Position numbers and translations under genes: made by a program. Under the pieces are notes generated by a model, which did no database searches, was not told where the DNA came from, and was given only the letters and a program-made list of their open reading frames with translations. This document shows positions 1 through 64,000 of a DNA stretch of 64,000 nucleotides, piece after piece (position 1 is the first letter of the stretch; every line of letters starts with the position of its first letter). Source of the DNA: Mangrovibacterium diazotrophicum (GTDB lineage: Bacteria > Bacteroidota > Bacteroidia > Bacteroidales > Prolixibacteraceae); NCBI RefSeq assembly GCF_003610535.1, contig NZ_RAPN01000001.1, positions 2,343,320 to 2,407,319 on the forward strand, in the 5' to 3' direction.

Positions 1-308
1 TTAATACAAAAATCCTAACTGTCAGAAAAACAATTAGTACAGCTGAAATTAAAATAATATTACACTTTCATTTTTATTACATATGTTCTATAATTGCAAT
101 TAGAAACAGCGCAAAAGGCACCGAAAAGTAGATTTACATAAATTATTGAGCAAGTTAAGGACAACTCGTTTTCTCATTTTTTTCGTGTTAAAAGACATTG
201 AGAGAACCACATATATTTCAATAAAACCTTGATAGAACTTTCGGTATTTTTTTGTAAATTAAGTATGGTTTGATGACCTGATCGAATAAAAATTTTACTC
301 CGCGCAAC
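1..308. other. AT-rich non-coding leader
   Basis: This stretch precedes the first gene and is clearly more AT-rich than the coding DNA that follows. I find no convincing reading frame, RNA gene or repeat. The small frame on the minus strand at 174-440 is antisense to the start of the ATPase gene and is not credible. The region presumably carries the promoter of that gene, but I see no exact TAnnTTTG box; the nearest is a one-base-too-long variant around 264-272. Confidence 0.5.
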
Positions 309-2816
309 ATGAAGGGGCAGGAATTTGAAATAAAAGAACTCATCAATGACGAAATCCGCAGAAAGTACGGACACAAAATCCGCTATGCCAAAGACTGCCA
401 GGTTCTCGCCGACTCGATCACGGAAACTACGAACAGGCAAATCAGTGTTTCTACCTTAAAACGATTTTTCGGTATCATTAAAACGCCTTTTAATCCGTCT
501 CAATACACACTCGATACCTTGGCTATTTACCTCAATTTCGAAAATTGGGAAGACTACGCCAACACATTCGAAAAAAATAAGCATTCATTCTCGAATTTGA
601 ATTCCTGGCAGCAACTAAAAAGGCGGATGCTTTATATTACTTCCACCTCCATGGAATCAATCGGGGCGAAGATTGGAAGAGATGCCTGCGAATGGCCACT
701 CCGCGAATTCGCCGTCAACAAAATCGACACTTTCCTGAATTCACAAAAAACGGCGACCGCATTCATTGCTCCCGATGGCTATGGAAAATCGACGCATATT
801 TACCGACTGGTCGAACACTATTTCACCGGACAGAATGCGAAGTATCCCGACGACATTGTGCTGCTAATTGATGGAGGCAGCCTGGTTAACATGGTCAATA
901 AATATTCGAGCAATGCCCGAATAAAGAATCTGCTGAGCTTTGACCCGGGCAACAGCTTCAGTAACTATTTCCGCGAAAATCCTGACGAAATAACCGGTCG
1001 CTTCGTTTTAATCATCGACGGATTGAACGAAATATTTTATCAAACAGATAAGTTGAGCGGGTTCATCGAAAACCTGTTGGACATTGTTGCCTTTTACGAA
1101 AACACCCCCTGGTTCAAGCTGATTCTGACCGCACATCCGGATAACTGGAAAATCCTATCTGGCATTACGCAGAAAAAGACGTCGATCCGGAAGCAATGGT
1201 TTGATGTGAGCTTCAATGCGCTCGTGAACGAGACAATCAATATTCCGTTACTGAAGAAAAAGGAAATCAAACAGCTTTTGGAAAAGCATCATTCGCAAAA
1301 GCAGTTGCAACAAATGTATTTTCAGGCTCCGCATACGCTGGAAGTGATCAGCCATCCGTTCTTTCTAAATCTATTCCTCAAGAAGAAACAGGAAAATATT
1401 GAAACAGATATCGACCTTCTGCAGGACGCAATTTGCAACAACTTATTTTCAGAACCGTTCTCTGTTCAGAAAGCCGCCATTATCGATACAATCTTCCAAC
1501 ACTCCGAATACGGACGAAAAATTACGTCTATCGACAAAGATGTCTTTCCAACAACCGAAGAATTCACAGCAGCATACAAAGATTTGGTTGCGAAAAACAT
1601 CCTCTATGAATATACGATTCCCGGCTACTATCTTTCACTGAAAACCTGTGTCAATTTTTCGCACGACATTTTGATGGAGTTCATGCTGGCCAACAAATGG
1701 CTTCGCGAGAATAAGTTCGACCTTAACCTGATTAAGAGAGTCAGCGATTACTATTCAGACAACAGGCAGCTGCGGTCGAACATCATTAAATACCTCATTA
1801 AAATTGCCTTCAGGGAAAGTAAAACAGAACTTTTGAAAGACATTTATTCCATCTTCAAAGTTGGTAGTAGTAACGAAATCCTGATTGACACGCTGGACAT
1901 TGACTCCGATGCTCTAAATATTCTGACGCTTGAACTCCGAAAACACAAGGAGATTCGGGATTACCTTATTCCCCATTACGCAAAATCTCAGGCCGGCCAA
2001 CAGTTTTATTTTGAATTCTTCTTCGACATGGATGCATTGGTATTGCACTCGGGAGAGAATGTGAATTATTATCTGGAAAATGCACCGAGGGAAGACGCTC
2101 AGATTTACGGGCACTATTTGAAATTTACACAGTTTTTCTTCGAAAAGGATATGGAAAACTTGCAGGCGGAAGCTGGATGGTTTGCTCAAATTCAACAACC
2201 TGAGAAGCTGGTTCCTCTAACAGCTGGCTTCTACTACGCAGTGCAGATCATGTCCGAAGTGTTCCTTCAAAACCGGTTTAGCGATCAACTGATGCAACGG
2301 ATCATGAAGCAATCGGAACAGTTTCTGACCGACAAAGCGCAATTAAAATTCAGCTTTCCCATATTTGAATACCTGGTAGCTAATGCTCTGAATTACGCCA
2401 ATCGCTTTAATGAGATCGTTACGGTCACGAACGCAGTTACCGACAAATATATTCTAGATAAACATCGGTCATCCTGGCTGTATGAACTAATGAGAGCGTT
2501 TTACGCCCGGGCACTTTTAAATACAGGCGAAGAAGAAATAGCTCGGGAGAATCTCAAAGAAGTGGAACTAAGATCTGTCTCCGTCAACTACAAATACTAT
2601 GTGAAACTACGCTACTACCTGGTCCAGGTCGACTTTTTACTGCATGACGAAAAAACGGGGCAGGCGATAGAGCTTTTAGATGAAATAAAAAGCATCGCCA
2701 AGATGATCAAATTCAAGTATTTCTACGACCAAGCCAGCACAATCGAAAAGAAGCTCAAAAGCAATTCTTCGAATTCATCCAACATGCACGGGCGAAAAAA
2801 TCTGGAAAAGATCTAA
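309..2816 (+). CDS. STAND/NACHT-like P-loop ATPase with C-terminal helical repeats
   Basis: An 835-residue cytoplasmic protein. Residues 1-95 form a small helical domain with an HTH-like core (SVSTLKRFFGI near 47-57) that I associate with Bacteroidota regulators and NTPases. A Walker A motif, APDGYGKST, lies at 154-162 and a Walker B-like strand, FVLIIDGLNE, at 232-241; the DGLNE ending fits the NACHT/STAND pattern. The rest (about 400-835) is alpha-helical and TPR-like, as expected for the sensor part of a STAND protein. No nuclease, TIR, protease or membrane effector domain is visible. The gene stands alone on the plus strand, converging on lepA across a shared terminator. The STAND class is supported by both motifs; a role in defence or in signalling is inference. 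Confidence 0.7.
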   Translation: MKGQEFEIKELINDEIRRKYGHKIRYAKDCQVLADSITETTNRQISVSTLKRFFGIIKTPFNPSQYTLDTLAIYLNFENWEDYANTFEKNKHSFSNLNSWQQLKRRMLYITSTSMESIGAKIGRDACEWPLREFAVNKIDTFLNSQKTATAFIAPDGYGKSTHIYRLVEHYFTGQNAKYPDDIVLLIDGGSLVNMVNKYSSNARIKNLLSFDPGNSFSNYFRENPDEITGRFVLIIDGLNEIFYQTDKLSGFIENLLDIVAFYENTPWFKLILTAHPDNWKILSGITQKKTSIRKQWFDVSFNALVNETINIPLLKKKEIKQLLEKHHSQKQLQQMYFQAPHTLEVISHPFFLNLFLKKKQENIETDIDLLQDAICNNLFSEPFSVQKAAIIDTIFQHSEYGRKITSIDKDVFPTTEEFTAAYKDLVAKNILYEYTIPGYYLSLKTCVNFSHDILMEFMLANKWLRENKFDLNLIKRVSDYYSDNRQLRSNIIKYLIKIAFRESKTELLKDIYSIFKVGSSNEILIDTLDIDSDALNILTLELRKHKEIRDYLIPHYAKSQAGQQFYFEFFFDMDALVLHSGENVNYYLENAPREDAQIYGHYLKFTQFFFEKDMENLQAEAGWFAQIQQPEKLVPLTAGFYYAVQIMSEVFLQNRFSDQLMQRIMKQSEQFLTDKAQLKFSFPIFEYLVANALNYANRFNEIVTVTNAVTDKYILDKHRSSWLYELMRAFYARALLNTGEEEIARENLKEVELRSVSVNYKYYVKLRYYLVQVDFLLHDEKTGQAIELLDEIKSIAKMIKFKYFYDQASTIEKKLKSNSSNSSNMHGRKNLEKI

Positions 2817-2822
2817 AAAAAG

Positions 2823-2845
2823 AAAAGGAACACAAGGTTCCTTTT
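2823..2845. terminator. Bidirectional terminator between the ATPase gene and lepA
   Basis: A perfect inverted repeat, AAAAGGAAC / GTTCCTTTT, with a 5-base loop. A and T runs flank it on both sides, so it can end transcripts from either strand. It overlaps the lepA stop codon by one base. Confidence 0.75.
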
Positions 2846-4632
2846 TAATCCAGTTTCAATACAGCGAGGAAGGCTTTCTGCGGAACTTCCACGTTACCAA
2901 CCTGCTTCATTCGTTTTTTACCTTTCTTCTGTTTTTCCAACAGTTTTCGCTTCCGGGTAATATCACCACCGTAACACTTCGCAGTTACGTCCTTACGCAC
3001 CGCTTTAATGGTTTCGCGGGCGATGATTTTAGCCCCGATAGCTGCCTGAATCGCAATGTCGAACTGTTGACGAGGGATTAGCTCCCGTAACTTTTCGCAC
3101 ATGCGGCGGCCAAGGTTATATGCGTTGTCAAAGTGAATTAACGACGAAAGTGCATCGACCATTTCACCATTCAGCAGGATATCCAAACGAACCAACTTAG
3201 CTGGTTTGAAGCCAATCATGTGGTAGTCGAATGACGCGTATCCTTTCGAAATCGACTTCAGTTTATCGTAGAAATCGAATACAATTTCGCCCAATGGCAT
3301 ATCGAAAGTCAGTTCGGCACGCTCTGCAGTCAGGTAATCCTGCTTGGTCATTAACCCGCGCTTTTCCATACAAAGGGTCATGACCTGCCCGATAAAATCA
3401 GACTTTGTAATGATCTGTGCACGAATGAACGGCTCTTCAATTTCCATGATTTTATTGGCCGAAGGCAATCCGCTCGGGTTGTAAACCTGTATGGTTTCGC
3501 CATCGGTTGTATGCACCAGGTACGACACGTTGGGAACAGTTGTGATCACGTTCATATCGAATTCGCGATCCAATCGTTCCTGGATGATTTCCATGTGTAA
3601 CATCCCGAGGAACCCGCATCGGAAACCAAAACCAAGTGCCGCTGACGACTCCGGCTCGTAGGTCAGCGAAGCATCATTGAGCTGCAATTTTTCCATCGCC
3701 GCTCTCAAATCTTCGTAGTCGTCTGATTCGATCGGGTAAACGCCGGCAAAAACCATCGGTTTCACTTCCTCGAAACCTTCAATTGCTTTATCACACGGAC
3801 GTTCTTTATGCGTAATGGTATCACCAACTTTTACTTCTTTGGCCATTTTAATACCCGAGATGATGTACCCCACATCTCCGGTCCCCAGCATTTTGCGAGG
3901 TTCCATTCCTAAACGAAGTACTCCAACTTCGTCGACGTCGTACTCCTTCTTGGTGTTGACAAATTTCACCAAATCGCCTTTGCTCATCGAGCCATTCAGT
4001 ATTTTAAAATAGGCGATTACACCGCGAAACGGGTTGAAGACCGAGTCGAAAATCAAGGCTTGAAGCGGTGCTTCCGGATCTCCTTTTGGTGCCGGCACAC
4101 TTGCTACAATCCTGCGAAGAATCTCCTCTACGCCTTCTCCGGTTTTTCCGCTGGCGCGAATAATATCGCTGCGGTCGCAACCAATCAGGTCAATAATCTG
4201 ATCTTCGACAACTTCCGGCATAGCATTTGGAAGGTCCATTTTATTCAGGATCGGAATAATTTCCAAATCATGTTCCAATGCCAGGTACAGGTTTGAAATC
4301 GTCTGAGCCTGGATCCCCTGGGTTGAATCGATGATCAACAAGGCACCTTCGCATGCCGCAATCGACCGCGACACTTCGTACGAAAAGTCAACGTGTCCCG
4401 GAGTATCAATCAGGTTCAGGATATATTTTTCTCCGTCCTGCTCATAATCCATTTGTATGGCGTGGCTCTTAATGGTAATCCCTCTCTCCTTTTCAAGGTC
4501 CATACTATCGAGTACCTGAGCCTGCATCTCCCGTTCGCTAACCGTTTTGGTTATTTCCAACAAGCGGTCAGCCAAGGTGCTTTTACCATGATCGATATGA
4601 GCAATAATGCAAAAGTTACGGATGTTCTTCAT
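2845..4632 (-). CDS. lepA: Elongation factor 4 (LepA), ribosome back-translocase GTPase
   Basis: A 595-residue translational GTPase of the normal LepA length. G1 is AHIDHGKST at residues 11-19, followed by an RGITIKSHA switch I region, G3 DTPGHVDF and G4 NKMDLP. The C-terminal half carries EF-G-like domains III and V and the LepA-specific C-terminal domain ending in a basic segment ([18 protein letters not shown]). LepA acts on the cytoplasmic ribosome and is linked to subunit maturation and translation under ionic stress. The start matches the conserved [14 protein letters not shown]. The gene is monocistronic, with a candidate promoter at 4683-4690 and a terminator shared with the convergent ATPase gene. 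Confidence 0.98.
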
Positions 4633-4682
4633 CTAATTATTTTCAAAAATTCTTTAACCGGTTATCCCAATGTCATTTGGCG

Positions 4683-4690
4683 CAAAGATA
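4683..4690 (-). promoter_or_regulatory. Candidate -7 box for lepA
   Basis: Reads TATCTTTG on the minus strand, an exact match to the Bacteroidota TAnnTTTG element, 50 bases before the lepA start. I did not find a clear -33 TTTG at the expected spacing. Confidence 0.4.
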
Positions 4691-4808
4691 TTCAAATTTT
4701 GGTAACTATTACTGCAGGTTCATCGGGTTCGGGAAGTTTAAATGTGTCGTGTTTTTGTTAATTCTTGCAAATATTCGGCAATAAAAACTTCACCAATCAG
4801 ATAAGCTC

Positions 4809-4816
4809 TATCTTTG
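4809..4816 (+). promoter_or_regulatory. Candidate -7 box for the LAB_N/epimerase pair
   Basis: TATCTTTG, an exact TAnnTTTG match, 23 bases before the ATG at 4840. With the lepA box it makes this 207 bp gap a divergent promoter region. Confidence 0.45.
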
Positions 4817-4839
4817 CAGGGCTTAAAGAGACTGTATAG

Positions 4840-5529
4840 ATGGATCATATCCTGATAATTTCAATCGGATTTCTTGCGCAAATCCTGTTTTTTGGCCGTA
4901 CAATTGTGCAGTGGTTCAAGTCGGAACACGAAGGCAAAGTCTTATCGCCCACCCTTTTCTGGAAAATAAGCTTGTTTGGTTCTATTCTAATGCTCACCTA
5001 CGGTATTTTGCGTCAGGACGCAGCAATCCTGATCGGCCAAATCCTGGTCTATTTTATTTATGTCCGAAATATTCAGCTGAAAAACGACTGGAAACCAATG
5101 GCACTTCCGATGCGGATTTTTATTTTGGCCACTCCAGTTGGCATTTTGGCTTACTTGTTTTTCGGCACGGATTATTCGCTGTCCACCTTTTTCAACAACT
5201 CGAAAAATCCCCCGCTGTTGATGTTCTGGGGGATCGCAGCCCAGTTAATTTTCATCTCGCGTTTTTTCTACCAATGGATATATTCTGAAAACCGGAAAGA
5301 GTCGGTATTACCCGTCGGCTTTTGGGTGATTAGTATCGTTGGTTCGGCAATGAATTTCATTTACGGTATGTTCCGGCTCGATCCGGTACTTTTGGCTGCC
5401 CATAGTTTCGGAATGTTTGTGTATCTTCGTAACATATTAATTCACTACAACAAACAGAGTTTATTCAGTCGACTAGACGTGCCGGCCCTCAATAAACTAA
5501 TCGCCCGAATATCGGGAAAGATAAAGTAG
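4840..5529 (+). CDS. LAB_N (lipid A biosynthesis N-terminal) domain membrane protein, tandem repeat
   Basis: A 229-residue inner-membrane protein of six or more hydrophobic segments. It contains two copies of the LAB_N module, at about residues 1-78 and 118-200. Each copy has the pattern FxxRxxxQWxxSE...GxxxxxxYGxxRxDxxxxxxxxxxxxxYxRNI (QWFKSEHEGKVLS near 22, QWIYSENRKESVLP near 145). LAB_N is found with lipid A and lipid-linked sugar glycosyltransferases and resembles PQ-loop carriers, so a role in lipid-linked precursor handling is likely but unproven. It lies 11 bases before a nucleotide-sugar epimerase gene, probably co-transcribed, which supports an envelope-glycan role. Confidence 0.8.
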   Translation: MDHILIISIGFLAQILFFGRTIVQWFKSEHEGKVLSPTLFWKISLFGSILMLTYGILRQDAAILIGQILVYFIYVRNIQLKNDWKPMALPMRIFILATPVGILAYLFFGTDYSLSTFFNNSKNPPLLMFWGIAAQLIFISRFFYQWIYSENRKESVLPVGFWVISIVGSAMNFIYGMFRLDPVLLAAHSFGMFVYLRNILIHYNKQSLFSRLDVPALNKLIARISGKIK

Positions 5530-5540
5530 ATCCTAATTTT

Positions 5541-6518
5541 ATGGCAGTAATTCTCGTTACAGGTTGTGCCGGATTCATCGGCTCCCATCTTACCGAAAAG
5601 TTATTGAAAGAAGGCTATCGGGTTGTTGGAATTGACAACTTTGATCCGTTTTACGATCGAAGTATCAAGGAGCGTAACATGAAATCATTCATCAAGCATC
5701 CTTCGTTTTTATTTTTTGAGTTAGACCTGACTGATGGGCCAACCATGGAAGCCAATTTGGCTGATATCGAAATTGACGGTATCGTTCATTTGGCGGGGAA
5801 AGCCGGAGTTCGTCCTTCAATCATGTCGCCTCACGCTTATACGCGGGCAAATGTCACCGCCACTCAAAATATTCTGGAAATGATGCGCAAGCGCGGAATC
5901 CGCAAGATGGCCTTTGCATCATCATCGTCAGTCTACGGTAACTCAACCGATATTCCGTTTCTGGAAACGCAAGATGTAAGCAACCCGATTTCGCCCTACG
6001 CTTTTACCAAGAAAGCTTGTGAGCTGGCTAATTACACTTATCATACCCTGTACAACCTGGATATCGTCAACATGCGGTTTTTCACCGTTTTTGGACCGCG
6101 TCAGCGCCCGGATCTGGCAATCCATAAATTCACCGAGCTGATTTTGCACAAAGCAGAAATTCCAATGTTTGGCGACGGAAGTACCTCGAGGGATTACACC
6201 TATTACGAAGACACCGTTGATGGAATTTACAAAGCGCTGCAATACCTTTTTGCACACGACAAGGTCTACGAGATTGTGAACCTCGGTAACAACCAACCGG
6301 TGAAACTGACCGAGATGATCAGAGCAATTGAAAAGGCAACCGGTGAAAAAGCAAAAATAAAACAACTTCCCATGCAGGCTGGCGACGTCGACATTACTTA
6401 TGCCAACATCGACAAAGCAAAGAAACTGTTTGGCTACAACCCACAATATTCGTTCGAAGAAGGTGTCCGGAATTTTGTAGAGTGGTACAAATCAGTTCAC
6501 GCGGAATGTAACCTGTAG
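5541..6518 (+). CDS. NAD-dependent nucleotide-sugar epimerase (UDP-glucuronate 4-epimerase-like)
   Basis: A 325-residue extended SDR. It has the Rossmann motif GCAGFIG at residues 8-14, SSSSVYG at 128-134 and catalytic YAFTK at 153-157. The segment FFTVFGPRQRPDLAIHKF resembles UDP-glucuronate 4-epimerases, which interconvert UDP-GlcA and UDP-GalA in the cytoplasm for polysaccharide or LPS synthesis. Substrate choice cannot be settled from sequence alone; UDP-glucose or dTDP-sugar epimerase remain possible. Its stop codon directly abuts that of the convergent SDR gene, with no spacer or terminator. Confidence 0.85.
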   Translation: MAVILVTGCAGFIGSHLTEKLLKEGYRVVGIDNFDPFYDRSIKERNMKSFIKHPSFLFFELDLTDGPTMEANLADIEIDGIVHLAGKAGVRPSIMSPHAYTRANVTATQNILEMMRKRGIRKMAFASSSSVYGNSTDIPFLETQDVSNPISPYAFTKKACELANYTYHTLYNLDIVNMRFFTVFGPRQRPDLAIHKFTELILHKAEIPMFGDGSTSRDYTYYEDTVDGIYKALQYLFAHDKVYEIVNLGNNQPVKLTEMIRAIEKATGEKAKIKQLPMQAGDVDITYANIDKAKKLFGYNPQYSFEEGVRNFVEWYKSVHAECNL

Positions 6519-7304
6519 TTATTGTTTTTGCCGGTTCTTTTCCTGAATGCGCATCACCATCTTTGCTTGCGAAGTAAGCGGTACGAATCGACGGACAAAC
6601 AGGATAAAATTGTTCATGAAGCCGGGTACTGCCAGAACTTTTCCTTTAGTCATGGCCCGATAACCAAAACTGGCCACTTTCTCGGCACTGGCCATATTCA
6701 CACTGATTTTGGGATCGGAAGAACCAACCGCTTTCTGGAAACCGGTCTTGGTAATTCCGGGACAAAGTACTGTCATACTAACGCCCGTTCCCTTTAGTTC
6801 CGTAGCAACAGAGGTGGTAAACGAGAGTAAATAAGCCTTGGTGGAATAATACATACACATGAGCGGGCCGGGATGGAAAGCTGCCAAAGAAGCAACATTC
6901 AAAATTCGTCCGTCTTTCCGATCAATCATGCCCGGAAGGAACAGTTTGACAAGCTGTGTCGGTGTGTAGACGTGCAGGTTGATCATCTTTTCTTCCCGTT
7001 CCCAGGATGTTGAAGCGAACATTCCGAAGATGCCAAACCCTGCGTTATTTACCAGAACATTCAACTTCACGCCCATTTTTTGTACCCAATCGTAAACTTG
7101 CGTTGCAGCCGATTTGTCGCTGAGATCGCAGGACAGCGTTTCTACCTTGTTGCCATATTCTTGTTGAAGCTCATTTTTACGTGTCGCCAGATTCTGCTCG
7201 TCCAGATCGATCATGAATAAATTATATCCGTCAGCACAAAGCAGCCGGGCAAGTTCCAAACCGATTCCTCCGGCTGCTCCTGTGACTAAAGCCCATTTGT
7301 CCAT
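6519..7304 (-). CDS. Short-chain dehydrogenase/reductase, DltE-like classical SDR
   Basis: A 261-residue classical SDR. It has the cofactor motif TGAAGGIG at 8-15, NNAG at 86-89, catalytic Ser139 and the YxxxK pair Tyr152/Lys156. The sequence after the catalytic site (LSFTTSVATELKGTGVSMTVLCPG) is typical of broad-specificity ketone or acyl reductases. The C-terminus is basic and hydrophobic (NNFILFVRRFVPL), perhaps membrane-associated. The substrate is unknown. It stands alone and is convergent with the epimerase. Confidence 0.85.
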   Translation of the reverse strand: MDKWALVTGAAGGIGLELARLLCADGYNLFMIDLDEQNLATRKNELQQEYGNKVETLSCDLSDKSAATQVYDWVQKMGVKLNVLVNNAGFGIFGMFASTSWEREEKMINLHVYTPTQLVKLFLPGMIDRKDGRILNVASLAAFHPGPLMCMYYSTKAYLLSFTTSVATELKGTGVSMTVLCPGITKTGFQKAVGSSDPKISVNMASAEKVASFGYRAMTKGKVLAVPGFMNNFILFVRRFVPLTSQAKMVMRIQEKNRQKQ

Positions 7305-7393
7305 ATTTTTGGTTTTTCCCTGTTTTTCGAAGTTTCAACAGGTATTGTTATCTAAACAGTCCGAAAATATAACAAAAACAGACGGATATTATT

Positions 7394-7417
7394 GCCGCGG
7401 GCTCAGGCCTCCGCGGC
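7394..7417. repeat. GC-rich inverted repeat upstream of the SDR gene
   Basis: GCCGCGG (7394-7400) and CCGCGGC (7411-7417) flank a 10-base loop in a region far more GC-rich than its surroundings. There is no adjoining T-run, so it is not an ordinary terminator. It lies 90 bases upstream of the SDR start. Confidence 0.4.
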
Positions 7418-7495
7418 CCGCTACTCCAGACTAAACTCAAACGATCTGACTGGCAAACACTTTTGGATCGATGTTGGCGGTCAAAAAAATTGAAA

Positions 7496-7876
7496 TTAAT
7501 TTTCGAGGCCTTTCCGGATTACTATTTCCCGAAGAATTCCCCATAACAGCAAGCCGATGACGAAGGCGAAACATCCGTAAAGAGGCGCAATCATACTAAC
7601 CTTGAAACCACCTGCAATTAATGCGGGGGAAATATCACCGGCTGCTTGAATTGCGTCGAACGCCATAAACAAACCAATTGCCTGGCCGAGAATACCGGTT
7701 ACAAACGCTAAACTTCCGAAAAGAAGGATCAGATCCAAGCCTGCTTTGGTATAGCTTTGCTGCACAAAAATCTGGATGATTTTCAGCACAATGAATACCA
7801 GCATTGCAATTGTCCAGATGGTTACGATTCCCATAAACAACGGACCACCCATAAAGAAAAGATCAGTGAATTTCAT
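7496..7876 (-). CDS. Small MotA/TolQ/ExbB-like membrane protein
   Basis: A 126-residue protein with an N-terminal membrane helix (about 12-36) and two more hydrophobic helices (about 47-75 and 90-115). The segment LLFGSLAFVTGILGQAIGLFMAFDAIQAAGDISPALIAGGF matches the pattern of the MotA/TolQ/ExbB proton-channel core, in which a GLxGTVxGL-like stretch precedes the pore helix. It is shorter than usual ExbB (about 200 residues or more), and no ExbD/TolR partner lies nearby. Energy coupling is therefore uncertain. Single-gene unit on the minus strand, divergent from a LytS kinase. Confidence 0.7.
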   Translation of the reverse strand: MKFTDLFFMGGPLFMGIVTIWTIAMLVFIVLKIIQIFVQQSYTKAGLDLILLFGSLAFVTGILGQAIGLFMAFDAIQAAGDISPALIAGGFKVSMIAPLYGCFAFVIGLLLWGILREIVIRKGLEN

Positions 7877-7951
7877 GACATTTAAATTTAGAGATTTATT
7901 AGCAAGTTTACACCATCCTCATCCCATGTCAAATATTAATCGATCAACGAC

Positions 7952-7967
7952 ATCATCTGCAGATGAT
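7952..7967. promoter_or_regulatory. Perfect 16-bp palindrome in a divergent intergenic region
   Basis: ATCATCTGCAGATGAT is fully self-complementary. It sits between the divergent ExbB-like gene (start 7876) and LytS-type kinase gene (start 8105), where an operator would be expected. LytTR proteins usually bind direct repeats, so another regulator, or chance, is possible. Confidence 0.35.
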
Positions 7968-8104
7968 ATGACATCACAACAGTAAATCGTGTCGTTTCCG
8001 GATGATCCCGGTCGTATCCACCCGCGATTGAAACGTTCGTCGACAATTGTTTTGCTACCGTAAAAAATTCGGGTAAATTCAATTCAAAAAAAGAAGCTGG
8101 TAAA

Positions 8105-9199
8105 ATGATAGCCCTGATTCCAAAAGAAACATTCAACCGCCGATCGGCTCTAAACGCCGGTCAACACTTGCTGTTTTGGATCATTGCCTATTTGTTTTTT
8201 GTGCTGTTTTTTGGTCGCGCCAACCGCGACTATCCAACAACCATCACATTCGCGTCCATGCTTTTTCCGCTGGCCATCGCAACCAGTTATTTTCTGAACT
8301 ACTTCCTCATTCCCAAATTCCTTTTCACCAGATCTTACTTTCGCTTTGCGCTGTTTCTGTTTTATACCCTCATCATAACCCTTTGGCTCGAAACGCTCAT
8401 CAGCATGTTTGTTTTCATGTTCATCACCGACCTTAAACTGTACAAACTCGATCCCTCTGCCTTCGATGTCGTTTTCCTACTTGTTGGGCTCTATTTTGTC
8501 ATTCTCGCGTTCATTGCAATAGAACAAATAAAGCGAGCCTTCGAGATGAAAAAAGAAAATACAGAGCTGGCAAACCGCCAATACGAAACCGAGCTAAAAC
8601 TGAGGGAATCGGAATTGAAACTGTTGCGCGCTCAAATTCATCCGCACTTCCTGTTCAACACACTGAATAATTTATATGGATTGACGCTCGAAAAATCGGA
8701 TCTGGCACCGGAGCTCGTACTGAAGCTTTCGGATCTGATGGATTACATGCTCTACAAATGCAACAAACCGAAAGTGAAACTTGGTGATGAATTGGACCAT
8801 TTGAAAAACTACATCGAAATTGAACGGATTCGCTACGGTGAGAAATTGAAACTCGATTTCAGAATAGACGGACAAACAGAAGAATTGGAAATAGCGCCAA
8901 TGCTTTTGCTTGCATTCTTCGAGAACGCGTTCAAACACGGCGTCAGCAAATCGCTGGAGAAACCCTTCGTTGACATCCGCCTAAATATAGCAGGAGCAAA
9001 ACTCGAACTGAATATCAAAAACAGTTGTGAGACCACGAGCCCCAAAGAGGAAGACTATACCCATGGAATTGGATTGAAAAACGTACGAAAGCGACTGGAA
9101 TTGATCTATCCCGGCCACAACTTGCAGATCGTGAACAAAGCCAATACCTTTGAAATAGATTTAATACTGAACCTAACAAACGATTCACCAACACGCTAA
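8105..9199 (+). CDS. LytS/YpdA-family membrane sensor histidine kinase
   Basis: 364 residues. Four hydrophobic segments (about 20-38, 46-68, 78-107, 121-142) lead through a short coiled coil (143-170) to a His_kinase domain. The phosphoacceptor block IHPHFLFNTLNN has its histidine at about residue 181. The ATPase domain has a FENAFKHG N-box and a GIGLKNVRKRLELIYP G-box. There is no extracellular sensor domain, as is usual for Bacteroidota LytS-type kinases. The response regulator gene starts 8 bases downstream, so the two form a two-component operon. Confidence 0.93.
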   Translation: MIALIPKETFNRRSALNAGQHLLFWIIAYLFFVLFFGRANRDYPTTITFASMLFPLAIATSYFLNYFLIPKFLFTRSYFRFALFLFYTLIITLWLETLISMFVFMFITDLKLYKLDPSAFDVVFLLVGLYFVILAFIAIEQIKRAFEMKKENTELANRQYETELKLRESELKLLRAQIHPHFLFNTLNNLYGLTLEKSDLAPELVLKLSDLMDYMLYKCNKPKVKLGDELDHLKNYIEIERIRYGEKLKLDFRIDGQTEELEIAPMLLLAFFENAFKHGVSKSLEKPFVDIRLNIAGAKLELNIKNSCETTSPKEEDYTHGIGLKNVRKRLELIYPGHNLQIVNKANTFEIDLILNLTNDSPTR

Positions 9200-9207
9200 A
9201 CCAGCTT

Positions 9208-9939
9208 ATGACCGACAGCACCTACAACTGCCTCATTGTTGACGACGAACCCATCGCAATCAGGGTTATCAAGAATCATCTATCTGAATTTAAAAATTTG
9301 AATTTGGTAGGTGAATGCAGTAATGCAATTGAAGCAATTGAACTTTTGTCGCGCTGTAAAGTGGATTTGATTTTTCTCGACATTCAGATGCCTCAGATAA
9401 CCGGCGTTGAGTTTTTAAAAAGCTTAAACCAGGCGCCGAAAGTGATCTTCACTACTGCCTATCGCGATTATGCCATCGATGCCTTCGAACTTGACGTAGT
9501 GGATTACCTGCTGAAACCCATTTCCCTTGTGCGCTTTTCGAAAGCCGTGAACCGCTTTTATCAACGGATGAACGAAAGCACACCATCGCAGCCAGCTCCT
9601 GCAACCGAAATTAATACCGACTACATATTCCTGAAAGTCGACAAGAAATACCAAAAGGTATTGTTGACAGACGTTCTCTACATTGAAAGCTTTGGCGATT
9701 ACCTGATTGTGCATTGCGAAGGAAACCGGTTTACGATCAAAGACCGAATCAGCCAAATGGAAGAGCAACTCCCCAGCGAACAATTTCTGCGCGTGCACCG
9801 AGGATTTATCGTCTCACTTGGTAAAATCACAGCTCTGTTGCCCGGATTAATCGAAATTGGCAGCCACAGAGTTCCGATTGGCCGAAGTTACCGCGACGCC
9901 GTGGAAAACTTCCGGCAGGGGCCGTTACACTCAACTTAA
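9208..9939 (+). CDS. LytTR-family response regulator
   Basis: 243 residues. The receiver domain (6-122) has acidic residues VDDE at 11-14, the phosphoacceptor Asp58 in FLDIQMP, and the conserved K in LLKPI. The LytTR DNA-binding domain (about 138-236) contains the pattern IESFGDYLIVHCEG...FLRVHRGFIVSLGKI. It is the partner of the kinase encoded just upstream. Targets cannot be read from the sequence; the flanking CDF transporter and ExbB-like gene are candidates only by position. Confidence 0.94.
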   Translation: MTDSTYNCLIVDDEPIAIRVIKNHLSEFKNLNLVGECSNAIEAIELLSRCKVDLIFLDIQMPQITGVEFLKSLNQAPKVIFTTAYRDYAIDAFELDVVDYLLKPISLVRFSKAVNRFYQRMNESTPSQPAPATEINTDYIFLKVDKKYQKVLLTDVLYIESFGDYLIVHCEGNRFTIKDRISQMEEQLPSEQFLRVHRGFIVSLGKITALLPGLIEIGSHRVPIGRSYRDAVENFRQGPLHST

Positions 9940-9954
9940 ACGGAACGATCTTTT

Positions 9955-9962
9955 TACATTTG
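9955..9962 (+). promoter_or_regulatory. Candidate -7 box for the cation efflux gene
   Basis: TACATTTG, an exact TAnnTTTG match, 51 bases before the ATG at 10014. A second match (TATTTTTG, 10001-10008) is only 5 bases from that ATG and is less likely to serve it. Confidence 0.4.
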
Positions 9963-10013
9963 TATGACAATCCTTTTTGCTTTATACAGCTCGTTTTGCT
10001 TATTTTTGCCCCA

Positions 10014-10883
10014 ATGAATACTTCCAAACACAAATACGTCATTTGGGAGGGTTGGATCTCCATTATTGCCAACACCCTGTTGTTCTTCCTGAAATACTGG
10101 GCAGGTATTGTTTCCGGATCAATCGCATTGATTGCCGACGCCTGGCACACCCTGACGGACTCTGTTTCTTCGGTAATCGTATTAATTGGCGGTAAATTGT
10201 CGCGCAAACCTGCCGACGACGACCACCCTTTCGGGCATGGCAGAGCCGAACACATTGCCGCTGTCATTATCGGCGTCCTGTTGGCAATTGTAGCCTTCGA
10301 CTTCATCATCTCCGCCTACGAGAAACTGGTTTCGCGCCAGTCCGGTAATTTCGGAACCATTGCCATTGTCGTCACCATTATATCTATCGTTGTAAAAGAA
10401 GTGATGGCACAATACGCGTTTTGGGCCTATCGCAAAAGCGGTTCCTCTATTTTAAAGGCCGACGGCTGGCATCATCGAACCGACTCACTTTCATCGGTAA
10501 TTATCCTGGTTGGTATTTTGCTGGGCAAATATTATTGGTGGATTGACGGCGCACTGGCCTTTGTCGTCGCTGTGATGATTGGCTACGCGAGCTTCGAGAT
10601 TTTGTCCAAAGAAATCAAAGCCTTGCTGGGTGAAGATGTTTACCCGGAAGACATCAAAGCAATCACCAATGAAGTGTACTTGTTATTGAATCGCGAAGTC
10701 TACATTCACCATTTTCACCAACACCGCTACGGCGACCATAATGAATTAAGCTGCCACATCAAGCTTCCGGCAGAGATGCCGCTGGAAGAAGTTCATAATA
10801 TTTGCACAAAGATTGAAAAAATGATCTTGCAAAAATTCAACATGGTAGCGACCATTCACCCCGAGCCGCTAAAAAGACCGTAA
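10014..10883 (+). CDS. Cation diffusion facilitator (CDF) efflux transporter
   Basis: 289 residues from the ATG at 10014. An upstream in-frame TTG at 9960 would add 18 residues, but it lies inside a promoter-like box. There are about six membrane helices. The family metal-site motifs are visible: IADAWHTLTDS in helix 2 and KADGWHHRTDSLSS in helix 5. A DDDHPFGHGRAE loop follows helix 2, as in CDF proteins. The cytoplasmic C-terminal domain (about 205-289) has a histidine-rich stretch, YIHHFHQHRYGDH, that likely binds metal. CDF proteins export divalent cations (Zn, Fe, Mn, Co) by proton antiport. The metal here is not determined. Confidence 0.92.
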   Translation: MNTSKHKYVIWEGWISIIANTLLFFLKYWAGIVSGSIALIADAWHTLTDSVSSVIVLIGGKLSRKPADDDHPFGHGRAEHIAAVIIGVLLAIVAFDFIISAYEKLVSRQSGNFGTIAIVVTIISIVVKEVMAQYAFWAYRKSGSSILKADGWHHRTDSLSSVIILVGILLGKYYWWIDGALAFVVAVMIGYASFEILSKEIKALLGEDVYPEDIKAITNEVYLLLNREVYIHHFHQHRYGDHNELSCHIKLPAEMPLEEVHNICTKIEKMILQKFNMVATIHPEPLKRP

Positions 10884-10953
10884 AGAAAGTTCCTTCTCTT
10901 CTTCTTGTTTACCTGAGAATATGATTATTTTTAGCTGCTATTAAAGACACCGC

Positions 10954-11421
10954 ATGAAACAACTTGCTCAATTTTTCTTCCTCCTTTTGGCTTTGGCGGC
11001 TTGTAAAGAAGTGTATGACCGACCGCCCCAATCGCAGGTACAGTTAAATCTATACAGTATTGACGATGAGTCGTCGCTAACGACCTTAGTAAGTGTCTAC
11101 GGCCTGGATCAGGACAGCATTTGGATTGACAGCAGCAGTGTTACCTATTTCCAGCTTCCGTTGAACGACGATAGCGATACATCGATCTTTATCCTTTCAC
11201 TCGATTTGGTAAACGACACGATCATGTTAAAATATGACACCGAGCTGGTTTACGAATCGATGGAATCCGGTTTTTACACGAACCACTACCTGAAGTGGAT
11301 TCGCTCGACGAGCAATAAAATTGATTCAATTAGTCTGATTGACACTCTTGTAATCTCAACCTGGCATGAAAATATTCAACTATACCTTAACGATAGCACT
11401 AATATTACTGAGTCTGAGTAG
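10954..11421 (+). CDS. DUF6452 family lipoprotein
   Basis: 155 residues beginning with a lipoprotein signal (MKQLAQFFFLLLALAAC, lipid-acceptor Cys at 17). The mature part is acidic, beta-rich and Ser/Thr/Asp-rich. Layout and pairing match the Bacteroidota DUF6452 proteins that precede DUF6048. No function is known; it presumably sits in the envelope. Its last 56 bases overlap the first 56 bases of the next gene in another frame, which suggests translational coupling. Confidence 0.65.
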   Translation: MKQLAQFFFLLLALAACKEVYDRPPQSQVQLNLYSIDDESSLTTLVSVYGLDQDSIWIDSSSVTYFQLPLNDDSDTSIFILSLDLVNDTIMLKYDTELVYESMESGFYTNHYLKWIRSTSNKIDSISLIDTLVISTWHENIQLYLNDSTNITESE

Positions 11422-12073
11422 CTGGGCGCAGGAGAAGGAAAAGAAGAAGATGCCCAAGCGTACGGACAACTACATCCATATGCCAGGGATTCGCATCGGA
11501 TTCGACCTTACCCGCCCTTACCAAAACCTGTGGACCAAAGGAGATCGCTACGGCTCTGAATTCAGTGGTGATATCGAACTTAAGCCCAACCTGTACGGAG
11601 CGGTAGAAATTGGCTGGGAAAAATTCAAAATGAACCACGCCTATGTGGATTATGAAAGTGCCGGTTCGTATACCCGCATCGGGATTGACTACAACTTGCT
11701 GACAACGGAAAGTGCCGACGAACGGGACATTTTTTACGTGGGGCTTCGTTACGGTTTTGGCGCCGCCAGTCAAACTGTTAATTCTTACAGTTTCGATGAT
11801 TACTGGGGAGATACCAGCGGTTCGTTCCCCAAGCAAAATTTCACCTCGCACTGGATGGAAGTGGTGTTGGGGTTGAAAGGAGAAATCCTAAAAAACTTTT
11901 ATATGGGCTGGAGTGTCCGCGCGAAGTTTATGCTGGCGCAAAAAGACTTCGATATCCCTCCTATTTATTTCACTTCGGGATTCGGCAAATCAGAAGGTGG
12001 TGTCACACTGGATTTCACCTACTCGGTTTATTACACACTGCCGTTTAAATTCCGGTCTGAATCGACGAAATAA
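11366..12073 (+). CDS. DUF6048 family outer-membrane beta-barrel protein
   Basis: 235 residues. The signal peptide (1-21, cleavage near SWAQ) is encoded inside the overlap with the upstream gene, which supports the start at 11366. The mature part begins with a basic stretch (KEKKKMPKRTDNYIHMPGIRIGFD) and alternates beta-strand patterns up to an aromatic-rich C-terminus. It resembles the DUF6048 partner of DUF6452 proteins, probably a small outer-membrane barrel. No enzymatic motif is visible. Confidence 0.7.
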   Translation: MKIFNYTLTIALILLSLSSWAQEKEKKKMPKRTDNYIHMPGIRIGFDLTRPYQNLWTKGDRYGSEFSGDIELKPNLYGAVEIGWEKFKMNHAYVDYESAGSYTRIGIDYNLLTTESADERDIFYVGLRYGFGAASQTVNSYSFDDYWGDTSGSFPKQNFTSHWMEVVLGLKGEILKNFYMGWSVRAKFMLAQKDFDIPPIYFTSGFGKSEGGVTLDFTYSVYYTLPFKFRSESTK

Positions 12074-12154
12074 CATGACAACCAACGATTTCTCACAAAA
12101 GTAAAGTATGGTTTTACTTCAGCGAGAAAAGGAAAAAGATAAAGCATTAAAAAA

Positions 12155-12186
12155 GAAAAGCGCAGCCAAATTGACTGCGCTTTTTA
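12155..12186. terminator. Bidirectional terminator between DUF6048 gene and groEL
   Basis: AAAAGCGCAG and CTGCGCTTTT arms with a 9-base loop, with an A-run on one side and a T-run on the other. Placed between convergent genes, it can end both transcripts. Confidence 0.75.
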
Positions 12187-12216
12187 TATTTATGGTCGCA
12201 TGTATTCGTTGCCCGA

Positions 12217-13863
<1,647 letters not shown>

Positions 13864-13885
13864 TTAATCAATTGTTTCTAACTAA

Positions 13886-14164
13886 TTACGCGATATACAA
13901 TACATCGGTTTGTGACATCAACAGGTAGCTTACGCCGTCAATGTTCAATTCAGTACCAGAATACTTGCCATAGAAAACAGTGTCGCCAACAGACACTTCC
14001 ATCGCTTCGTCTTTTTTAGCAGCACCTACCAAAACGACTTTACCTGCTTGTGGTTTTTCTTTAGCTGAATCAGGAATGATAATTCCGCTTGCTGTCTTAG
14101 TTTCTGCTTCCTGCGGTTGAACAAGAATTTTACCTGCAAGGATTTTACCTTTTAATTCTGCCAT
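13886..14164 (-). CDS. groES: Co-chaperonin GroES (Hsp10)
   Basis: 92 residues, full length. It has the N-terminal ILVQPQEAETKTASGIIIPDSAKEKP strand and mobile loop, followed by the GDTVFYGKYSGTELNIDGVSYLLM core. It caps the GroEL ring. First gene of the groES-groEL operon; the promoter must lie in 14165-14250, but I see no exact -7 box there. Confidence 0.99.
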   Translation of the reverse strand: MAELKGKILAGKILVQPQEAETKTASGIIIPDSAKEKPQAGKVVLVGAAKKDEAMEVSVGDTVFYGKYSGTELNIDGVSYLLMSQTDVLYIA

Positions 14165-14377
14165 TTTTCAAATTATTTTAGTTATACATGTTTTTAAATT
14201 GACACCCTTCCATATCCAAAGCTGTGCCAAAGCCATTATCGGGGCGATTCGGGGTAAAAGTTGACAGTCTCGACACCAGCCGAGGCCGAAAATCGGAAAC
14301 ATATGACAAAAACGTTGATTTCCAGATTGCTTTAAACTGACATTCTTTCAGTCAAACTGACAGCGAACAAGAAGTAG

Positions 14378-14409
14378 GCAGTGATCAGTAAACAGTCGCA
14401 GTGATCAGT
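14378..14409. repeat. Short direct repeat GCAGTGATCAGT x2
   Basis: Two exact 12-base copies, 20 bases start to start, each containing the palindrome TGATCA. The spacer and the following bases contain further CAGTCGCAG pieces, so this is a degenerate low-complexity tract, not an operator pair. Confidence 0.6.
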
Positions 14410-14550
14410 CGCAGGATTCAGGTTCACTTATTCGGAGCAAGTGACAAGTCCAAAGGAATATACAAGAATCAGAAGATTCACCAAGAAGGAGCATTGCGAA
14501 GAAGCGAATCTCTTTGCGCCTTTCCGCCTCTGCGTGCATCGATATTAAAC

Positions 14551-14583
14551 AAAAAAAGGCTCACTCCGAAGAGTAAGCCTTTC
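14551..14583 (-). terminator. Terminator of the sigma54-lptE-TPR-secG operon
   Basis: On the minus strand, AAAGGCTTACTC, loop TTCG, GAGTGAGCCTTT with one mismatch, followed by a T-run. It lies 22 bases after the secG stop. Confidence 0.8.
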
Positions 14584-14604
14584 TATATCGATTTGCTAAA
14601 ATTC

Positions 14605-14958
14605 TTATTGAGCTGAATCAGCTGGTTGAGCAGTTGCAGCATCCGGAGTAGCTGTCGGGAAGTTAGGAACAGCATTCGGATCAACAGCTTGTTCTACCTG
14701 GTCTTTGATCGCTGACTCGTTTGTTTGTTCTGAACCGTGAGGGATGAATGCGCTACCAGCTACTGAAAGAATCAATAAAGCTGCAGCCAAAACCCATGTT
14801 GACTTTTCCAAAAAGTCGTTGGTTTTACGTACCCCCATAACTTGGTTGGTAGATTGGAAATTACTTGCCAAACCGCCTCCTTTTGAGTTTTGTACCAATA
14901 CAATCAAGATCAAAAGAACACAGGCGATAAATATTAAAACAGTGATCAGCGTATACAT
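14605..14958 (-). CDS. secG: Preprotein translocase subunit SecG
   Basis: 117 residues. Two membrane helices (about 1-20 and 55-75) flank the SecG signature segment LVQNSKGGGLASNFQSTNQVMGVRKTNDFLEKSTW. A C-terminal Ala/Pro/Thr-rich tail of some 35 residues, common in Bacteroidota SecG, follows. SecG assists SecYEG protein export at the inner membrane. It is the last gene of the operon, 13 bases after the TPR protein gene, and is followed by a clear terminator. Confidence 0.95.
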   Translation of the reverse strand: MYTLITVLIFIACVLLILIVLVQNSKGGGLASNFQSTNQVMGVRKTNDFLEKSTWVLAAALLILSVAGSAFIPHGSEQTNESAIKDQVEQAVDPNAVPNFPTATPDAATAQPADSAQ

Positions 14959-14971
14959 TTTTGCCTTCTAT

Positions 14972-15550
14972 TTAGTTCATTAATTTTTTTACTTCGTCAA
15001 TTTGACCGGCAAAGTAAATATTTTTTTCCGGATATTTCAAACTTAATTTTTCGTAAGCCAAAATAGCCTGTTTGTACATTCCCTGACGCATGTAAATTTT
15101 TGCAAGCGTTTCGGTTACAAACTCGGGAGATTCGTTGCGCTCGCCGGAATTATCTTCATTTTCGTTCAGCGTTGCCGGTTTCAACGAGTTCTTTCGTCGC
15201 AGCGACTTCACCAGATCCGACAGCGATTCCTGCGGATCCGCTTCCTGCTCAATCTGGTAACTTCCGGTCGACAAATACTCGCCTGCCAGTTGATCCATGT
15301 CCTTCACCGCCTTCTTCCCTTCGATCATCAGATAGTGGTACAACTTGCGACGATCGGCAACGTAGAACGCGCCTTTTGCCAGGTAAGCTTCAAACTCAGG
15401 CGAATTCACGATTTTCAAATTCTTCAGCAACAACATCCATCCCAATTGAAACGCCGGTTTACGCGCAACAAGCTCCTTCAACAAGGGAAGCGTTGCCTCG
15501 TTTAACTGTTCCGGATCCCGGAGTAATTTATGAAAATCAGCAGCCAGCAT
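14972..15550 (-). CDS. Tetratricopeptide-like protein of the lptE-secG operon
   Basis: 192 residues, soluble, no signal peptide. The N-terminal half is helical. A charged linker (about 118-143, NENEDNSGERNESPEF) precedes a TPR-like C-terminal helix pair (ETLAKIYMRQGMYKQAILAYEKLSLKYPEKN, 147-177). Its ATG overlaps the lptE stop (TAATG), implying coupled translation. In my knowledge such a gene sits between lptE and secG in many Bacteroidota; its job is unknown, perhaps an export or envelope adaptor. Confidence 0.75.
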   Translation of the reverse strand: MLAADFHKLLRDPEQLNEATLPLLKELVARKPAFQLGWMLLLKNLKIVNSPEFEAYLAKGAFYVADRRKLYHYLMIEGKKAVKDMDQLAGEYLSTGSYQIEQEADPQESLSDLVKSLRRKNSLKPATLNENEDNSGERNESPEFVTETLAKIYMRQGMYKQAILAYEKLSLKYPEKNIYFAGQIDEVKKLMN

Positions 15551-16077
15551 TACCAGTTAGCAATTGAAGCATTGAAAATATCGTCGGTTAATTGTTCAAG
15601 CACTTCTTCCATCAAACTTTCTTCCACATCGCTCAACAACTGTGTACTGTCGTAGTCCACATAAGATGAGAAGGATTTCTCCCAATCATCGTCGTGGTTC
15701 TTATTGTTCGTGTACTTAATCTTAACGGTTACGGTCAAACGGTTTTGCGCCGCTGTATCGCCTTCCTTAATGTTCATCGGGCGAATATCATAACCGGTAA
15801 TTTGTCCTTCAAACTCCAGGTCACCACTGTCTTCCACCATATTCAACGAAGTTTGGCGAGTCAGTTTATCCTGCAGCGCCTCTGTCAATTGTTGACTCAA
15901 GTTCGGGTTAACCAATTTGGCCCGGTTAGGAATGTAGTAAACTGTAAATGTTTTTACTGCCGGAGAGATCGACGCACCGGTGAAAGAATAAGATATTTTA
16001 CACCCTTGAAAAGCCGGAACCGACAGCACCAGTATAAAGCTTAGGGTGAATAGAAATTTTAGTTTATTCAATGTCAT
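15550..16077 (-). CDS. lptE: LPS-assembly lipoprotein LptE
   Basis: 175 residues from the ATG at 16077. The longer frame to 16218 has no signal sequence at its start, whereas MTLNKLKFLFTLSFILVLS is a good signal peptide, with a probable lipid-acceptor Cys at 26 (AFQGC). The mature part KISYSFTGASISPAVKTFTV and a C-terminal helix ending DDIFNASIANW match Bacteroidota LptE, the outer-membrane lipoprotein that plugs LptD for LPS insertion. It overlaps the upstream regulator gene by 14 bases and the TPR gene by one base. Confidence 0.88.
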   Translation of the reverse strand: MTLNKLKFLFTLSFILVLSVPAFQGCKISYSFTGASISPAVKTFTVYYIPNRAKLVNPNLSQQLTEALQDKLTRQTSLNMVEDSGDLEFEGQITGYDIRPMNIKEGDTAAQNRLTVTVKIKYTNNKNHDDDWEKSFSSYVDYDSTQLLSDVEESLMEEVLEQLTDDIFNASIANW

Positions 16078-17302
16078 ACTCCTTAATTTTCCGGTACAAA
16101 GTCCGTTCTGAAATACCCAGTTCCTGGGCGGCATATTTTCTTTTTCCTTTGTGTTTTTCCAATGCTTTTCGAATGAGCTCGATTTCTTTGTCCTCCAGCG
16201 ACAGTGATTCCTCAACAAACTCCTCAGTATCCTGAATATCGTCGTGCTCCACGTGATGATCGTAATGAACAGGTTTGCTCACTGCCGGTTCGGGCATGTA
16301 AGTTGCCGCCGGATCTTTCTGGTACAAATCGCGAATAATCTGCGCATGTTCCGCCCGCACTTCCGAGCTGGGCGCTTTTTCATGCATCAGGTCAAAAACG
16401 AGTTTCTTCAGGTCGGTCATGTCCTTTTTCATGTCGAACAAAACCTGGTACAAAATCTCGCGCTCCGACGAGAAGGTTTTCTCATCAACTCCCCGGTAAA
16501 TAGCTGGCAACTGAGGAGCTCCTCCCGAAGGCAAATAATTCCGCATGGCTTGCCCCGAAATATTCCGTTCCTGTTCAATGATCGAAATCTGTTCGGTAAT
16601 GTTCTTCAACTGGCGAACGTTTCCGGGCCAATGATAATTTTCCAGCACGTGACGCGCATCATCATCCAAACGCACCGGAGGCATCCGGTAGCGCTCGGCA
16701 AAATCCATCGCGAACTTCCGGAACAGGATAAAAATATCGTCCCGGCGATCCCGCAGCGGCAATACCCGAATTGGAACTGTATTTAAACGATAATATAAAT
16801 CTTCGCGAAACTTGCCTTCATCAATGGCTTTCGGAAGGTCGACATTGGTAGCCGCAACAACCCGAACGTTTGTTTTCAACACTTTCGACGACCCTACTTT
16901 GATAAACTCACCCGCTTCAAGTACACGAAGTAACCGAACCTGGGTTGACAATGGCAACTCTCCAATCTCATCCAAAAAAATGGTTCCGCCATCGGCCTCT
17001 TCAAAATAACCTTTACGGTCGGACAAAGCGCCGGTGAAAGCTCCTTTTTCGTGACCAAATAGCTCTGAATCGATCGTCCCTTCGGGGATGGCGCCGCAGT
17101 TTACGGCGATATATTTTCCGTGTTTGCGAGCCGAAAATTGATGTATAATTTGAGGAAACGACTCCTTACCTGTACCGCTTTCCCCGGTTATCAAAACCGT
17201 CAGGTCAGTCGGTGCGACTTGAACGGCTACTTCAATAGCCCGGTTTAAACCAGTCGCGTTCCCTATAATTCCGAATCGTTGTTTTATTTCCTGAACGTCC
17301 AT
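16064..17302 (-). CDS. Sigma54-dependent AAA+ transcription activator without receiver domain
   Basis: 412 residues. The AAA+ domain spans about 10-245. It contains Walker A GESGTGKE at 40-47, the sigma54-contacting loop GAFTGA at 87-92 and Walker B GGTIFLDEIGEL at 105-116. A variable linker (about 255-365) follows, then a Fis-type HTH at the C-terminus (KYAAQELGISERTLYRKIKEYDIE). There is no N-terminal REC, PAS or GAF domain, so activity may be controlled through the linker or partner proteins. It heads the operon with lptE, a TPR gene and secG, which links it to envelope biogenesis. A candidate -7 box lies at 17327-17334. Confidence 0.93.
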   Translation of the reverse strand: MDVQEIKQRFGIIGNATGLNRAIEVAVQVAPTDLTVLITGESGTGKESFPQIIHQFSARKHGKYIAVNCGAIPEGTIDSELFGHEKGAFTGALSDRKGYFEEADGGTIFLDEIGELPLSTQVRLLRVLEAGEFIKVGSSKVLKTNVRVVAATNVDLPKAIDEGKFREDLYYRLNTVPIRVLPLRDRRDDIFILFRKFAMDFAERYRMPPVRLDDDARHVLENYHWPGNVRQLKNITEQISIIEQERNISGQAMRNYLPSGGAPQLPAIYRGVDEKTFSSEREILYQVLFDMKKDMTDLKKLVFDLMHEKAPSSEVRAEHAQIIRDLYQKDPAATYMPEPAVSKPVHYDHHVEHDDIQDTEEFVEESLSLEDKEIELIRKALEKHKGKRKYAAQELGISERTLYRKIKEYDIE

Positions 17303-17326
17303 TTTTCAGTTTCAGTATTAATTCAG

Positions 17327-17334
17327 CAAAGTTA
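17327..17334 (-). promoter_or_regulatory. Candidate -7 box of the sigma54 activator operon
   Basis: TAACTTTG on the minus strand, an exact TAnnTTTG match, 24 bases before the start at 17302. It suggests the operon itself is read by the housekeeping sigma factor. Confidence 0.45.
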
Positions 17335-17463
17335 TAATTTTAAGCAAAATCAGGAAGAACAAGCACAAACTGTTCAAGTTAATTTTTGTTACTATATCGA
17401 TATTTATTAATAAATTGGCTGCCGAAACTGGTTAGAAAATGCGCTTAACCCAAATTATCTTTT

Positions 17464-20112
17464 ATGAAACGAGACTTAGCTTTCGCAGGCTTGCTGTGCC
17501 TGCTCTTCTTATTTTCAACCCAAAACATTTATGCTAAACAAAAAGAACTCGACTGGGCCGAACTAAGCACTTGCACCGATAATACAACAATTCCTTTTAA
17601 AGCGAAAGGAGACTATTTTTCGGTGTGGGACGGCAAAGACTACACAAAGCTTTTCCTGAAAGGAATCAACCTGGGGATCTCGGTTCCCGGAACCCTGCCC
17701 GGAGAGCTTGCTGCAAGCTCGGAACAGTATGCCAAATGGTTCGACCAAATGAAGCAGATTGGCTACAATAACATCCGGCTTTATACACTCCACTATCCCC
17801 GCTTTTACGAAGAATTGCGGAAATACAACCTGGCGCATCCGCAAAGTCCGCTTTTGCTGTTCCAAGGAATCTGGCTGGAGGAACCGGAAACAGACCTTGA
17901 TTTATACAACAAGACAACTTCTTTTGAAACCGAAATTGAAGAAGTAATCAACTGTGTACACGGGAATGCCACCCTCGACACCCGCTTTGGGAAAGCCTAC
18001 GGGACCTTTACCGCCGACGTTTCTCAATGGGTGATTGGCTACATTATCGGACGCGAGGTATTTCCCGGCGAAATAACCGTGACCAACGATGCGCACAGCG
18101 ACAATGCTTTCACCGGCAACTTTTTATCCATTTCCGAAGCAACGGCTTCCGAGACCTGGATCTGTTCGCGCATGGACAAAACTATTACCTACGAATATCA
18201 GCAATACGCTACACAGCGCCCCGTTTGCTTTTCGAGCTGGCCAACACTCGATCCGCTGACTCACCCAACCGAGGCAAACCGCTACGAAGGCTTGGAAGAC
18301 CGGGAATCGATCGATCTTTCGAAAGTAGACGGCAGCAACGCGCAAGCCGGATTTTTCGTTTCCTATCACGCCTATCCATATTATCCGGATTTCATGAGCG
18401 ACCAACCGGAGTACACAACTTATTACGACAGCTACGGCCCGAACAGCTACCTGGGCTATTTGTACGATCTGAAATCGCACTACGAAAATATTCCTCTGGT
18501 AGTGGCCGAATTTGGCGTACCGACCAGCTGGGGAATTGCCCACCTAGCACAAAGCAACATGCACCACGGTGGCATTTCCGAAGAAAAACAAGGCATCTAC
18601 ACCATTCGTATGCTTGAAAATATCGAGGAAGCCGGGCTGGCCGGCGGCATGCAGTTTTCGTGGATTGACGAATGGTTCAAACAAGCCTGGATCACCAACC
18701 CGCTGTCGGACGAAAATCGCCGCTATGTTTGGCACAACATCACCAACCCCGAACAAAATTTCGGCGTTATCAGCTTCGATGCTCCCCAAAGTAAAAAGAC
18801 GACAATTGGAAGTTATTCCTCGGCTTCCGCGATCCAAAAAGTAAAAGCCTCGGCCGACCCGACCTATTTTCACGTAGACATTTTATCCAACACGAAAAAG
18901 GACATCAAAGACGGCGAGTATTGGATCGCTTTCGACACCTATTCCGCCGACGCAGGTGAATCAATCCTGCCCGATGGCGAATCGATCACCAAAGACGGAC
19001 AAACGTTGCGCGCTGAGTTTGCTCTACAGGTAGACCTGAATGATACTGTTGCCAATTTGTACGTGACAAAAGCTTACGATACTTACGGCATCAAGCTGCT
19101 TGACCGCCTGGACACCATTGTTTCAACGGTGACAGACGGAGAAGACTGGAACCCGGTTCGCTGGAAAGTGAACTACTCGAGAAACGACATTCAGTATATT
19201 GGACGAATCAAAATCACACCAAGCAGCAGTCCTTACGGCAGTTTGGATCCGATTTACTGGAACTCGGACAGCATCTCAATCGCGCTGCCCTGGACCTTGC
19301 TCAACTTCCGCGATCCGTCGCACAAGAAAGTGACTTACTACACTTCAAACAATGATGGTGGCACCATCAACGTACTGACCCGCGATTCAACCTCTACCGG
19401 GATTGCGATGACAGTCGTTCACCAGAGCGAAGTGTTCCAAACTGACCGCTACGCATGGGAAGACTGGGAACCTCGTGACCTAATCGACAATCCACCGCTT
19501 GAACGACTGAAGCAGTCGGCTCTTTATATTGAAGACCATTTGTCCGAATTCAACAGCGCACCGGTTGCCAACTGCGACAACTACGAAGTAAACGTGGGTG
19601 AATACATTGAAGTAAGTGCAGCTAACGGACTTTTGGCAAACGATATGGATTTCGACAGCGAGGACATTGAAGTAGTTATCCCCGATGGCTATTCCACTAT
19701 GCAGGGCAACCTGTATGTACACCCGAACGGCTCGTTTGAATACGAACCATTCGAAACAGCCAGCGGCACCGACCAGTTTATGTATTATGCAACCGACGGC
19801 GATCAATATAGCCGATTGGTGACCGTGACCATCACGCTGAACACCAGTGGAACGTCGGCTAGCAGTCCGGTTGCCGAGGCTGCAACAATTGTTTACCCCA
19901 ACCCAACCACGGGGCAATTCAAGATTAACATCTCTGAAGGAACCAAAATCTCGGATCTGCAAATATCCAGTTCAACCGGTTTCATGATCAAACAAATCGA
20001 GGAAATCAGCAATGATCAAACGATTGACATGAGCAACCAACTCCCGGGAATCTACAATATCAGTTTTATTGTGAACAACCAACGAGTCACAGAGAAGCTG
20101 ATTAAATACTAA
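17464..20112 (+). CDS. Secreted glycosidase-like protein with Big_9-type domain and T9SS tail
   Basis: 882 residues. The signal peptide is 1-24. Residues about 30-440 look like a (beta/alpha)8 glycoside hydrolase of clan A type: GINLGISVPG, NIRLYTLHYPRFYEEL, a possible acid/base Glu198 (IIGREV) and a possible nucleophile Glu349 (VVAEFGVP). The middle (about 440-690) is beta-rich and unassigned. A cadherin/Big_9-like domain follows (about 697-795, GLLANDMDFDSEDIEV...GSFEYEP). Then comes a Por secretion tail (about 803-882, VYPNPTTGQFKINI...LPGIYNISF...EKLIKY), which implies type IX export and surface attachment. It faces, convergently, a polysaccharide-synthase operon, so a role in trimming or anchoring that polymer is plausible. 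The exact GH family is not identified. Confidence 0.72.
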   Translation: MKRDLAFAGLLCLLFLFSTQNIYAKQKELDWAELSTCTDNTTIPFKAKGDYFSVWDGKDYTKLFLKGINLGISVPGTLPGELAASSEQYAKWFDQMKQIGYNNIRLYTLHYPRFYEELRKYNLAHPQSPLLLFQGIWLEEPETDLDLYNKTTSFETEIEEVINCVHGNATLDTRFGKAYGTFTADVSQWVIGYIIGREVFPGEITVTNDAHSDNAFTGNFLSISEATASETWICSRMDKTITYEYQQYATQRPVCFSSWPTLDPLTHPTEANRYEGLEDRESIDLSKVDGSNAQAGFFVSYHAYPYYPDFMSDQPEYTTYYDSYGPNSYLGYLYDLKSHYENIPLVVAEFGVPTSWGIAHLAQSNMHHGGISEEKQGIYTIRMLENIEEAGLAGGMQFSWIDEWFKQAWITNPLSDENRRYVWHNITNPEQNFGVISFDAPQSKKTTIGSYSSASAIQKVKASADPTYFHVDILSNTKKDIKDGEYWIAFDTYSADAGESILPDGESITKDGQTLRAEFALQVDLNDTVANLYVTKAYDTYGIKLLDRLDTIVSTVTDGEDWNPVRWKVNYSRNDIQYIGRIKITPSSSPYGSLDPIYWNSDSISIALPWTLLNFRDPSHKKVTYYTSNNDGGTINVLTRDSTSTGIAMTVVHQSEVFQTDRYAWEDWEPRDLIDNPPLERLKQSALYIEDHLSEFNSAPVANCDNYEVNVGEYIEVSAANGLLANDMDFDSEDIEVVIPDGYSTMQGNLYVHPNGSFEYEPFETASGTDQFMYYATDGDQYSRLVTVTITLNTSGTSASSPVAEAATIVYPNPTTGQFKINISEGTKISDLQISSSTGFMIKQIEEISNDQTIDMSNQLPGIYNISFIVNNQRVTEKLIKY

Positions 20113-20118
20113 AACGGG

Positions 20119-20151
20119 AAAAGGCTGAAGCAAAAACTTCAGCCTTTTTTT
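20119..20151 (+). terminator. Terminator after the secreted glycosidase gene
   Basis: AAAAGGCTGAAG, 6-base loop, CTTCAGCCTTTT, perfectly paired and followed by T residues. The A-rich 5' side may also end the convergent glycosyltransferase operon. Confidence 0.85.
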
Positions 20152-20206
20152 ATGCGTTGCAAAATATTTTTCAGTAGAGACTTCATCCGACAAGAGTGTC
20201 TAAAAA

Positions 20207-21682
20207 CTAGCCAACTTTCACCTCGGTAACCGCCGCTTTAACGGGTTTCTTCTTTTTACCACCATTTGCCAAACCTACTCTCGACATATTTCCCCAAGAG
20301 CGCTTACGCAGTACGAAATAGTCGAAGTTACCGCGAATCGCAGCAAACAAAACCAACGGATGATAGAACAACGGCTCGACCAAAGCAGCACCCAATTGCT
20401 TAAAAAGCATGCTCCAGCTTTTGTAACGATAAAACGCAATGTGGTCGTACAAAATAGCGTAGCTGGTAAACGAAATGGAGAAGAAATAAACGAAGAACAG
20501 AGTCACAAAGAAATAGGGCCAGTTTGCAAATCCCAGCAGAGCGATGGTGATGAAATACACCACACCAAACAACTCGACAATCGGTGCCAGCCACTCAAAC
20601 ATAACCCAGAACGGATGCGACACCAATCCCATCATGCCGTATTTCGGATTGAGGAAGATGTTCCAGTGCGAAAACAGCGTTTCGATTGTTCCGCGCGTCC
20701 AGCGGTTCCGTTGGCGGATCAAAATATTCAGGTTCCCCGGTGCTTCTGTCCAGCACAATGGATCCGGTAAATATTCAACCCGGTATGGTTTATTATTGTC
20801 GGCCATGTAGCGACGCATACGAACCACCAATTCCATGTCTTCGCCCACCGTGTAGCGGTGATAACCACCACAGGCAATTACAATTTCTTTATCGAAAAGA
20901 CCCAAAGCTCCTGAAATGATCAGCAAACCATTCAAACGGCTCCAAGCCAATCGACCGAGCAGAAAAGCCCGGTTATATTCCAAAACCTGGAACAAGGGTA
21001 AAATTTTATCAGGCAGCTTAATATTTACCAGGTGCCCATCAACAATCTCGCAGGAGTTCGCGATACGGATGACACCGCCTGTCGCGATCACCTGTTTGTC
21101 GCTTTCCTCCATAAACGGCTTCACCATTTTCTGCAGCGCGTACGGATCGATAATGGAATCGGCGTCGATAGCAATAAAATATTTACCACTCGCGATATTC
21201 AAACCGGCATTCAAAGCATCAGCCTTACCGCCGTTCACTTTGTCAACCACTGTCAGATTGTTCAACGCGCGTTTCCGCGATTTGTAAACACCCCGAATCT
21301 CAGAACAGAAAATACGTTCGTTAACCACGTAACTGACCTTCTCCAGGTCAAACGCTTCAATCGCGCGCTGCAACGTATCATCCTTACTACCATCGTTAAT
21401 AACGACAACTTCGAAGTTGGTATAATGCAGTGCTAACAACGCGCGGATGTTCTCAACAATATTCAAAGACTCATTAAAAGCCGGTGCCAAAATGGAAATT
21501 GAAGGCGCAAACGGAGATGACAACACCTCGTTGTGATCGGCTATTTTTGAGTTTAAAAAGTAGCGGCGGAGGACAAAAGCCGAGATGACAGCCAGGACGA
21601 AGTACAGCAAGAATATAGCTACCGTGTAGTAGAAAATAAAGGATTCGACCCAAAAAGAAATTATTTTAGCTATGATGTCCAT
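20207..21682 (-). CDS. Processive GT2 membrane glycosyltransferase (polysaccharide synthase)
   Basis: 491 residues. A TM segment (about 15-40) is followed by a cytoplasmic GT2 domain, with NDGS (Asp97), DAD (173-175), TVGED (catalytic Asp282) and QRNRW (324-328). This is the D,D,D,QxxRW pattern of processive synthases such as PgaC, HasA and BcsA. Three or four C-terminal membrane helices (about 345-450) form the likely polymer channel. A Lys-rich tail follows. No PilZ domain is present. It ends a four-gene operon, overlapping the HEAT gene by one base (TAATG). I infer that it polymerises an exopolysaccharide; the polymer (PNAG-like, cellulose-like or other) cannot be told from sequence. Confidence 0.87.
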   Translation of the reverse strand: MDIIAKIISFWVESFIFYYTVAIFLLYFVLAVISAFVLRRYFLNSKIADHNEVLSSPFAPSISILAPAFNESLNIVENIRALLALHYTNFEVVVINDGSKDDTLQRAIEAFDLEKVSYVVNERIFCSEIRGVYKSRKRALNNLTVVDKVNGGKADALNAGLNIASGKYFIAIDADSIIDPYALQKMVKPFMEESDKQVIATGGVIRIANSCEIVDGHLVNIKLPDKILPLFQVLEYNRAFLLGRLAWSRLNGLLIISGALGLFDKEIVIACGGYHRYTVGEDMELVVRMRRYMADNNKPYRVEYLPDPLCWTEAPGNLNILIRQRNRWTRGTIETLFSHWNIFLNPKYGMMGLVSHPFWVMFEWLAPIVELFGVVYFITIALLGFANWPYFFVTLFFVYFFSISFTSYAILYDHIAFYRYKSWSMLFKQLGAALVEPLFYHPLVLFAAIRGNFDYFVLRKRSWGNMSRVGLANGGKKKKPVKAAVTEVKVG

Positions 21683-23070
21683 TAGTTTCGCTGGTCTTTT
21701 ATGTGTTCAACAAATCGCTTTAAATCAAAATCTTCGCTTTCGCTGTACTCCTTCAAAAAGGCGCGCCCACTTTCTCCCATTTGGTAGAATGCCTCTACGG
21801 CTTGCATTTTTAGCTGGATATTTTCATTCTTCAAAACACCGATCAGGAAACTAAAATCTCCCTCATCCCCTAAATCGCGAATAATTTTCAGAATGCTTAT
21901 TTTATTGGCAATCGTTTCATCTTCGTAGCGTTCTTTCGCCGGCACTTTCCCCTCAAACAGGTTCAAATGTCGAATAGCCCGGTATACATAGCCTCGTGTC
22001 TGCTCGTTCGGGTGATTCATTTTTCGAATCAAGTGTTCCGAATTTTCACTCTGCTGGAAATAATCGATCATCCGAATAGAAAAATCCTGCACATCATTGT
22101 TCGACGAGTCAATCCAGTGATGAAACGACGGCACATTGCGTTCGTGCAGTTTCACGTAGTTCAGAATGTTTAGCTGTACCCAAGCCGACAGCTTTTGATC
22201 CATATCATTCAAAAATCCGAAGGAAGTATCTTCATCCAGATAGGCATAAGCAATTTGCGCCTCACTGCGCACCATGTAATTCTTGTCCTTCACATACTTC
22301 ATGATCAAGGCTTTTGCGCCCACCGGGTACATATTTGCCAGCTCGCGGATGCCTTTCACCCGCTTGTAAGTGTGTGCCGACCGCATTTTCCGCGACGATA
22401 TCTTGAATAGCTCCATCTTATCGTAGAGCTCCAAAATACGATCCCGGTATTCACCAGAAAGGTTTCGCTGGTAGTTGAAGAAAATGTCGATGAGCAAATC
22501 CCGTCCCAAAGTCGTTTTCACTTGTTTCAGATCTTTCAAAACATCTTCCTGGCTCAAATCATAGAAAAGGTATTTCGTCAACACATCCTCGAAGCGCTGA
22601 TTCAAACGCTCTTTATAACTTTCCCGCGCTTTCTTGTAGTAACTTACAATCACCAACACAACCGTTACAATAAAGACATTCACGATAAACGTAAAGCTCA
22701 GCAACAGCAAGATGATCAGCAATGGGATCTGGAAAACGATGTCGATGACCGATTTCAGAAACGATTGCCACGACATTGGGAAAATTCGCTCCACTCCTGA
22801 ATACAAAAACTCGTGAAAAATCCTCCGCATTCGTTCCCAAAATGTATAATGAGGAATTTGTCCTGCTTTTTGATCCAGGTAATTTGAAACGCGAGCTCTT
22901 ATAGCTTCGTCGCTCTCCGCAGTATTTGATTCAGAAATGACAGGTGCCTCTTCTGCATCCACATTCTGCTCAACAGGTTGAGTTTGGGGCTCCATTTTCT
23001 CCTGGCTAAATCCGGGCATTGCTCCGGCCAGCAGAATAAGCATCAGGTATAGTATCAGGTTCTTGCGCAT
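21682..23070 (-). CDS. Membrane-anchored HEAT-repeat protein of the exopolysaccharide operon
   Basis: 462 residues. A signal peptide or first helix (1-22) is followed by an acidic linker (25-58) and a long hydrophobic hairpin (about 108-144, rich in Ile/Leu/Val). A soluble helical region (150-462) contains HEAT-like repeats, for example ALIMKYVKDKNYMVRSEAQIAYAYL, and later FLIGVLKNENIQLKMQAVEAFYQMG. It lies between the YaiO-like barrel gene (3-base gap) and the synthase gene (1-base overlap). I infer a scaffold linking synthase to export or regulator. I know no named function for it. Confidence 0.75.
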   Translation of the reverse strand: MRKNLILYLMLILLAGAMPGFSQEKMEPQTQPVEQNVDAEEAPVISESNTAESDEAIRARVSNYLDQKAGQIPHYTFWERMRRIFHEFLYSGVERIFPMSWQSFLKSVIDIVFQIPLLIILLLLSFTFIVNVFIVTVVLVIVSYYKKARESYKERLNQRFEDVLTKYLFYDLSQEDVLKDLKQVKTTLGRDLLIDIFFNYQRNLSGEYRDRILELYDKMELFKISSRKMRSAHTYKRVKGIRELANMYPVGAKALIMKYVKDKNYMVRSEAQIAYAYLDEDTSFGFLNDMDQKLSAWVQLNILNYVKLHERNVPSFHHWIDSSNNDVQDFSIRMIDYFQQSENSEHLIRKMNHPNEQTRGYVYRAIRHLNLFEGKVPAKERYEDETIANKISILKIIRDLGDEGDFSFLIGVLKNENIQLKMQAVEAFYQMGESGRAFLKEYSESEDFDLKRFVEHIKDQRN

Positions 23071-23073
23071 CTC

Positions 23074-24351
23074 TTAAAACAAAAATGAAATTGCCGAACG
23101 AATACTAAATTGGTTCCGACGCTCACCATCGGTATATTCAGCATTTTCGTAACCAGCCTGTAACTCAATCAACAAAAAGTGATTTATCTTCTGTTTCCAC
23201 TCTGCTTCCACCCGCCACGACTGCAAGTCGGGAATTTTTTCGCCACTTGTGTAAAAGAAAGGATTGTCGGGCGAAACACCCGAACTCAGAATCAATCCAA
23301 GGTAACTTTCTTCGGTCGGCAAATAGTACCGGCCATTCAGCAAAAATATGTACGATGTTTCGCTGTCCTGAAAAACCACATACGGACGGAACGACAACCA
23401 GTATTTTCCCATGTAACGCCCAACCGAACCGGTCAGAATATTGATATTAACCGCATCGGTTAAACCTTCAGTAAAATTGTAATAGCGGTAACCACCGGAT
23501 AGCTCGAAGTGATTCCGGAAAACATGAAAATATTCCAGTCCAACCCGGTGTTTCGGGAATACCGCATCGGGCGACCAGGCATAATTCACGTACATGGAAT
23601 TGTACTCGTCCAGCTTCGGATAACATTCCAGCGAAAACTGTTTTCCAACTCCATCACTGTACAATTTTTCGCCATCGCCGATCAGGTCGCCGACATACAC
23701 TTTAGCATAATAATCACCAAAAGCTGTCCGCCGGCCATAGCCCAGCGAACTCATGTGCCATTTCCGGTCGTATGGCTTGTTAAAGGTATCGTAGTAGTGC
23801 TCCAGTCGGATGATATTACTGGCCTGAATGCCGGCTCCCTTCTTCAAAACCGGTAAGGACTCGTTTTCGGGATCAAGCTCTTCCAACTGCGCAATTGTCG
23901 CCCGCGATGCTTTTACATCATTATCTGCCAGCTGCACCTTGGCTTTCTTCACCAACAAGTTCGAATCCTCTGGATAAAATACCAAAGCCCGATCCACCGT
24001 GGTCAACGAAGCGCGGTTATCGCCGCTCCAAAAATAAAAATCGACTAACGCATTCAGCGCATCGTAATTCTTTGGATCTTGTTCCAGCACCTGGGAAATA
24101 TTTTTGACGGCATTCTCGTAGTCGTTCTGCCAGGCGTAAGTGCGGGCCATTAGAATTCGAACGTCGAAGTACTCGGGATACACCTCCAGAATCTTCTCCG
24201 AAAGATTGATTGCTTCGTCGTATTTGCCGTCGATAGAATACTGACGGGCTACAAAAAACAACGAATCGCCATTCATCTTTTCCTGCGAGAAAGAAACCAG
24301 TGGCAGCAAAGCCCACAGCGCAAAAGCAATTATAGACAGAGGGCTCTTCAT
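23074..24351 (-). CDS. TPR plus YaiO-family outer-membrane beta-barrel protein
   Basis: 425 residues. The signal peptide is 1-22. TPR repeats follow (about 25-165, e.g. KILEVYPEYFDVRILMARTYAWQNDYENA). A YaiO-type barrel occupies about 175-425, with repeated aromatic strands (HYYDTFNKPYDRKWHMSSLGYGRR, VGLEYFHVF, GGYRYYNF), and the last residue is Phe (SIRSAISFLF), as in BAM substrates. The TPR-plus-barrel layout parallels PgaA and the AlgK/AlgE or BcsC exporters of synthase-dependent polysaccharides. Its gene begins directly after the receiver gene. Export of the polymer made by the GT2 is the likely role. Confidence 0.82.
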   Translation of the reverse strand: MKSPLSIIAFALWALLPLVSFSQEKMNGDSLFFVARQYSIDGKYDEAINLSEKILEVYPEYFDVRILMARTYAWQNDYENAVKNISQVLEQDPKNYDALNALVDFYFWSGDNRASLTTVDRALVFYPEDSNLLVKKAKVQLADNDVKASRATIAQLEELDPENESLPVLKKGAGIQASNIIRLEHYYDTFNKPYDRKWHMSSLGYGRRTAFGDYYAKVYVGDLIGDGEKLYSDGVGKQFSLECYPKLDEYNSMYVNYAWSPDAVFPKHRVGLEYFHVFRNHFELSGGYRYYNFTEGLTDAVNINILTGSVGRYMGKYWLSFRPYVVFQDSETSYIFLLNGRYYLPTEESYLGLILSSGVSPDNPFFYTSGEKIPDLQSWRVEAEWKQKINHFLLIELQAGYENAEYTDGERRNQFSIRSAISFLF

Positions 24352-24711
24352 TTACCTAAGTAGTTTTCGGATTCGGATTGTTAATTCACTCAAGCTAAAC
24401 GGCTTGATCACGTAGTCGTCTGCACCCAGTTCGAAGGCTTTCAAAACCGTGTCTTCTGCCCCATCAGCCGACAATACCAAGATCGGCATGGTCAGGTTCA
24501 GTTCATTCCGGGCAATATTGATGACCTCATGCCCATTCACGTAAGGCATGTACAAATCGGTTATTAATAAATCGACAGGATTTTCCTTCAGATAGGACAG
24601 ACATTCTTTCCCATCTAAAACTTTCACGACATCGTAACCGTCGCGAATCAACTTATGATTTATCGTCTCAAGGATAAGTTTATTATCTTCGGCGACTAGT
24701 ATTTTTTTCAT
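24352..24711 (-). CDS. Single-domain response regulator (CheY-like)
   Basis: 119 residues, receiver domain only. It has acidic pocket AEDN at 7-10, phosphoacceptor Asp52 in LLITDLYMP, a switch Ser in LVLSADG, and Lys in YVIKPFS. No output domain is present, so it must act through protein contact. First gene of the exopolysaccharide operon, directly abutting the YaiO-like gene. In organisms largely without c-di-GMP signalling, this protein is a candidate for post-translational control of the synthase. No kinase gene lies alongside. Confidence 0.9.
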   Translation of the reverse strand: MKKILVAEDNKLILETINHKLIRDGYDVVKVLDGKECLSYLKENPVDLLITDLYMPYVNGHEVINIARNELNLTMPILVLSADGAEDTVLKAFELGADDYVIKPFSLSELTIRIRKLLR

Positions 24712-24997
24712 ACAACGGGGTTTTCACCAGAAATTAAAGGTATACACAAGCACTCACAATACGATGAGAATCGCAGGTTGAAAATAACCGATAAGATTCA
24801 CATCTACAATAATTTTCGACGATTTTATTTAGGTCCTCTCTAAACCCGAAACGACCGAAAATTATCCGCATAGATAAATCAAAAAATCAGTAAAAGATTA
24901 AAATGACTTAAAATATTACTTTTGCATAACGCACAGGATCGCTAATAAATTATATACCAGATTAAAATATCTTTATTCTAAACACAGAAGTAATCCA
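24712..24997. other. Divergent intergenic region, receiver gene / kdsB
   Basis: 286 bp without a gene. It is AT-rich and should contain both promoters. The plus-strand -7 box for kdsB is at 24917-24924. For the minus-strand exopolysaccharide operon only a one-mismatch box (TACCTTTA, 24735-24742) is visible. Confidence 0.5.
24917..24924 (+). promoter_or_regulatory. Candidate -7 box for kdsB
   Basis: TACTTTTG, exact TAnnTTTG match, 73 bases before the kdsB start. Confidence 0.4.
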
Positions 24998-25750
24998 ATG
25001 AAATTCATTGCCATCATCCCAGCACGCTACCAATCGACCCGCTTCCCGGGTAAACCGTTAGCTATTTTAGCCGGAAAACCGATCATCCAGCACGTGTATG
25101 AAAATGTGTTGAAAAGTGTCGATCTGGTCTGGGTTGCTACCGATGATGATCGGATAGCCAAAACCGTCGAAAGCTTCGGCGGAAGGTACATCATGACACG
25201 GGCAGATCACCCGAGCGGAACCGATCGATGTGCAGAAGCCGCAGAACAAATAGCACAAACGGTGGACTTCGATGTGATAATCAATGTGCAGGGAGACGAG
25301 CCTTTTGTGTGTGAACCTCAATTGGAAGCTCTAAAAAATTGCTTCGAAGATCCGAATACTGAAATCGCAACTTTGGTAAAGGTGGTCGAAAACGACGAAG
25401 TTCTTTTCAACCCAAACCGCCCCAAAGTAGTCTTCAATTCGAATCATTATGCGTTGCTGTTCAGCCGGTCTACCATTCCTTATATTCGGGGAAAAGAAAC
25501 CAGCGAATGGTTGAGCAGTCATACCTTCTACTCCCACTTGGGAATGTACGCCTATCGCAAGGAAGTTTTGCCACAACTAACCAAATTGCAGCCATCGTCG
25601 CTGGAGCAAGCCGAATCGCTGGAACAGCTGAGATGGCTTGAAAATGGCTACCGGATTAAAATTGCCGAGACCAAATTTGAGAGCATCGGCATTGATACGC
25701 CGGACGACCTGGAACAGGCCAAACAGTTTTTGGAACAAAAAATGTCTTAA
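24998..25750 (+). CDS. kdsB: 3-deoxy-manno-octulosonate cytidylyltransferase (CMP-KDO synthase)
   Basis: 250 residues, the family length. The N-terminal nucleotide motif is IIPARYQSTRFPGKPL (5-20). Also visible are SGTDRCAEA, the metal-binding NVQGDEP loop (Asp near 98) and HLGMYAYR. It activates KDO as CMP-KDO in the cytoplasm for the LPS inner core (EC 2.7.7.38). Its stop overlaps the start of the next gene (TAATG). Confidence 0.97.
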   Translation: MKFIAIIPARYQSTRFPGKPLAILAGKPIIQHVYENVLKSVDLVWVATDDDRIAKTVESFGGRYIMTRADHPSGTDRCAEAAEQIAQTVDFDVIINVQGDEPFVCEPQLEALKNCFEDPNTEIATLVKVVENDEVLFNPNRPKVVFNSNHYALLFSRSTIPYIRGKETSEWLSSHTFYSHLGMYAYRKEVLPQLTKLQPSSLEQAESLEQLRWLENGYRIKIAETKFESIGIDTPDDLEQAKQFLEQKMS

Positions 25751-26223
25751 TGGGATTGCAAATCATCATAAGTGGCGGGCAAACCGGAGTTGACCGGGGC
25801 GCACTGGACGCTTGCCTGGAGCTGGAGTTTCCCTGCGGAGGCTGGTGTCCTGCCGGACGAGCGGCCGAAGACGGCCCGATTCCGCACCGCTACCCGATGA
25901 TTGAACTGCGCTCTCCTTATTACGACGATCGCACCCGGCGCAACATTGTCGAGTCGGATGCAACACTTATTATTTCAAACGGAAAACTCAGCGGCGGAAC
26001 TTTACTGACAGCCAACTTTGCCAAGCACATCGGCAAGCCCGTGTTTACCTTCGAGCTTTCGCCGTTTTTCATCGATCGCACCATGGAAGACCTGGTTGAT
26101 TTTCTGGAAGCATTTCAGGTAGAAACGCTCAATGTTGCCGGCCCACGTGGCAGTCAGTGGGACAAAGCCCGGGAAACAACCTGCCACATCATTAAACAAC
26201 TGATCCGGCAATTGTATCCCTGA
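25750..26223 (+). CDS. YpsA-like / putative molybdenum carrier Rossmann protein
   Basis: 157 residues. The N-terminal IIISGGQTGVDRGALDACLE (5-24), CGGWCPAGRAAEDG and SNGKLSGGTLLTANFA match the putative molybdenum-carrier / cpYpsA family of the SLOG-DprA-like superfamily, which binds nucleotide-type ligands. No reaction is established for bacterial members. It is translationally coupled to kdsB. No molybdenum-cofactor genes are nearby, so the carrier name rests on family annotation alone. Confidence 0.8.
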   Translation: MGLQIIISGGQTGVDRGALDACLELEFPCGGWCPAGRAAEDGPIPHRYPMIELRSPYYDDRTRRNIVESDATLIISNGKLSGGTLLTANFAKHIGKPVFTFELSPFFIDRTMEDLVDFLEAFQVETLNVAGPRGSQWDKARETTCHIIKQLIRQLYP

Positions 26224-26224
26224 A

Positions 26225-27463
26225 TTACTTCATCATTCGCTCAATTCCCATTTCCAAACCACAAAGCTCGGCCAGTCCTTTCAAACGGCCAATCAACGGA
26301 TAACCTGGATTTGCCGATTTTCCGTAATCATCGAGCATTTTAATTCCGTGATCCGGGCGAACCGGAATACGAACATCCGAACGACCTTCGGCAGCACGAC
26401 GCTCTTGTTCTTCCAGCAACGCTTTCATAATCGGGAATAAGTCTACATCGCCATAAATATGACCGGATTCGTGGAAGCAACCGTCGGGCAAGAAAACATT
26501 GTTTCGCAAATGTGTAAAATGAATGCGATCGCCAACAGATTTCACGATGCCGGGTAAATCATTTTTCCGGTTGACCGACAACGAGCCGGTACAAAAAGTA
26601 ACGCCATTAGCGATCGAATCGTAGGCGTTGCAAATCCATTCCAGATCAGCCTGCGTACTCACAATGCGCGGCAACCCCAACACCGGGAACGGCGGATCGT
26701 CGGGGTGAATGCAAAGCTTTACGCCCGCTTTTTCGGCCACCGGAACCACATCCTGCAAGAACAGCTTTAAATGCTCGCGCAGTCGGTCGGCGTCAATTTT
26801 TTTATAGGTATCAATAAATTGAAGGAATAACTTTTTATAATCGGGTGCAGAACCGTCCACCACGCCATCGATAAACCCCTGGGTCACAACGATGATATTG
26901 TAAGCAATCAACTCCTGCTCTTCACTGCTCATGGTTTCAGCCAGCTTGCGGGCTTTTTCAACAATGTCAGCCGGGTAATCCGCTTCAGCTCCCGGACGCT
27001 TCAGAATAAACGCATCGAAAGCTACGAAAGTGGGGAAATCGAAAAACATGACTTCGCCACCGTTGTCCAGCTTATAATGAAGATCGGTGCGCACCCAGTC
27101 GAGCACCGGCATAAAATTGTAGCAAACGCGATCAATCCCACATTCGCCCAGGTTTCGGATCGACTGCTGATAATTGGCAACCAGTCGCGGATAATCTGCG
27201 TTATGCGTTTTAATGCCTTCCGAAACCGGCAAACTTTCCACCACACTCCACCGCATGCCATGTGCCTCAATCTGGTTCTTCACCTTCATGATTTCTGAAA
27301 CCGGCCAAACTTCTCCGTTGGGAATGTGATGCAAAGCTGTCACAACTCCCTCAACACCCATTTGCCGCAAATCTGCTAATGTGACCGCGTCTTTCTGACC
27401 GAACCACCGCCATGTTTTCTCTAAGCCCATAAATCTGACAAAATCCAAAGTTTCAAAATTCAA
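26225..27463 (-). CDS. uxuA: Mannonate dehydratase
   Basis: 412 residues, a TIM-barrel enzyme of the UxuA family (EC 4.2.1.8), which dehydrates D-mannonate to 2-keto-3-deoxygluconate. Supporting motifs: TWRWFGQKDAVTLADLRQMG at the N-terminus, GVVTALHHIPNGEVW, the metal-site segments LCIHPDDPP and GSLSVNRKNDLP, HFTHLRNNVF and the C-terminal VRPDHGIKMLDD. It lies 27 bases after the SDR gene, which should supply D-mannonate. Cytoplasmic uronate catabolism. Confidence 0.97.
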   Translation of the reverse strand: MNFETLDFVRFMGLEKTWRWFGQKDAVTLADLRQMGVEGVVTALHHIPNGEVWPVSEIMKVKNQIEAHGMRWSVVESLPVSEGIKTHNADYPRLVANYQQSIRNLGECGIDRVCYNFMPVLDWVRTDLHYKLDNGGEVMFFDFPTFVAFDAFILKRPGAEADYPADIVEKARKLAETMSSEEQELIAYNIIVVTQGFIDGVVDGSAPDYKKLFLQFIDTYKKIDADRLREHLKLFLQDVVPVAEKAGVKLCIHPDDPPFPVLGLPRIVSTQADLEWICNAYDSIANGVTFCTGSLSVNRKNDLPGIVKSVGDRIHFTHLRNNVFLPDGCFHESGHIYGDVDLFPIMKALLEEQERRAAEGRSDVRIPVRPDHGIKMLDDYGKSANPGYPLIGRLKGLAELCGLEMGIERMMK

Positions 27464-27490
27464 ATTCCAAATATTCGACTCATCTCGTGG

Positions 27491-28300
27491 CTAGACACCA
27501 GAGAATGAGCTAAAGCCCCCGTCAACGGGGATAATTGCTCCAGTGATGAAGCTGGCTGCGTCTGAGCAAAGGAACTGCACCAAACCATTCAGTTCGCTGA
27601 TGTCGCCAAATCGGCCCATCGGTGTTTTGGCCAGTACTTTTTTGCTTCGTTCAGTGTACGATCCGTCCGGATTGATCAGCACCGCCCGGTTTTGATCGCC
27701 AATAAAGAAGCCCGGAGCAACCGCATTTACTCGAACTTTATCGCCGAATTTCATGGCCATTTCCATCGCCATCCACTGCGTAAAAATGTTGATACCGGTT
27801 TTCGCGACTGAATATCCCATTACACGGGTAATTGCTGAATAAGTTGCCATTGAAGAAATATTGATGATGCTTCCTTTGCCGCTTTTAGCAATTGTTTCTC
27901 CAAAAATCAAACTTGGAACAATGGTACCGTCCAGGTTCAACTCGGTTACTTTTTTATAGTCGTCAATCTTCATGTCGAAGATCGTTTGAGCCTCCGTCAG
28001 CGTGGCACCCGGAATATTTCCGCCAGCTACATTAATGAGAATGTCAATCCTGCCCCATTTGTCAACGATCAGATCCCGAACTTCACGAATCCGTTCTTCA
28101 TTCAACACATCGCAGGGATAGCCGATTAGACTTTCGTTTCCACCGAAATCGGCAACAAACTTCTTCAACTTGTCCTCCTGGCGGCCCAAAACGGCCACAC
28201 GAACGCCTGCTTCCAACAAACTTTTCGAGATACTTCCGCCCAAAACTCCGGTTCCGCCGGTAATAACAGCAACCTGTCCTTCTATGCTAAAATTATTCAT
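27491..28300 (-). CDS. SDR-family D-mannonate oxidoreductase (fructuronate reductase role)
   Basis: 269 residues, classical SDR. It has cofactor motif TGGTGVLGG at 15-23, NVAGG, catalytic Ser in NISSM and the YSVAKTG pair, and a typical C-terminal TGAIIPVDGGFSSFSGV. This subgroup is regularly paired with uxuA, replacing the long-chain UxuB dehydrogenase and reducing fructuronate to mannonate. That assignment is by operon context; gluconate 5-dehydrogenase-type activity is the alternative. Promoter box at 28325-28332. Confidence 0.88.
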   Translation of the reverse strand: MNNFSIEGQVAVITGGTGVLGGSISKSLLEAGVRVAVLGRQEDKLKKFVADFGGNESLIGYPCDVLNEERIREVRDLIVDKWGRIDILINVAGGNIPGATLTEAQTIFDMKIDDYKKVTELNLDGTIVPSLIFGETIAKSGKGSIINISSMATYSAITRVMGYSVAKTGINIFTQWMAMEMAMKFGDKVRVNAVAPGFFIGDQNRAVLINPDGSYTERSKKVLAKTPMGRFGDISELNGLVQFLCSDAASFITGAIIPVDGGFSSFSGV

Positions 28301-28324
28301 AAGTCGGTGTCTTTACATTTCGAG

Positions 28325-28332
28325 CAAAATTA
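28325..28332 (-). promoter_or_regulatory. Candidate -7 box of the SDR-uxuA operon
   Basis: TAATTTTG on the minus strand, exact TAnnTTTG match, 24 bases before the SDR start. Confidence 0.5.
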
Positions 28333-28380
28333 CGGAAAACCAAGGATTCGGATCCGTACAATATTTGCACATTTTTGTAT

Positions 28381-28388
28381 TATTTTTG
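28381..28388 (+). promoter_or_regulatory. Candidate -7 box of the AraC regulator gene
   Basis: TATTTTTG, exact TAnnTTTG match, 18 bases before the ATG at 28407. It faces the uxu operon box about 50 bases away, so a regulator bound between them could control both. Confidence 0.5.
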
Positions 28389-28406
28389 CAACAAATACAT
28401 TCGCCG

Positions 28407-29282
28407 ATGAAAATCATGCACGAACAGTTGAGTTTCCAGGGAAACAACTCATTTAATATTAAATGGGATGATTTTCCGCACTTTACTTTTCCTTGGCATT
28501 TTCATTCGGAGTTTGAGCTTGTCTATGTCATTCAAAGTTTTGGACGCAGATTCGTTGCCGACCACACTGAAAATTTCAGCAATGGCGATCTTGTTCTTAT
28601 CGGCCCCAACCTTCCTCATTACTGGAAAAACGACGAAGTGTTTCACAAAAATGATCCGGATTATAAAGTGAACGCCATCGTTGTACACTTCCCCGCGGAT
28701 TTTTTCGAGCAACAATTGGAAAGCTACCCCGAATTTTTGGCGATCAAAAAATTATTAAAACGCGCAGCACGGGGAATTCAATTTCCAAAGACCACCACAT
28801 CGCGCCTCGACAAGAAATTGCGCCAGCTATTAAAACTTTCAGGCATGGAACTCACGCTGGCTTTTCTTTCGCTGTTGAACGAACTAGCACAGGAAAAAGA
28901 CTGGAAACAACTGGCCAGCGAAAGCTACCAACCGGATTTGAAAAACTGGACCGGTACCCGCATGGATAAAGTCATGCACCTGGTCAACACCAACTATCGC
29001 CAACAGATCAAATTGGATGACATTGCAACTGAAATCGGGATGAACGCCTCAGCCTTCAGCAGGTATTTCAAAGAAAAAACCGGCAAATCGTTTATCCGCT
29101 TCATCAACGAAATGCGTATTGGCTATGCCTGCAAATTACTCCAGGAAAACCGCATGAACATTGCAGACATTGGTTTCGAAAGCGGCTTCAACAATCTCTC
29201 AAACTTTAATCGCTGCTTCAAAAGCATCGTTGCGCAAAGCCCGCAACACTACCGAAAACACTTCCTCGAAAAACATTTTTAA
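28407..29282 (+). CDS. AraC-family regulator, probable uronate-operon regulator
   Basis: 291 residues from the ATG at 28407. An in-frame upstream extension to 28170 would run antisense through the SDR gene and is rejected. The N-terminal cupin-like sensor (about 10-100) has FPWHFHSEFELVYVI and GDLVLIGPNLPHYW, and two helix-turn-helix units sit at the C-terminus (about 190-288: IKLDDIATEIGMNASAFSRYFKEKTG, then NIADIGFESGFNNLSNFNRCFK). It probably binds a sugar or uronate ligand and regulates the divergent SDR-uxuA operon; this is inferred from position. Confidence 0.9.
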   Translation: MKIMHEQLSFQGNNSFNIKWDDFPHFTFPWHFHSEFELVYVIQSFGRRFVADHTENFSNGDLVLIGPNLPHYWKNDEVFHKNDPDYKVNAIVVHFPADFFEQQLESYPEFLAIKKLLKRAARGIQFPKTTTSRLDKKLRQLLKLSGMELTLAFLSLLNELAQEKDWKQLASESYQPDLKNWTGTRMDKVMHLVNTNYRQQIKLDDIATEIGMNASAFSRYFKEKTGKSFIRFINEMRIGYACKLLQENRMNIADIGFESGFNNLSNFNRCFKSIVAQSPQHYRKHFLEKHF

Positions 29283-29440
29283 GCGAATTCGGGGAGCCGC
29301 CGACACGCCTTTCCCTAAAAGTTTCTACAACACATAATTGCAAGCTATCTAAATATGCTTTTTTCAAAACAATGTTGTAGTAATTACGTTTTATTACCCG
29401 TAAAGGAATTTTTCACCTTTTTATCTTGATAATTAAAAAC

Positions 29441-30988
29441 ATGAATGAAACGATTTTAAAAGCCTCCACCCTGAAAAAAGAAATTGCCAGCCAAACTACG
29501 GAATCCATCCAAGACTTTTTATCCAAATTGAAAGATAAAATGCAGCAGGTGTTCCACTTGCGCGGCGACATCAACCAATATGCACAACAACGGGGACTCC
29601 CTCCATTTGTACTTCGCGAAATCATGGATACCAATCCGCTATCGATCGGAATTCCGAAAGAATACGGCGGCCGCGGTGCTGTTATGGCAGAAAATTTGGC
29701 CTTGCTTGAAGCAGCGTCATATGAATCGTTGGCACTTTCGCTGACCTTTGGTATCAACTCTGCTTTGTTCCTGCAACCAGTAGGCAAATATGCTACGCAC
29801 GAAGCGAAGTCTGAAGTCTTTAAACGCTTCCTCGAAAACAAAACGATGGGCGGTTTGATGATCACCGAGCCGGACTACGGCAGCGACGCGTTGAACATGC
29901 AAACTTCGTTTACCGAAGAAGACCAATTCTACAACCTGAATGGTAAAAAACATTGGGCCGGACTGACCGGATGGGCCGAATTTTGGTTGCTGACCGCCCG
30001 TCAACAAACTGAAAAAGGCGATTTGCAGCGCGATATCGACTTCTTTATTTGCGACGTTACGCAACCGGGACAAACCATTAAAGTGGAAGAATTTTACGAC
30101 AACCTGGGATTGTATCAAATTCCTTACGGTCGGAACCACATCGATGTTCGCATCCCGAAAACACATAAATTGATCCCTCATTCAACTGGCGTAAAAATGA
30201 TGCTCGACCTGCTGCACCGCAGCCGGATGCAGTTCCCTGGAATGGGAATGGGCTTCATTCAGCGTATGCTGGACGAAGGAATGAACCACTGTAAGCAACG
30301 TTTGGTTGGTGGCAAGAGCCTGTTCAGTTACGATCAGGTTCAGGAACGTCTGTCGAAACTTCAGGCTTCGTTTACTGTTTGTTCGGCTATGTGTGCCAAC
30401 AGTGCTAAAAACGCTGGTGTCGAAAAAGACCTGACGGGTATCGGTATCGAAGCAAATGCCGTGAAATCGGTTATCACCGACCTGATGCAACAAGCTGCCC
30501 AATCGGTTACCCAGTTGGTGGGCGCCAAAGCATACCGCAACAGCCACATCGCTGGCCGTGGTATCACCGACAGCCGTCCATTCCAGATTTTTGAAGGATC
30601 GAACGATATTCTGTATGCACAGATTTCAGAAGGCGTTGTAAAACAAATGAAACGTTTGAAAGAAGCGAATCTTTTCAATTTCCTGAAAGAAAACCCGCTG
30701 ACAAGCCGTTCTGCAGACCAACTGAAAGATCTGTTCAACTTCAAGCTCGACTTGCAATTGCCGCAGCGTAAATTGGTTGAACTGGGCCAAATCCTTGGTC
30801 GTGTCATCTCGATGGACATGGTTCACAAACTGGCCGACGAAGGTTTCCGCAAAGATTTGATTGATGGTGGTATTCAAATGCTCCACCAGGATATCCAGCA
30901 ATTGATGGGTTCATTCCATCTGAATCCACAGCTTCAAGTCGTTGAAGATTATCAAGACAACAGTTCCTGGTTAAAATATTCAGTGTAA
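29441..30988 (+). CDS. Acyl-CoA dehydrogenase family protein
   Basis: 515 residues from the ATG at 29441; a TTG five codons upstream is less likely. It carries the three-domain acyl-CoA dehydrogenase fold: N-terminal helices (1-110, IGIPKEYGGRG), beta-barrel middle with the FAD/substrate segment MITEPDYGSDALNMQT and NLNGKKHWAGLTGWAEFWLL, and C-terminal helices with RGITDSRPFQIFEGSNDILY. The EGSNDI motif is the family's FAD and catalytic region. A long extra C-terminal helical part (about 400-515) follows. Substrate unknown. No ETF or beta-oxidation partner is adjacent. Confidence 0.9.
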   Translation: MNETILKASTLKKEIASQTTESIQDFLSKLKDKMQQVFHLRGDINQYAQQRGLPPFVLREIMDTNPLSIGIPKEYGGRGAVMAENLALLEAASYESLALSLTFGINSALFLQPVGKYATHEAKSEVFKRFLENKTMGGLMITEPDYGSDALNMQTSFTEEDQFYNLNGKKHWAGLTGWAEFWLLTARQQTEKGDLQRDIDFFICDVTQPGQTIKVEEFYDNLGLYQIPYGRNHIDVRIPKTHKLIPHSTGVKMMLDLLHRSRMQFPGMGMGFIQRMLDEGMNHCKQRLVGGKSLFSYDQVQERLSKLQASFTVCSAMCANSAKNAGVEKDLTGIGIEANAVKSVITDLMQQAAQSVTQLVGAKAYRNSHIAGRGITDSRPFQIFEGSNDILYAQISEGVVKQMKRLKEANLFNFLKENPLTSRSADQLKDLFNFKLDLQLPQRKLVELGQILGRVISMDMVHKLADEGFRKDLIDGGIQMLHQDIQQLMGSFHLNPQLQVVEDYQDNSSWLKYSV

Positions 30989-31011
30989 CCGCTGATCACT
31001 ATTTTAGGGCT

Positions 31012-31042
31012 AAAAGCATCTTCCTTGTGAAGGTGCTTTTTT
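31012..31042 (+). terminator. Terminator of the acyl-CoA dehydrogenase gene
   Basis: AAAAGCATCTTC, loop CTTGT, GAAGGTGCTTTT with one G-T pair, followed by T residues. Its A-rich 5' arm may also end the convergent minus-strand operon, whose last stop is at 31051. Confidence 0.8.
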
Positions 31043-31050
31043 ATTTTGAA

Positions 31051-32502
31051 TTATCGGGCAGGAGTAAGCTGCGCCAAAGTATCCGTACGGAAATGATTCT
31101 CCAACCTGTAAAGATCGTTCTCGAAGTTCGTATTTACCCGATCCAGATAACTTGCGATCGAATCAGTGAGATTTCCGCATTCACTTTCACACCAAATCGA
31201 ATCAAGCGCAGTAACCCGGTGCAGTCCATCTATCGAGCTGGATTCCATCGAATCGAGCCGATGATCTTTAAGCAGGGTAAACAGTTCCGTTGAACGGGAA
31301 TTGAGCTGAAATCGCTGACCCTTTATTGTTGGTTTTGCAGCTTTAAGTGAATCAATGAATTCTTTGCAGGCTCTCGGACTAAAATCTGCTCCGCTGCGCT
31401 TTTTATACTCCAATAGCAATTCCTCAACCACCGGTATTTTATCGTCGCTCAAAACTGAGTCCTTCAAAAGGGCATCCGCCGAATACTCCAGAAAATCGGT
31501 ATAAAAGGCAATCTCCTGCACTTGTTCACCTGCCAACAGGCTGAAAAAGTGCTTCAACTGATCTTCAGCGTTGGATTGCGCCCTGCCCAAAATATCCTTC
31601 GAAATAGCTTGCGCTTCCAGCTTTGTCAGGCAAAGCCGCTTCACCCGATTTGTCCACCGGGAGTCGTACTTTACTTTTCGTTCAACAATCACAAACTCGA
31701 ATCCCTCCACCCCCTCTTCCGGGATGAACCACGGATTGATGGTCGCACTGATGATTTCCGGCTGCATGCCGATAAAAATCGCGCGGTTATGCTGATTGTC
31801 GTACAAAAAATTCTTTTCACTGAACTCGTCAAACCGAAAGCCGGCCTTCACCCATCCCCGCCCCAACAAAACGAGCTGCCGTTTGTGGGCCGTCTTCTTT
31901 GCCGATGATTTCTGAACTTCCCGAAAATTCGCCTGAATTTCGGAGGTTCCAAATTCGTGCAGGTCTCCCCGCAACTCTTTTTTACGCTTCAGACACAAAT
32001 CTTCCACCAAATCCAATTGTTGCTTTCTCGGCAGCGATTTCTCTAACTCGCGACGTTTGTAATTGCGATCCTTTAATTTCTCGCGAATGAAATACGTATA
32101 GAATCCAAAAAGGCTATCCGTCAGCAAATCGCTGTACTCCAATTTGAAAGTCCCGGAGATTTGCTTCCTGTTCAAGTCTTTAGCAGCCAGACTATCGACC
32201 ACATCCAGAAACTGACGGTGCAATAAATCAATACGGTAGTTGAATGTGTCTATTCTAGACTGCGCGTCCGTGTTGACTATTTCCTCGACCGAAGCAATCA
32301 CCTCTCCATAATACTCCGCTGTAATCAGTTCACCGATTTCGCGGATGCTCTCCACCTGCACAGGCGTATTCTGAAGCTTCCGTTTGGTAGGAGCAAGCAA
32401 GTCGAAAGGATCGAACCAGGAAAATGCAACCACGGCTGCAATCACCAAAACAACCTGAAAGACGAGGCTTCCCAATGACGATATGTATTTTAAAAAGGCC
32501 AT
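31051..32502 (-). CDS. Large membrane-anchored protein of unknown family
   Basis: 483 residues. One N-terminal membrane helix (about 12-29, FQVVLVIAAVVAFSWF) is followed by a large, highly charged, mostly helical region with many Lys/Arg/Glu residues and coiled-coil-like stretches (about 60-190). A mixed segment (about 210-290) includes IFIGMQPEIISATINPWFIPEEGVEGF. I recognise no catalytic motif. The topology suggests a single-pass inner-membrane protein with a periplasmic body. It is the last gene of a five-gene operon and overlaps the DUF4230 gene by 13 bases. Function unknown; the operon suggests an envelope or cell-wall role. Confidence 0.7.
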   Translation of the reverse strand: MAFLKYISSLGSLVFQVVLVIAAVVAFSWFDPFDLLAPTKRKLQNTPVQVESIREIGELITAEYYGEVIASVEEIVNTDAQSRIDTFNYRIDLLHRQFLDVVDSLAAKDLNRKQISGTFKLEYSDLLTDSLFGFYTYFIREKLKDRNYKRRELEKSLPRKQQLDLVEDLCLKRKKELRGDLHEFGTSEIQANFREVQKSSAKKTAHKRQLVLLGRGWVKAGFRFDEFSEKNFLYDNQHNRAIFIGMQPEIISATINPWFIPEEGVEGFEFVIVERKVKYDSRWTNRVKRLCLTKLEAQAISKDILGRAQSNAEDQLKHFFSLLAGEQVQEIAFYTDFLEYSADALLKDSVLSDDKIPVVEELLLEYKKRSGADFSPRACKEFIDSLKAAKPTIKGQRFQLNSRSTELFTLLKDHRLDSMESSSIDGLHRVTALDSIWCESECGNLTDSIASYLDRVNTNFENDLYRLENHFRTDTLAQLTPAR

Positions 32503-33101
32503 TCGTCCGGGATTTTAAGGTTGACTTTTTTGATGATCTGCCCCGAGTCGGCAAAACTGATGTAAATTTCGTCGTAACCCATATTTTTCAATAAAGCCAC
32601 CATGATTTTACGGGTATTCTCTTCAGTTTGCTCCCTGATCCCCATGTATTGCAGGTTTTCGCGGATATCGAGTTCGGCTTTGCGGAAGAAAAATTCCTGG
32701 TCAATCACATCAATCTTGCTGAGCATGGCATTGGAAGTGAGATTCGGGTCAATCCGGAAACTGTCAAACGGATAGCTGAAATCAAGAACCTCGACAGGGG
32801 GCAACCTCAACTCAATGGCACTTCCATCAATCTTGATATCATTTTTCTTCAGCTTTGTGAGATCGACTCCCGTTTTCACAAAAGCCTGTGAATAGGCCAC
32901 AAACTCGGCATTACTGACATTGATGAGCCCGAACACGCGACGACTTTTATTGCCGATAACAACCTTATCAATGGCCGTTTCGGTGGTTGCCAGCTTGGCG
33001 GAACTTTGTATTTTACTCACCACCAAGTGACGCTTGTGCCTTTCACACGAACTCAGCAGCACAATCAGAATCAGGAGATATGTCAGTTTAAATGCCCCCA
33101 T
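32490..33101 (-). CDS. DUF4230 domain lipoprotein
   Basis: 203 residues from the ATG at 33101 (MGAFKLTYLLILIVLLSSC). This start gives a clean lipoprotein signal with Cys at 19, whereas the frame to 33134 adds 11 polar residues. The mature part SKIQSSAKLATTETAIDKVVIGN, followed by a YSQAFVKTGVDLTKLKKNDIKIDG strand pattern and IELRLPPVEVLD, matches DUF4230, a family of membrane or secreted proteins of unknown function. It lies one base after the 4-TM gene and overlaps the next gene by 13 bases. Confidence 0.82.
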   Translation of the reverse strand: MGAFKLTYLLILIVLLSSCERHKRHLVVSKIQSSAKLATTETAIDKVVIGNKSRRVFGLINVSNAEFVAYSQAFVKTGVDLTKLKKNDIKIDGSAIELRLPPVEVLDFSYPFDSFRIDPNLTSNAMLSKIDVIDQEFFFRKAELDIRENLQYMGIREQTEENTRKIMVALLKNMGYDEIYISFADSGQIIKKVNLKIPDEWPF

Positions 33102-33102
33102 T

Positions 33103-33888
33103 TCACTGTACGGCTTTTGGATTGTCAAAATCATCGCTTCCCAACTTATCGCTCAGGCTTTCAGCAATCGGATTCTGTTGTAGCTGATTTTTCTTTTCGG
33201 TTGCAGCTCCTGTCACCGGCGACACCGGAGCAATCGGCGCGGCTTCTGCTGTGGTTTTATTTGCCTTCGCGTCTTTACCGGCTTCCGCTCCCCCGCTGAT
33301 TGTCTTCGTATTCTTGTAGCCAATGGTTTCCAATGCCTTGTTGCCGAAATAAAAGGCAATCATCATCAGAAAGGCGGTTTTGAAAAAGTCGAAATTATCA
33401 ACCAAAAACGTATTTACGTCTACACTCGAATCCATTCCCAGAGACGCAATTGCCAGAGCAATACTGCATACCAAAAGGGTCAGAGCGATGGTCCCACGCA
33501 ATGTTCCGGGAGGCAGTCCCAGAGTTTGTCCTGCATTCGGGTTCTCGGTGGGCTCATCTGTTTGCCCTTCCTGTACATATTTTTTACGCTCCCGGATTTC
33601 GGCCCAATCCTGGTTGGTGAGGCCCAGATTAATGTTGTAAAAGTAAATAGCCCAGGCGTAGTAGGCGAACAACACACCAATCCAGATCAACATCAGCCCC
33701 ATTCCAAACAAACGGTAAAACTGTTCTGCTTCATTCTCGTCAGTTATTTGAAGCCCCTTCAACTTTACCAGAATAATGACAATCGCTACAAAAAGAATGG
33801 CTTCCAGCATGAGCATGCTGCCCAGAAAAATCAGGTTCAGCTTCTTCTTGTCTTTCAAACTTTGGGGGATCAGATTATCTGGAATCAT
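33103..33888 (-). CDS. Four-helix membrane protein of the amidase operon
   Basis: 261 residues. Four hydrophobic helices at about 16-42, 66-90, 132-152 and 162-182 are separated by a charged cytoplasmic or periplasmic loop (about 95-128, DWAEIRERKKYVQEGQTDEPTENPN). An Ala/Pro/Lys-rich disordered tail (190-261) follows. The stretch GTLRGTIALTLLVCSIALAIAS is characteristic but unknown to me. I cannot name a family. It overlaps the upstream DUF5675 gene by 4 bases (ATGA), so it is translated with it. A membrane platform or channel for the operon's envelope proteins is one possibility. Confidence 0.7.
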   Translation of the reverse strand: MIPDNLIPQSLKDKKKLNLIFLGSMLMLEAILFVAIVIILVKLKGLQITDENEAEQFYRLFGMGLMLIWIGVLFAYYAWAIYFYNINLGLTNQDWAEIRERKKYVQEGQTDEPTENPNAGQTLGLPPGTLRGTIALTLLVCSIALAIASLGMDSSVDVNTFLVDNFDFFKTAFLMMIAFYFGNKALETIGYKNTKTISGGAEAGKDAKANKTTAEAAPIAPVSPVTGAATEKKNQLQQNPIAESLSDKLGSDDFDNPKAVQ

Positions 33889-34595
33889 TTCGTCTGTGTT
33901 AGTTGGTTAATCCATTTTTCGTCGTAAATCGAAATCCGGTGAGCTGTACCGGCCGCCAGTTGTTGTGACATAAACTGGTACAACCGCTGGAAAGTGAGCA
34001 TCGAGTTCGTCAATTCGGTATCGGATCCTGTTGCCTGAATACTGTCCGAAACCAGGATGCATCCCTGGGTCGTATCGCGATGACTGCCTCCATGGTGAAT
34101 GTAAACAGCATCATGCTTTGGAACCTGCGACAACTGCAAGTGCTTGCCGAACCACGACGGGTACTTGGCGCGATAGGACAAGGTCATTTCGTCGTTTTGC
34201 TTACTAAAGCTGATCGGGTAGTTACCTGCCGGAATCCGGACCTCCGCAGGATTGTCGGTACGTTTCCCCGTATCTTCCAGGGTGTAGCAATAAAACTGAT
34301 CGTTCACATAAAGCATCCCGATTGTGGTATCCCCGTCATCGGAAACACGCAAAAGTTTCAATTTATTTCCGCTGAAGGTATCCGGTTCACTTGGTGCAAC
34401 GGTTTGACTTTTGGAATCATCGCCATCAAACAGACCTTTAAAGTACTCGATGATCGACTGAAATCCTTTAATGATCAAACCACTCAAGCCAATCGCCCAA
34501 ATCCAAATATCATTCAACAACTCCGGTTTAGTGGCGAAGAGAATGACCAGAAAGGTCAGACCGGCAACGACAACAAGTAGTAAAACGCGCTTCAT
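33885..34595 (-). CDS. Membrane-anchored DUF5675 protein with L,D-transpeptidase-like HxGG...GC motif
   Basis: 236 residues. There are two N-terminal hydrophobic helices (about 3-20 and 30-48), then an acidic linker (55-75), then a DUF5675 domain (about 78-210): KLLRVSDDGDTTIGMLYV, YTLEDTGKR, IPAGNYPISF. The block YIHHGG (165-170) and GCILVSDS (178-185) resembles the YkuD-type HxxG...SxGC catalytic motif of L,D-transpeptidases, with Cys179 as the candidate nucleophile. I know DUF5675 mainly from phage and injection-type contexts. Here it is membrane-anchored and follows an amidase gene with a 4-base overlap. Peptidoglycan processing is inferred. Confidence 0.78.
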   Translation of the reverse strand: MKRVLLLVVVAGLTFLVILFATKPELLNDIWIWAIGLSGLIIKGFQSIIEYFKGLFDGDDSKSQTVAPSEPDTFSGNKLKLLRVSDDGDTTIGMLYVNDQFYCYTLEDTGKRTDNPAEVRIPAGNYPISFSKQNDEMTLSYRAKYPSWFGKHLQLSQVPKHDAVYIHHGGSHRDTTQGCILVSDSIQATGSDTELTNSMLTFQRLYQFMSQQLAAGTAHRISIYDEKWINQLTQTK

Positions 34596-35428
34596 TTTTG
34601 ATCTGTTTTAACAAAGCCCTTGCTGACCCAGCCGGTAATTTTGGTTTCAACGCGGTACCAGCCATTCTTCTCTTCCAGCACTTTCAATTTGGCACCGGTA
34701 AGCAGCGGCTGCGCTACTTTTTTAGCTTCAACTGAAGGACTTTCGCGGATATTCAGCAAATCGGCATTGACGACGATTCCATCTAAATCCAACAGGGGCT
34801 GATCATCGCTTCGATTCTGGGAAAGCAGCATACTGCGGAACTTATCGAGCGGGAAAGCCGGTCCCGGATCCGTCTTCCGACCCGGAGAAATTTCCTCATG
34901 TCCAAGAATACTGCCGATATTGTAAGCAGGGCTTTTGATGAGTAACTCGCAAACCTTACGACAAGCTTCTATCTGCTCGGGCGTATAAACATGCCACCAG
35001 CTTGGCATTTTTTCGTTCCGATGAACAGCCTGCAGCACATCGTTCGCCTGGTATTTTTGGCCAAACCAAGCCTGAAACTCAGTTCCAACTTTTTCCATGC
35101 GCCCGGCGTTGTCCAATTCAATACCAATTGAATACCGATTGTACCAGCTTCGTCCGGCATATTGACTCTCACCGGCATGCCAGGCAACCGTATCAAAGTC
35201 CACCAACTGATAAATTTCGCCCTGCCTACCAATAACGATGTGAGCCGAAGCTTTAATATCATCGCGGCATAGGTACTGCGCCGATGACAAGGCATCGCGC
35301 CCCGCCGTGAAGTGAATGATAATGGTATCGGGCATTCCGGTAATAAATTTGTCGTGATTTTTGGGACAAGCCATCGGGCTGACTGTGTCGCCCACGAGCT
35401 TATGATTCACAAGAGACAGTGCACTCAT
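34592..35428 (-). CDS. N-acetylmuramoyl-L-alanine amidase (Amidase_2) with C-terminal SH3 domain
   Basis: 278 residues. The Amidase_2/AmpD-like catalytic domain (about 5-205) has the expected zinc and catalytic residues: His39 (IIIHFTAG), Glu104 (YSIGIELDN), His177 (LGHEEISPGRKTDPG) and Asp187. A bacterial SH3 domain follows (about 218-278, LNIRESPSVEAKKVAQPLL...GWVSKGFV), which usually binds peptidoglycan. It cleaves the muramoyl-L-Ala bond. No signal peptide is visible, so it may be cytoplasmic, exported by a special route, or phage-endolysin-like. First gene of a five-gene overlapping operon with a -7 box at 35501-35508. Confidence 0.93.
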   Translation of the reverse strand: MSALSLVNHKLVGDTVSPMACPKNHDKFITGMPDTIIIHFTAGRDALSSAQYLCRDDIKASAHIVIGRQGEIYQLVDFDTVAWHAGESQYAGRSWYNRYSIGIELDNAGRMEKVGTEFQAWFGQKYQANDVLQAVHRNEKMPSWWHVYTPEQIEACRKVCELLIKSPAYNIGSILGHEEISPGRKTDPGPAFPLDKFRSMLLSQNRSDDQPLLDLDGIVVNADLLNIRESPSVEAKKVAQPLLTGAKLKVLEEKNGWYRVETKITGWVSKGFVKTDQK

Positions 35429-35500
35429 GTTGAAAAAGTTTAGTTTGTTACGCTAACCAGAATTAGTCTGACTACAATGGGAAATAAATCCTGTTTCTAT

Positions 35501-35508
35501 CAAAGTTA
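35501..35508 (-). promoter_or_regulatory. Candidate -7 box of the amidase/DUF5675/DUF4230 operon
   Basis: TAACTTTG on the minus strand, an exact TAnnTTTG match, 72 bases before the amidase start. Confidence 0.45.
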
Positions 35509-35747
35509 CAGAATCAAAAGTCGAAAGTCAATTCATTGATAAATAATAATTTGAGACAACAAATAAAATCACAGTCGAATTTCAAACATTAATTTGAGTG
35601 AAAATACAGCAGACATCCGCGTCTTCTTCGCTCTGTTTTGGACATAGGTATAAAACCAAGTGCTGAAAAAGAAATGCTTTTTATTTTGAAAAGGTTAACG
35701 AATCTGTTCCATATCGCCGCCCGAAGTTCCCCAATGAATTGATTTAC

Positions 35748-35755
35748 TACTTTTG
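35748..35755 (+). promoter_or_regulatory. Candidate -7 box of the FUSC-family gene
   Basis: TACTTTTG, exact TAnnTTTG match, 26 bases before the GTG start at 35782. Confidence 0.45.
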
Positions 35756-35781
35756 CTCCGTAAACCTTTAAAATCCCCGTC

Positions 35782-37941
35782 GTGAAGCTGAAGAAGCAAC
35801 TGAACAACTGGTTGGAAAAGCAAGCTTGGTTTGAGCTGTGGCGCCGCGAGTTTTGGAGCCGCCCCGATCGGCTGATGGCCACAAAAGCAACATTGGCAAT
35901 TGCCTTGTTAAGCGTTCCGTTTGTTGCTATCGGAAAACCCTTCTTCGCTATCACACTGGGTCTTGGCGCGCTGGCCGGCGCACTTTCCGAAACCGATGAC
36001 CACCCCAAAGGACGTATCAAATCGCTTTTATTGAAAGTTGTCAGCTTCGGAATCTCCAGCCTCGCCGTCGGACTACTCCGCCCCTATCCGATTTTACTGG
36101 GACTGGGATTGGGTATTTCAACCATTGGCTTCCTGCTTATTGGCGGTTTAGGCGAACGCTATCGAGGCGTGACATTCGGCGCCATCCTGGTCGGTATTTA
36201 CGCCATGCTCGGGATCGAAATCAGCCCTGCCTGGTACTGGCCCGCAGTACTGATGCCAACCGGGGCACTTTTTTATGGTTTACTTTCTCTTGCTCTTTTG
36301 TACTACAAGCCATACCGATTGCTCGAAGAACAGCTTGCCCGAGGCTTCAGCGCTCTTGCTGATTATTTTGATGAGAAAGCCAACCTTTTCCCCAGTGATG
36401 AGAAAACACAAAGTGAAGTGCGAAATAAACTGGCTTTGCTCAACGTCAAGTTGGTTGGATCACTCGACCGCTGCCGCGAAGTTATGCGTAGTTATGCGGA
36501 TGCCTTAAAAGATGACGCCCCGCTGAAACCATATCTGCAGCAGTTTATGCTGCTGCAAAGTTTACACGAGCGCGCTGCCTCCAGCCACGAACGCTACGAT
36601 TTGCTGAGCCAGGACCCGCACAACCTGGAAATCATGGAAGGTATCGGACAGATTCTGCACCAAATGGCCGAAGCCATCAAGCAATTTGCTTATGCCATGT
36701 TGACAGGCATTCAGTACCGCCATCCCGTTGCGCTGAACTGGAGCATTAAAGCACTGCAGGACAAGCAAATTCTGTTTAAACAGAGCGAGAACAGTCCGTT
36801 AAGCCTGCTTATTCGCAACCTGGTTCGTTCCAACCTGGCACTACAACGGTCGAACGACGAGAACCAACGCACCATCACACCCAAACTGGCCAAAGATACA
36901 CGTACGTTGTATCAACGTTTAAAAGACCAACTGAGCTTGCATCACCCGCGTATGCGCCACGCCATCCGGTTAAGTATTTGCTTTATGATTGGCTTTGCTA
37001 TTTCCGAAGGTTTCAAAATGCCCAAAGGTGAATGGATCGTGCTTACCAGTTTGTTTGTTTGTCAGCCCAGTTACAGCGAAACCCGCCGACGTCTGTTTCA
37101 ACGTGTCATGGGCACCATTACCGGAGTGATTGTCGGCGTGCTGATTATCCAGATTTTACCAACTGTTGCAGGTCAATTGTTGCTCATGCTCGCTGCATCT
37201 TTCTTCTTTTTCAGCTGGCTGCGCCGAAAATATTCTACAGCAGTTGTTTTCATCACCATCTTTGTGCTTTGCGTATTCAACCTGGGCACACACCAAGGGG
37301 TAGCTGCCATGGTTCCGCGACTGATTGATACCATTATCGGTTCGGCCTTGGCCATTATTACGGTTCGCCTGCTTTGGCCCGATTGGCAGCACAAACGTCT
37401 GCCTAACCTGCTGAACACCGCTTTTGAGAAGAATGCGGCTTATTTTGAAGTCATCATCAACGAATACAGAGAAGCCTCAACCGGCGACGATTTCGAATAT
37501 CGGATTGCCCGTCGTCAGGCTCACCGTGCCGACAATGCTTTGGTTTTAGCCTGGCAGGATATGCAGCTTGAACCTCGTCGCCACCAGCAAATGCGCGAAC
37601 AATCATTCACGCTGACTTATTTGAACCACGCGTTACTTTCCTACTTGTCGGCCTTGGGTGCACACCGGGAGCAGAGCGATTTCAATACCCGTGAGTTAGT
37701 CGAACCGGCCAGCAAGATCCTGGAAATTTTGAGACATGCTCAAATTCCATTGCCCGGAGATATCAAGGATAAACAGGATGAATTGGCAGCTTTGCTTGCT
37801 GAATTAAGAGAGAAACAAGCAGCAAATGAGAATTCCGCATCATTGCAGCAAACCGGTTTAGTCATCAACATCGCCGAGCTTACATCAAAGCTTTTGGATC
37901 GAGCACAACCGTTCAATCCGCAATTGTCGCAGAAAGACTGA
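35782..37941 (+). CDS. FUSC-family (YccS/YhfK-like) inner-membrane protein
   Basis: 719 residues from a GTG start placed after a good -7 box. It has the tandem YccS/YhfK layout: N-terminal membrane block (about 32-175, five or six helices), a cytoplasmic helical region (180-390), a second membrane block (about 398-535: ICFMIGFAISEGF, GTITGVIVGVLIIQILP, LLMLAASFFFFSWLRR) and a C-terminal helical tail. The hallmark MPKGEWIVLTSLFVCQPSYSETRRRLFQRVMGT matches the fusaric-acid-resistance core (around residue 413). Related proteins are proposed aromatic-acid or envelope transporters; the substrate is unknown. Monocistronic. Confidence 0.92.
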   Translation: MKLKKQLNNWLEKQAWFELWRREFWSRPDRLMATKATLAIALLSVPFVAIGKPFFAITLGLGALAGALSETDDHPKGRIKSLLLKVVSFGISSLAVGLLRPYPILLGLGLGISTIGFLLIGGLGERYRGVTFGAILVGIYAMLGIEISPAWYWPAVLMPTGALFYGLLSLALLYYKPYRLLEEQLARGFSALADYFDEKANLFPSDEKTQSEVRNKLALLNVKLVGSLDRCREVMRSYADALKDDAPLKPYLQQFMLLQSLHERAASSHERYDLLSQDPHNLEIMEGIGQILHQMAEAIKQFAYAMLTGIQYRHPVALNWSIKALQDKQILFKQSENSPLSLLIRNLVRSNLALQRSNDENQRTITPKLAKDTRTLYQRLKDQLSLHHPRMRHAIRLSICFMIGFAISEGFKMPKGEWIVLTSLFVCQPSYSETRRRLFQRVMGTITGVIVGVLIIQILPTVAGQLLLMLAASFFFFSWLRRKYSTAVVFITIFVLCVFNLGTHQGVAAMVPRLIDTIIGSALAIITVRLLWPDWQHKRLPNLLNTAFEKNAAYFEVIINEYREASTGDDFEYRIARRQAHRADNALVLAWQDMQLEPRRHQQMREQSFTLTYLNHALLSYLSALGAHREQSDFNTRELVEPASKILEILRHAQIPLPGDIKDKQDELAALLAELREKQAANENSASLQQTGLVINIAELTSKLLDRAQPFNPQLSQKD

Positions 37942-38043
37942 TAAATATCAAGTTTTCCAATTGTAAAAGCTTTCAAATGTACTGGATCGTTCCTTTTGAA
38001 AAGCTTAATTTTAATGCGATTTATATCTAAAGAATTTCATTGA

Positions 38044-39414
38044 ATGAGCAGTATTGAACAATACATCGAAGAGAACCAACAACGGTTCCTCGATGAACTT
38101 TTCGGATTGATCCGAATTCCTTCTATTAGTTCTATTTCACTACACAAACCCGACATGTACAGGGCAGCAGAATACTGGAAAGAGATGTTGCTGAAAGCGG
38201 GTGCCGATCGCGCAGGTGTGTACGAAACAGCAGGTAACCCGGTCACCTACGGCGAAAAGATAATCGATCCTTCAAAACCAACGGTTTTAATTTACGGCCA
38301 CATGGACGTGATGCCGGTTGAACCGCTGGAATTGTGGAAATCGCAGCCGTTTGAGCCGGAGATCCGCGATGGCAAAATTTACGCGCGTGGTGCCGACGAC
38401 GACAAAGGTCAATCGTTCATGCACGCCAAGGCATTCGAATACATGGTTGCCAACAACTGCCTCCCATGCAACGTGAAGTTCATGATTGAAGGCGAGGAAG
38501 AAATTGGCTCGCCGAACCTGGGTGCATGGTGCGAAGCCAACAAAGATATGCTGAAAGCCGATGTGATCCTGGTATCCGACACCGGCATGATTGCCCGCGA
38601 TATTCCATCGATCACAACCGGGCTGCGTGGTTTGGCGTACTGGCAGGTTGAAGTAACCGGCCCCAACCGCGACCTGCACTCGGGCATGTACGGCGGTGCC
38701 GTGGCAAACCCGATCAACGTGCTGAACAAACTGATTGCGCAAATGACCGACGAGAATGGTCGAATCACCATCCCCGGCTTTTACGATGACGTGCAAGACG
38801 TGTCAGCCGAGGAGCGCGAACTTCTGGGCCGTGCGCCATTCAATCTCGACGACTACAAAGCTGCACTGGAACTGGAAGAAGTTGAAGGTGAAGCAGGATA
38901 TACTACCAACGAACGCACAGGAATCCGACCATCATTTGACGTGTGCGGCATCTGGGGCGGTTACACCGGCGAGGGTGCCAAAACTGTCATCGCATCAAAG
39001 GCTTACGCCAAAATCAGCTGCCGCCTCGTGCCTGATCAGGATCACGAAAAGATCGCAGTGTTGTTCAAAGAGCACTTTGAAGGAATCGCTCCTAAAACCG
39101 TTAAAGTTGAAGTGACTTCGCTGCACGGCGGACAAGCTTACGTTTGCCCGATCGATATCCCGGCTTACCAGGCAGCTGAAAAAGCATACACCGATACCTT
39201 TGGAAAACGTCCGGTTCCGGTTCGCAGTGGCGGTAGTATTCCAATCATTTCAACCTTTGAACAGGTATTGGGAATTAAATCAGTCTTGATGGGCTTTGGT
39301 TTGGGCTCAGATGCCATCCACTCGCCGAATGAAAACTACCCACTGGAACAATTTTTCAATGGGATTAAAACCATTCCGAAATTCTACCAGTATTTTGTAG
39401 AGTTAAGCAAATAA
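38044..39414 (+). CDS. M20-family dipeptidase
   Basis: 456 residues. Di-zinc M20 peptidase motifs are visible: LIYGHMDVMPVEP (metal His86, catalytic Asp88), GADDDKGQ (bridging Asp near 119) and IEGEEEIGSP (catalytic and metal Glu near 151-152). The dimerisation domain is about 190-330 and the C-terminal metal His lies in DAIHSPNE. It hydrolyses dipeptides or short peptides in the cytoplasm (CNDP/ArgE-like subfamily). A strong terminator follows. Confidence 0.95.
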   Translation: MSSIEQYIEENQQRFLDELFGLIRIPSISSISLHKPDMYRAAEYWKEMLLKAGADRAGVYETAGNPVTYGEKIIDPSKPTVLIYGHMDVMPVEPLELWKSQPFEPEIRDGKIYARGADDDKGQSFMHAKAFEYMVANNCLPCNVKFMIEGEEEIGSPNLGAWCEANKDMLKADVILVSDTGMIARDIPSITTGLRGLAYWQVEVTGPNRDLHSGMYGGAVANPINVLNKLIAQMTDENGRITIPGFYDDVQDVSAEERELLGRAPFNLDDYKAALELEEVEGEAGYTTNERTGIRPSFDVCGIWGGYTGEGAKTVIASKAYAKISCRLVPDQDHEKIAVLFKEHFEGIAPKTVKVEVTSLHGGQAYVCPIDIPAYQAAEKAYTDTFGKRPVPVRSGGSIPIISTFEQVLGIKSVLMGFGLGSDAIHSPNENYPLEQFFNGIKTIPKFYQYFVELSK

Positions 39415-39435
39415 ACCAATTCAAATACAACTCAG

Positions 39436-39470
39436 AATCCGCTTTTCCACTTTGGTCAAGCGGATTTTTT
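39436..39470 (+). terminator. Terminator between the M20 dipeptidase and LytTR genes
   Basis: AATCCGCTT and AAGCGGATT arms, 13-base loop, then a T-run. It ends just before the LytTR gene's stop (39472). Confidence 0.8.
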
Positions 39471-39471
39471 G

Positions 39472-40224
39472 CTAACGATCCAGCCACTCTTTGAAGTCAG
39501 CAACGCGCTCGCGGGCGACGATCAGATCCGGTTCATCCAGTCCTTCAACCTTCAGTCGAAGACGCGAGTTGCTCCAGGCCAGCATGTCGGTGCAGGCATC
39601 GATGCCAACAATGTATTTACGGTTGATGCGAAAAAAGCTCTGTGGGTTTACCAGCTGCTCCAACTGGTCAAGTGGATAGTCGATGCAATAGTTACGCTTG
39701 TCTCGGGTTAAAATGAAGGTAGCTTTATCCTGGCTGTAAAACACCTGGATCTCCTCAACCGGAACCGTTCGAATCTTGTCACCCACCTTCACCATAAATC
39801 GACTTTTGTACTGCTTTTCTTCTGTCGGTTGCTGGATAGCCATCAGCTTTTCGAGCAGCAGGCCGGGAACAAATTGGCGGGCTTTGTCAATCGCTTGTTT
39901 CAGCCGCTCTTCCTCTACCGGCTTCAGCAGGTAATCGATCCCATTGGTTTTGAAGGCTTCGATTGCATACTGGTCGTAAGCCGTGGTGAAAATGATCGGA
40001 CAACCGACCTCAACCTGCTTGTATATCTCGAAGCTCAGCCCATCGGCCAGCTGGATATCGGAAAAGATCAAATCAATCTTTGGCCGGGCCGACAAAAACA
40101 GCACCGCGTCGCGAACCGACTCCAGCCGGTGCAAAACCTCTATGTCGGGCGAAACCTGGTTCAGCAGACGCTCCAAATGGTTGGCCGCCCGCTTTTCATC
40201 TTCTATAATTAATACCTTCATCAA
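39472..40224 (-). CDS. LytTR-family response regulator
   Basis: 250 residues. Receiver domain (2-115): EDEKRA, phosphoacceptor Asp56 in LIFSDIQLADG, TAYDQYAIEAF and YLLKPV. The LytTR DNA-binding domain (about 143-245) has IQVFYSQDKATFILTRDKRNY and FFRINRKYIVGIDA. It overlaps the kinase gene by 4 bases (ATGA) and forms a pair with it. It follows, on the same strand, a TonB receptor and a TPR-like gene that may be its targets. Confidence 0.94.
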   Translation of the reverse strand: MMKVLIIEDEKRAANHLERLLNQVSPDIEVLHRLESVRDAVLFLSARPKIDLIFSDIQLADGLSFEIYKQVEVGCPIIFTTAYDQYAIEAFKTNGIDYLLKPVEEERLKQAIDKARQFVPGLLLEKLMAIQQPTEEKQYKSRFMVKVGDKIRTVPVEEIQVFYSQDKATFILTRDKRNYCIDYPLDQLEQLVNPQSFFRINRKYIVGIDACTDMLAWSNSRLRLKVEGLDEPDLIVARERVADFKEWLDR

Positions 40225-41264
40225 TTTTCAACTTTAAGAATGGGCACCCGCACCCGGTAAAACTGTTCTGTCTGTTCAATCTCCACCGGCTTTGCGGAGA
40301 AAAAGGCAAACTGCTGCCGGATGTTTTGCAAGCCTGTTTTCTTCGAATCATCCCCCACCGATTTGGGCTGCAGGTTATTCTCCACCTCCAGGTAATCGCC
40401 GTTCTGACGAACTGTAACTTTCAGCGGAAAAGCTGCCGAAACTTCGTTGTGCTTTACGGCGTTCTCGATCAGCATTTGCAGTGTCATCGGAACCATAAAA
40501 TCATCCGACCTTGCCTCCACCTGCAGGTCGATCTGCAACTTTTCTTCGAAACGGGTTTTCAATAGAAAAATATAAGAATCCAGGAAATTCAACTCTTCCT
40601 GCAGCGGCACCAACTCCTTGTCGCGGCTATCGAGCACATAGCGAAACAGATCGCTCAGCTGCCTAATAAACCGCACCGCCTGCTGCTGGTCTTCATACAC
40701 CAGATCACTCAACACATTCAGACTATTGAACAGAAAATGCGGGTTAATCTGGTTGCGCAGCGCTTCGTACTGGTACGTCATCATTTGCGTTTTCAGTTGC
40801 GCCGAAGTGATGGTTTCGCGCTTCCAGGCCTTAAAAAAGCCAATGGCCGTAAAGAGCAGCGAGATGAACAACGAAATTAAAACAGTGTAGATGCTCGACT
40901 CCAGGAGAAACTCGTACCAATTTGAAGGCGTTATGCCATAAAAGATATACAATAGCAGCAGTTTATCGATCATGAACATGACCAGCGAGTACCCCACCAA
41001 TACCACAATCCCCAAAACCGACCGAAGCACCGGCCGTTCCATCCACTTGATCCGTTTATCCATCAGATCGGTCAGCAACATGCACCCCGTCCAGATGGTG
41101 ATGGAAATGACAAAGGACCACACGAAGCCAATCCCCAACATTTTCGGGTCGCCCGGAAAACCGGGTGTGGAAAAAACAGCGATTATCAAAGCCAGCACAA
41201 CATTGGCCAGCAAGTAGCGGGGTATAGAGAATTGATCGCGTCTGAAACCGGGAATGTAGTACAT
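40221..41264 (-). CDS. LytS/YpdA-family membrane sensor histidine kinase
   Basis: 347 residues. Four membrane helices (about 14-36, 45-65, 78-105, 125-148) precede a His_kinase domain with the phosphoacceptor block RNQINPHFLFNSLNVLSDLV (His near 177) and an ATPase domain with LQMLIENAVKHNE and a GLQNIRQQF G-box. The linker around 150-170 is a short coiled coil. No extracellular sensor domain is seen. Translationally coupled to the LytTR regulator gene. Confidence 0.93.
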   Translation of the reverse strand: MYYIPGFRRDQFSIPRYLLANVVLALIIAVFSTPGFPGDPKMLGIGFVWSFVISITIWTGCMLLTDLMDKRIKWMERPVLRSVLGIVVLVGYSLVMFMIDKLLLLYIFYGITPSNWYEFLLESSIYTVLISLFISLLFTAIGFFKAWKRETITSAQLKTQMMTYQYEALRNQINPHFLFNSLNVLSDLVYEDQQQAVRFIRQLSDLFRYVLDSRDKELVPLQEELNFLDSYIFLLKTRFEEKLQIDLQVEARSDDFMVPMTLQMLIENAVKHNEVSAAFPLKVTVRQNGDYLEVENNLQPKSVGDDSKKTGLQNIRQQFAFFSAKPVEIEQTEQFYRVRVPILKVEN

Positions 41265-41336
41265 GATTACCGAAATTTTGTGGTTTGATAAAGGTAAAAT
41301 TATTCTCGTTTTTTCGGGAGCATCCTTCCCGAAGTC

Positions 41337-41984
41337 CTATTCACAACTTTTCACCAATCCTACCACCTGTTCTTTTCCCCAGTTCGGGTGAATGGGTGAT
41401 TTCGGCTTGTAGCTATCCCAGTCGGCAAGCAATTGTTTGGCCTGATCGCAATAGGCACTTACATCGCCGCCCATGAAGCGGGCTCTGCCAATTTCCATTT
41501 GGACGTTCAAATAGCGGGCCCGCGGGTTTTTCGGGTCCAATGACAAAGCTTTGCCATTAGCCTGACCGCTTAACGGACCATATTTCTGCGAGCGTTCCAT
41601 CGGGTTTACCACCAAACGGCCCGTGTAGTAGAACGACTGCAACGCATAAACTTCCGACTCTTCCGGAACCATTTCAATCAACTGGTTCACCAGCTTTTCA
41701 GCCTCGTCCAGGTACGGATCTTTCTTCGCCGGCTCCGATTCGGTAAAACTCATCAGAATATAACTTTGTGCCTCGTAATAAACCGGCAACCACTCTTCGG
41801 GTTCAGCCTTGGCAATCACTGCAAACTTATTGGCAATTTGCTGAAAGTCGGCCGGCGAATGAGCCGTTGCATATTGAGACAAGGTTTTGCCCATGGCTTG
41901 CATGTAAGCCGGTTTTTGAGCCATTGCAATTACACACATGAGAAGGAGAACAGAACTAATGATTAACTTTTTCATCGTATTCAT
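41337..41984 (-). CDS. Periplasmic TPR-like protein, partner of the TonB receptor
   Basis: 215 residues. The signal peptide is about 1-22 (MKKLIISSVLLLMCVIAMAQ; an internal Met at residue 4 may be the true start). The mature part is helical, with repeat-like units (EEWLPVYYEAQSYILMSF, PEESEVYALQSFYYTGRLVVNP, DPKNPRARYLNVQMEIGRARFMG) consistent with TPR. It lies 21 bases after a TonB-dependent receptor gene and just before a LytS/LytTR pair. No enzymatic motif. It may bind the receptor or its substrate; this is inference. Confidence 0.75.
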   Translation of the reverse strand: MNTMKKLIISSVLLLMCVIAMAQKPAYMQAMGKTLSQYATAHSPADFQQIANKFAVIAKAEPEEWLPVYYEAQSYILMSFTESEPAKKDPYLDEAEKLVNQLIEMVPEESEVYALQSFYYTGRLVVNPMERSQKYGPLSGQANGKALSLDPKNPRARYLNVQMEIGRARFMGGDVSAYCDQAKQLLADWDSYKPKSPIHPNWGKEQVVGLVKSCE

Positions 41985-42005
41985 TTTTAAAGGTTATCGT
42001 TTTAA

Positions 42006-44171
42006 TTATTGAATTTTATCGAGTTGATTGGCGTCGCCACGACGAGTAAGTGTGATGAAACAGGCCAGCACGAAGAAGCGCGTTGAGCCGGGTTGAACAG
42101 CCACACTGTTATAAACACCATCGGCATCGGGGCGATCGGCATAAGTACGGCCGTACTCGTTTTTAAAGCCGGGCAGGTTGGTCACAGCACCGTACAGAAT
42201 GATGTTTTGGCGGTACAGGTAGCTCCAGCTGAGATCGAGGCTGCGGTATGCACTCATCTTTTCGCCATTGAAAACCGAGGAATTTGGATCGTTGTACACC
42301 CGTGGCGACGAGTAGTTAAAGTTGACGCCAACCAGTGAGCGCAAGCTGCCCAGCCAATGTTTGTACACCACCGACAGGTTGTGCTTGCTGGCAAACGAAG
42401 GGCGCGCTTCATAAGGATAGTTGCGGTAATCGCGTTTGGTATCTATGTATGAATAGGAAATCCAGTAGTTGCCACCGGGAATGGTTTTGCCATCGCGCCA
42501 GAACAGATCGAGCCCGCGAGCATAACCCGAGCCATCATTCGAAAAGTCGGTAAAAGCACCGTCCGCATCAACACTATATTTCACCAGGTTTTTGTAGTCT
42601 TTATAATACAATTCGGCACGCAGCGTCCGCTCATTAGCCGACGAAAGGAAAGTCATCGTATAATGATCGGCACGCTCCGATTTCAGGTTATTGGTTTGCA
42701 ACAGGTAGTTGTTCTCAGGCGTTTGGTAGAACCAGCCGTAAGCAGCCGACAGTTGCGTGTTTTTCGTCAGTTTGTAGGCTGATGACAAACGCGGCGAAAG
42801 GTTAAATTCGCCCAGCACATCCGAATACTCGCCCCGCGCGCCAATGCGGCTCACAAACTTGTTCGAACCGTATACCTGTGCTTCGGCAAAAGCCGTGACC
42901 GTATTATCATCCAGTTCGATTTTGAAAGCATCGCCTTCTTGGTCAACCTCCTGACCAATGTGTTTCGAGAACCACTCGCCACCGGTTTTCAGCAACAAAC
43001 GGTCGCTAAAGGAATATTTGAAAGCCGCTTTCAGGTAGAAGGCTTCTTGTTTGTTGGTCACCTTCGTTTGATCGTACTGAATATCGTCGGTGTTGTTGGT
43101 GTACGATGCAGCCGCGTTCGTCCCCAGCTTCTCGCTCAGCATACCGTTCCACGAACTGTTGGCAAAGCCGTTCCGGTTTTTCAGTCCGTAAGCAAAACTG
43201 TTTCCCGGTTCGTTCAGGTTATCCTGTTGCAGGTTGAAATTGGCATAGTCCAGGGTTGAATAAGCTTTCAGTATGCCTGTTTTACCGGTCTTTTGGCGGA
43301 AGCTCAGCGCTCCCGAAGTCGACTCGGGCTCGTGGTTCCATTCGTAATTTTGTTTCACCAGGTTCATGTAGGGCGACAGGTTTTGGTACGAAGCCGTTGC
43401 CGTGATAGCGCCGTTGTTCCAGCGCTTGGTACCCGCCACATCGCCTCCGATCGACAGAACCGAGAGGTCGAGCTGGTCTTCCTCCGGCAGGTCGTTAGTG
43501 TTCAGCAACAAAACTGACGATAAGGCTTGTCCATACTCGGCCGAGTAGCCGCCCGTGCTGAAAACCATTCCCTGGAACATGAAGGGGTTGAACCGACCGC
43601 GCGTACCGTGATTGGGAGCTGTTGAGTTGTAGGGAACCGGCACCCAGGCGCCATCAATGTAGGTTTGCGATTCGCCGCTATCGCCCCCTTTCACAAACAG
43701 TCGGCCCGACTCGCCGTTGGTGGTTGTTCCGGGTAGCGACTGCAGCGCACCATACACATCGCCATTGGCCCCGGCGGTAGTCACCATATCAAGCGGGGTA
43801 ATTGTCACCGCTTGCTTTTTGTCGCTGGCCTCGAAAGTTCCCGCCGTGATGGTTACCGCATTCAGCTGGTTGAAAGCCTCCTTTAACCGAATGTCGAGCC
43901 AAATGTTGTCGCCGGTCAACAGCAAGCTGCGCGATTCCGGCTCGAAGCCCATAAACTCAATCTTCAGGGTTTGCGCTCCGGTTTCGTCGGTGGTAAACCG
44001 AAAGCGGCCGTTATCGTCGCTCGAAGCACCGTCGTAAGTGCCTTCCAGGTATGCATTCACGCCGGGAAGCGGATCGCCGTTTTCCTGGTGCACCGTGCCG
44101 CTGATGATGGTTTGTGCACCTGCTGTCAGGTTGATCAAGAAGAAAAGGAGGATTATCGCGGTTGTTTTCAT
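42006..44171 (-). CDS. TonB-dependent receptor with CarboxypepD_reg-like domain
   Basis: 721 residues. The signal peptide is 1-19. A CarboxypepD_reg-like domain (about 20-105: ISGTVHQENGDPLPGVNAYLEGT) is followed by a plug (about 115-220: GANGDVYGALQSLPGTTTNGESGRLFVKGGDSGESQTYIDG) and a 22-strand-type barrel to the end. There is no SusD partner, so it is not a PUL receptor. The module with a periplasmic TPR protein and LytS/LytTR pair suggests a regulated uptake unit. The substrate is unknown. The C-terminus (DANQLDKIQ) lacks the usual terminal Phe. Confidence 0.92.
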   Translation of the reverse strand: MKTTAIILLFFLINLTAGAQTIISGTVHQENGDPLPGVNAYLEGTYDGASSDDNGRFRFTTDETGAQTLKIEFMGFEPESRSLLLTGDNIWLDIRLKEAFNQLNAVTITAGTFEASDKKQAVTITPLDMVTTAGANGDVYGALQSLPGTTTNGESGRLFVKGGDSGESQTYIDGAWVPVPYNSTAPNHGTRGRFNPFMFQGMVFSTGGYSAEYGQALSSVLLLNTNDLPEEDQLDLSVLSIGGDVAGTKRWNNGAITATASYQNLSPYMNLVKQNYEWNHEPESTSGALSFRQKTGKTGILKAYSTLDYANFNLQQDNLNEPGNSFAYGLKNRNGFANSSWNGMLSEKLGTNAAASYTNNTDDIQYDQTKVTNKQEAFYLKAAFKYSFSDRLLLKTGGEWFSKHIGQEVDQEGDAFKIELDDNTVTAFAEAQVYGSNKFVSRIGARGEYSDVLGEFNLSPRLSSAYKLTKNTQLSAAYGWFYQTPENNYLLQTNNLKSERADHYTMTFLSSANERTLRAELYYKDYKNLVKYSVDADGAFTDFSNDGSGYARGLDLFWRDGKTIPGGNYWISYSYIDTKRDYRNYPYEARPSFASKHNLSVVYKHWLGSLRSLVGVNFNYSSPRVYNDPNSSVFNGEKMSAYRSLDLSWSYLYRQNIILYGAVTNLPGFKNEYGRTYADRPDADGVYNSVAVQPGSTRFFVLACFITLTRRGDANQLDKIQ

Positions 44172-44286
44172 GATGCTTCGTTTTTGATTGTTGATTCAAA
44201 GTTGAAGCAAAACGCGGCCTTTCGCCAATGGAAGTTACCGAACTGTCGGAATTGAGGGATGAACTGTCACTGATTTCGAAGAAGCA

Positions 44287-44319
44287 CAAAAAAAGCAGGC
44301 TACGAGAGTAACCTGCTTT
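44287..44319 (-). terminator. Terminator of the OmpA-family lipoprotein gene
   Basis: On the minus strand, AAAGCAGGTTAC, loop TCTC, GTAGCCTGCTTT with one mismatch, then a T-run. It lies 20 bases after the stop at 44340. Confidence 0.75.
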
Positions 44320-44339
44320 ATCTTTTCTTTTATAGATGT

Positions 44340-45053
44340 CTATCTCAGCGTACCGTCTTCAGCCTGCTGAATCATCGTTTCGTTGGCTGTGATGTAGATT
44401 TCTACACGACGGTTTTGGGCGCGCCCTTCAGCAGTTTCGTTGCTGGCAACCGGTTCGTCGTAAGCTTTACCTTCAGTCACCAAACGACTTCCATCCACGC
44501 CATTTTCAATCAGGTATTTTGCAACCGATTCGGCCCGTTCGTTCGATATCTTTACATTGATATCGCGTGAACCCGTATTGTCGGTGTGTCCGTAAATTTT
44601 CACATCGGTTTCCGGAGTCGACTTCAACGAAGTTGCAAACTTCACCAACGCATCTTTCGAAGCAGCACTCAGGTTACTTTTACCTGTTGCGAAAAGAATC
44701 CCGCTATCGAAAGTTACTTTAATCGCTTGCAGGTTATTTGAGTCGGTTACCGTTTCCACCTGTGCACCTTCAATTTTTTCCAGTTCGGCTTGTTGCTTAT
44801 CCATTTTCTTACCGATCAGGACACCAGCGCCGGTACCAACTGCACCACCAATAGCAGCGCCAATAATGGCACCCTTACCCGAGTTTTTGGCAAAAATTGC
44901 TCCCAAACCGGCACCAACTGCTGCGCCGCCGGTACCACCATAAACCGCACCTTTTGTTGTATTGCTTTTTGTGGCCCATTGGCTGCTCGAACAGCCAGCC
45001 AACAACATTGAGCCGCTCAAAAGTACGGCCATCATGAAGTTTAACCTTTTCAT
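44340..45053 (-). CDS. OmpA-family lipoprotein with glycine-zipper segment
   Basis: 237 residues. Lipoprotein signal with Cys at 20 (SMLLAGC). A Gly/Ala-rich glycine-zipper region (about 34-83, YGGTGGAAVGAGLGAIFA, GAIIGAAIGGAVGTGAGVLIG) likely inserts in or lies on the membrane. An OmpA peptidoglycan-binding domain follows (about 112-228: YGHTDNTGS, NVKISNERAESVAKYL, GRAQNRRVEI). It should link the outer membrane to peptidoglycan, as YiaD- and OmpA-like lipoproteins do. It is monocistronic, with a -7 box at 45109-45116. Confidence 0.95.
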   Translation of the reverse strand: MKRLNFMMAVLLSGSMLLAGCSSSQWATKSNTTKGAVYGGTGGAAVGAGLGAIFAKNSGKGAIIGAAIGGAVGTGAGVLIGKKMDKQQAELEKIEGAQVETVTDSNNLQAIKVTFDSGILFATGKSNLSAASKDALVKFATSLKSTPETDVKIYGHTDNTGSRDINVKISNERAESVAKYLIENGVDGSRLVTEGKAYDEPVASNETAEGRAQNRRVEIYITANETMIQQAEDGTLR

Positions 45054-45108
45054 TTTCTGTTTTCTATTTAATTGATCTGAATGAATAATTTTCTCTCAAT
45101 TCCTCTGT

Positions 45109-45116
45109 CAAAATTA
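45109..45116 (-). promoter_or_regulatory. Candidate -7 box of the OmpA-family lipoprotein gene
   Basis: TAATTTTG on the minus strand, exact TAnnTTTG match, 55 bases before the start. Confidence 0.45.
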
Positions 45117-45204
45117 CGAGAAGTTTTACCATTTCGTTCTAAATAGATGTTAAACAGCAAAAGAAAATAAATTATCAAAAGCGGCCACTTAAGCTATAAC
45201 ACAG

Positions 45205-45247
45205 AGAACTCCTCGCAACATGGTTAGCCACAAGGAGTTCTTTTTTT
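45205..45247. terminator. Hairpin downstream of the spondin-domain gene
   Basis: AGAACTCCT (45205-45213) pairs with AGGAGTTC (45233-45240), with a 19-base loop. The T-run (45240-45247) lies on the plus strand, although the gene that ends here (stop at 45261) is on the minus strand. It may still stabilise that gene's 3' end. Confidence 0.5.
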
Positions 45248-45260
45248 ATTCAATAGATTT

Positions 45261-46535
45261 TCAGTTTTTCATGATGGTTACTTTAATCACCTGGTCAGCT
45301 TCCGGCCAGGGCAAACCGTCGTCCAGCATCCGCACGTTACCTCCCTCCACCGTATCGGCCGAAGTTTGTGCCCCGGGATATTCATTTACCTCGGTTCCGG
45401 CATCCCAGAGCATGACATACTCGGTAATATCACCGTTCAATGCCACTGAACTCGCAAACAAGGGGATTCCCATATCGCCAAAGGCAAAGAAGATATCGTT
45501 GGAAGCTCCCAACATGGAAGCGATACTCAGGTAATCGCCCGGCTGTCCCTCAAAAGTGAAAGTGTACATATCTCCCGGGAAAAGCGGCCCTGCTTCCGAA
45601 GCACCTTCCGGTATATTCACCACACCAACGTCATATTTGTCAGCCTCCAAAGCGCTGAACAAGTCGGACGGATCACCGGTTTCTGCCAATTTTTCCAAAC
45701 CGATTCCGTAGTCGGGCATATCCTCTGTAAAAATTGGCATTTCGTTTTTATGGTGCAGTACCCACAAGACCGGCGCGACTGGCGAAACATAGCCGGAATG
45801 CATTGCCAAGTAGTCTGCCAAACCGGGCGCATTGCCGTCTTCGGCCAAACCTTCCAGGCCATCGCCATAATCAACCATATTCTCTGTAAAAAGTGGGTTT
45901 TCGGCGCTATGTACCACCCAGGCCACCGGAGAAATCGGCGTTGAACTGCCACTCAGTACATCGATCTTCACGGTAAACATGTTGTCGCCGTCGTATGTCA
46001 ACATCACCTTGATATTATCGGCAACCGGCGGATAAGTATAGCCATCCATCACATCGGCAATTTTACGGACGGTCCCGTTTTCATCCGGTCCTGTATTCGG
46101 ACCACTTTGTTGCGGCCCCGTGTTCGGACCAACTCCGGGTTCTTCATTTACTTCGGTACCCGCATCCCACAAATAAACCTGAGAAGTGATATCGCCCTCA
46201 ACCGGCGTACCATTATCGTACAACGCAATACCCATCCCGTCGGGTGCATAGAACAAATCGTTGGAAATTCCATACATGGTTGCAAATGACAAAAGATGTT
46301 TTTTGCCCGCATGGAACGAAAAAGTGAACGAATTTCCGGGGGTCGCGGGTCCGGCTTCTGTGGCATCGTCGGGGATTGCCACCGCACCCGATTCGAAGAA
46401 GTCGTAGGGTTCCGATACGTTTTCAACTGTTACTGTAAACATACCTTTTAGCTGTCCCATAGCATGATCTTTTTCCTGACAGGAAGAAAGCATGGACAAC
46501 AACACAACACTGAGAATAAACGATAATACTTTCAT
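45261..46535 (-). CDS. Lipoprotein with two spondin domains
   Basis: 424 residues from the ATG at 46535 (MKVLSFILSVVLLSMLSSC, lipobox Cys at 19). It contains two Spondin_N-like domains, about 35-175 and 285-424. They share ATEAGPxxPGxxFTFSF-type openings, SNDLFYA/SNDIFFA and the hallmark LWDAGTEVNE. Between them lie two tandem copies of a shorter unit (about 188-285: ISPVAWVVHS...DYGDGLEGLAEDG, then VAPVLWVLHH...DYGIGLEKLAETG). The first spondin domain has an inserted Pro/Gly/Asn loop (GPNTGPQQSGPNTGPDENG). Spondin domains in bacteria are surface or extracellular modules of unknown ligand. Function: possibly adhesion. Confidence 0.85.
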   Translation of the reverse strand: MKVLSFILSVVLLSMLSSCQEKDHAMGQLKGMFTVTVENVSEPYDFFESGAVAIPDDATEAGPATPGNSFTFSFHAGKKHLLSFATMYGISNDLFYAPDGMGIALYDNGTPVEGDITSQVYLWDAGTEVNEEPGVGPNTGPQQSGPNTGPDENGTVRKIADVMDGYTYPPVADNIKVMLTYDGDNMFTVKIDVLSGSSTPISPVAWVVHSAENPLFTENMVDYGDGLEGLAEDGNAPGLADYLAMHSGYVSPVAPVLWVLHHKNEMPIFTEDMPDYGIGLEKLAETGDPSDLFSALEADKYDVGVVNIPEGASEAGPLFPGDMYTFTFEGQPGDYLSIASMLGASNDIFFAFGDMGIPLFASSVALNGDITEYVMLWDAGTEVNEYPGAQTSADTVEGGNVRMLDDGLPWPEADQVIKVTIMKN

Positions 46536-46680
46536 GACATTTCGATTTAATTGATTACACTGAACCAAAGGTCTTTAGAAAGTATCACGGGAAAGTCACG
46601 CTGGGTTAAACCTTTTATCACAAAGGCAGATGATCGATTTTCAGATTGCTGGACTTTTAGATTTTAGACAAAAGACGATC

Positions 46681-46728
46681 AAAAAAAAGATGCTCAGACA
46701 ATTCGGCATTCCGAAAAATCTGAGCATC
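46681..46728 (-). terminator. Strong nested stem-loop terminator of the msrBA gene
   Basis: A perfect outer 10-bp stem (GATGCTCAGA / TCTGAGCATC, 46689-46698 and 46719-46728) encloses an inner perfect stem (TTCGG / CCGAA) with a 4-base loop. On the minus strand it is followed by eight T residues. It lies 31 bases after the stop at 46760. Confidence 0.85.
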
Positions 46729-46759
46729 CAACAATCCGGGAATCTGGAAATCCGGCCAT

Positions 46760-47710
46760 CTAAAACCTTTCCACGTATTTGTGGCAGTATGGCGTGCCGC
46801 CTTTTCGTTCGTAGTGATTCTGGTGGTATTCTTCGGCGGGCCAGAATTTAGAGGCCAGCTTCACTTCAGTTGCCACCTTGTACCCCTTCTTCTCCAGAAG
46901 CTCGATCAACTTCTCGGCAATTTGTTTCTGTTCTTCCGTGCGGTAGAATACAGCCGAGCGATACTGATCGCCAACATCCGGTCCCTGACGATCAACCTGC
47001 GTGGGATCATGGATTTCGAAGAACAGGCGAGCCAGTGTTTCATAATCCGTTTTCGCCGGATCGAATACCACCTGCACTGCTTCGGCATACCCGGTTGTAT
47101 GACTGCAAACATCCTGATAAGTTGGATGATCTGTATGTCCATCAATGTAGCCACTTTCAACATTCAGAACACCCGGAGCCTGTTCCAGGTAATATTCAAC
47201 GCCCCAGAAACAACCACCGGCAAAGATAGCCGTGTCCTGTTTGGCTTTTTTCGGGGTACCTACCGGCACAAAAACCAGCGAGATTGAATTCACACAGTGT
47301 CGGGTATTTTTATTGGTTAGGCCCTCGTTCAAAAACACATGTCCCAGGTGACCGCCGCAATTGCTGCAGGTGATCTCGGTGCGCATGCCATCCGGATCGG
47401 GCGTGCGGGTAACAGCACCGGGAATTTCGTCGTCGAAGGCAGGCCAGCCACAACCAGCATCAAACTTATCCGAAGAACGGTACAACTCGGCTCCGCAGCG
47501 TTTGCAAACGTAAATCCCATCTTCGTAAAAATCATCGTATTTACCGGTAAAGGCAGCCTCGGTTCCTTTATGTACAATCACCCGCTCTTCGGCTTTCGTC
47601 AACGAGCGGTAATCGCTTGATTCTTTACCCGTTTTCATCTTTTTTCCTTCTTGCGCACAACTCGTCAACACAATCAGTGTCAACAAAAGCACATTCATCA
47701 TTCGTTTCAT
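46760..47710 (-). CDS. msrAB: Bifunctional peptide methionine sulfoxide reductase MsrB-MsrA, exported
   Basis: 316 residues. Lipoprotein-type signal (MKRMMNVLLLTLIVLTSC, Cys 18). The MsrB domain comes first (about 35-150), with zinc CxxC pairs (CKRCGAELY, CSNCGGHLGHVF) and the catalytic Cys in NTRHCVNSISL. The MsrA domain follows (about 160-316) with catalytic Cys in the motif GGCFWGVEYYL and GYIDG. It reduces both R and S methionine sulfoxide in envelope proteins. An AGGAG ribosome site, rare in this window, precedes the start. It lies downstream of an envelope kinase/regulator pair. Confidence 0.95.
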   Translation of the reverse strand: MKRMMNVLLLTLIVLTSCAQEGKKMKTGKESSDYRSLTKAEERVIVHKGTEAAFTGKYDDFYEDGIYVCKRCGAELYRSSDKFDAGCGWPAFDDEIPGAVTRTPDPDGMRTEITCSNCGGHLGHVFLNEGLTNKNTRHCVNSISLVFVPVGTPKKAKQDTAIFAGGCFWGVEYYLEQAPGVLNVESGYIDGHTDHPTYQDVCSHTTGYAEAVQVVFDPAKTDYETLARLFFEIHDPTQVDRQGPDVGDQYRSAVFYRTEEQKQIAEKLIELLEKKGYKVATEVKLASKFWPAEEYHQNHYERKGGTPYCHKYVERF

Positions 47711-47841
47711 CTTTGTTCTCCTTTCTGCATTTGTTTAAAGTTGAAAACATACACGGCAAAACCGCAGGTAAGTTTTCATCTGTAAATATCACAGCAGTTT
47801 ATCACAACAAGTTCACAGAGAAATTTTATTTCTATCCAATT

Positions 47842-49314
47842 TCAGGCAACAACCGGCAGGTCGAACACAAAAGTTGTCCCTTTCCCGTACTGGCTGAATA
47901 CCTGAATGCTTGAATGGTGCAGCTCAATAATTTTTTGCACAATCGCCAATCCAAGCCCGGTGCTTTGCTTGTCTTCCCCGCCTTTGTAGTAGCGTTGGAA
48001 AACGTTCGGCAAATCCTCCTGCCGGATTCCTTGCCCGGAATCTGCAACGCGCACTTCCACTTTCCCGGGCAACTTACTGTCGATTTCAATGTTGATGGTG
48101 TCGCCTTCGTTGCAGAACTTCATCGCATTGTCAATCAGGTTTTGTAATACCCGGTCAATCATCGAAATATCAGCCTCCACCAAAGGGACATTTTTCGCAA
48201 TGGTTGTGTTCACGCTGATGCCTTTCTTCTGCGAAATTATACGGTATTTATTGGCGATATCATAGACCAACTCGGCAATTGAGAATGGCTCGGTGTTTGG
48301 TTTCACCTGCTGGGTTTGCAGCTTCGACAGCTCAAACAAATCTTCCACCAGCTTCTTCAGCCGGCCGCAGCTTTTAAAAATGACTTCAAGGTATTTTCGC
48401 TGCTCCTCCTCTTTTATCTGACCCTGTTTCAGCAATAAGGTTTCGGCATAACCCTGAATAGAAGCAACGGGGGTCCTCAAATCATGCGACACATTGCTGA
48501 TCAATTCCCGCCGGAGGTTATCCACTCCTTTCAACTCCTGAATATTTTGCTCAATCGTATCGGCCATTTCGTTAAAGACCAAGCCAATTCGATCAATTTC
48601 GGTATCGCTCCGCACCTGAATCCGAGCCTGAAGGTTGCCCTTTCGGAACTCATCAATCCCGTGAATAATCGGGTTCAGCCGGTTGGTGATAATCCAAATT
48701 GCCAGCAGGCCAACCAAGGCTGAAATGATTAAAATGAAAATAACCGAACGAATGGACAAACCGAGAATGTAACTTCCAAGCACCGCCTGCGCATTCGACA
48801 CGTATTTCTGGCTCGCCAGGACAATGTATATATAACCGGTCAACTGGCCGTTTTCGATGACTTCGGTAGCCGAGAAAGTTTTGTATTCCCCGGGGTTCCG
48901 CGGATCATCGCCATAAATGATGCTATGCTCCGGGTCGTTGATAAACTTCCGGATTGGATCCAAATTAACCTGTTCCAATTGCACCACTTTGTCCGGCGCT
49001 ACATATTTCAAAATCTTGCCGGAGGTATTTAAAATGTAGACCTCCACAATCGGGTTGATTACCATCATTGAGTGCATGATGTCAGCAATCGCCTCGTCGC
49101 TGATCTTTCCATCCTTGATATAAGGCTTGATCATATCGGCAGTATTTTGCGCCAACTCACGATTCAGGCGCTGATTGACCTCAACCGAATAATCGCGCGA
49201 GGCTTGCACCGAAACATACATGGCAATGGCCGTAAACAGAAACAACACCAACAGGAAAATAGCCGATACCTGCAGGTACAACCGATTGAATATTTTTGGT
49301 TTTAAACTGGTCAT
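47842..49314 (-). CDS. Membrane sensor histidine kinase with HAMP domain
   Basis: 490 residues. TM helix 1 (about 14-32), then a periplasmic sensor (35-180) with a single-Cache-like pattern, TM helix 2 (about 185-210), HAMP (210-262), HisKA with ISNVSHDLRTPVASIQGYAETLL (His near 277), and HATPase_c with LQNLIDNAMKFC (N-box), VADSGQGIRQEDLPNVFQRYY (G1) and GLGLAIVQKII (G2). It lies 16 bases after an OmpR-type regulator gene and forms a two-component operon with it. The signal is unknown. Confidence 0.95.
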   Translation of the reverse strand: MTSLKPKIFNRLYLQVSAIFLLVLFLFTAIAMYVSVQASRDYSVEVNQRLNRELAQNTADMIKPYIKDGKISDEAIADIMHSMMVINPIVEVYILNTSGKILKYVAPDKVVQLEQVNLDPIRKFINDPEHSIIYGDDPRNPGEYKTFSATEVIENGQLTGYIYIVLASQKYVSNAQAVLGSYILGLSIRSVIFILIISALVGLLAIWIITNRLNPIIHGIDEFRKGNLQARIQVRSDTEIDRIGLVFNEMADTIEQNIQELKGVDNLRRELISNVSHDLRTPVASIQGYAETLLLKQGQIKEEEQRKYLEVIFKSCGRLKKLVEDLFELSKLQTQQVKPNTEPFSIAELVYDIANKYRIISQKKGISVNTTIAKNVPLVEADISMIDRVLQNLIDNAMKFCNEGDTINIEIDSKLPGKVEVRVADSGQGIRQEDLPNVFQRYYKGGEDKQSTGLGLAIVQKIIELHHSSIQVFSQYGKGTTFVFDLPVVA

Positions 49315-49330
49315 TTTATCCCCCTTTCTG

Positions 49331-50026
49331 TCAGGCTTCCCTGAATTTATATCCCACTCCCCAAGTCGTTAAAATGTATTCCGGCTGACTCATGTTTTGC
49401 TCAATTTTAGAACGCAACCGGTTAATGTGTGAGTTCACGGTATGCTCGAAACCCTCAAACTCGTAGCCCCAAATCTGGTTCAGCAACTGCATCCGCGAAT
49501 AGGTTTTCCCGGGATGCGAGGCCAGGTAAACCAGAAGGTCAAATTCTTTTGGAGAAAGCTCGATGCGCTCACCACTAAGCTCAACCACGCGCATCCCAAC
49601 ATTAATGTACAAATCCTCAAAACGCAGCTCAACATTCTCTGCATCGGCAGATTCCGGAACACGCTCTGTCCTGCGAAGCACAGCTTTAATGCGCGCCAGC
49701 AATTCACGAATGCCGAAAGGCTTTGAGATATAATCGTCGGCGCCGATTTCAAGCCCCAGCACCTTATCGATCTCTTCCGACTTCGAAGTGATCATCAGCA
49801 CCGGCGTATTATTCTTCTCCATTCGCAGCCGCTTGCAAACCTCAAAACCATCCAATTGAGGCAAGCGAATATCCAGCAAAATGAACCGATATTTGTTGTT
49901 CATCGCTTTCATCAAGCCATCCTTTCCGTCGAAAGCTTTGTCAACCTCCAAATCCATATCTGCCAGATGAATAGCTATCAATTCGGAGATATCCTTATCA
50001 TCTTCAATGATTAGAGCCTTTTCCAT
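49331..50026 (-). CDS. OmpR/PhoB-family response regulator
   Basis: 231 residues. The receiver domain (1-118) has acidic EDDKD, phosphoacceptor Asp53 in FILLDIRLPQLDG, MITSKSEE and YISKPFGIREL. The winged-helix domain (about 130-229) has the pattern LSPKEFDLLVYLASHPGKTYSRMQLLNQIWG and VNSHINRLRSKIE. It is the partner of the HAMP kinase encoded downstream. Likely regulator of nearby envelope genes, though no binding site is evident. Confidence 0.95.
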   Translation of the reverse strand: MEKALIIEDDKDISELIAIHLADMDLEVDKAFDGKDGLMKAMNNKYRFILLDIRLPQLDGFEVCKRLRMEKNNTPVLMITSKSEEIDKVLGLEIGADDYISKPFGIRELLARIKAVLRRTERVPESADAENVELRFEDLYINVGMRVVELSGERIELSPKEFDLLVYLASHPGKTYSRMQLLNQIWGYEFEGFEHTVNSHINRLRSKIEQNMSQPEYILTTWGVGYKFREA

Positions 50027-50235
50027 GTGCTTTTTTAAGTTGAAACGTTGGAAAGGTAGAATGAGTTTATCACAGAATTATCACAAAGACTTAAAATAAA
50101 AGAATTTCCGGATTTTTAGGACCTGACTTCTTACCCGCCCCCTCACTCCGAGTAGCTCTGAGCCGACCTTTTTTAAAACAGTTCATTAATAAAATTAAGT
50201 TGCTATATTCAAGACCGAAAGCGAAAACCTAAAAA

Positions 50236-50709
50236 ATGACAACTCTACTAAACCGACCGACAAAAAAATCTATCCGCATTGTATATTCAGCCTTAATCAT
50301 GGGGCTCGTCTTTTTTTCGTGCATGAGTTTTTACCTGGTTCACACAACCGGGCCGCTCGGCGATTTCGATGAAGAAGCGATGGAATACCTCCTGCTTGTC
50401 GCCAATATGTTACCATTGATCGCAATTCCAACAGGGATTTTCATCGCGAGGAAACGCCTGAGCGAGATTGAGTCGACAGCAACAGCCGAACGCCTGACTC
50501 AATTTCAATCAGCAATGATTATCCGCGCTGCCACGATTGAAGCAAGCGGTTATTTTTTCCTGGTTTGCTTTGCACTAACCGGCATCCATCTCCTGCTAGT
50601 TGAAGCGCTGGTGATGATCACCCTTCAGGTTTACTTTTTCCCGAACAACATGCGGCTTTCGCGTGAGCTGAAACTGGATTTACGGGAACTGGAAAAAAAG
50701 CAGGATTAG
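50236..50709 (+). CDS. Small membrane protein, unknown family
   Basis: 157 residues. Four hydrophobic helices (about 16-36, 48-70, 92-112, 115-138) with short loops and a charged C-terminus (RELKLDLRELEKKQD). A segment, RAATIEASGYFFLVCFALTG, recurs in small bacterial membrane proteins I cannot name. The stop overlaps the convergent operon's last stop by 4 bases. No enzymatic residues are recognised. Confidence 0.7.
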   Translation: MTTLLNRPTKKSIRIVYSALIMGLVFFSCMSFYLVHTTGPLGDFDEEAMEYLLLVANMLPLIAIPTGIFIARKRLSEIESTATAERLTQFQSAMIIRAATIEASGYFFLVCFALTGIHLLLVEALVMITLQVYFFPNNMRLSRELKLDLRELEKKQD

Positions 50710-52400
50710 TTGATCTCAAAATCCTGAACCGCGACTTTCACCTCACCGTTTTCATTTAAGTATTGAACAACCACCACAAATTTGCCGGTGCTATCTCCTG
50801 TTGAAAAGCTGAAAGATACAGCGTGTCCGCTCGTAACTTTCAGATCAGGATTCCAATACAAACAGTTACGCAAATCAGGAACATGTTTCATTTGGTGATC
50901 CGGCAGCGGTGGCACAGAATCTTCACTCAGCATATTGTAGGTAATAAAACGTCCCGCTGACGGCAAATCAATTCCGGCCAAGTCTCCTTTCCGTGAAAAA
51001 AGGCTGACAATTCCTCCAAAAATAATTCCACCGCGCACATAAGGCGTTGTAACAACCTCAATCCGCTCAAGCTTCTCGGGTTGAAGCGCCAGCACCCGTT
51101 CCATATCAAAAATGGGAACCATATCGATTAAAACTAGTGGATCATATATTTCCAATTCTGAATGGTCGCCCAAAACATTAATCTCAGCAATATCGTTGTG
51201 CTCGCGGACGCGAACCTGCGGCACCAGTTCATAAAAGTAATCCTGCATGGTTGGCAAATCGATAAACTTATCAAACTTCAGCACAAAGTCGGGCTTTCCG
51301 TAGAAAGCAGAATCCGAAGAAAACGAACGAATTTCCTCCGTTACTTTTTGTTGCTGATACAACTGTTCCATTTGGCTATTGAAAGCCAGTTGCTGGTAGA
51401 CTTTCAACTTCTCAGGAGAGAGATCGACTGGAATAAAAGGCAAGCTCACTGGAGCAGTTGAGAAATCATTATCTACCAAAATCACCGGATGTTTTCCGTC
51501 ACTCGCATCTGCAGAGATAAAGATTTCATATGCACCTTTCAATTTCGACAAATCGAAAAAGAATTGACCTTTTGCATCCGATAGAACGTTGAAATTTTCA
51601 GGGTTTTCCTTAAAAACAGTTAGCGCTACATGACTATATGGTAATGGAAGAGAATCCTGCTGACTGACAACAGTGCCGGAAACCGAAAGTCCCCGTGTCT
51701 CCGGAATATAATCCGACGAAAACTGAACGCCGCCGTCTTTTATTTTGGCTTTATTCCCTAAAATAAACGCCCCTTCGGGAATGACTGATACCGTGTAGTT
51801 CCCACTCATTCCCGCCGAACTCTTCAGGTCAATGCTTACGTCTACCGCCTCTCGTTTTTTATAAGCAGGTTTACCAATCTTGATCGAAACCGATCCCGCA
51901 TCTGCTGTATCCGTATTCTCGTGTCCAGCCTCGCTGGAACCATTCTTTGCTTCTACCAACTCCAGCAATTCTGCCTTGGTTGAATTGATAACCGTAACCG
52001 GCTTGTAAAAATAATTGTAAGCTGAAAAATCGCGCATCCAACGGGTATAGGCCCGGACATAATAATTCCCGGTGAGTGTCCATTTCGGGACAAGCAAACT
52101 TCCGGAAGCGCCATCTGTATCGTAAGCAAATTTCTTTCGGGAAATAGACTCCCCATCCGGAGCAACCAGCTCGACGTAAAGCACATTACTCCATTCTGCG
52201 TTTTTCAACGCTGTTGAAGAGCAATTGACCGCCGAAAACTGAATAGTTTCACCTACAGCGTAAATATCCCGATCGGTAACTAGACTCGTTTTTTCAACCA
52301 GCTGACCAGCCTGAGAATCGGTTAATACAACCTGAGCTCCCCCATATTGGATCATTCCAATCAGGAGCATCAGCGTGAAAATTATCTTATGCTTTTTCAT
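50706..52400 (-). CDS. MG2-like secreted protein with degenerate TonB plug-like domain
   Basis: 564 residues. The signal peptide is about 1-22. Residues 30-135 show an MG2-like (macroglobulin) fold: VTDRDIYAVGETIQFSAVN, SISRKKFAYDTDGASGSLLVP, GNYYVRAYTRWMRDF. A carboxypeptidase-regulatory-like domain (about 235-310) follows. A plug-like segment comes next (about 385-490: LVLIDMVPIFDMERVLALQPEKLERIEVVTTPYVRGG), with no barrel after it. The last ~60 residues are a beta-rich domain. It ends a four-gene operon after a TonB receptor and DUF4249. Probably an outer-membrane-associated periplasmic partner of the receptor. Confidence 0.8.
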   Translation of the reverse strand: MKKHKIIFTLMLLIGMIQYGGAQVVLTDSQAGQLVEKTSLVTDRDIYAVGETIQFSAVNCSSTALKNAEWSNVLYVELVAPDGESISRKKFAYDTDGASGSLLVPKWTLTGNYYVRAYTRWMRDFSAYNYFYKPVTVINSTKAELLELVEAKNGSSEAGHENTDTADAGSVSIKIGKPAYKKREAVDVSIDLKSSAGMSGNYTVSVIPEGAFILGNKAKIKDGGVQFSSDYIPETRGLSVSGTVVSQQDSLPLPYSHVALTVFKENPENFNVLSDAKGQFFFDLSKLKGAYEIFISADASDGKHPVILVDNDFSTAPVSLPFIPVDLSPEKLKVYQQLAFNSQMEQLYQQQKVTEEIRSFSSDSAFYGKPDFVLKFDKFIDLPTMQDYFYELVPQVRVREHNDIAEINVLGDHSELEIYDPLVLIDMVPIFDMERVLALQPEKLERIEVVTTPYVRGGIIFGGIVSLFSRKGDLAGIDLPSAGRFITYNMLSEDSVPPLPDHQMKHVPDLRNCLYWNPDLKVTSGHAVSFSFSTGDSTGKFVVVVQYLNENGEVKVAVQDFEIN

Positions 52401-52410
52401 TTAGTTCCTT

Positions 52411-53571
52411 TTATTCGTCCCAATAACTTGGTTTTTCGGTTGTCCCTCCAGTCGTCTGGCAAAAAATACACTCTTCGCCAACAATTCCGGTATAGCTCTC
52501 ACCTGTCGTTTCATCGATACCGACGGCGTAATAGATTGGTCGGTCAATTATTGGAGGATCCGGAATAACCGGCTTGCAATGAAACACTTCACTAAACGTA
52601 AATGAAGGATCCGGGTAAACCATCACCCGTTTAGTTCTTACTGCAGAAACCCCAAAATACCCCAGCGTATACTCAGTCGTGTCATTTATATTGTAAACAT
52701 TCCCTTTAACTGAAGCTGGTTGACGACCAAACAAATCAACAGACTCCTGGTTATTTTCCTTTAAGTTCTTCCAGAAAGAATAAGCTGATTCCGTCATCGA
52801 GTACTGTTTCAGCAGTAAACTGTACTTATACAGTAGTCGTTGTGTATGATCGTTCACAAAATGAAGCTCAAAACCGGAATAACTATTTTGGGAAAAGCCA
52901 TCCGTTGACAACACGTAAATCGAGGCTAAAGAATCGGTTACATAGCAAACCTGGTTCGAATAATCCGGTGTGACCAGGTCCGTATAAACATTGTCCACAC
53001 TCACCCATTTATCAAGCGGAAAATCCGCATGGTATTCATAGGTTTCAATCAAACCGAAACGATAAAACCTCCCGTAAGTATCGTCTGCTTTAAGATCGAC
53101 ATAGAATTGAAGTCCATCTTCGTCAACATCCGGATCAGTCGTCTCTTTTGACGTTACTTCGGTATAAATGGAATCAACGTCCGGACAAGGCATCAACTCC
53201 TCATACTTGCTCCTGTATTCGTCTCCGTCTGGTGTTTTCACATACAAACGGTACGACATTCCTATGACAATATTAGAATCGGGAATTCGCCCATTGTAAT
53301 ATCCGGCGTTTCCTTCGCTAAATGTGAATTTATTTCCGTCTTCATCTTCAACATAGACTTCACAGCCGGAAACAGGCACAAACTCAGGCTCCGCCACCGA
53401 CGATGACATGGACACAACAATCTGCTGATCTTCATCTTCGGTTGTAATAGTCCCTTCGATGACAATCTTCGACGTAAAGTTGGTTTCAGTGTCCGGGAAA
53501 TACCTTTCGACACAGGAATTCAAAATAAAACCGAGCACAAAAAGTAGATAGTATGTTTTATTGATTTGCAT
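52411..53571 (-). CDS. DUF4249 family lipoprotein
   Basis: 386 residues from the Met at 53571 (MQINKTYYLLFVLGFILNSC; an ATG three codons earlier is possible). Lipobox Cys at 20. The family hallmarks are visible: SKIVIEGTITTEDEDQQIVVSMS near the N-terminus, GCEVYVEDEDGNKFTF, GMSYRLYVKTPDGDEYRSKYEELMPCPDVDSIY, and two Cys residues near the C-terminus (EECIFCQTT). DUF4249 lipoproteins regularly follow TonB receptors in Bacteroidota and may act as surface lid or binding subunits. It overlaps the receptor gene by 14 bases. Confidence 0.9.
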   Translation of the reverse strand: MQINKTYYLLFVLGFILNSCVERYFPDTETNFTSKIVIEGTITTEDEDQQIVVSMSSSVAEPEFVPVSGCEVYVEDEDGNKFTFSEGNAGYYNGRIPDSNIVIGMSYRLYVKTPDGDEYRSKYEELMPCPDVDSIYTEVTSKETTDPDVDEDGLQFYVDLKADDTYGRFYRFGLIETYEYHADFPLDKWVSVDNVYTDLVTPDYSNQVCYVTDSLASIYVLSTDGFSQNSYSGFELHFVNDHTQRLLYKYSLLLKQYSMTESAYSFWKNLKENNQESVDLFGRQPASVKGNVYNINDTTEYTLGYFGVSAVRTKRVMVYPDPSFTFSEVFHCKPVIPDPPIIDRPIYYAVGIDETTGESYTGIVGEECIFCQTTGGTTEKPSYWDE

Positions 53572-56344
53572 AATTTCCAAGTTTCCAGTTCCACGAAATT
53601 GTTACAATTGGCTGGCCAATAACCGAATATTTATAGCCATGTAAATAACCATCCTCCGACAGGAAGAAGATTGAGTTTGCATTGCTGCGTCCAGTCAGGT
53701 TATAGACACTCAACATCCAATAGCTATGCAATGGTTTCTTCCGTTTCAGGTTTCCTTCCATTTTTAAGGACATATCAATCCTGAAGTAGTCCGGAATCCG
53801 GTAGGCATTCCGATCAGAATAATCAATGAACGGGTGATTATCGATGTAATAAACACCTTCCGGCATCGTTACCGGACGACCGGTATTATACACCAGATTG
53901 GATGAGAGCGAAAATCGACGGTTTAGTTTATAATTCAGGACGAGGTTCACCACATGCGGCTTATCAAAATTGGAAGGGTATTTCATTCCCTGGTTGATAT
54001 CATCCCATGCATTTTCGCCGTCAACCGTAATAAACGAGCGCGAGTAGGTGTAGCTGGCCCAACCGTTTAAACGTCCCGTTTCTTTCGAAAGCATGAACTC
54101 CGCACCATACGCCTCCTGATCTCCCTGTAAAATTAAAGTCTCCGAATAGGGTGTCGATAAAAAGTCGACCCCGTCTTTATATTCTACTATATTTTTCCCC
54201 TGCTTGTAGTAAACTTCAGCCGTCGCATTCAGTCCCACACTTGGAAGATTACGATAAAAACCGAATGAGTATTGAAGCGACTGCGGCGGTTTTATGTGAC
54301 TATCAACAAGTTTCCATTGATCATTTGGTGCAATCGAAATCGTATTGCTCAACATGAATAGGTACTGGGTCATTTGTGTGACTGACAATTTTATCGAGTT
54401 ATTTTCATCGATTTTAACATCCAACCCTGCTCTTAATTCCGGATGATGATAACTCACAATCTTATCTCCACTGCCATAGGTCGTTTCACCTGATACATCA
54501 TCCTCGTTCATCTCTGTTCCCTCGTAATACGATCGAACCGTGGCTGGTCCAAAAGCTGAAAACATGCTATAGCGCAAGCCAGCGTAAAAATTCACATGTT
54601 GCCCAATGGCAATATTATCGTCCACATAGAAGGCTGACTCAACACCTTTCTCCTGTCCCAAATCCAGCGAGGTTTTTAGCGACTCCGATCCGTATGGTTC
54701 AATTGCTCCTCGATCCAGTTGGTATAAAATGACATTTGTTCCAGCTTTAATTGTATGGTGCTCATTCAGCATCCAATTCATTGAGGCCCTGAATTCATAG
54801 TGATCCAGATCGTAACCATGTGTGTATGCCTCGCTCGCATTTTGCTTGGAAGTTGTCTCGAAATTATAGTTTGCACCAATTACTGATACCCCGGCTTTTA
54901 TCCTTGGCGAAAAGCGGTGCGAGAAATTCACCGATGCGCCTTTATTTCCATAGTTGTAATCGGTATATCCGTTCATATCAAAATCGTCGCCACTGGTATA
55001 AGCAAAAACGCCCAGTCGACTTTTCTCACTCAGATCGATATCCAAAGCCGTTGCAAAGTCCTGAAACGAAGCGGTGCTATTTCTCAAATCGGGATCCTTC
55101 AATCGTTTCAAAATCCAGTCGGAATAGGTAGAACGTGCACTAAGCATCAACGAAGCTTTGTCCTTCACGATGGGCATTTCAACCTCCGCATTGGCTGAAA
55201 TCGGGCTTACACCTCCTTGTGTAAAAAACTTATTTTTATGACCTTTCCGTGTTTCGACATTGAAAACGGAAGATAAACGCCCGCCGTACTCTGCGGGAAC
55301 CTGTCCCTTGAAAATTGAGAAGTTATCAATGATATCTGAATTGATGGCTGAGAAAAACCCAAACAAGTGCGAACTGTTGTACACCGGAATTTCATTCACA
55401 TAGAACAAGTTTTGATCGGCATTTCCACCGCGAACATTAACGCCCGCTGATCCTTCACCAACGCTCACAATCCCCGGCAATAACTGGGCTACTTTCAACA
55501 CATCTTTCTCCCCCATCAGGGTCGGCAATTCTTTGATTGTTTTAATCGACACGCTTTCCATCCCAAGGCGAGCACCCCTCTTTTGGTTCTCTTCGCCCTG
55601 CACAACAATCTCTCCCAGTGCTTGTACTTTCTTTTTCAGACTCAAGGTGAAATAACCATCTGAGCGAACGTCCAGATTCCCTTTCTCTCCCTCCATACCT
55701 ACACACTGAAACTCGGCGGCATAAATACCAGGCTTCAGTGCCAGGTTGAATACACCTGAAACATCCGTAGCGGCACCACGCTTTAAAACGGGAATATAAA
55801 TCGTCGCACCAATCAACGGCTCGCCCGATTCATCATCGGTTAACTTTCCTGTGACAACTGCTGCACGACCTCGGCGGGCTTTGTCCCGGCTACCAATAAC
55901 GATGGTTTGAATCATATCCGGTTGCCTTCCCTGTAGATATTTGTCTTCGATTGCTGTCTTTTCGGCATCCGCCGGCACTACAGACTCAACACCCCGCGAG
56001 GGATAGTAAAAAGTCGGTAACTCCTTGGCAAATTTCTTATCCGGCAAAATGTAAATAGTTCCCGGCGCCTGATAATCAAAATCCATCAGCGTGGGTAGCA
56101 ACACCAGTTTCATCAGTTCCGGTATTGCCAGATTTTCAGCATTCACACTCACCTTCACGTTCTCTACCCACTCACTTTTATAATAAAAATGAACCGGATA
56201 TTCGGCTTCGATCTGTGACACGAATTCCTCAAAATCAACATTCTTAAATGTCTTCGTAACTCTTAGTTCAGCTTTCTCCTGCGCATATCCAACAAAAGAA
56301 AGTAGCAAAAGAACAAGTGTTATTTTTAGTCGTGAAGTGTTCAT
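53558..56344 (-). CDS. TonB-dependent receptor with N-terminal STN and CarboxypepD_reg-like domains
   Basis: 928 residues from the ATG at 56344 (MNTSRLKITLVLLLLSFVGYAQ signal); a start at 56374 would overlap the previous gene and lengthen the signal with charged residues. An STN domain (about 30-100, VDFEEFVSQIEAEYPVHFYY) is followed by a CarboxypepD_reg-like domain (about 165-245, LTDDESGEPLIGATIYIP), a plug (about 250-370, GVNVRGGNADQNLFYVNEIPVYN) and the barrel. STN domains often pass a signal to a FecR-type anti-sigma factor, but no FecR or ECF sigma gene is nearby. Substrate unknown. Confidence 0.92.
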   Translation of the reverse strand: MNTSRLKITLVLLLLSFVGYAQEKAELRVTKTFKNVDFEEFVSQIEAEYPVHFYYKSEWVENVKVSVNAENLAIPELMKLVLLPTLMDFDYQAPGTIYILPDKKFAKELPTFYYPSRGVESVVPADAEKTAIEDKYLQGRQPDMIQTIVIGSRDKARRGRAAVVTGKLTDDESGEPLIGATIYIPVLKRGAATDVSGVFNLALKPGIYAAEFQCVGMEGEKGNLDVRSDGYFTLSLKKKVQALGEIVVQGEENQKRGARLGMESVSIKTIKELPTLMGEKDVLKVAQLLPGIVSVGEGSAGVNVRGGNADQNLFYVNEIPVYNSSHLFGFFSAINSDIIDNFSIFKGQVPAEYGGRLSSVFNVETRKGHKNKFFTQGGVSPISANAEVEMPIVKDKASLMLSARSTYSDWILKRLKDPDLRNSTASFQDFATALDIDLSEKSRLGVFAYTSGDDFDMNGYTDYNYGNKGASVNFSHRFSPRIKAGVSVIGANYNFETTSKQNASEAYTHGYDLDHYEFRASMNWMLNEHHTIKAGTNVILYQLDRGAIEPYGSESLKTSLDLGQEKGVESAFYVDDNIAIGQHVNFYAGLRYSMFSAFGPATVRSYYEGTEMNEDDVSGETTYGSGDKIVSYHHPELRAGLDVKIDENNSIKLSVTQMTQYLFMLSNTISIAPNDQWKLVDSHIKPPQSLQYSFGFYRNLPSVGLNATAEVYYKQGKNIVEYKDGVDFLSTPYSETLILQGDQEAYGAEFMLSKETGRLNGWASYTYSRSFITVDGENAWDDINQGMKYPSNFDKPHVVNLVLNYKLNRRFSLSSNLVYNTGRPVTMPEGVYYIDNHPFIDYSDRNAYRIPDYFRIDMSLKMEGNLKRKKPLHSYWMLSVYNLTGRSNANSIFFLSEDGYLHGYKYSVIGQPIVTISWNWKLGNYANQ

Positions 56345-56345
56345 T

Positions 56346-57050
56346 TTACTCCATAATATCCTCACCATACTCAATTAATGTCTGAAGTTGATTGGTACTC
56401 ATTTTATTAAATCGTATATGATTGGATACCATATATTTTTTCAATTTCGTTTTTTCTTCCTTCGGGAAAATCTTCAAAAAATTTGACTTTGAACTGAACC
56501 GATAGAGTTGGCCTTCTCGAAGCAAAAAGTAATTCTTTTTCTCAGCGGTATATTCATACCCAATATTGGTGCCGGAACGGTTATACTGCAACATTTTAGA
56601 CCAGCTGATATAACAACCGATCTCTCCTTCGTGAATAACTTGTAAGTAAGGCTGCGCGGGTTCTGAAAACTTATTCCGGATGAAAACGGCTTCCTTAATT
56701 TTTATCGTATCTACGGCTTCATTGTTTATAACTAAGTCTTGCTCTCGCGAATTTTCGTCCAGATAAATCAAAACGAACTGCTGGGTATGCAAATCGTATT
56801 TAACTTTTTGCGCAGGAAAGAACTTTCCGGCAACTGTTAAGTCAGCCCGCAACGGAGTTGCTGTTTCCCAATAGGGATGCCCTTTTGCCGGGTTGTTATT
56901 CGGGAAATACTTTCTGCCATTATTCAGGAGCACGTCGAGACCGTACTTTTCATCATATTTCTGCCGAAGAGAATCGACAAGCTGAGACTGAGCACCAACG
57001 GAGCTGGACAGGCTTACAAAAAGGACAATAATAAGATAGACCTTCCTCAT
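56346..57050 (-). CDS. Secreted protein heading the STN-receptor operon
   Basis: 234 residues. The signal peptide is about 1-20 (MRKVYLIIVLFVSLSSSVGA). The mature part is mixed alpha/beta, with a tyrosine-rich centre (ISWSKMLQYNRSGTNIGYEYTAEKKNYFLL) and a Lys-rich segment (FPKEEKTKLKKYMVSNHIRFNKM). I recognise no named family with confidence; similar genes precede receptor operons of this type in Bacteroidota. It ends 1 base after the receptor's start codon begins on the minus strand, so the two are translationally coupled. Periplasmic or surface role inferred. Confidence 0.7.
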   Translation of the reverse strand: MRKVYLIIVLFVSLSSSVGAQSQLVDSLRQKYDEKYGLDVLLNNGRKYFPNNNPAKGHPYWETATPLRADLTVAGKFFPAQKVKYDLHTQQFVLIYLDENSREQDLVINNEAVDTIKIKEAVFIRNKFSEPAQPYLQVIHEGEIGCYISWSKMLQYNRSGTNIGYEYTAEKKNYFLLREGQLYRFSSKSNFLKIFPKEEKTKLKKYMVSNHIRFNKMSTNQLQTLIEYGEDIME

Positions 57051-57265
57051 AGGAATGTAAGAATTAGTTTTTTTTCAAGCCGATTATGTGAAGAAAACAG
57101 CATCAAATTACTTTCTCCCCCAAGAAAACAAGATGAAAAGCTATTGACTACCCCTTTAAAATATCAATTCGAAATTAAAGAAACTAAATTATAAACTAAT
57201 TGGTAATACAGATTCTATTTTCCTAAAATAATTTCAATTTATCTTAATATTAACAAATGCATCAT

Positions 57266-57297
57266 AAAAAAAGCCCTTCCATTGCTGGAAAGGCTTT
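57266..57297 (-). terminator. Terminator of the acyl-CoA ligase gene
   Basis: On the minus strand, AAAGCCTTTCCA, loop GCAA, TGGAAGGGCTTT with one mismatch, then a T-run, 22 bases after the stop at 57320. Confidence 0.8.
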
Positions 57298-57319
57298 CGA
57301 CTTATTTAGTAATCAATAT

Positions 57320-58960
57320 TTACAAGTATAAAAAACGCTTAATCTTCATGGTTGGCGTCTTCTCGAAAGGAACAGGCTGCAGTACAACCATTTGAATCCG
57401 CGAGAATTTATTCACTTCTTCGTTCACCTTCTTTTGGATTTCAACCAAAATGTCGTCCACTTTCGCATTGAACTTCTGGACTGCCTCTTCTTTCGCATGC
57501 TTGAAACGAGTTTCAATTTCCTCCATATTCAAATGCACCATCGCAACCAGACGTCCTTTTTGCTGCACAACCAGCGATTCGAGCACATACTCCATGCGGT
57601 TGATCACCGACTCAATTTCTTCCGGATAAATATTCTCACCGCTGGCACCCAAAATCATATTTTTGATTCGGCCTTTGATGAAAAGCGAACCTCTATCAAA
57701 TTTACCGAGATCTCCCGTTTTGAACCAGCCATCTTCGGTAAACACGTCGGCTGTTAAACCCGGTTCTTTGTAATAGCCTTTCATCACATTTCCGCCACGA
57801 GCCTGAACTTCGCCCTCTCCGGTTGCAGGATCAGCATTGGCAATACGCAGTTCAACCCCCTGCAACGGAACACCCGTTGAAAGGTAACGTACATTTTTGC
57901 CAACGGCTCCCGCCAACAAGGGTGAAGTTTCGGTCAATCCGTAGCCAATCGCCAAGGGGAACTTCGCATCCATCAGGAAACGTTCCACCTCATTGTCCAG
58001 TTTGGCACCACCAATACCGAAGAATCTCAACTCTCCACCAAAAGTTTGATATAGCTTTTTTCCGGCAATGCGGCTCAGTATTTTTTGGAACGGGCGAATT
58101 TTGAACAACTCTCGCGTAATTGCTTTGCTATTTATTTGCGGCAGAATTTTTCCCTTGTACACTTTCTCGATAATCAGCGGTACCACCAGCATAATTGTAG
58201 GTTTCACCTGCTGAAGTGCCGGCAACAAAACCGGCGCTGTTGGTGCTTTCCGCAAATAGTGAATGGAACAGCCATTCATGATCGGAAAAATCAAGCCCAA
58301 CGTATTTTCGAAAGTATGCGAAAGCGGCAACACCGACAAAAAACGATCAGTCTCATCAACATACTGAAACGTTATACTTTGCTGAGCAGTCCACACGATA
58401 TTTTTGTGTGTCAGCATCACGCCTTTTGACTTACCGGTTGTGCCCGAAGTATAAATAATTGAAAGTAAATCTTCCTCTTCGACTGAGGCATATTCAAACG
58501 GATGGCTACCAGATAACTCAACAGCAACAACTTCGCCGTCTTTTGAGTATTCGTTGAAATCCTCAATACCGACAACCCGCACCCCGGATAGTTCCTCGCG
58601 GTCAATCTTCGATGCCAGCGTTTCGGAAACGAAGACCATCTCCACTTCGGCATGCTTTAAAATATTGGTAATCTCAACAACTGAGAAATCAGGCAGAATC
58701 GGCACGGCAACGCCGCCAACCGATGCGATAGCGAAAAAAGCAACACCCCAATTCGGCATATTGGCGCTCAGGATAGCCACTTTAGATCCTTTTCCGACAC
58801 CCATACTCTTCAGTCGGGCACCGAGCAGTTCAACTTCAACTCTTAAATCTTCGTATGTTTTTCCCGGTTCCCCGACAAACGAAAGAGCATTGTTTGAACT
58901 ATATTTCTTAAAACTCGCCTGAAGCATTTCAGGCAAAGTCAAATTCATCATCTTCGTCAT
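57320..58960 (-). CDS. AMP-binding long-chain acyl-CoA ligase
   Basis: 546 residues of the ANL superfamily. The P-loop is IIYTSGTTGKSKGVMLTH (about 169-186); further motifs are GYGLTETSPLL, the hinge region DGWFKTGDLGKFD, KGRIKNMILGASGENIYPEEIE, and the C-terminal catalytic Lys region MKIKRFLYL. It forms acyl-AMP then acyl-CoA from fatty acids, at or near the inner membrane. Monocistronic, with a -7 box at 59013-59020 and a clear terminator. Chain-length preference is not readable. Confidence 0.93.
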   Translation of the reverse strand: MTKMMNLTLPEMLQASFKKYSSNNALSFVGEPGKTYEDLRVEVELLGARLKSMGVGKGSKVAILSANMPNWGVAFFAIASVGGVAVPILPDFSVVEITNILKHAEVEMVFVSETLASKIDREELSGVRVVGIEDFNEYSKDGEVVAVELSGSHPFEYASVEEEDLLSIIYTSGTTGKSKGVMLTHKNIVWTAQQSITFQYVDETDRFLSVLPLSHTFENTLGLIFPIMNGCSIHYLRKAPTAPVLLPALQQVKPTIMLVVPLIIEKVYKGKILPQINSKAITRELFKIRPFQKILSRIAGKKLYQTFGGELRFFGIGGAKLDNEVERFLMDAKFPLAIGYGLTETSPLLAGAVGKNVRYLSTGVPLQGVELRIANADPATGEGEVQARGGNVMKGYYKEPGLTADVFTEDGWFKTGDLGKFDRGSLFIKGRIKNMILGASGENIYPEEIESVINRMEYVLESLVVQQKGRLVAMVHLNMEEIETRFKHAKEEAVQKFNAKVDDILVEIQKKVNEEVNKFSRIQMVVLQPVPFEKTPTMKIKRFLYL

Positions 58961-59278
58961 AATATCACTTCCAACCTACTCTGACTCATATGAAAAACAC
59001 ATAAATCGACTGCAAATGTAACCATTTCTAACAAAACCGGTTTTCTTCCGACATGTTTTAAAAAATTTTTGCAGCCGTATCGTCAAAGCATGATTTAAGA
59101 AGCAAATACCTTGCCGCAAACAAAAGACGAACAACAAAATCACTCTATAAATCGCCATAACAACAACTTACACAAACTAAAAGCCTACCAAGACAGCAAC
59201 TTCTATGCTTAAAAATTGTTTGAGACAATTGTCTGCAAAACAAAAATCATGTGCTAATATTTATGTACTTTTAACGGT
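58961..59278. other. Divergent intergenic region, acyl-CoA ligase / HD gene
   Basis: 318 bp without a credible gene. It contains the minus-strand -7 box at 59013-59020. A TACTTTTA sequence (one mismatch) about 10 bases before the HD gene start is too close for an ordinary -7 element but is the best candidate on the plus strand. No repeat or RNA gene seen. Confidence 0.5.
59013..59020 (-). promoter_or_regulatory. Candidate -7 box of the acyl-CoA ligase gene
   Basis: TACATTTG on the minus strand, exact TAnnTTTG match, 52 bases before the start at 58960. Confidence 0.4.
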
Positions 59279-59923
59279 ATGGACAAGGTAGTTTACGTAC
59301 AGGAAACAGCAATTTATGTGAGGCTTCAGTTTGAACAGGACGCCAGCGGACACGATTGGTGGCACATTCACCGGGTATGGCAATTGGCAATCAAGATTGC
59401 AAAACACGAACATGCTGATTTGTTTTTGGTTGAAATGGCCGCGCTTTTGCACGACCTGGACGACTGGAAATTATCGGAACACCAGCATAACGGTAGCCGC
59501 AGCGAAAAATGGATGACGAAACTCGGCATCCCTCCGGATTATATTAACAAAATTGAGCACATCATTTCCGAGGTTTCTTTTAAAGGAGCAGGGGTGGACA
59601 CAACACCAACAAGTCTCGAAGCTCAGGTTGTACAGGATGCAGATCGTTTGGATGCGATGGGCGCGATCGGCATTGCACGCACATTTGCCTATGGTGGTAA
59701 CCGGAACCGGCAAATTTACGATCCGGAAATAAAACCGGAAATGCACATCGATTTTGAATCGTACAAAAAAACAAATGCCCCAACCATAAACCACTTTTAT
59801 GAAAAACTGTTATTGTTAAAAGACCGAATGAATACTGCTTACGGGAAAAAACTGGCCGATGAAAGACACCGATTCATGAAACTTTACCTGGATCAGTTTT
59901 TCAAGGAATGGAACCTCAATTAA
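59279..59923 (+). CDS. HD-domain phosphohydrolase
   Basis: 214 residues. The HD-domain ligands are visible: HDWWHIHRVWQLA (first His near 27-31), LLHDLDDWK (His-Asp near 62-63), and VQDADRLDAMGAIGIAR (Asp near 121). This matches the YedJ-like HD group, phosphohydrolases of nucleotides or small phosphoesters needing a divalent metal. The exact substrate is unknown. A VOC-family gene follows 26 bases downstream, probably in the same transcript. Confidence 0.92.
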   Translation: MDKVVYVQETAIYVRLQFEQDASGHDWWHIHRVWQLAIKIAKHEHADLFLVEMAALLHDLDDWKLSEHQHNGSRSEKWMTKLGIPPDYINKIEHIISEVSFKGAGVDTTPTSLEAQVVQDADRLDAMGAIGIARTFAYGGNRNRQIYDPEIKPEMHIDFESYKKTNAPTINHFYEKLLLLKDRMNTAYGKKLADERHRFMKLYLDQFFKEWNLN

Positions 59924-59949
59924 CACACTCGTTAAAAACAAAGTCGAAT

Positions 59950-60339
59950 ATGAAAATTGCCCACATCGCGATTTGGACTCGTGACCTCGAAGGGATGAGG
60001 AACTTTTACATGCACTACTTTGACGCCAGCTCAAAAGATCCCTATTACAATCATACCCGAGACTTTAAATCGTACATGCTCAGTTTCAGTGATGACTGCA
60101 AACTGGAGTTGATGCAAATGCCGGGAATACCGGCAAACAAAAACGACATTAGGAAACAGGCAACCGGGCTGATTCATTTTGCAATTTCACTGGGTTCAAA
60201 GACCCAAGTAGATGAGCTGACCAGCCAGTTGAAGATCGACGGTTTCAAAGTTATCAGCGAACCCCGAACAACCGGCGATGGCTACTACGAATCGGTTGTA
60301 TTGGATCCGGAAGGCAACCGGATCGAGTTGACTGTCTGA
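59950..60339 (+). CDS. VOC-family (glyoxalase/bleomycin-resistance fold) protein
   Basis: 129 residues from the ATG at 59950; an in-frame start at 59908 would overlap the HD gene and lacks the fold. Two beta-alpha-beta-beta-beta modules: MKIAHIAIWTRDLEGMRNFY, then GLIHFAISLGSKTQVDELTSQL. Candidate metal ligands are His5, His77 and the Glu in NRIELTV near the end. The metal and reaction are unknown; typical roles are glyoxalase-like, dioxygenase-like or drug-binding. Confidence 0.88.
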   Translation: MKIAHIAIWTRDLEGMRNFYMHYFDASSKDPYYNHTRDFKSYMLSFSDDCKLELMQMPGIPANKNDIRKQATGLIHFAISLGSKTQVDELTSQLKIDGFKVISEPRTTGDGYYESVVLDPEGNRIELTV

Positions 60340-60486
60340 TTCATTCAACCTAATCGATTTAACAAGAAGCCACCTTTCAATTCAGCTTTTGGGAAACAAC
60401 AGGAAACAAGCGGGAAATTTCAGGAAATAGCCCCGCGAATAGCATGGTAATTTAGATTTCAGTTTGAAACCTAAAATCAACATGCT

Positions 60487-61683
60487 ATGAAAACAAAATC
60501 ATTTCTCTACGTCCTGTTGATGGCCGTCTTTCTCTTTGCTTGCGAGCAAGACAGTCCATTTGAACCACCCGTATCCTCAGAAAATCAAACCAAGAGCGCG
60601 ATTTTCATTCCCGACGGATTGACCGAAGGCATCGTAATTTCAGCAGAACTTTACAGCCCTTCGCTGGAAAACAACCTGATCGGCAACTCACCCTCGCGCG
60701 AAGTGAGCATCTACCTGCCGGCCGCTTATTTTAGATGTCCCGAAAAACGGTTCCCCGTCATCTACTTTCTACATGGTATGCCTGCCTGGAACAATATGCT
60801 GATCGAGCCCGCGCCTTTTGCAATCTTTCAGCAAATTTCAGGATTGGCTCCCGTGGACTTTCCGGCCGAAGGTTTTACCCAATGGCTAAACAAGCTTATT
60901 GATGAGGGCAAAATGAAGGATGTGATTGTGGTGATGCCGAATGCCCAATCTGCCTTTGGCCCCACCCTCTACCTCGACTCGCCAACAACCGGAAACTTTG
61001 ACAGCTACATTGCCAACGACCTTGTTGCCTTTATTGACACGAACTTGCGCACTATTCCACATTTCAACTGGCGCGCCATCAGCGGCCACTGCGCCGGGGC
61101 TTACGGCGCCATGAACATCGCCATGCGCCACCCCAAAGTGTTTCGCTATGTTGCTGGCTTGTCACCTGCCCATTTCACAGACCAGCACATTCTGACAATT
61201 GCCGGCATGTCCATGGCCGAAGAGGAGATCTGGCAGCAAATGGGCTACCCGCCGGGACCCACACCTTACGACCCGATGAGTCCGTACAAGTTTGTGACCA
61301 ACACCGTGTACCTGATCTCGCAGAGCTGGCTTCCCAATCCGGACAATCCGCCGTACTACTGCGACTTGCCCTACACCATTTCGGATGGACAGATTGCCTT
61401 GCTTCCTGAACTAATGGCCCGAATTGACCAGCAGAACCTTCTCGCCGAAACCAAAGAGTTCGAAAAAAGCCTGCGCCAACTGAAAACGGTCTACTTCGAC
61501 TGCGGATCGAATGATGAGTTATACATGTTCCCCTTCAACCAAATGCTCGACCAGCAACTGACCGACATGCACATCAAGCATCAGTTTGAAGCGTTTGAAG
61601 GAACCCATTTAAGCAATCTGTACGAACGCCTGGCTAAAGCCTGGACAAAATTATCGCAAGATTTCCCCGATTACGGGGATTGA
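60487..61683 (+). CDS. Lipoprotein alpha/beta-hydrolase (esterase-like) with Cys in the nucleophile position
   Basis: 398 residues. The lipoprotein signal is about 1-18 (Cys near 19). The alpha/beta-hydrolase domain resembles the esterase D / feruloyl esterase group: REVSIYLPAAY, FPVIYFLHGMPAWNN, DVIVVMPNAQS. The nucleophile elbow reads GHCAG, so Cys202 replaces the usual Ser of GxSxG. The other triad members look present: Asp343 (CGSNDELYMF) and His374 (EGTHLSNLY). A Cys elbow occurs in dienelactone hydrolases, so the enzyme may still be active, or may have changed activity. It is followed by a hybrid regulator gene. Confidence 0.85.
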   Translation: MKTKSFLYVLLMAVFLFACEQDSPFEPPVSSENQTKSAIFIPDGLTEGIVISAELYSPSLENNLIGNSPSREVSIYLPAAYFRCPEKRFPVIYFLHGMPAWNNMLIEPAPFAIFQQISGLAPVDFPAEGFTQWLNKLIDEGKMKDVIVVMPNAQSAFGPTLYLDSPTTGNFDSYIANDLVAFIDTNLRTIPHFNWRAISGHCAGAYGAMNIAMRHPKVFRYVAGLSPAHFTDQHILTIAGMSMAEEEIWQQMGYPPGPTPYDPMSPYKFVTNTVYLISQSWLPNPDNPPYYCDLPYTISDGQIALLPELMARIDQQNLLAETKEFEKSLRQLKTVYFDCGSNDELYMFPFNQMLDQQLTDMHIKHQFEAFEGTHLSNLYERLAKAWTKLSQDFPDYGD

Positions 61684-61692
61684 CAAACCCGG

Positions 61693-61725
61693 GAGGTGGA
61701 CTGGCTTCATGTCCACCTCTTTTTT
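61693..61725 (+). terminator. Terminator of the esterase-like gene
   Basis: GAGGTGGAC, 9-base loop, GTCCACCTC, perfectly paired, followed by a T-run. Confidence 0.85.
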
Positions 61726-61793
61726 AAGCACCTCAAAACAGATGATTTTCGTATAAGCAAAAAGGCAGGTAAAAAAGACCAGTTTTCTCGGAG

Positions 61794-63980
61794 ATGAAAT
61801 TTGAGCAATTACATCGGCAGTTTAGTAAATTTTCGGTGCCAAACTTTGGCTCTAAAAGAAGAAGTCATGTTGAAGCTGCCCTTTTCCGCTATTTCATTGC
61901 AGAATCATTGGTAGCCATCGGATTGGTCATTTCCCTGTTGACCATAGCCTTGATTGTGCGAGCCCCCATCATGGTCGAGTACGGGATCAGTCTTCTTGCC
62001 AGTATCGGAACACTTTCCGTTGTCGCTTTCATCCTGTTTAAAAAGATAGAACACTGCATACTCTTTCAGCAACTCCTCACGATAACGATCGTCGCTTTTT
62101 ATACCGCCAGAATGGGCGGGCTGCTTACAAGTGGCGGCATCATCATCCTTGGAGCTGCACCCGTTTTGAAAACACTCGTTTTTAAACAACTCCGCAAAAT
62201 GGTCACTGTGTACATCTACTTCCTTTGCTGTCTCACTCTTTTAGCCTTACTTGATCCCTACTTGAATGGAAAAAACCTTCTGGAACCAAGTCATAACAAA
62301 TTCTTCTTTGCCCTAAACTTTGCTGTCATCATCAGCTATATTTTTCTTTTCGCAGCTTACACGCAACGCATGTTCTCAAAGCTCGAGCACAAAGAAGTTT
62401 TGAGGCAGAAAGAGATTAGCGATGCTAAAACCCGACTTTACACCAACATCACACACGAATTCAGGACACCTCTGACCGTTATTCTCGGCTTGGCCGATTC
62501 GATACAAAACAATGGACAAGCTGAGCTCCGGGAAAAAGCAAAAACCATCAGCCGAAACGGAGAACGATTGCTCGAGCTTGTTGACCAGTTGCTGAATTTG
62601 AGCAAACTTGAAAGTGGCAACTTAGAAGTGAAAAACATTTATGGCGACATCATTCCATTTCTTCGTTACATCTTTCAGCTTCAGAAATACCACGCTGAAG
62701 AGAAAAATCTGCAATTCGAGTTCCAATCGGCCAGTCAGTCGTACGAAATGGATTTCGACCCGGAAAAAGTCACCACCATTGTTTCAAACCTATTGGGCAA
62801 CGCCATCAAGTTCACTCCTGAAAACGGAAAAATTTGTCTCAAGGTCAGCCGTACCGGTAACGATCTCTACATTAATGTCATCGATAACGGCATTGGCATT
62901 TCGCCCGGCTTGCAGGAGAAAATATTTGAACGCTTCTACCAGGTCGACGATCGGGATACCCGCCAGACTGGTGGCGCAGGCATCGGACTTTCGCTGACCA
63001 AAGAGTTGGTTTTACTTTTGAACGGAAGTATCAGTGTAACCAGTAACCCGGGTGCTCAAACGGTATTTACAGTGCAACTGCCGATGACCTCGGCCGAGAA
63101 CAAGTCGCCGGAAATTCTTGCTTTCCTGCAACAAGAACAGCAGTCTTTAGCTGAAGACGCAGAAATTGAGAATCTCGCGGAAAACACCGGCAGTAGGAAA
63201 AGCAAAGACCTCCTGTTGCTTATCGAGGATAATCAAGATGTGGTTAGTTACATCGTTTCCTGCTACCGCGATCAATTTAAGATTGAAGTGGCACACAATG
63301 GGCAAGCCGGATTGCAGCAAGCTCTTGAATCCACTCCCGACATTATTGTCAGCGACATCATGATGCCCGGGATGGATGGTTTTGAACTGTGTCACAAATT
63401 AAAGAATGATTACCGAACCAGCCACATCCCGATCATCCTTTTAACAGCCAAAGCCGACTTACCTTCGCGGATACGAGGATTGGAAGAAGGCGCCGATGCG
63501 TTCGTTGTAAAGCCCTTCAACCAGCACGAGCTGTTTGTGCGTATTACCAAATTACTTGAGCTTCGGCGGAGACTGCGCGAACGTTATGCGGGCGGAGCAC
63601 TCCCCTCCGAAAAACATGCCTGCACTTCGATCCAGCGGGAAGATCAATTTATGAGAAAGCTAACCGAATGTATCCGAAAAAATTTACCGGATGAGAATTT
63701 CGATGTTCCTGCTTTGTGCTCCGAAATGGCCATGAGCAAATCACAGTTGTATCGAAAGTTTAAAGCACTCACCAACATGTCGGCAGCCAAATACATCCGC
63801 AAACTGCGTATGCAGCGTGCACGGCATCTTTTGTTGACGAGCTCGCTGAACATCACCGAAATTAGCTGGGAAGTGGGCATTAAAACACTATCTACATTCA
63901 GCGAAATTTTCAAAGACGAATTTGGACAGAGCCCCTCGGAATACCAGGATCATTTCAATGGCAACCTCCGCAAGAACTAA
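61794..63980 (+). CDS. Hybrid sensor kinase-receiver-AraC one-component regulator without periplasmic sensor
   Basis: 728 residues. Six hydrophobic helices (about 30-52, 58-82, 85-104, 105-125, 138-156, 168-187) replace the usual large periplasmic sensor of Bacteroidota HTCS proteins. HisKA follows with ITHEFRTPLTVILG (phosphoacceptor His221), then HATPase_c (VSNLLGNAIKF N-box; IDNGIGISPGLQEKIFERF; AGIGLSLTKELV), a receiver domain (about 465-590, phosphoacceptor Asp521 in IVSDIMMPGMDG) and a C-terminal AraC HTH (about 622-722). It probably senses a signal within or near the membrane and controls nearby genes, possibly the esterase. The stop is inside the window. Confidence 0.93.
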   Translation: MKFEQLHRQFSKFSVPNFGSKRRSHVEAALFRYFIAESLVAIGLVISLLTIALIVRAPIMVEYGISLLASIGTLSVVAFILFKKIEHCILFQQLLTITIVAFYTARMGGLLTSGGIIILGAAPVLKTLVFKQLRKMVTVYIYFLCCLTLLALLDPYLNGKNLLEPSHNKFFFALNFAVIISYIFLFAAYTQRMFSKLEHKEVLRQKEISDAKTRLYTNITHEFRTPLTVILGLADSIQNNGQAELREKAKTISRNGERLLELVDQLLNLSKLESGNLEVKNIYGDIIPFLRYIFQLQKYHAEEKNLQFEFQSASQSYEMDFDPEKVTTIVSNLLGNAIKFTPENGKICLKVSRTGNDLYINVIDNGIGISPGLQEKIFERFYQVDDRDTRQTGGAGIGLSLTKELVLLLNGSISVTSNPGAQTVFTVQLPMTSAENKSPEILAFLQQEQQSLAEDAEIENLAENTGSRKSKDLLLLIEDNQDVVSYIVSCYRDQFKIEVAHNGQAGLQQALESTPDIIVSDIMMPGMDGFELCHKLKNDYRTSHIPIILLTAKADLPSRIRGLEEGADAFVVKPFNQHELFVRITKLLELRRRLRERYAGGALPSEKHACTSIQREDQFMRKLTECIRKNLPDENFDVPALCSEMAMSKSQLYRKFKALTNMSAAKYIRKLRMQRARHLLLTSSLNITEISWEVGIKTLSTFSEIFKDEFGQSPSEYQDHFNGNLRKN

Positions 63981-64000
63981 GACCTCCGGTTCCATTCCTA

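Follow-up and report, generated by a model that had tools for sequence, protein, structure and literature searches.

Five genes make up the locus described here, which lies in the window, the 64,000-nucleotide stretch of the Mangrovibacterium diazotrophicum genome that was analysed (Table 1). The ORF coordinates confirmed the minus-strand operon proposed in the initial annotation, in the order REC-YaiO-HEAT-GT2; the gaps between the genes are 0 and 3 bases, and HEAT and GT2 overlap by 1 base. The ORF list and Pfam likewise agree on a convergent gene for a glycosidase-like protein with a Big_9 domain and a T9SS Por tail, located 94 bases from the GT2 stop codon. No kinase gene adjoins REC in the ORF list of the window.

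Table 1. Features of the locus in the window, with the domains matched in each product.
Feature	Position	Strand	Domains and sites
REC, stand-alone CheY-like receiver, 119 aa	24352-24711	-	Pfam Response_reg 2.9e-25; phospho-acceptor Asp52
TPR + YaiO outer-membrane beta-barrel protein, 425 aa	23074-24351	-	Pfam YaiO 1.9e-36, TPR_19 1.5e-16
Membrane-anchored HEAT-repeat adaptor, 462 aa	21682-23070	-	Pfam HEAT_2 1.6e-7
Processive-type membrane GT2 (putative synthase), 491 aa	20207-21682	-	Pfam Glyco_tranf_2_3 7.6e-24
Secreted glycosidase-like protein, 882 aa	17464-20112	+	Pfam Big_9 8.8e-12, Por_Secre_tail 5.9e-10
Segments of the glycosidase-like protein (residues)			Big_9 697-791; T9SS Por tail 810-880

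The YaiO protein scored 94.1 bits with TIGR04390, against a cut-off of 32, and its N-terminus (residues 1-19) is hydrophobic and signal-like according to hydropathy. The presence of TPR and YaiO domains in one protein fits a periplasmic TPR part coupled to a predicted outer-membrane pore. Hydropathy analysis of the HEAT protein revealed a hydrophobic segment at residues 4-22 and a transmembrane segment at 117-135, followed by the HEAT-like part, which is probably on the cytoplasmic side. A transmembrane segment ahead of the repeats was found in this protein and in all seven relatives checked, and of 62 aligned HEAT relatives 55 gave a HEAT_2 match with an E value of at most 0.01.

Among the genomes of relatives the HEAT protein is patchily distributed, since it is present in 5 of 41, the M. 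diazotrophicum genome included. The genes lie together in all four other HEAT-bearing relatives: three have the order REC-YaiO-HEAT-GT2 (L006, L007, L008) and one has REC-HEAT-GT2-YaiO (L009). The first order is kept in L007, from another genus of the same family, and in L008, from another family, although identity to the window proteins is 26-28% for HEAT and 53-54% for GT2; its retention despite the low HEAT identity points to a gene order beyond chance.

The GT2 proteins form a well-delimited family. In ten genomes searched at E 1e-12, no member scored below 586 bits and the next match reached 142; members across Bacteroidota range down to 318 bits. For the loci, membership was set at 380 bits or more with a refined model; 163 genes scored from 403.6 bits, and the next frame scored 25. 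A GT2-only profile at E 1e-75 matched 78 places in 70 of 296 Bacteroidota genomes. At all 76 places examined (75 stretches and the window; G088 and G241 were left out), a HEAT gene is directly upstream of GT2. When four loci from relatives are taken in and the HEAT model is read up to E 0.1, the tally for this phylum sample is 79 of 79 GT2 genes, 77 of them with HEAT at E 1e-5 or better; the two weak neighbours (L118, L123) are also matched by Pfam HEAT_2, in L123 below the cut-off.

A chance linkage was rejected, as the HEAT profile at E 1e-6 gave 67 matches in the 296 genomes (58 genomes with a match), yet HEAT adjoins 76 of 76 GT2 places. In the reverse direction, 57 of the 67 HEAT places were examined. 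GT2 adjoins all of the 46 best (45.9 bits or more), while among 11 lower-scoring places it was found at two (L101, L119) and was absent at nine (L084-L092). The profile matches at these nine are mostly partial; the nine have full-length scores of 34-67 bits versus 48-60 for the weakest true members, so the HEAT score alone cannot separate members. Despite this overlap the nine were set aside as another type of Bacteroidota locus, in which GT2 is absent. At seven of them, L084 and L090 being the exceptions, the receiver model matched at least twice in the neighbourhood. Generic HEAT proteins thus exist apart from GT2, but GT2 was never seen without HEAT where the upstream region was readable.

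A wider contig scan with a GT2 alignment extended this picture beyond the phylum. Its best 80 of 385 loci contain 84 GT2 genes, of which 76 have HEAT either upstream or in the same frame as a fusion (68 strong matches, 7 weak, and L209 by Pfam only); a count among model-matched frames, which leaves out fusions and the Pfam-only case, gives HEAT as the next upstream gene at 73 of 84. At L065, L066 and L164 HEAT sits upstream of GT2. The other eight GT2 genes comprise three at contig edges (L134, L152, L170), four second tandem copies and one apparent fusion (L210), a 973-aa frame whose N-terminus has a hydrophobic segment and whose GT2 part is preceded by some 440 residues, without a Pfam HEAT match. 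A clearer HEAT-GT2 fusion of 958 aa, with both domains matched by Pfam, is encoded in a Sphaerochaeta MAG (L192). Tandem GT2-GT2 pairs following HEAT occur in L154, L155, L156 and L212, titled Chitinophagaceae (two), Beijerinckiaceae and Flavipsychrobacter. The phylum sample and the best 80 of 385 wider-scan loci together have HEAT directly upstream or fused at 155 of 163 GT2 genes. Three out-of-family matches (L233-L235, two genomic places with flanks of 3.3-3.9 kb) had no HEAT at E 0.1 and are too few to weigh.

The titles of the best 80 of 385 loci include Bacteroidota, Gemmatimonadetes, Myxococcota, Bdellovibrio, several Pseudomonadota, Bacillota, Sphaerochaeta, Elusimicrobia and an archaeal MAG, some MAG labels being doubtful; the titles of L171 (Klebsiella pneumoniae MAG) and L155 (Beijerinckiaceae) seem questionable given the loci in those records. 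A plasmid search returned 14 records, of which 7 were opened. The identical four-gene order REC-YaiO-HEAT-GT2 is annotated on a plasmid of Mesorhizobium ciceri, REC-TPR-HEAT-GT2 on one of Erythrobacter aureus, REC-HEAT-GT2 on one of the haloarchaeon Haloarcula halophila, and HEAT-GT2 on plasmids of Bacteroides finegoldii and Planococcus maritimus. The HEAT position is annotated as 'hypothetical protein' in the Emticicia plasmid copy, and the Paenibacillus stretch carries no annotation. In the Planococcus plasmid (L216), genes for a polyphosphate polymerase domain, DUF4956 and CotH kinase precede HEAT-GT2.

Conservation, gene order and fusion argue that HEAT and GT2 form a physical unit. The initial annotation had expected all four operon genes to co-occur; this holds for HEAT and GT2, whereas REC and YaiO are frequent but not universal. 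Of the GT2 genes, 63 of 79 in the phylum sample and 55 of 84 in the wider scan (best 80 of 385 loci) have a YaiO-model match within 6.5 kb, leaving 16 and 29, respectively, with no YaiO nearby, some of these stretches ending early. The YaiO model had no match at 14 loci titled Bacillota (11), archaeal (1) or with names that we take to belong to Actinomycetota (2); of these loci, L170 and L206 are short. Rare co-occurrence, a non-processive GT2 and a HEAT gene independent of the synthase had been named beforehand as contrary results, and none of them refuted the reading, the last being seen in part, at the nine lower-scoring HEAT places.

Altogether, these data suggest that the locus probably encodes a synthase-dependent polysaccharide machine, in which GT2 works with a constant HEAT partner and phosphorylated REC switches synthesis through HEAT. 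By family knowledge and analogy, GT2 would polymerise a nucleotide sugar processively and move the chain through the inner membrane, and the TPR part and the YaiO barrel would carry it across the outer membrane, where a T9SS-delivered clan GH-A-like enzyme could trim or remodel the polymer. Phosphorylated REC would dock on the membrane HEAT protein and turn synthesis on or off, REC and HEAT thereby replacing the PilZ domain or other c-di-GMP part of cellulose, alginate and PNAG systems. The exopolysaccharide reading of the initial annotation is supported as a whole, the secreted polysaccharide being the product that we infer. It counts against the polysaccharide machine that no family member could be linked to a polymer, a phenotype or a structure.

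The phospho-acceptor of the receiver, Asp52, predicted previously, falls in the expected LITD motif, and among 124 small receiver frames (the window and 123 anywhere in the loci) Asp occupies position 52 in 120 and Lys103 is present in all 124. REC immediately precedes HEAT (gap <250 nt) at 43 of 79 phylum-sample and 27 of 84 wider-scan GT2 genes (best 80 of 385 loci). YaiO is in that position at 11 of 79 and 16 of 84 (best 80 of 385 loci), with REC before YaiO in 10 of 11 and 15 of 16, respectively. For 23 of 79 and 26 of 84 GT2 genes (best 80 of 385 loci), a receiver protein of at least 500 aa is encoded no more than 7.5 kb away, and Pfam identified hybrid kinases with Hpt near REC in L042, L049, L058 and L068.

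The most serious alternative, which we nevertheless consider unlikely, is that REC serves another phosphorelay target and does not directly switch the synthase, HEAT merely stabilising GT2. It would account for the GT2 genes that keep HEAT with no REC within 6.5 kb, 13 of 79 and 17 of 84 (30 of 163 including the best 80 of 385 loci), although some stretches end early. However, REC stands directly before HEAT or YaiO-HEAT at 95 of the 163 GT2 genes, and receiver fusions lie ahead of HEAT at 16 more (both counts including the best 80 of 385 loci).

The lack of a c-di-GMP part claimed previously holds for the window locus, whose five proteins have no PilZ or GGDEF match in Pfam, but not for the whole family. 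Five of nine receiver fusions scanned in related loci (L110, L165, L181, L188, L191) have two receiver matches and GGDEF, partial in L165 and L181, and all five end at the HEAT gene.

A fixed place for the glycosidase, as assumed in the initial annotation, was not borne out: homologues lie within 8.5 kb of 3 of 79 phylum-sample and 10 of 84 wider-scan GT2 genes (best 80 of 385 loci), the window uncounted. For the supposed TIM barrel of the 882-aa protein, Pfam gave nothing above cut-off and no PDB sequence matched. Glu198 and Glu349 form a candidate catalytic pair, conserved without exception in the 16 aligned homologues, and one sub-threshold GH72 match (L191) among the 16 members is a lead only. 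Among relatives, the gene is kept in L006, and in L008 it is directly before REC on the same strand (46% identity), while L007 has instead, about 4 kb upstream, a T9SS-tailed protein whose GH16 match narrowly passes the cut-off. The family also adjoins HEAT-GT2 in Clostridium, Paenibacillus, Neobacillus, Jeotgalibacillus, a Sphaerochaeta MAG and a Gemmatimonadetes MAG. It occurs in 6 of 296 Bacteroidota genomes, 5 of them with GT2, whereas GT2 is present in 70 of all 296 (p 0.003 in a one-sided Fisher test, with genomes counted as independent despite their relatedness). The linkage is not strict, because glycosidase and GT2 are on different contigs in G251, G144 and G330, and in G263 the glycosidase is present but GT2 gave no match.

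The glycosidase is one of several alternative accessories, which include DUF4838 and LtaS-like proteins. DUF4838 proteins were found near 9 of 79 and 13 of 84 GT2 genes (best 80 of 385 loci). They follow YaiO at several loci, e.g., L055:3288-5522 and L009:3666-6053, the latter also having a GH20b-domain match just below cut-off. LtaS-like (PF00884-type) proteins are encoded near 27 of 79 and 14 of 84 GT2 genes (best 80 of 385 loci). True sulfatases, as suggested by 'Sulfatase' matches, are unlikely here: none of nine aligned sequences has C/S-x-P-x-R at the site of the nucleophile, and one such string occurs elsewhere in L049.

These LtaS-like proteins raise the possibility, in our view a rather improbable one, that GT2 builds the backbone of a phosphate-decorated or teichoic-acid-like envelope glycan, cell-bound and not a free EPS, to which they add phosphoglycerol or phosphoethanolamine. 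Their frequency is in line with this, as are their Pfam-detected fusion to GT2 in some loci (L049, L056), five hydrophobic segments ahead of the PF00884-type part in the four sequences checked, a GRTF motif shared by 8 of 9 aligned sequences, its Thr presumably being the nucleophile by analogy with LtaS, and the annotation 'LTA synthase family protein' in the Emticicia locus. However, the window locus has no such decorating enzyme; the copy at L042:3222-5600 may be inactive, since GTNY and ITGSH replace GRTF and ITGDH; and E. coli BcsG, annotated as a cellulose phosphoethanolamine transferase, indicates that such groups are placed on exopolysaccharides too.

The polysaccharide machine as proposed above agrees with the synthase itself, which was recognised from the start as processive in type. 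The window GT2 has D97, D173xD175, GED280-282 and QRNRW324-328. Over 164 GT2 sequences (including the best 80 of 385 loci), D97 and D155 are invariant, and in QxxRW the Q and W are kept in 164 of 164 and the R in 157; the broad conservation of D97, DxD, GED and QxxRW fits an inner-membrane polysaccharide synthase. Its best NCBIfam match is the processive synthase PgaC_IcaA, at 140.6 of the 422.3 bits required, and no cut-off was reached among the matches listed (25 models), so that its activity cannot be assigned by family. A non-processive or lipid-linked GT2 in a locus modifying a glycolipid or glycoprotein would suit these missed cut-offs, but is very improbable given the retained QxxRW, the processive best model and the frequent TPR-barrel neighbour.

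A survey of 2020 lists five synthase-dependent exopolysaccharide systems, with c-di-GMP control being typical (PMC7112194). The locus shares with them a putative inner-membrane synthase and a TPR part with a predicted outer-membrane pore, but has REC and HEAT in place of a c-di-GMP-binding domain or co-polymerase. The PNAG system (PgaABCD/IcaA) is similar in its inner-membrane GT2, TPR-barrel exporter and hydrolase. However, the locus also misses the PgaA cut-off (39.9 of 366.65 bits), its operon has no PgaB or PgaD gene, Pfam found no deacetylase domain in the five proteins, and the family model gives E. coli PgaC 119 bits, versus 403.6 or more for the 163 genes (including the best 80 of 385 loci). 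Cellulose (Bcs) systems likewise combine GT2, an outer-membrane channel and a dedicated hydrolase, and a phospho-group transferase recalls some relatives of the locus; unlike them, the locus has no PilZ, its operon lacks BcsB and BcsZ genes, and the CelA model gives 43.3 of 699.1 bits.

The E. coli yaiO-yaiP-yaiS genes also place a YaiO-named barrel near a GT2, but HEAT and REC genes are both missing from that stretch, the family model gives YaiP 51 bits, and the locus YaiO model does not match E. coli YaiO. E. coli NfrA/NfrB are annotated as an outer-membrane exporter and a GT2, NfrB being c-di-GMP-activated, in a stretch without a HEAT or stand-alone receiver gene. The clostridial cellulose locus ccsZABHI, whose polymer was inferred from the specificity of its GH5 hydrolase, pairs a GT2 synthase with this cognate enzyme, but its gene set differs and the main text of the report never mentions HEAT (PMC7710045). 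Assignment to PNAG, cellulose, YaiP/YaiO or NfrAB was thus ruled out by scores and gene content, and no description of the HEAT-GT2 gene set was found among the matches listed for the openly licensed PMC literature.

One could hypothesise, at about even odds in our judgement, that HEAT-GT2 represents a separate bacterial and archaeal class of synthases, in which the HEAT adaptor reads a phosphorelay receiver rather than c-di-GMP and interchangeable remodelling modules (the clan GH-A-like glycosidase family without a Pfam catalytic model, the LtaS-like transferase, DUF4838 proteins) tune the polymer. As the GT2 family occurs in 70 of 296 Bacteroidota genomes and extends to other phyla and to a haloarchaeon, it may make a widespread extracellular polymer that has so far escaped assignment. 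The locus offers a possible alternative route of control, from phosphorelay through receiver and HEAT to the synthase, as well as this glycosidase family and a natural HEAT-GT2 fusion for structural work.

A further protein family, some 373-432 aa in length, recurs at the loci (L045:7215-8372, L066:4314-5501, L180:5803-8853, L192:3299-6592); Pfam matched none of the five members scanned alone (L045, L066, L126, L165, L201). In L180 and L192 it is fused ahead of the glycosidase domain.
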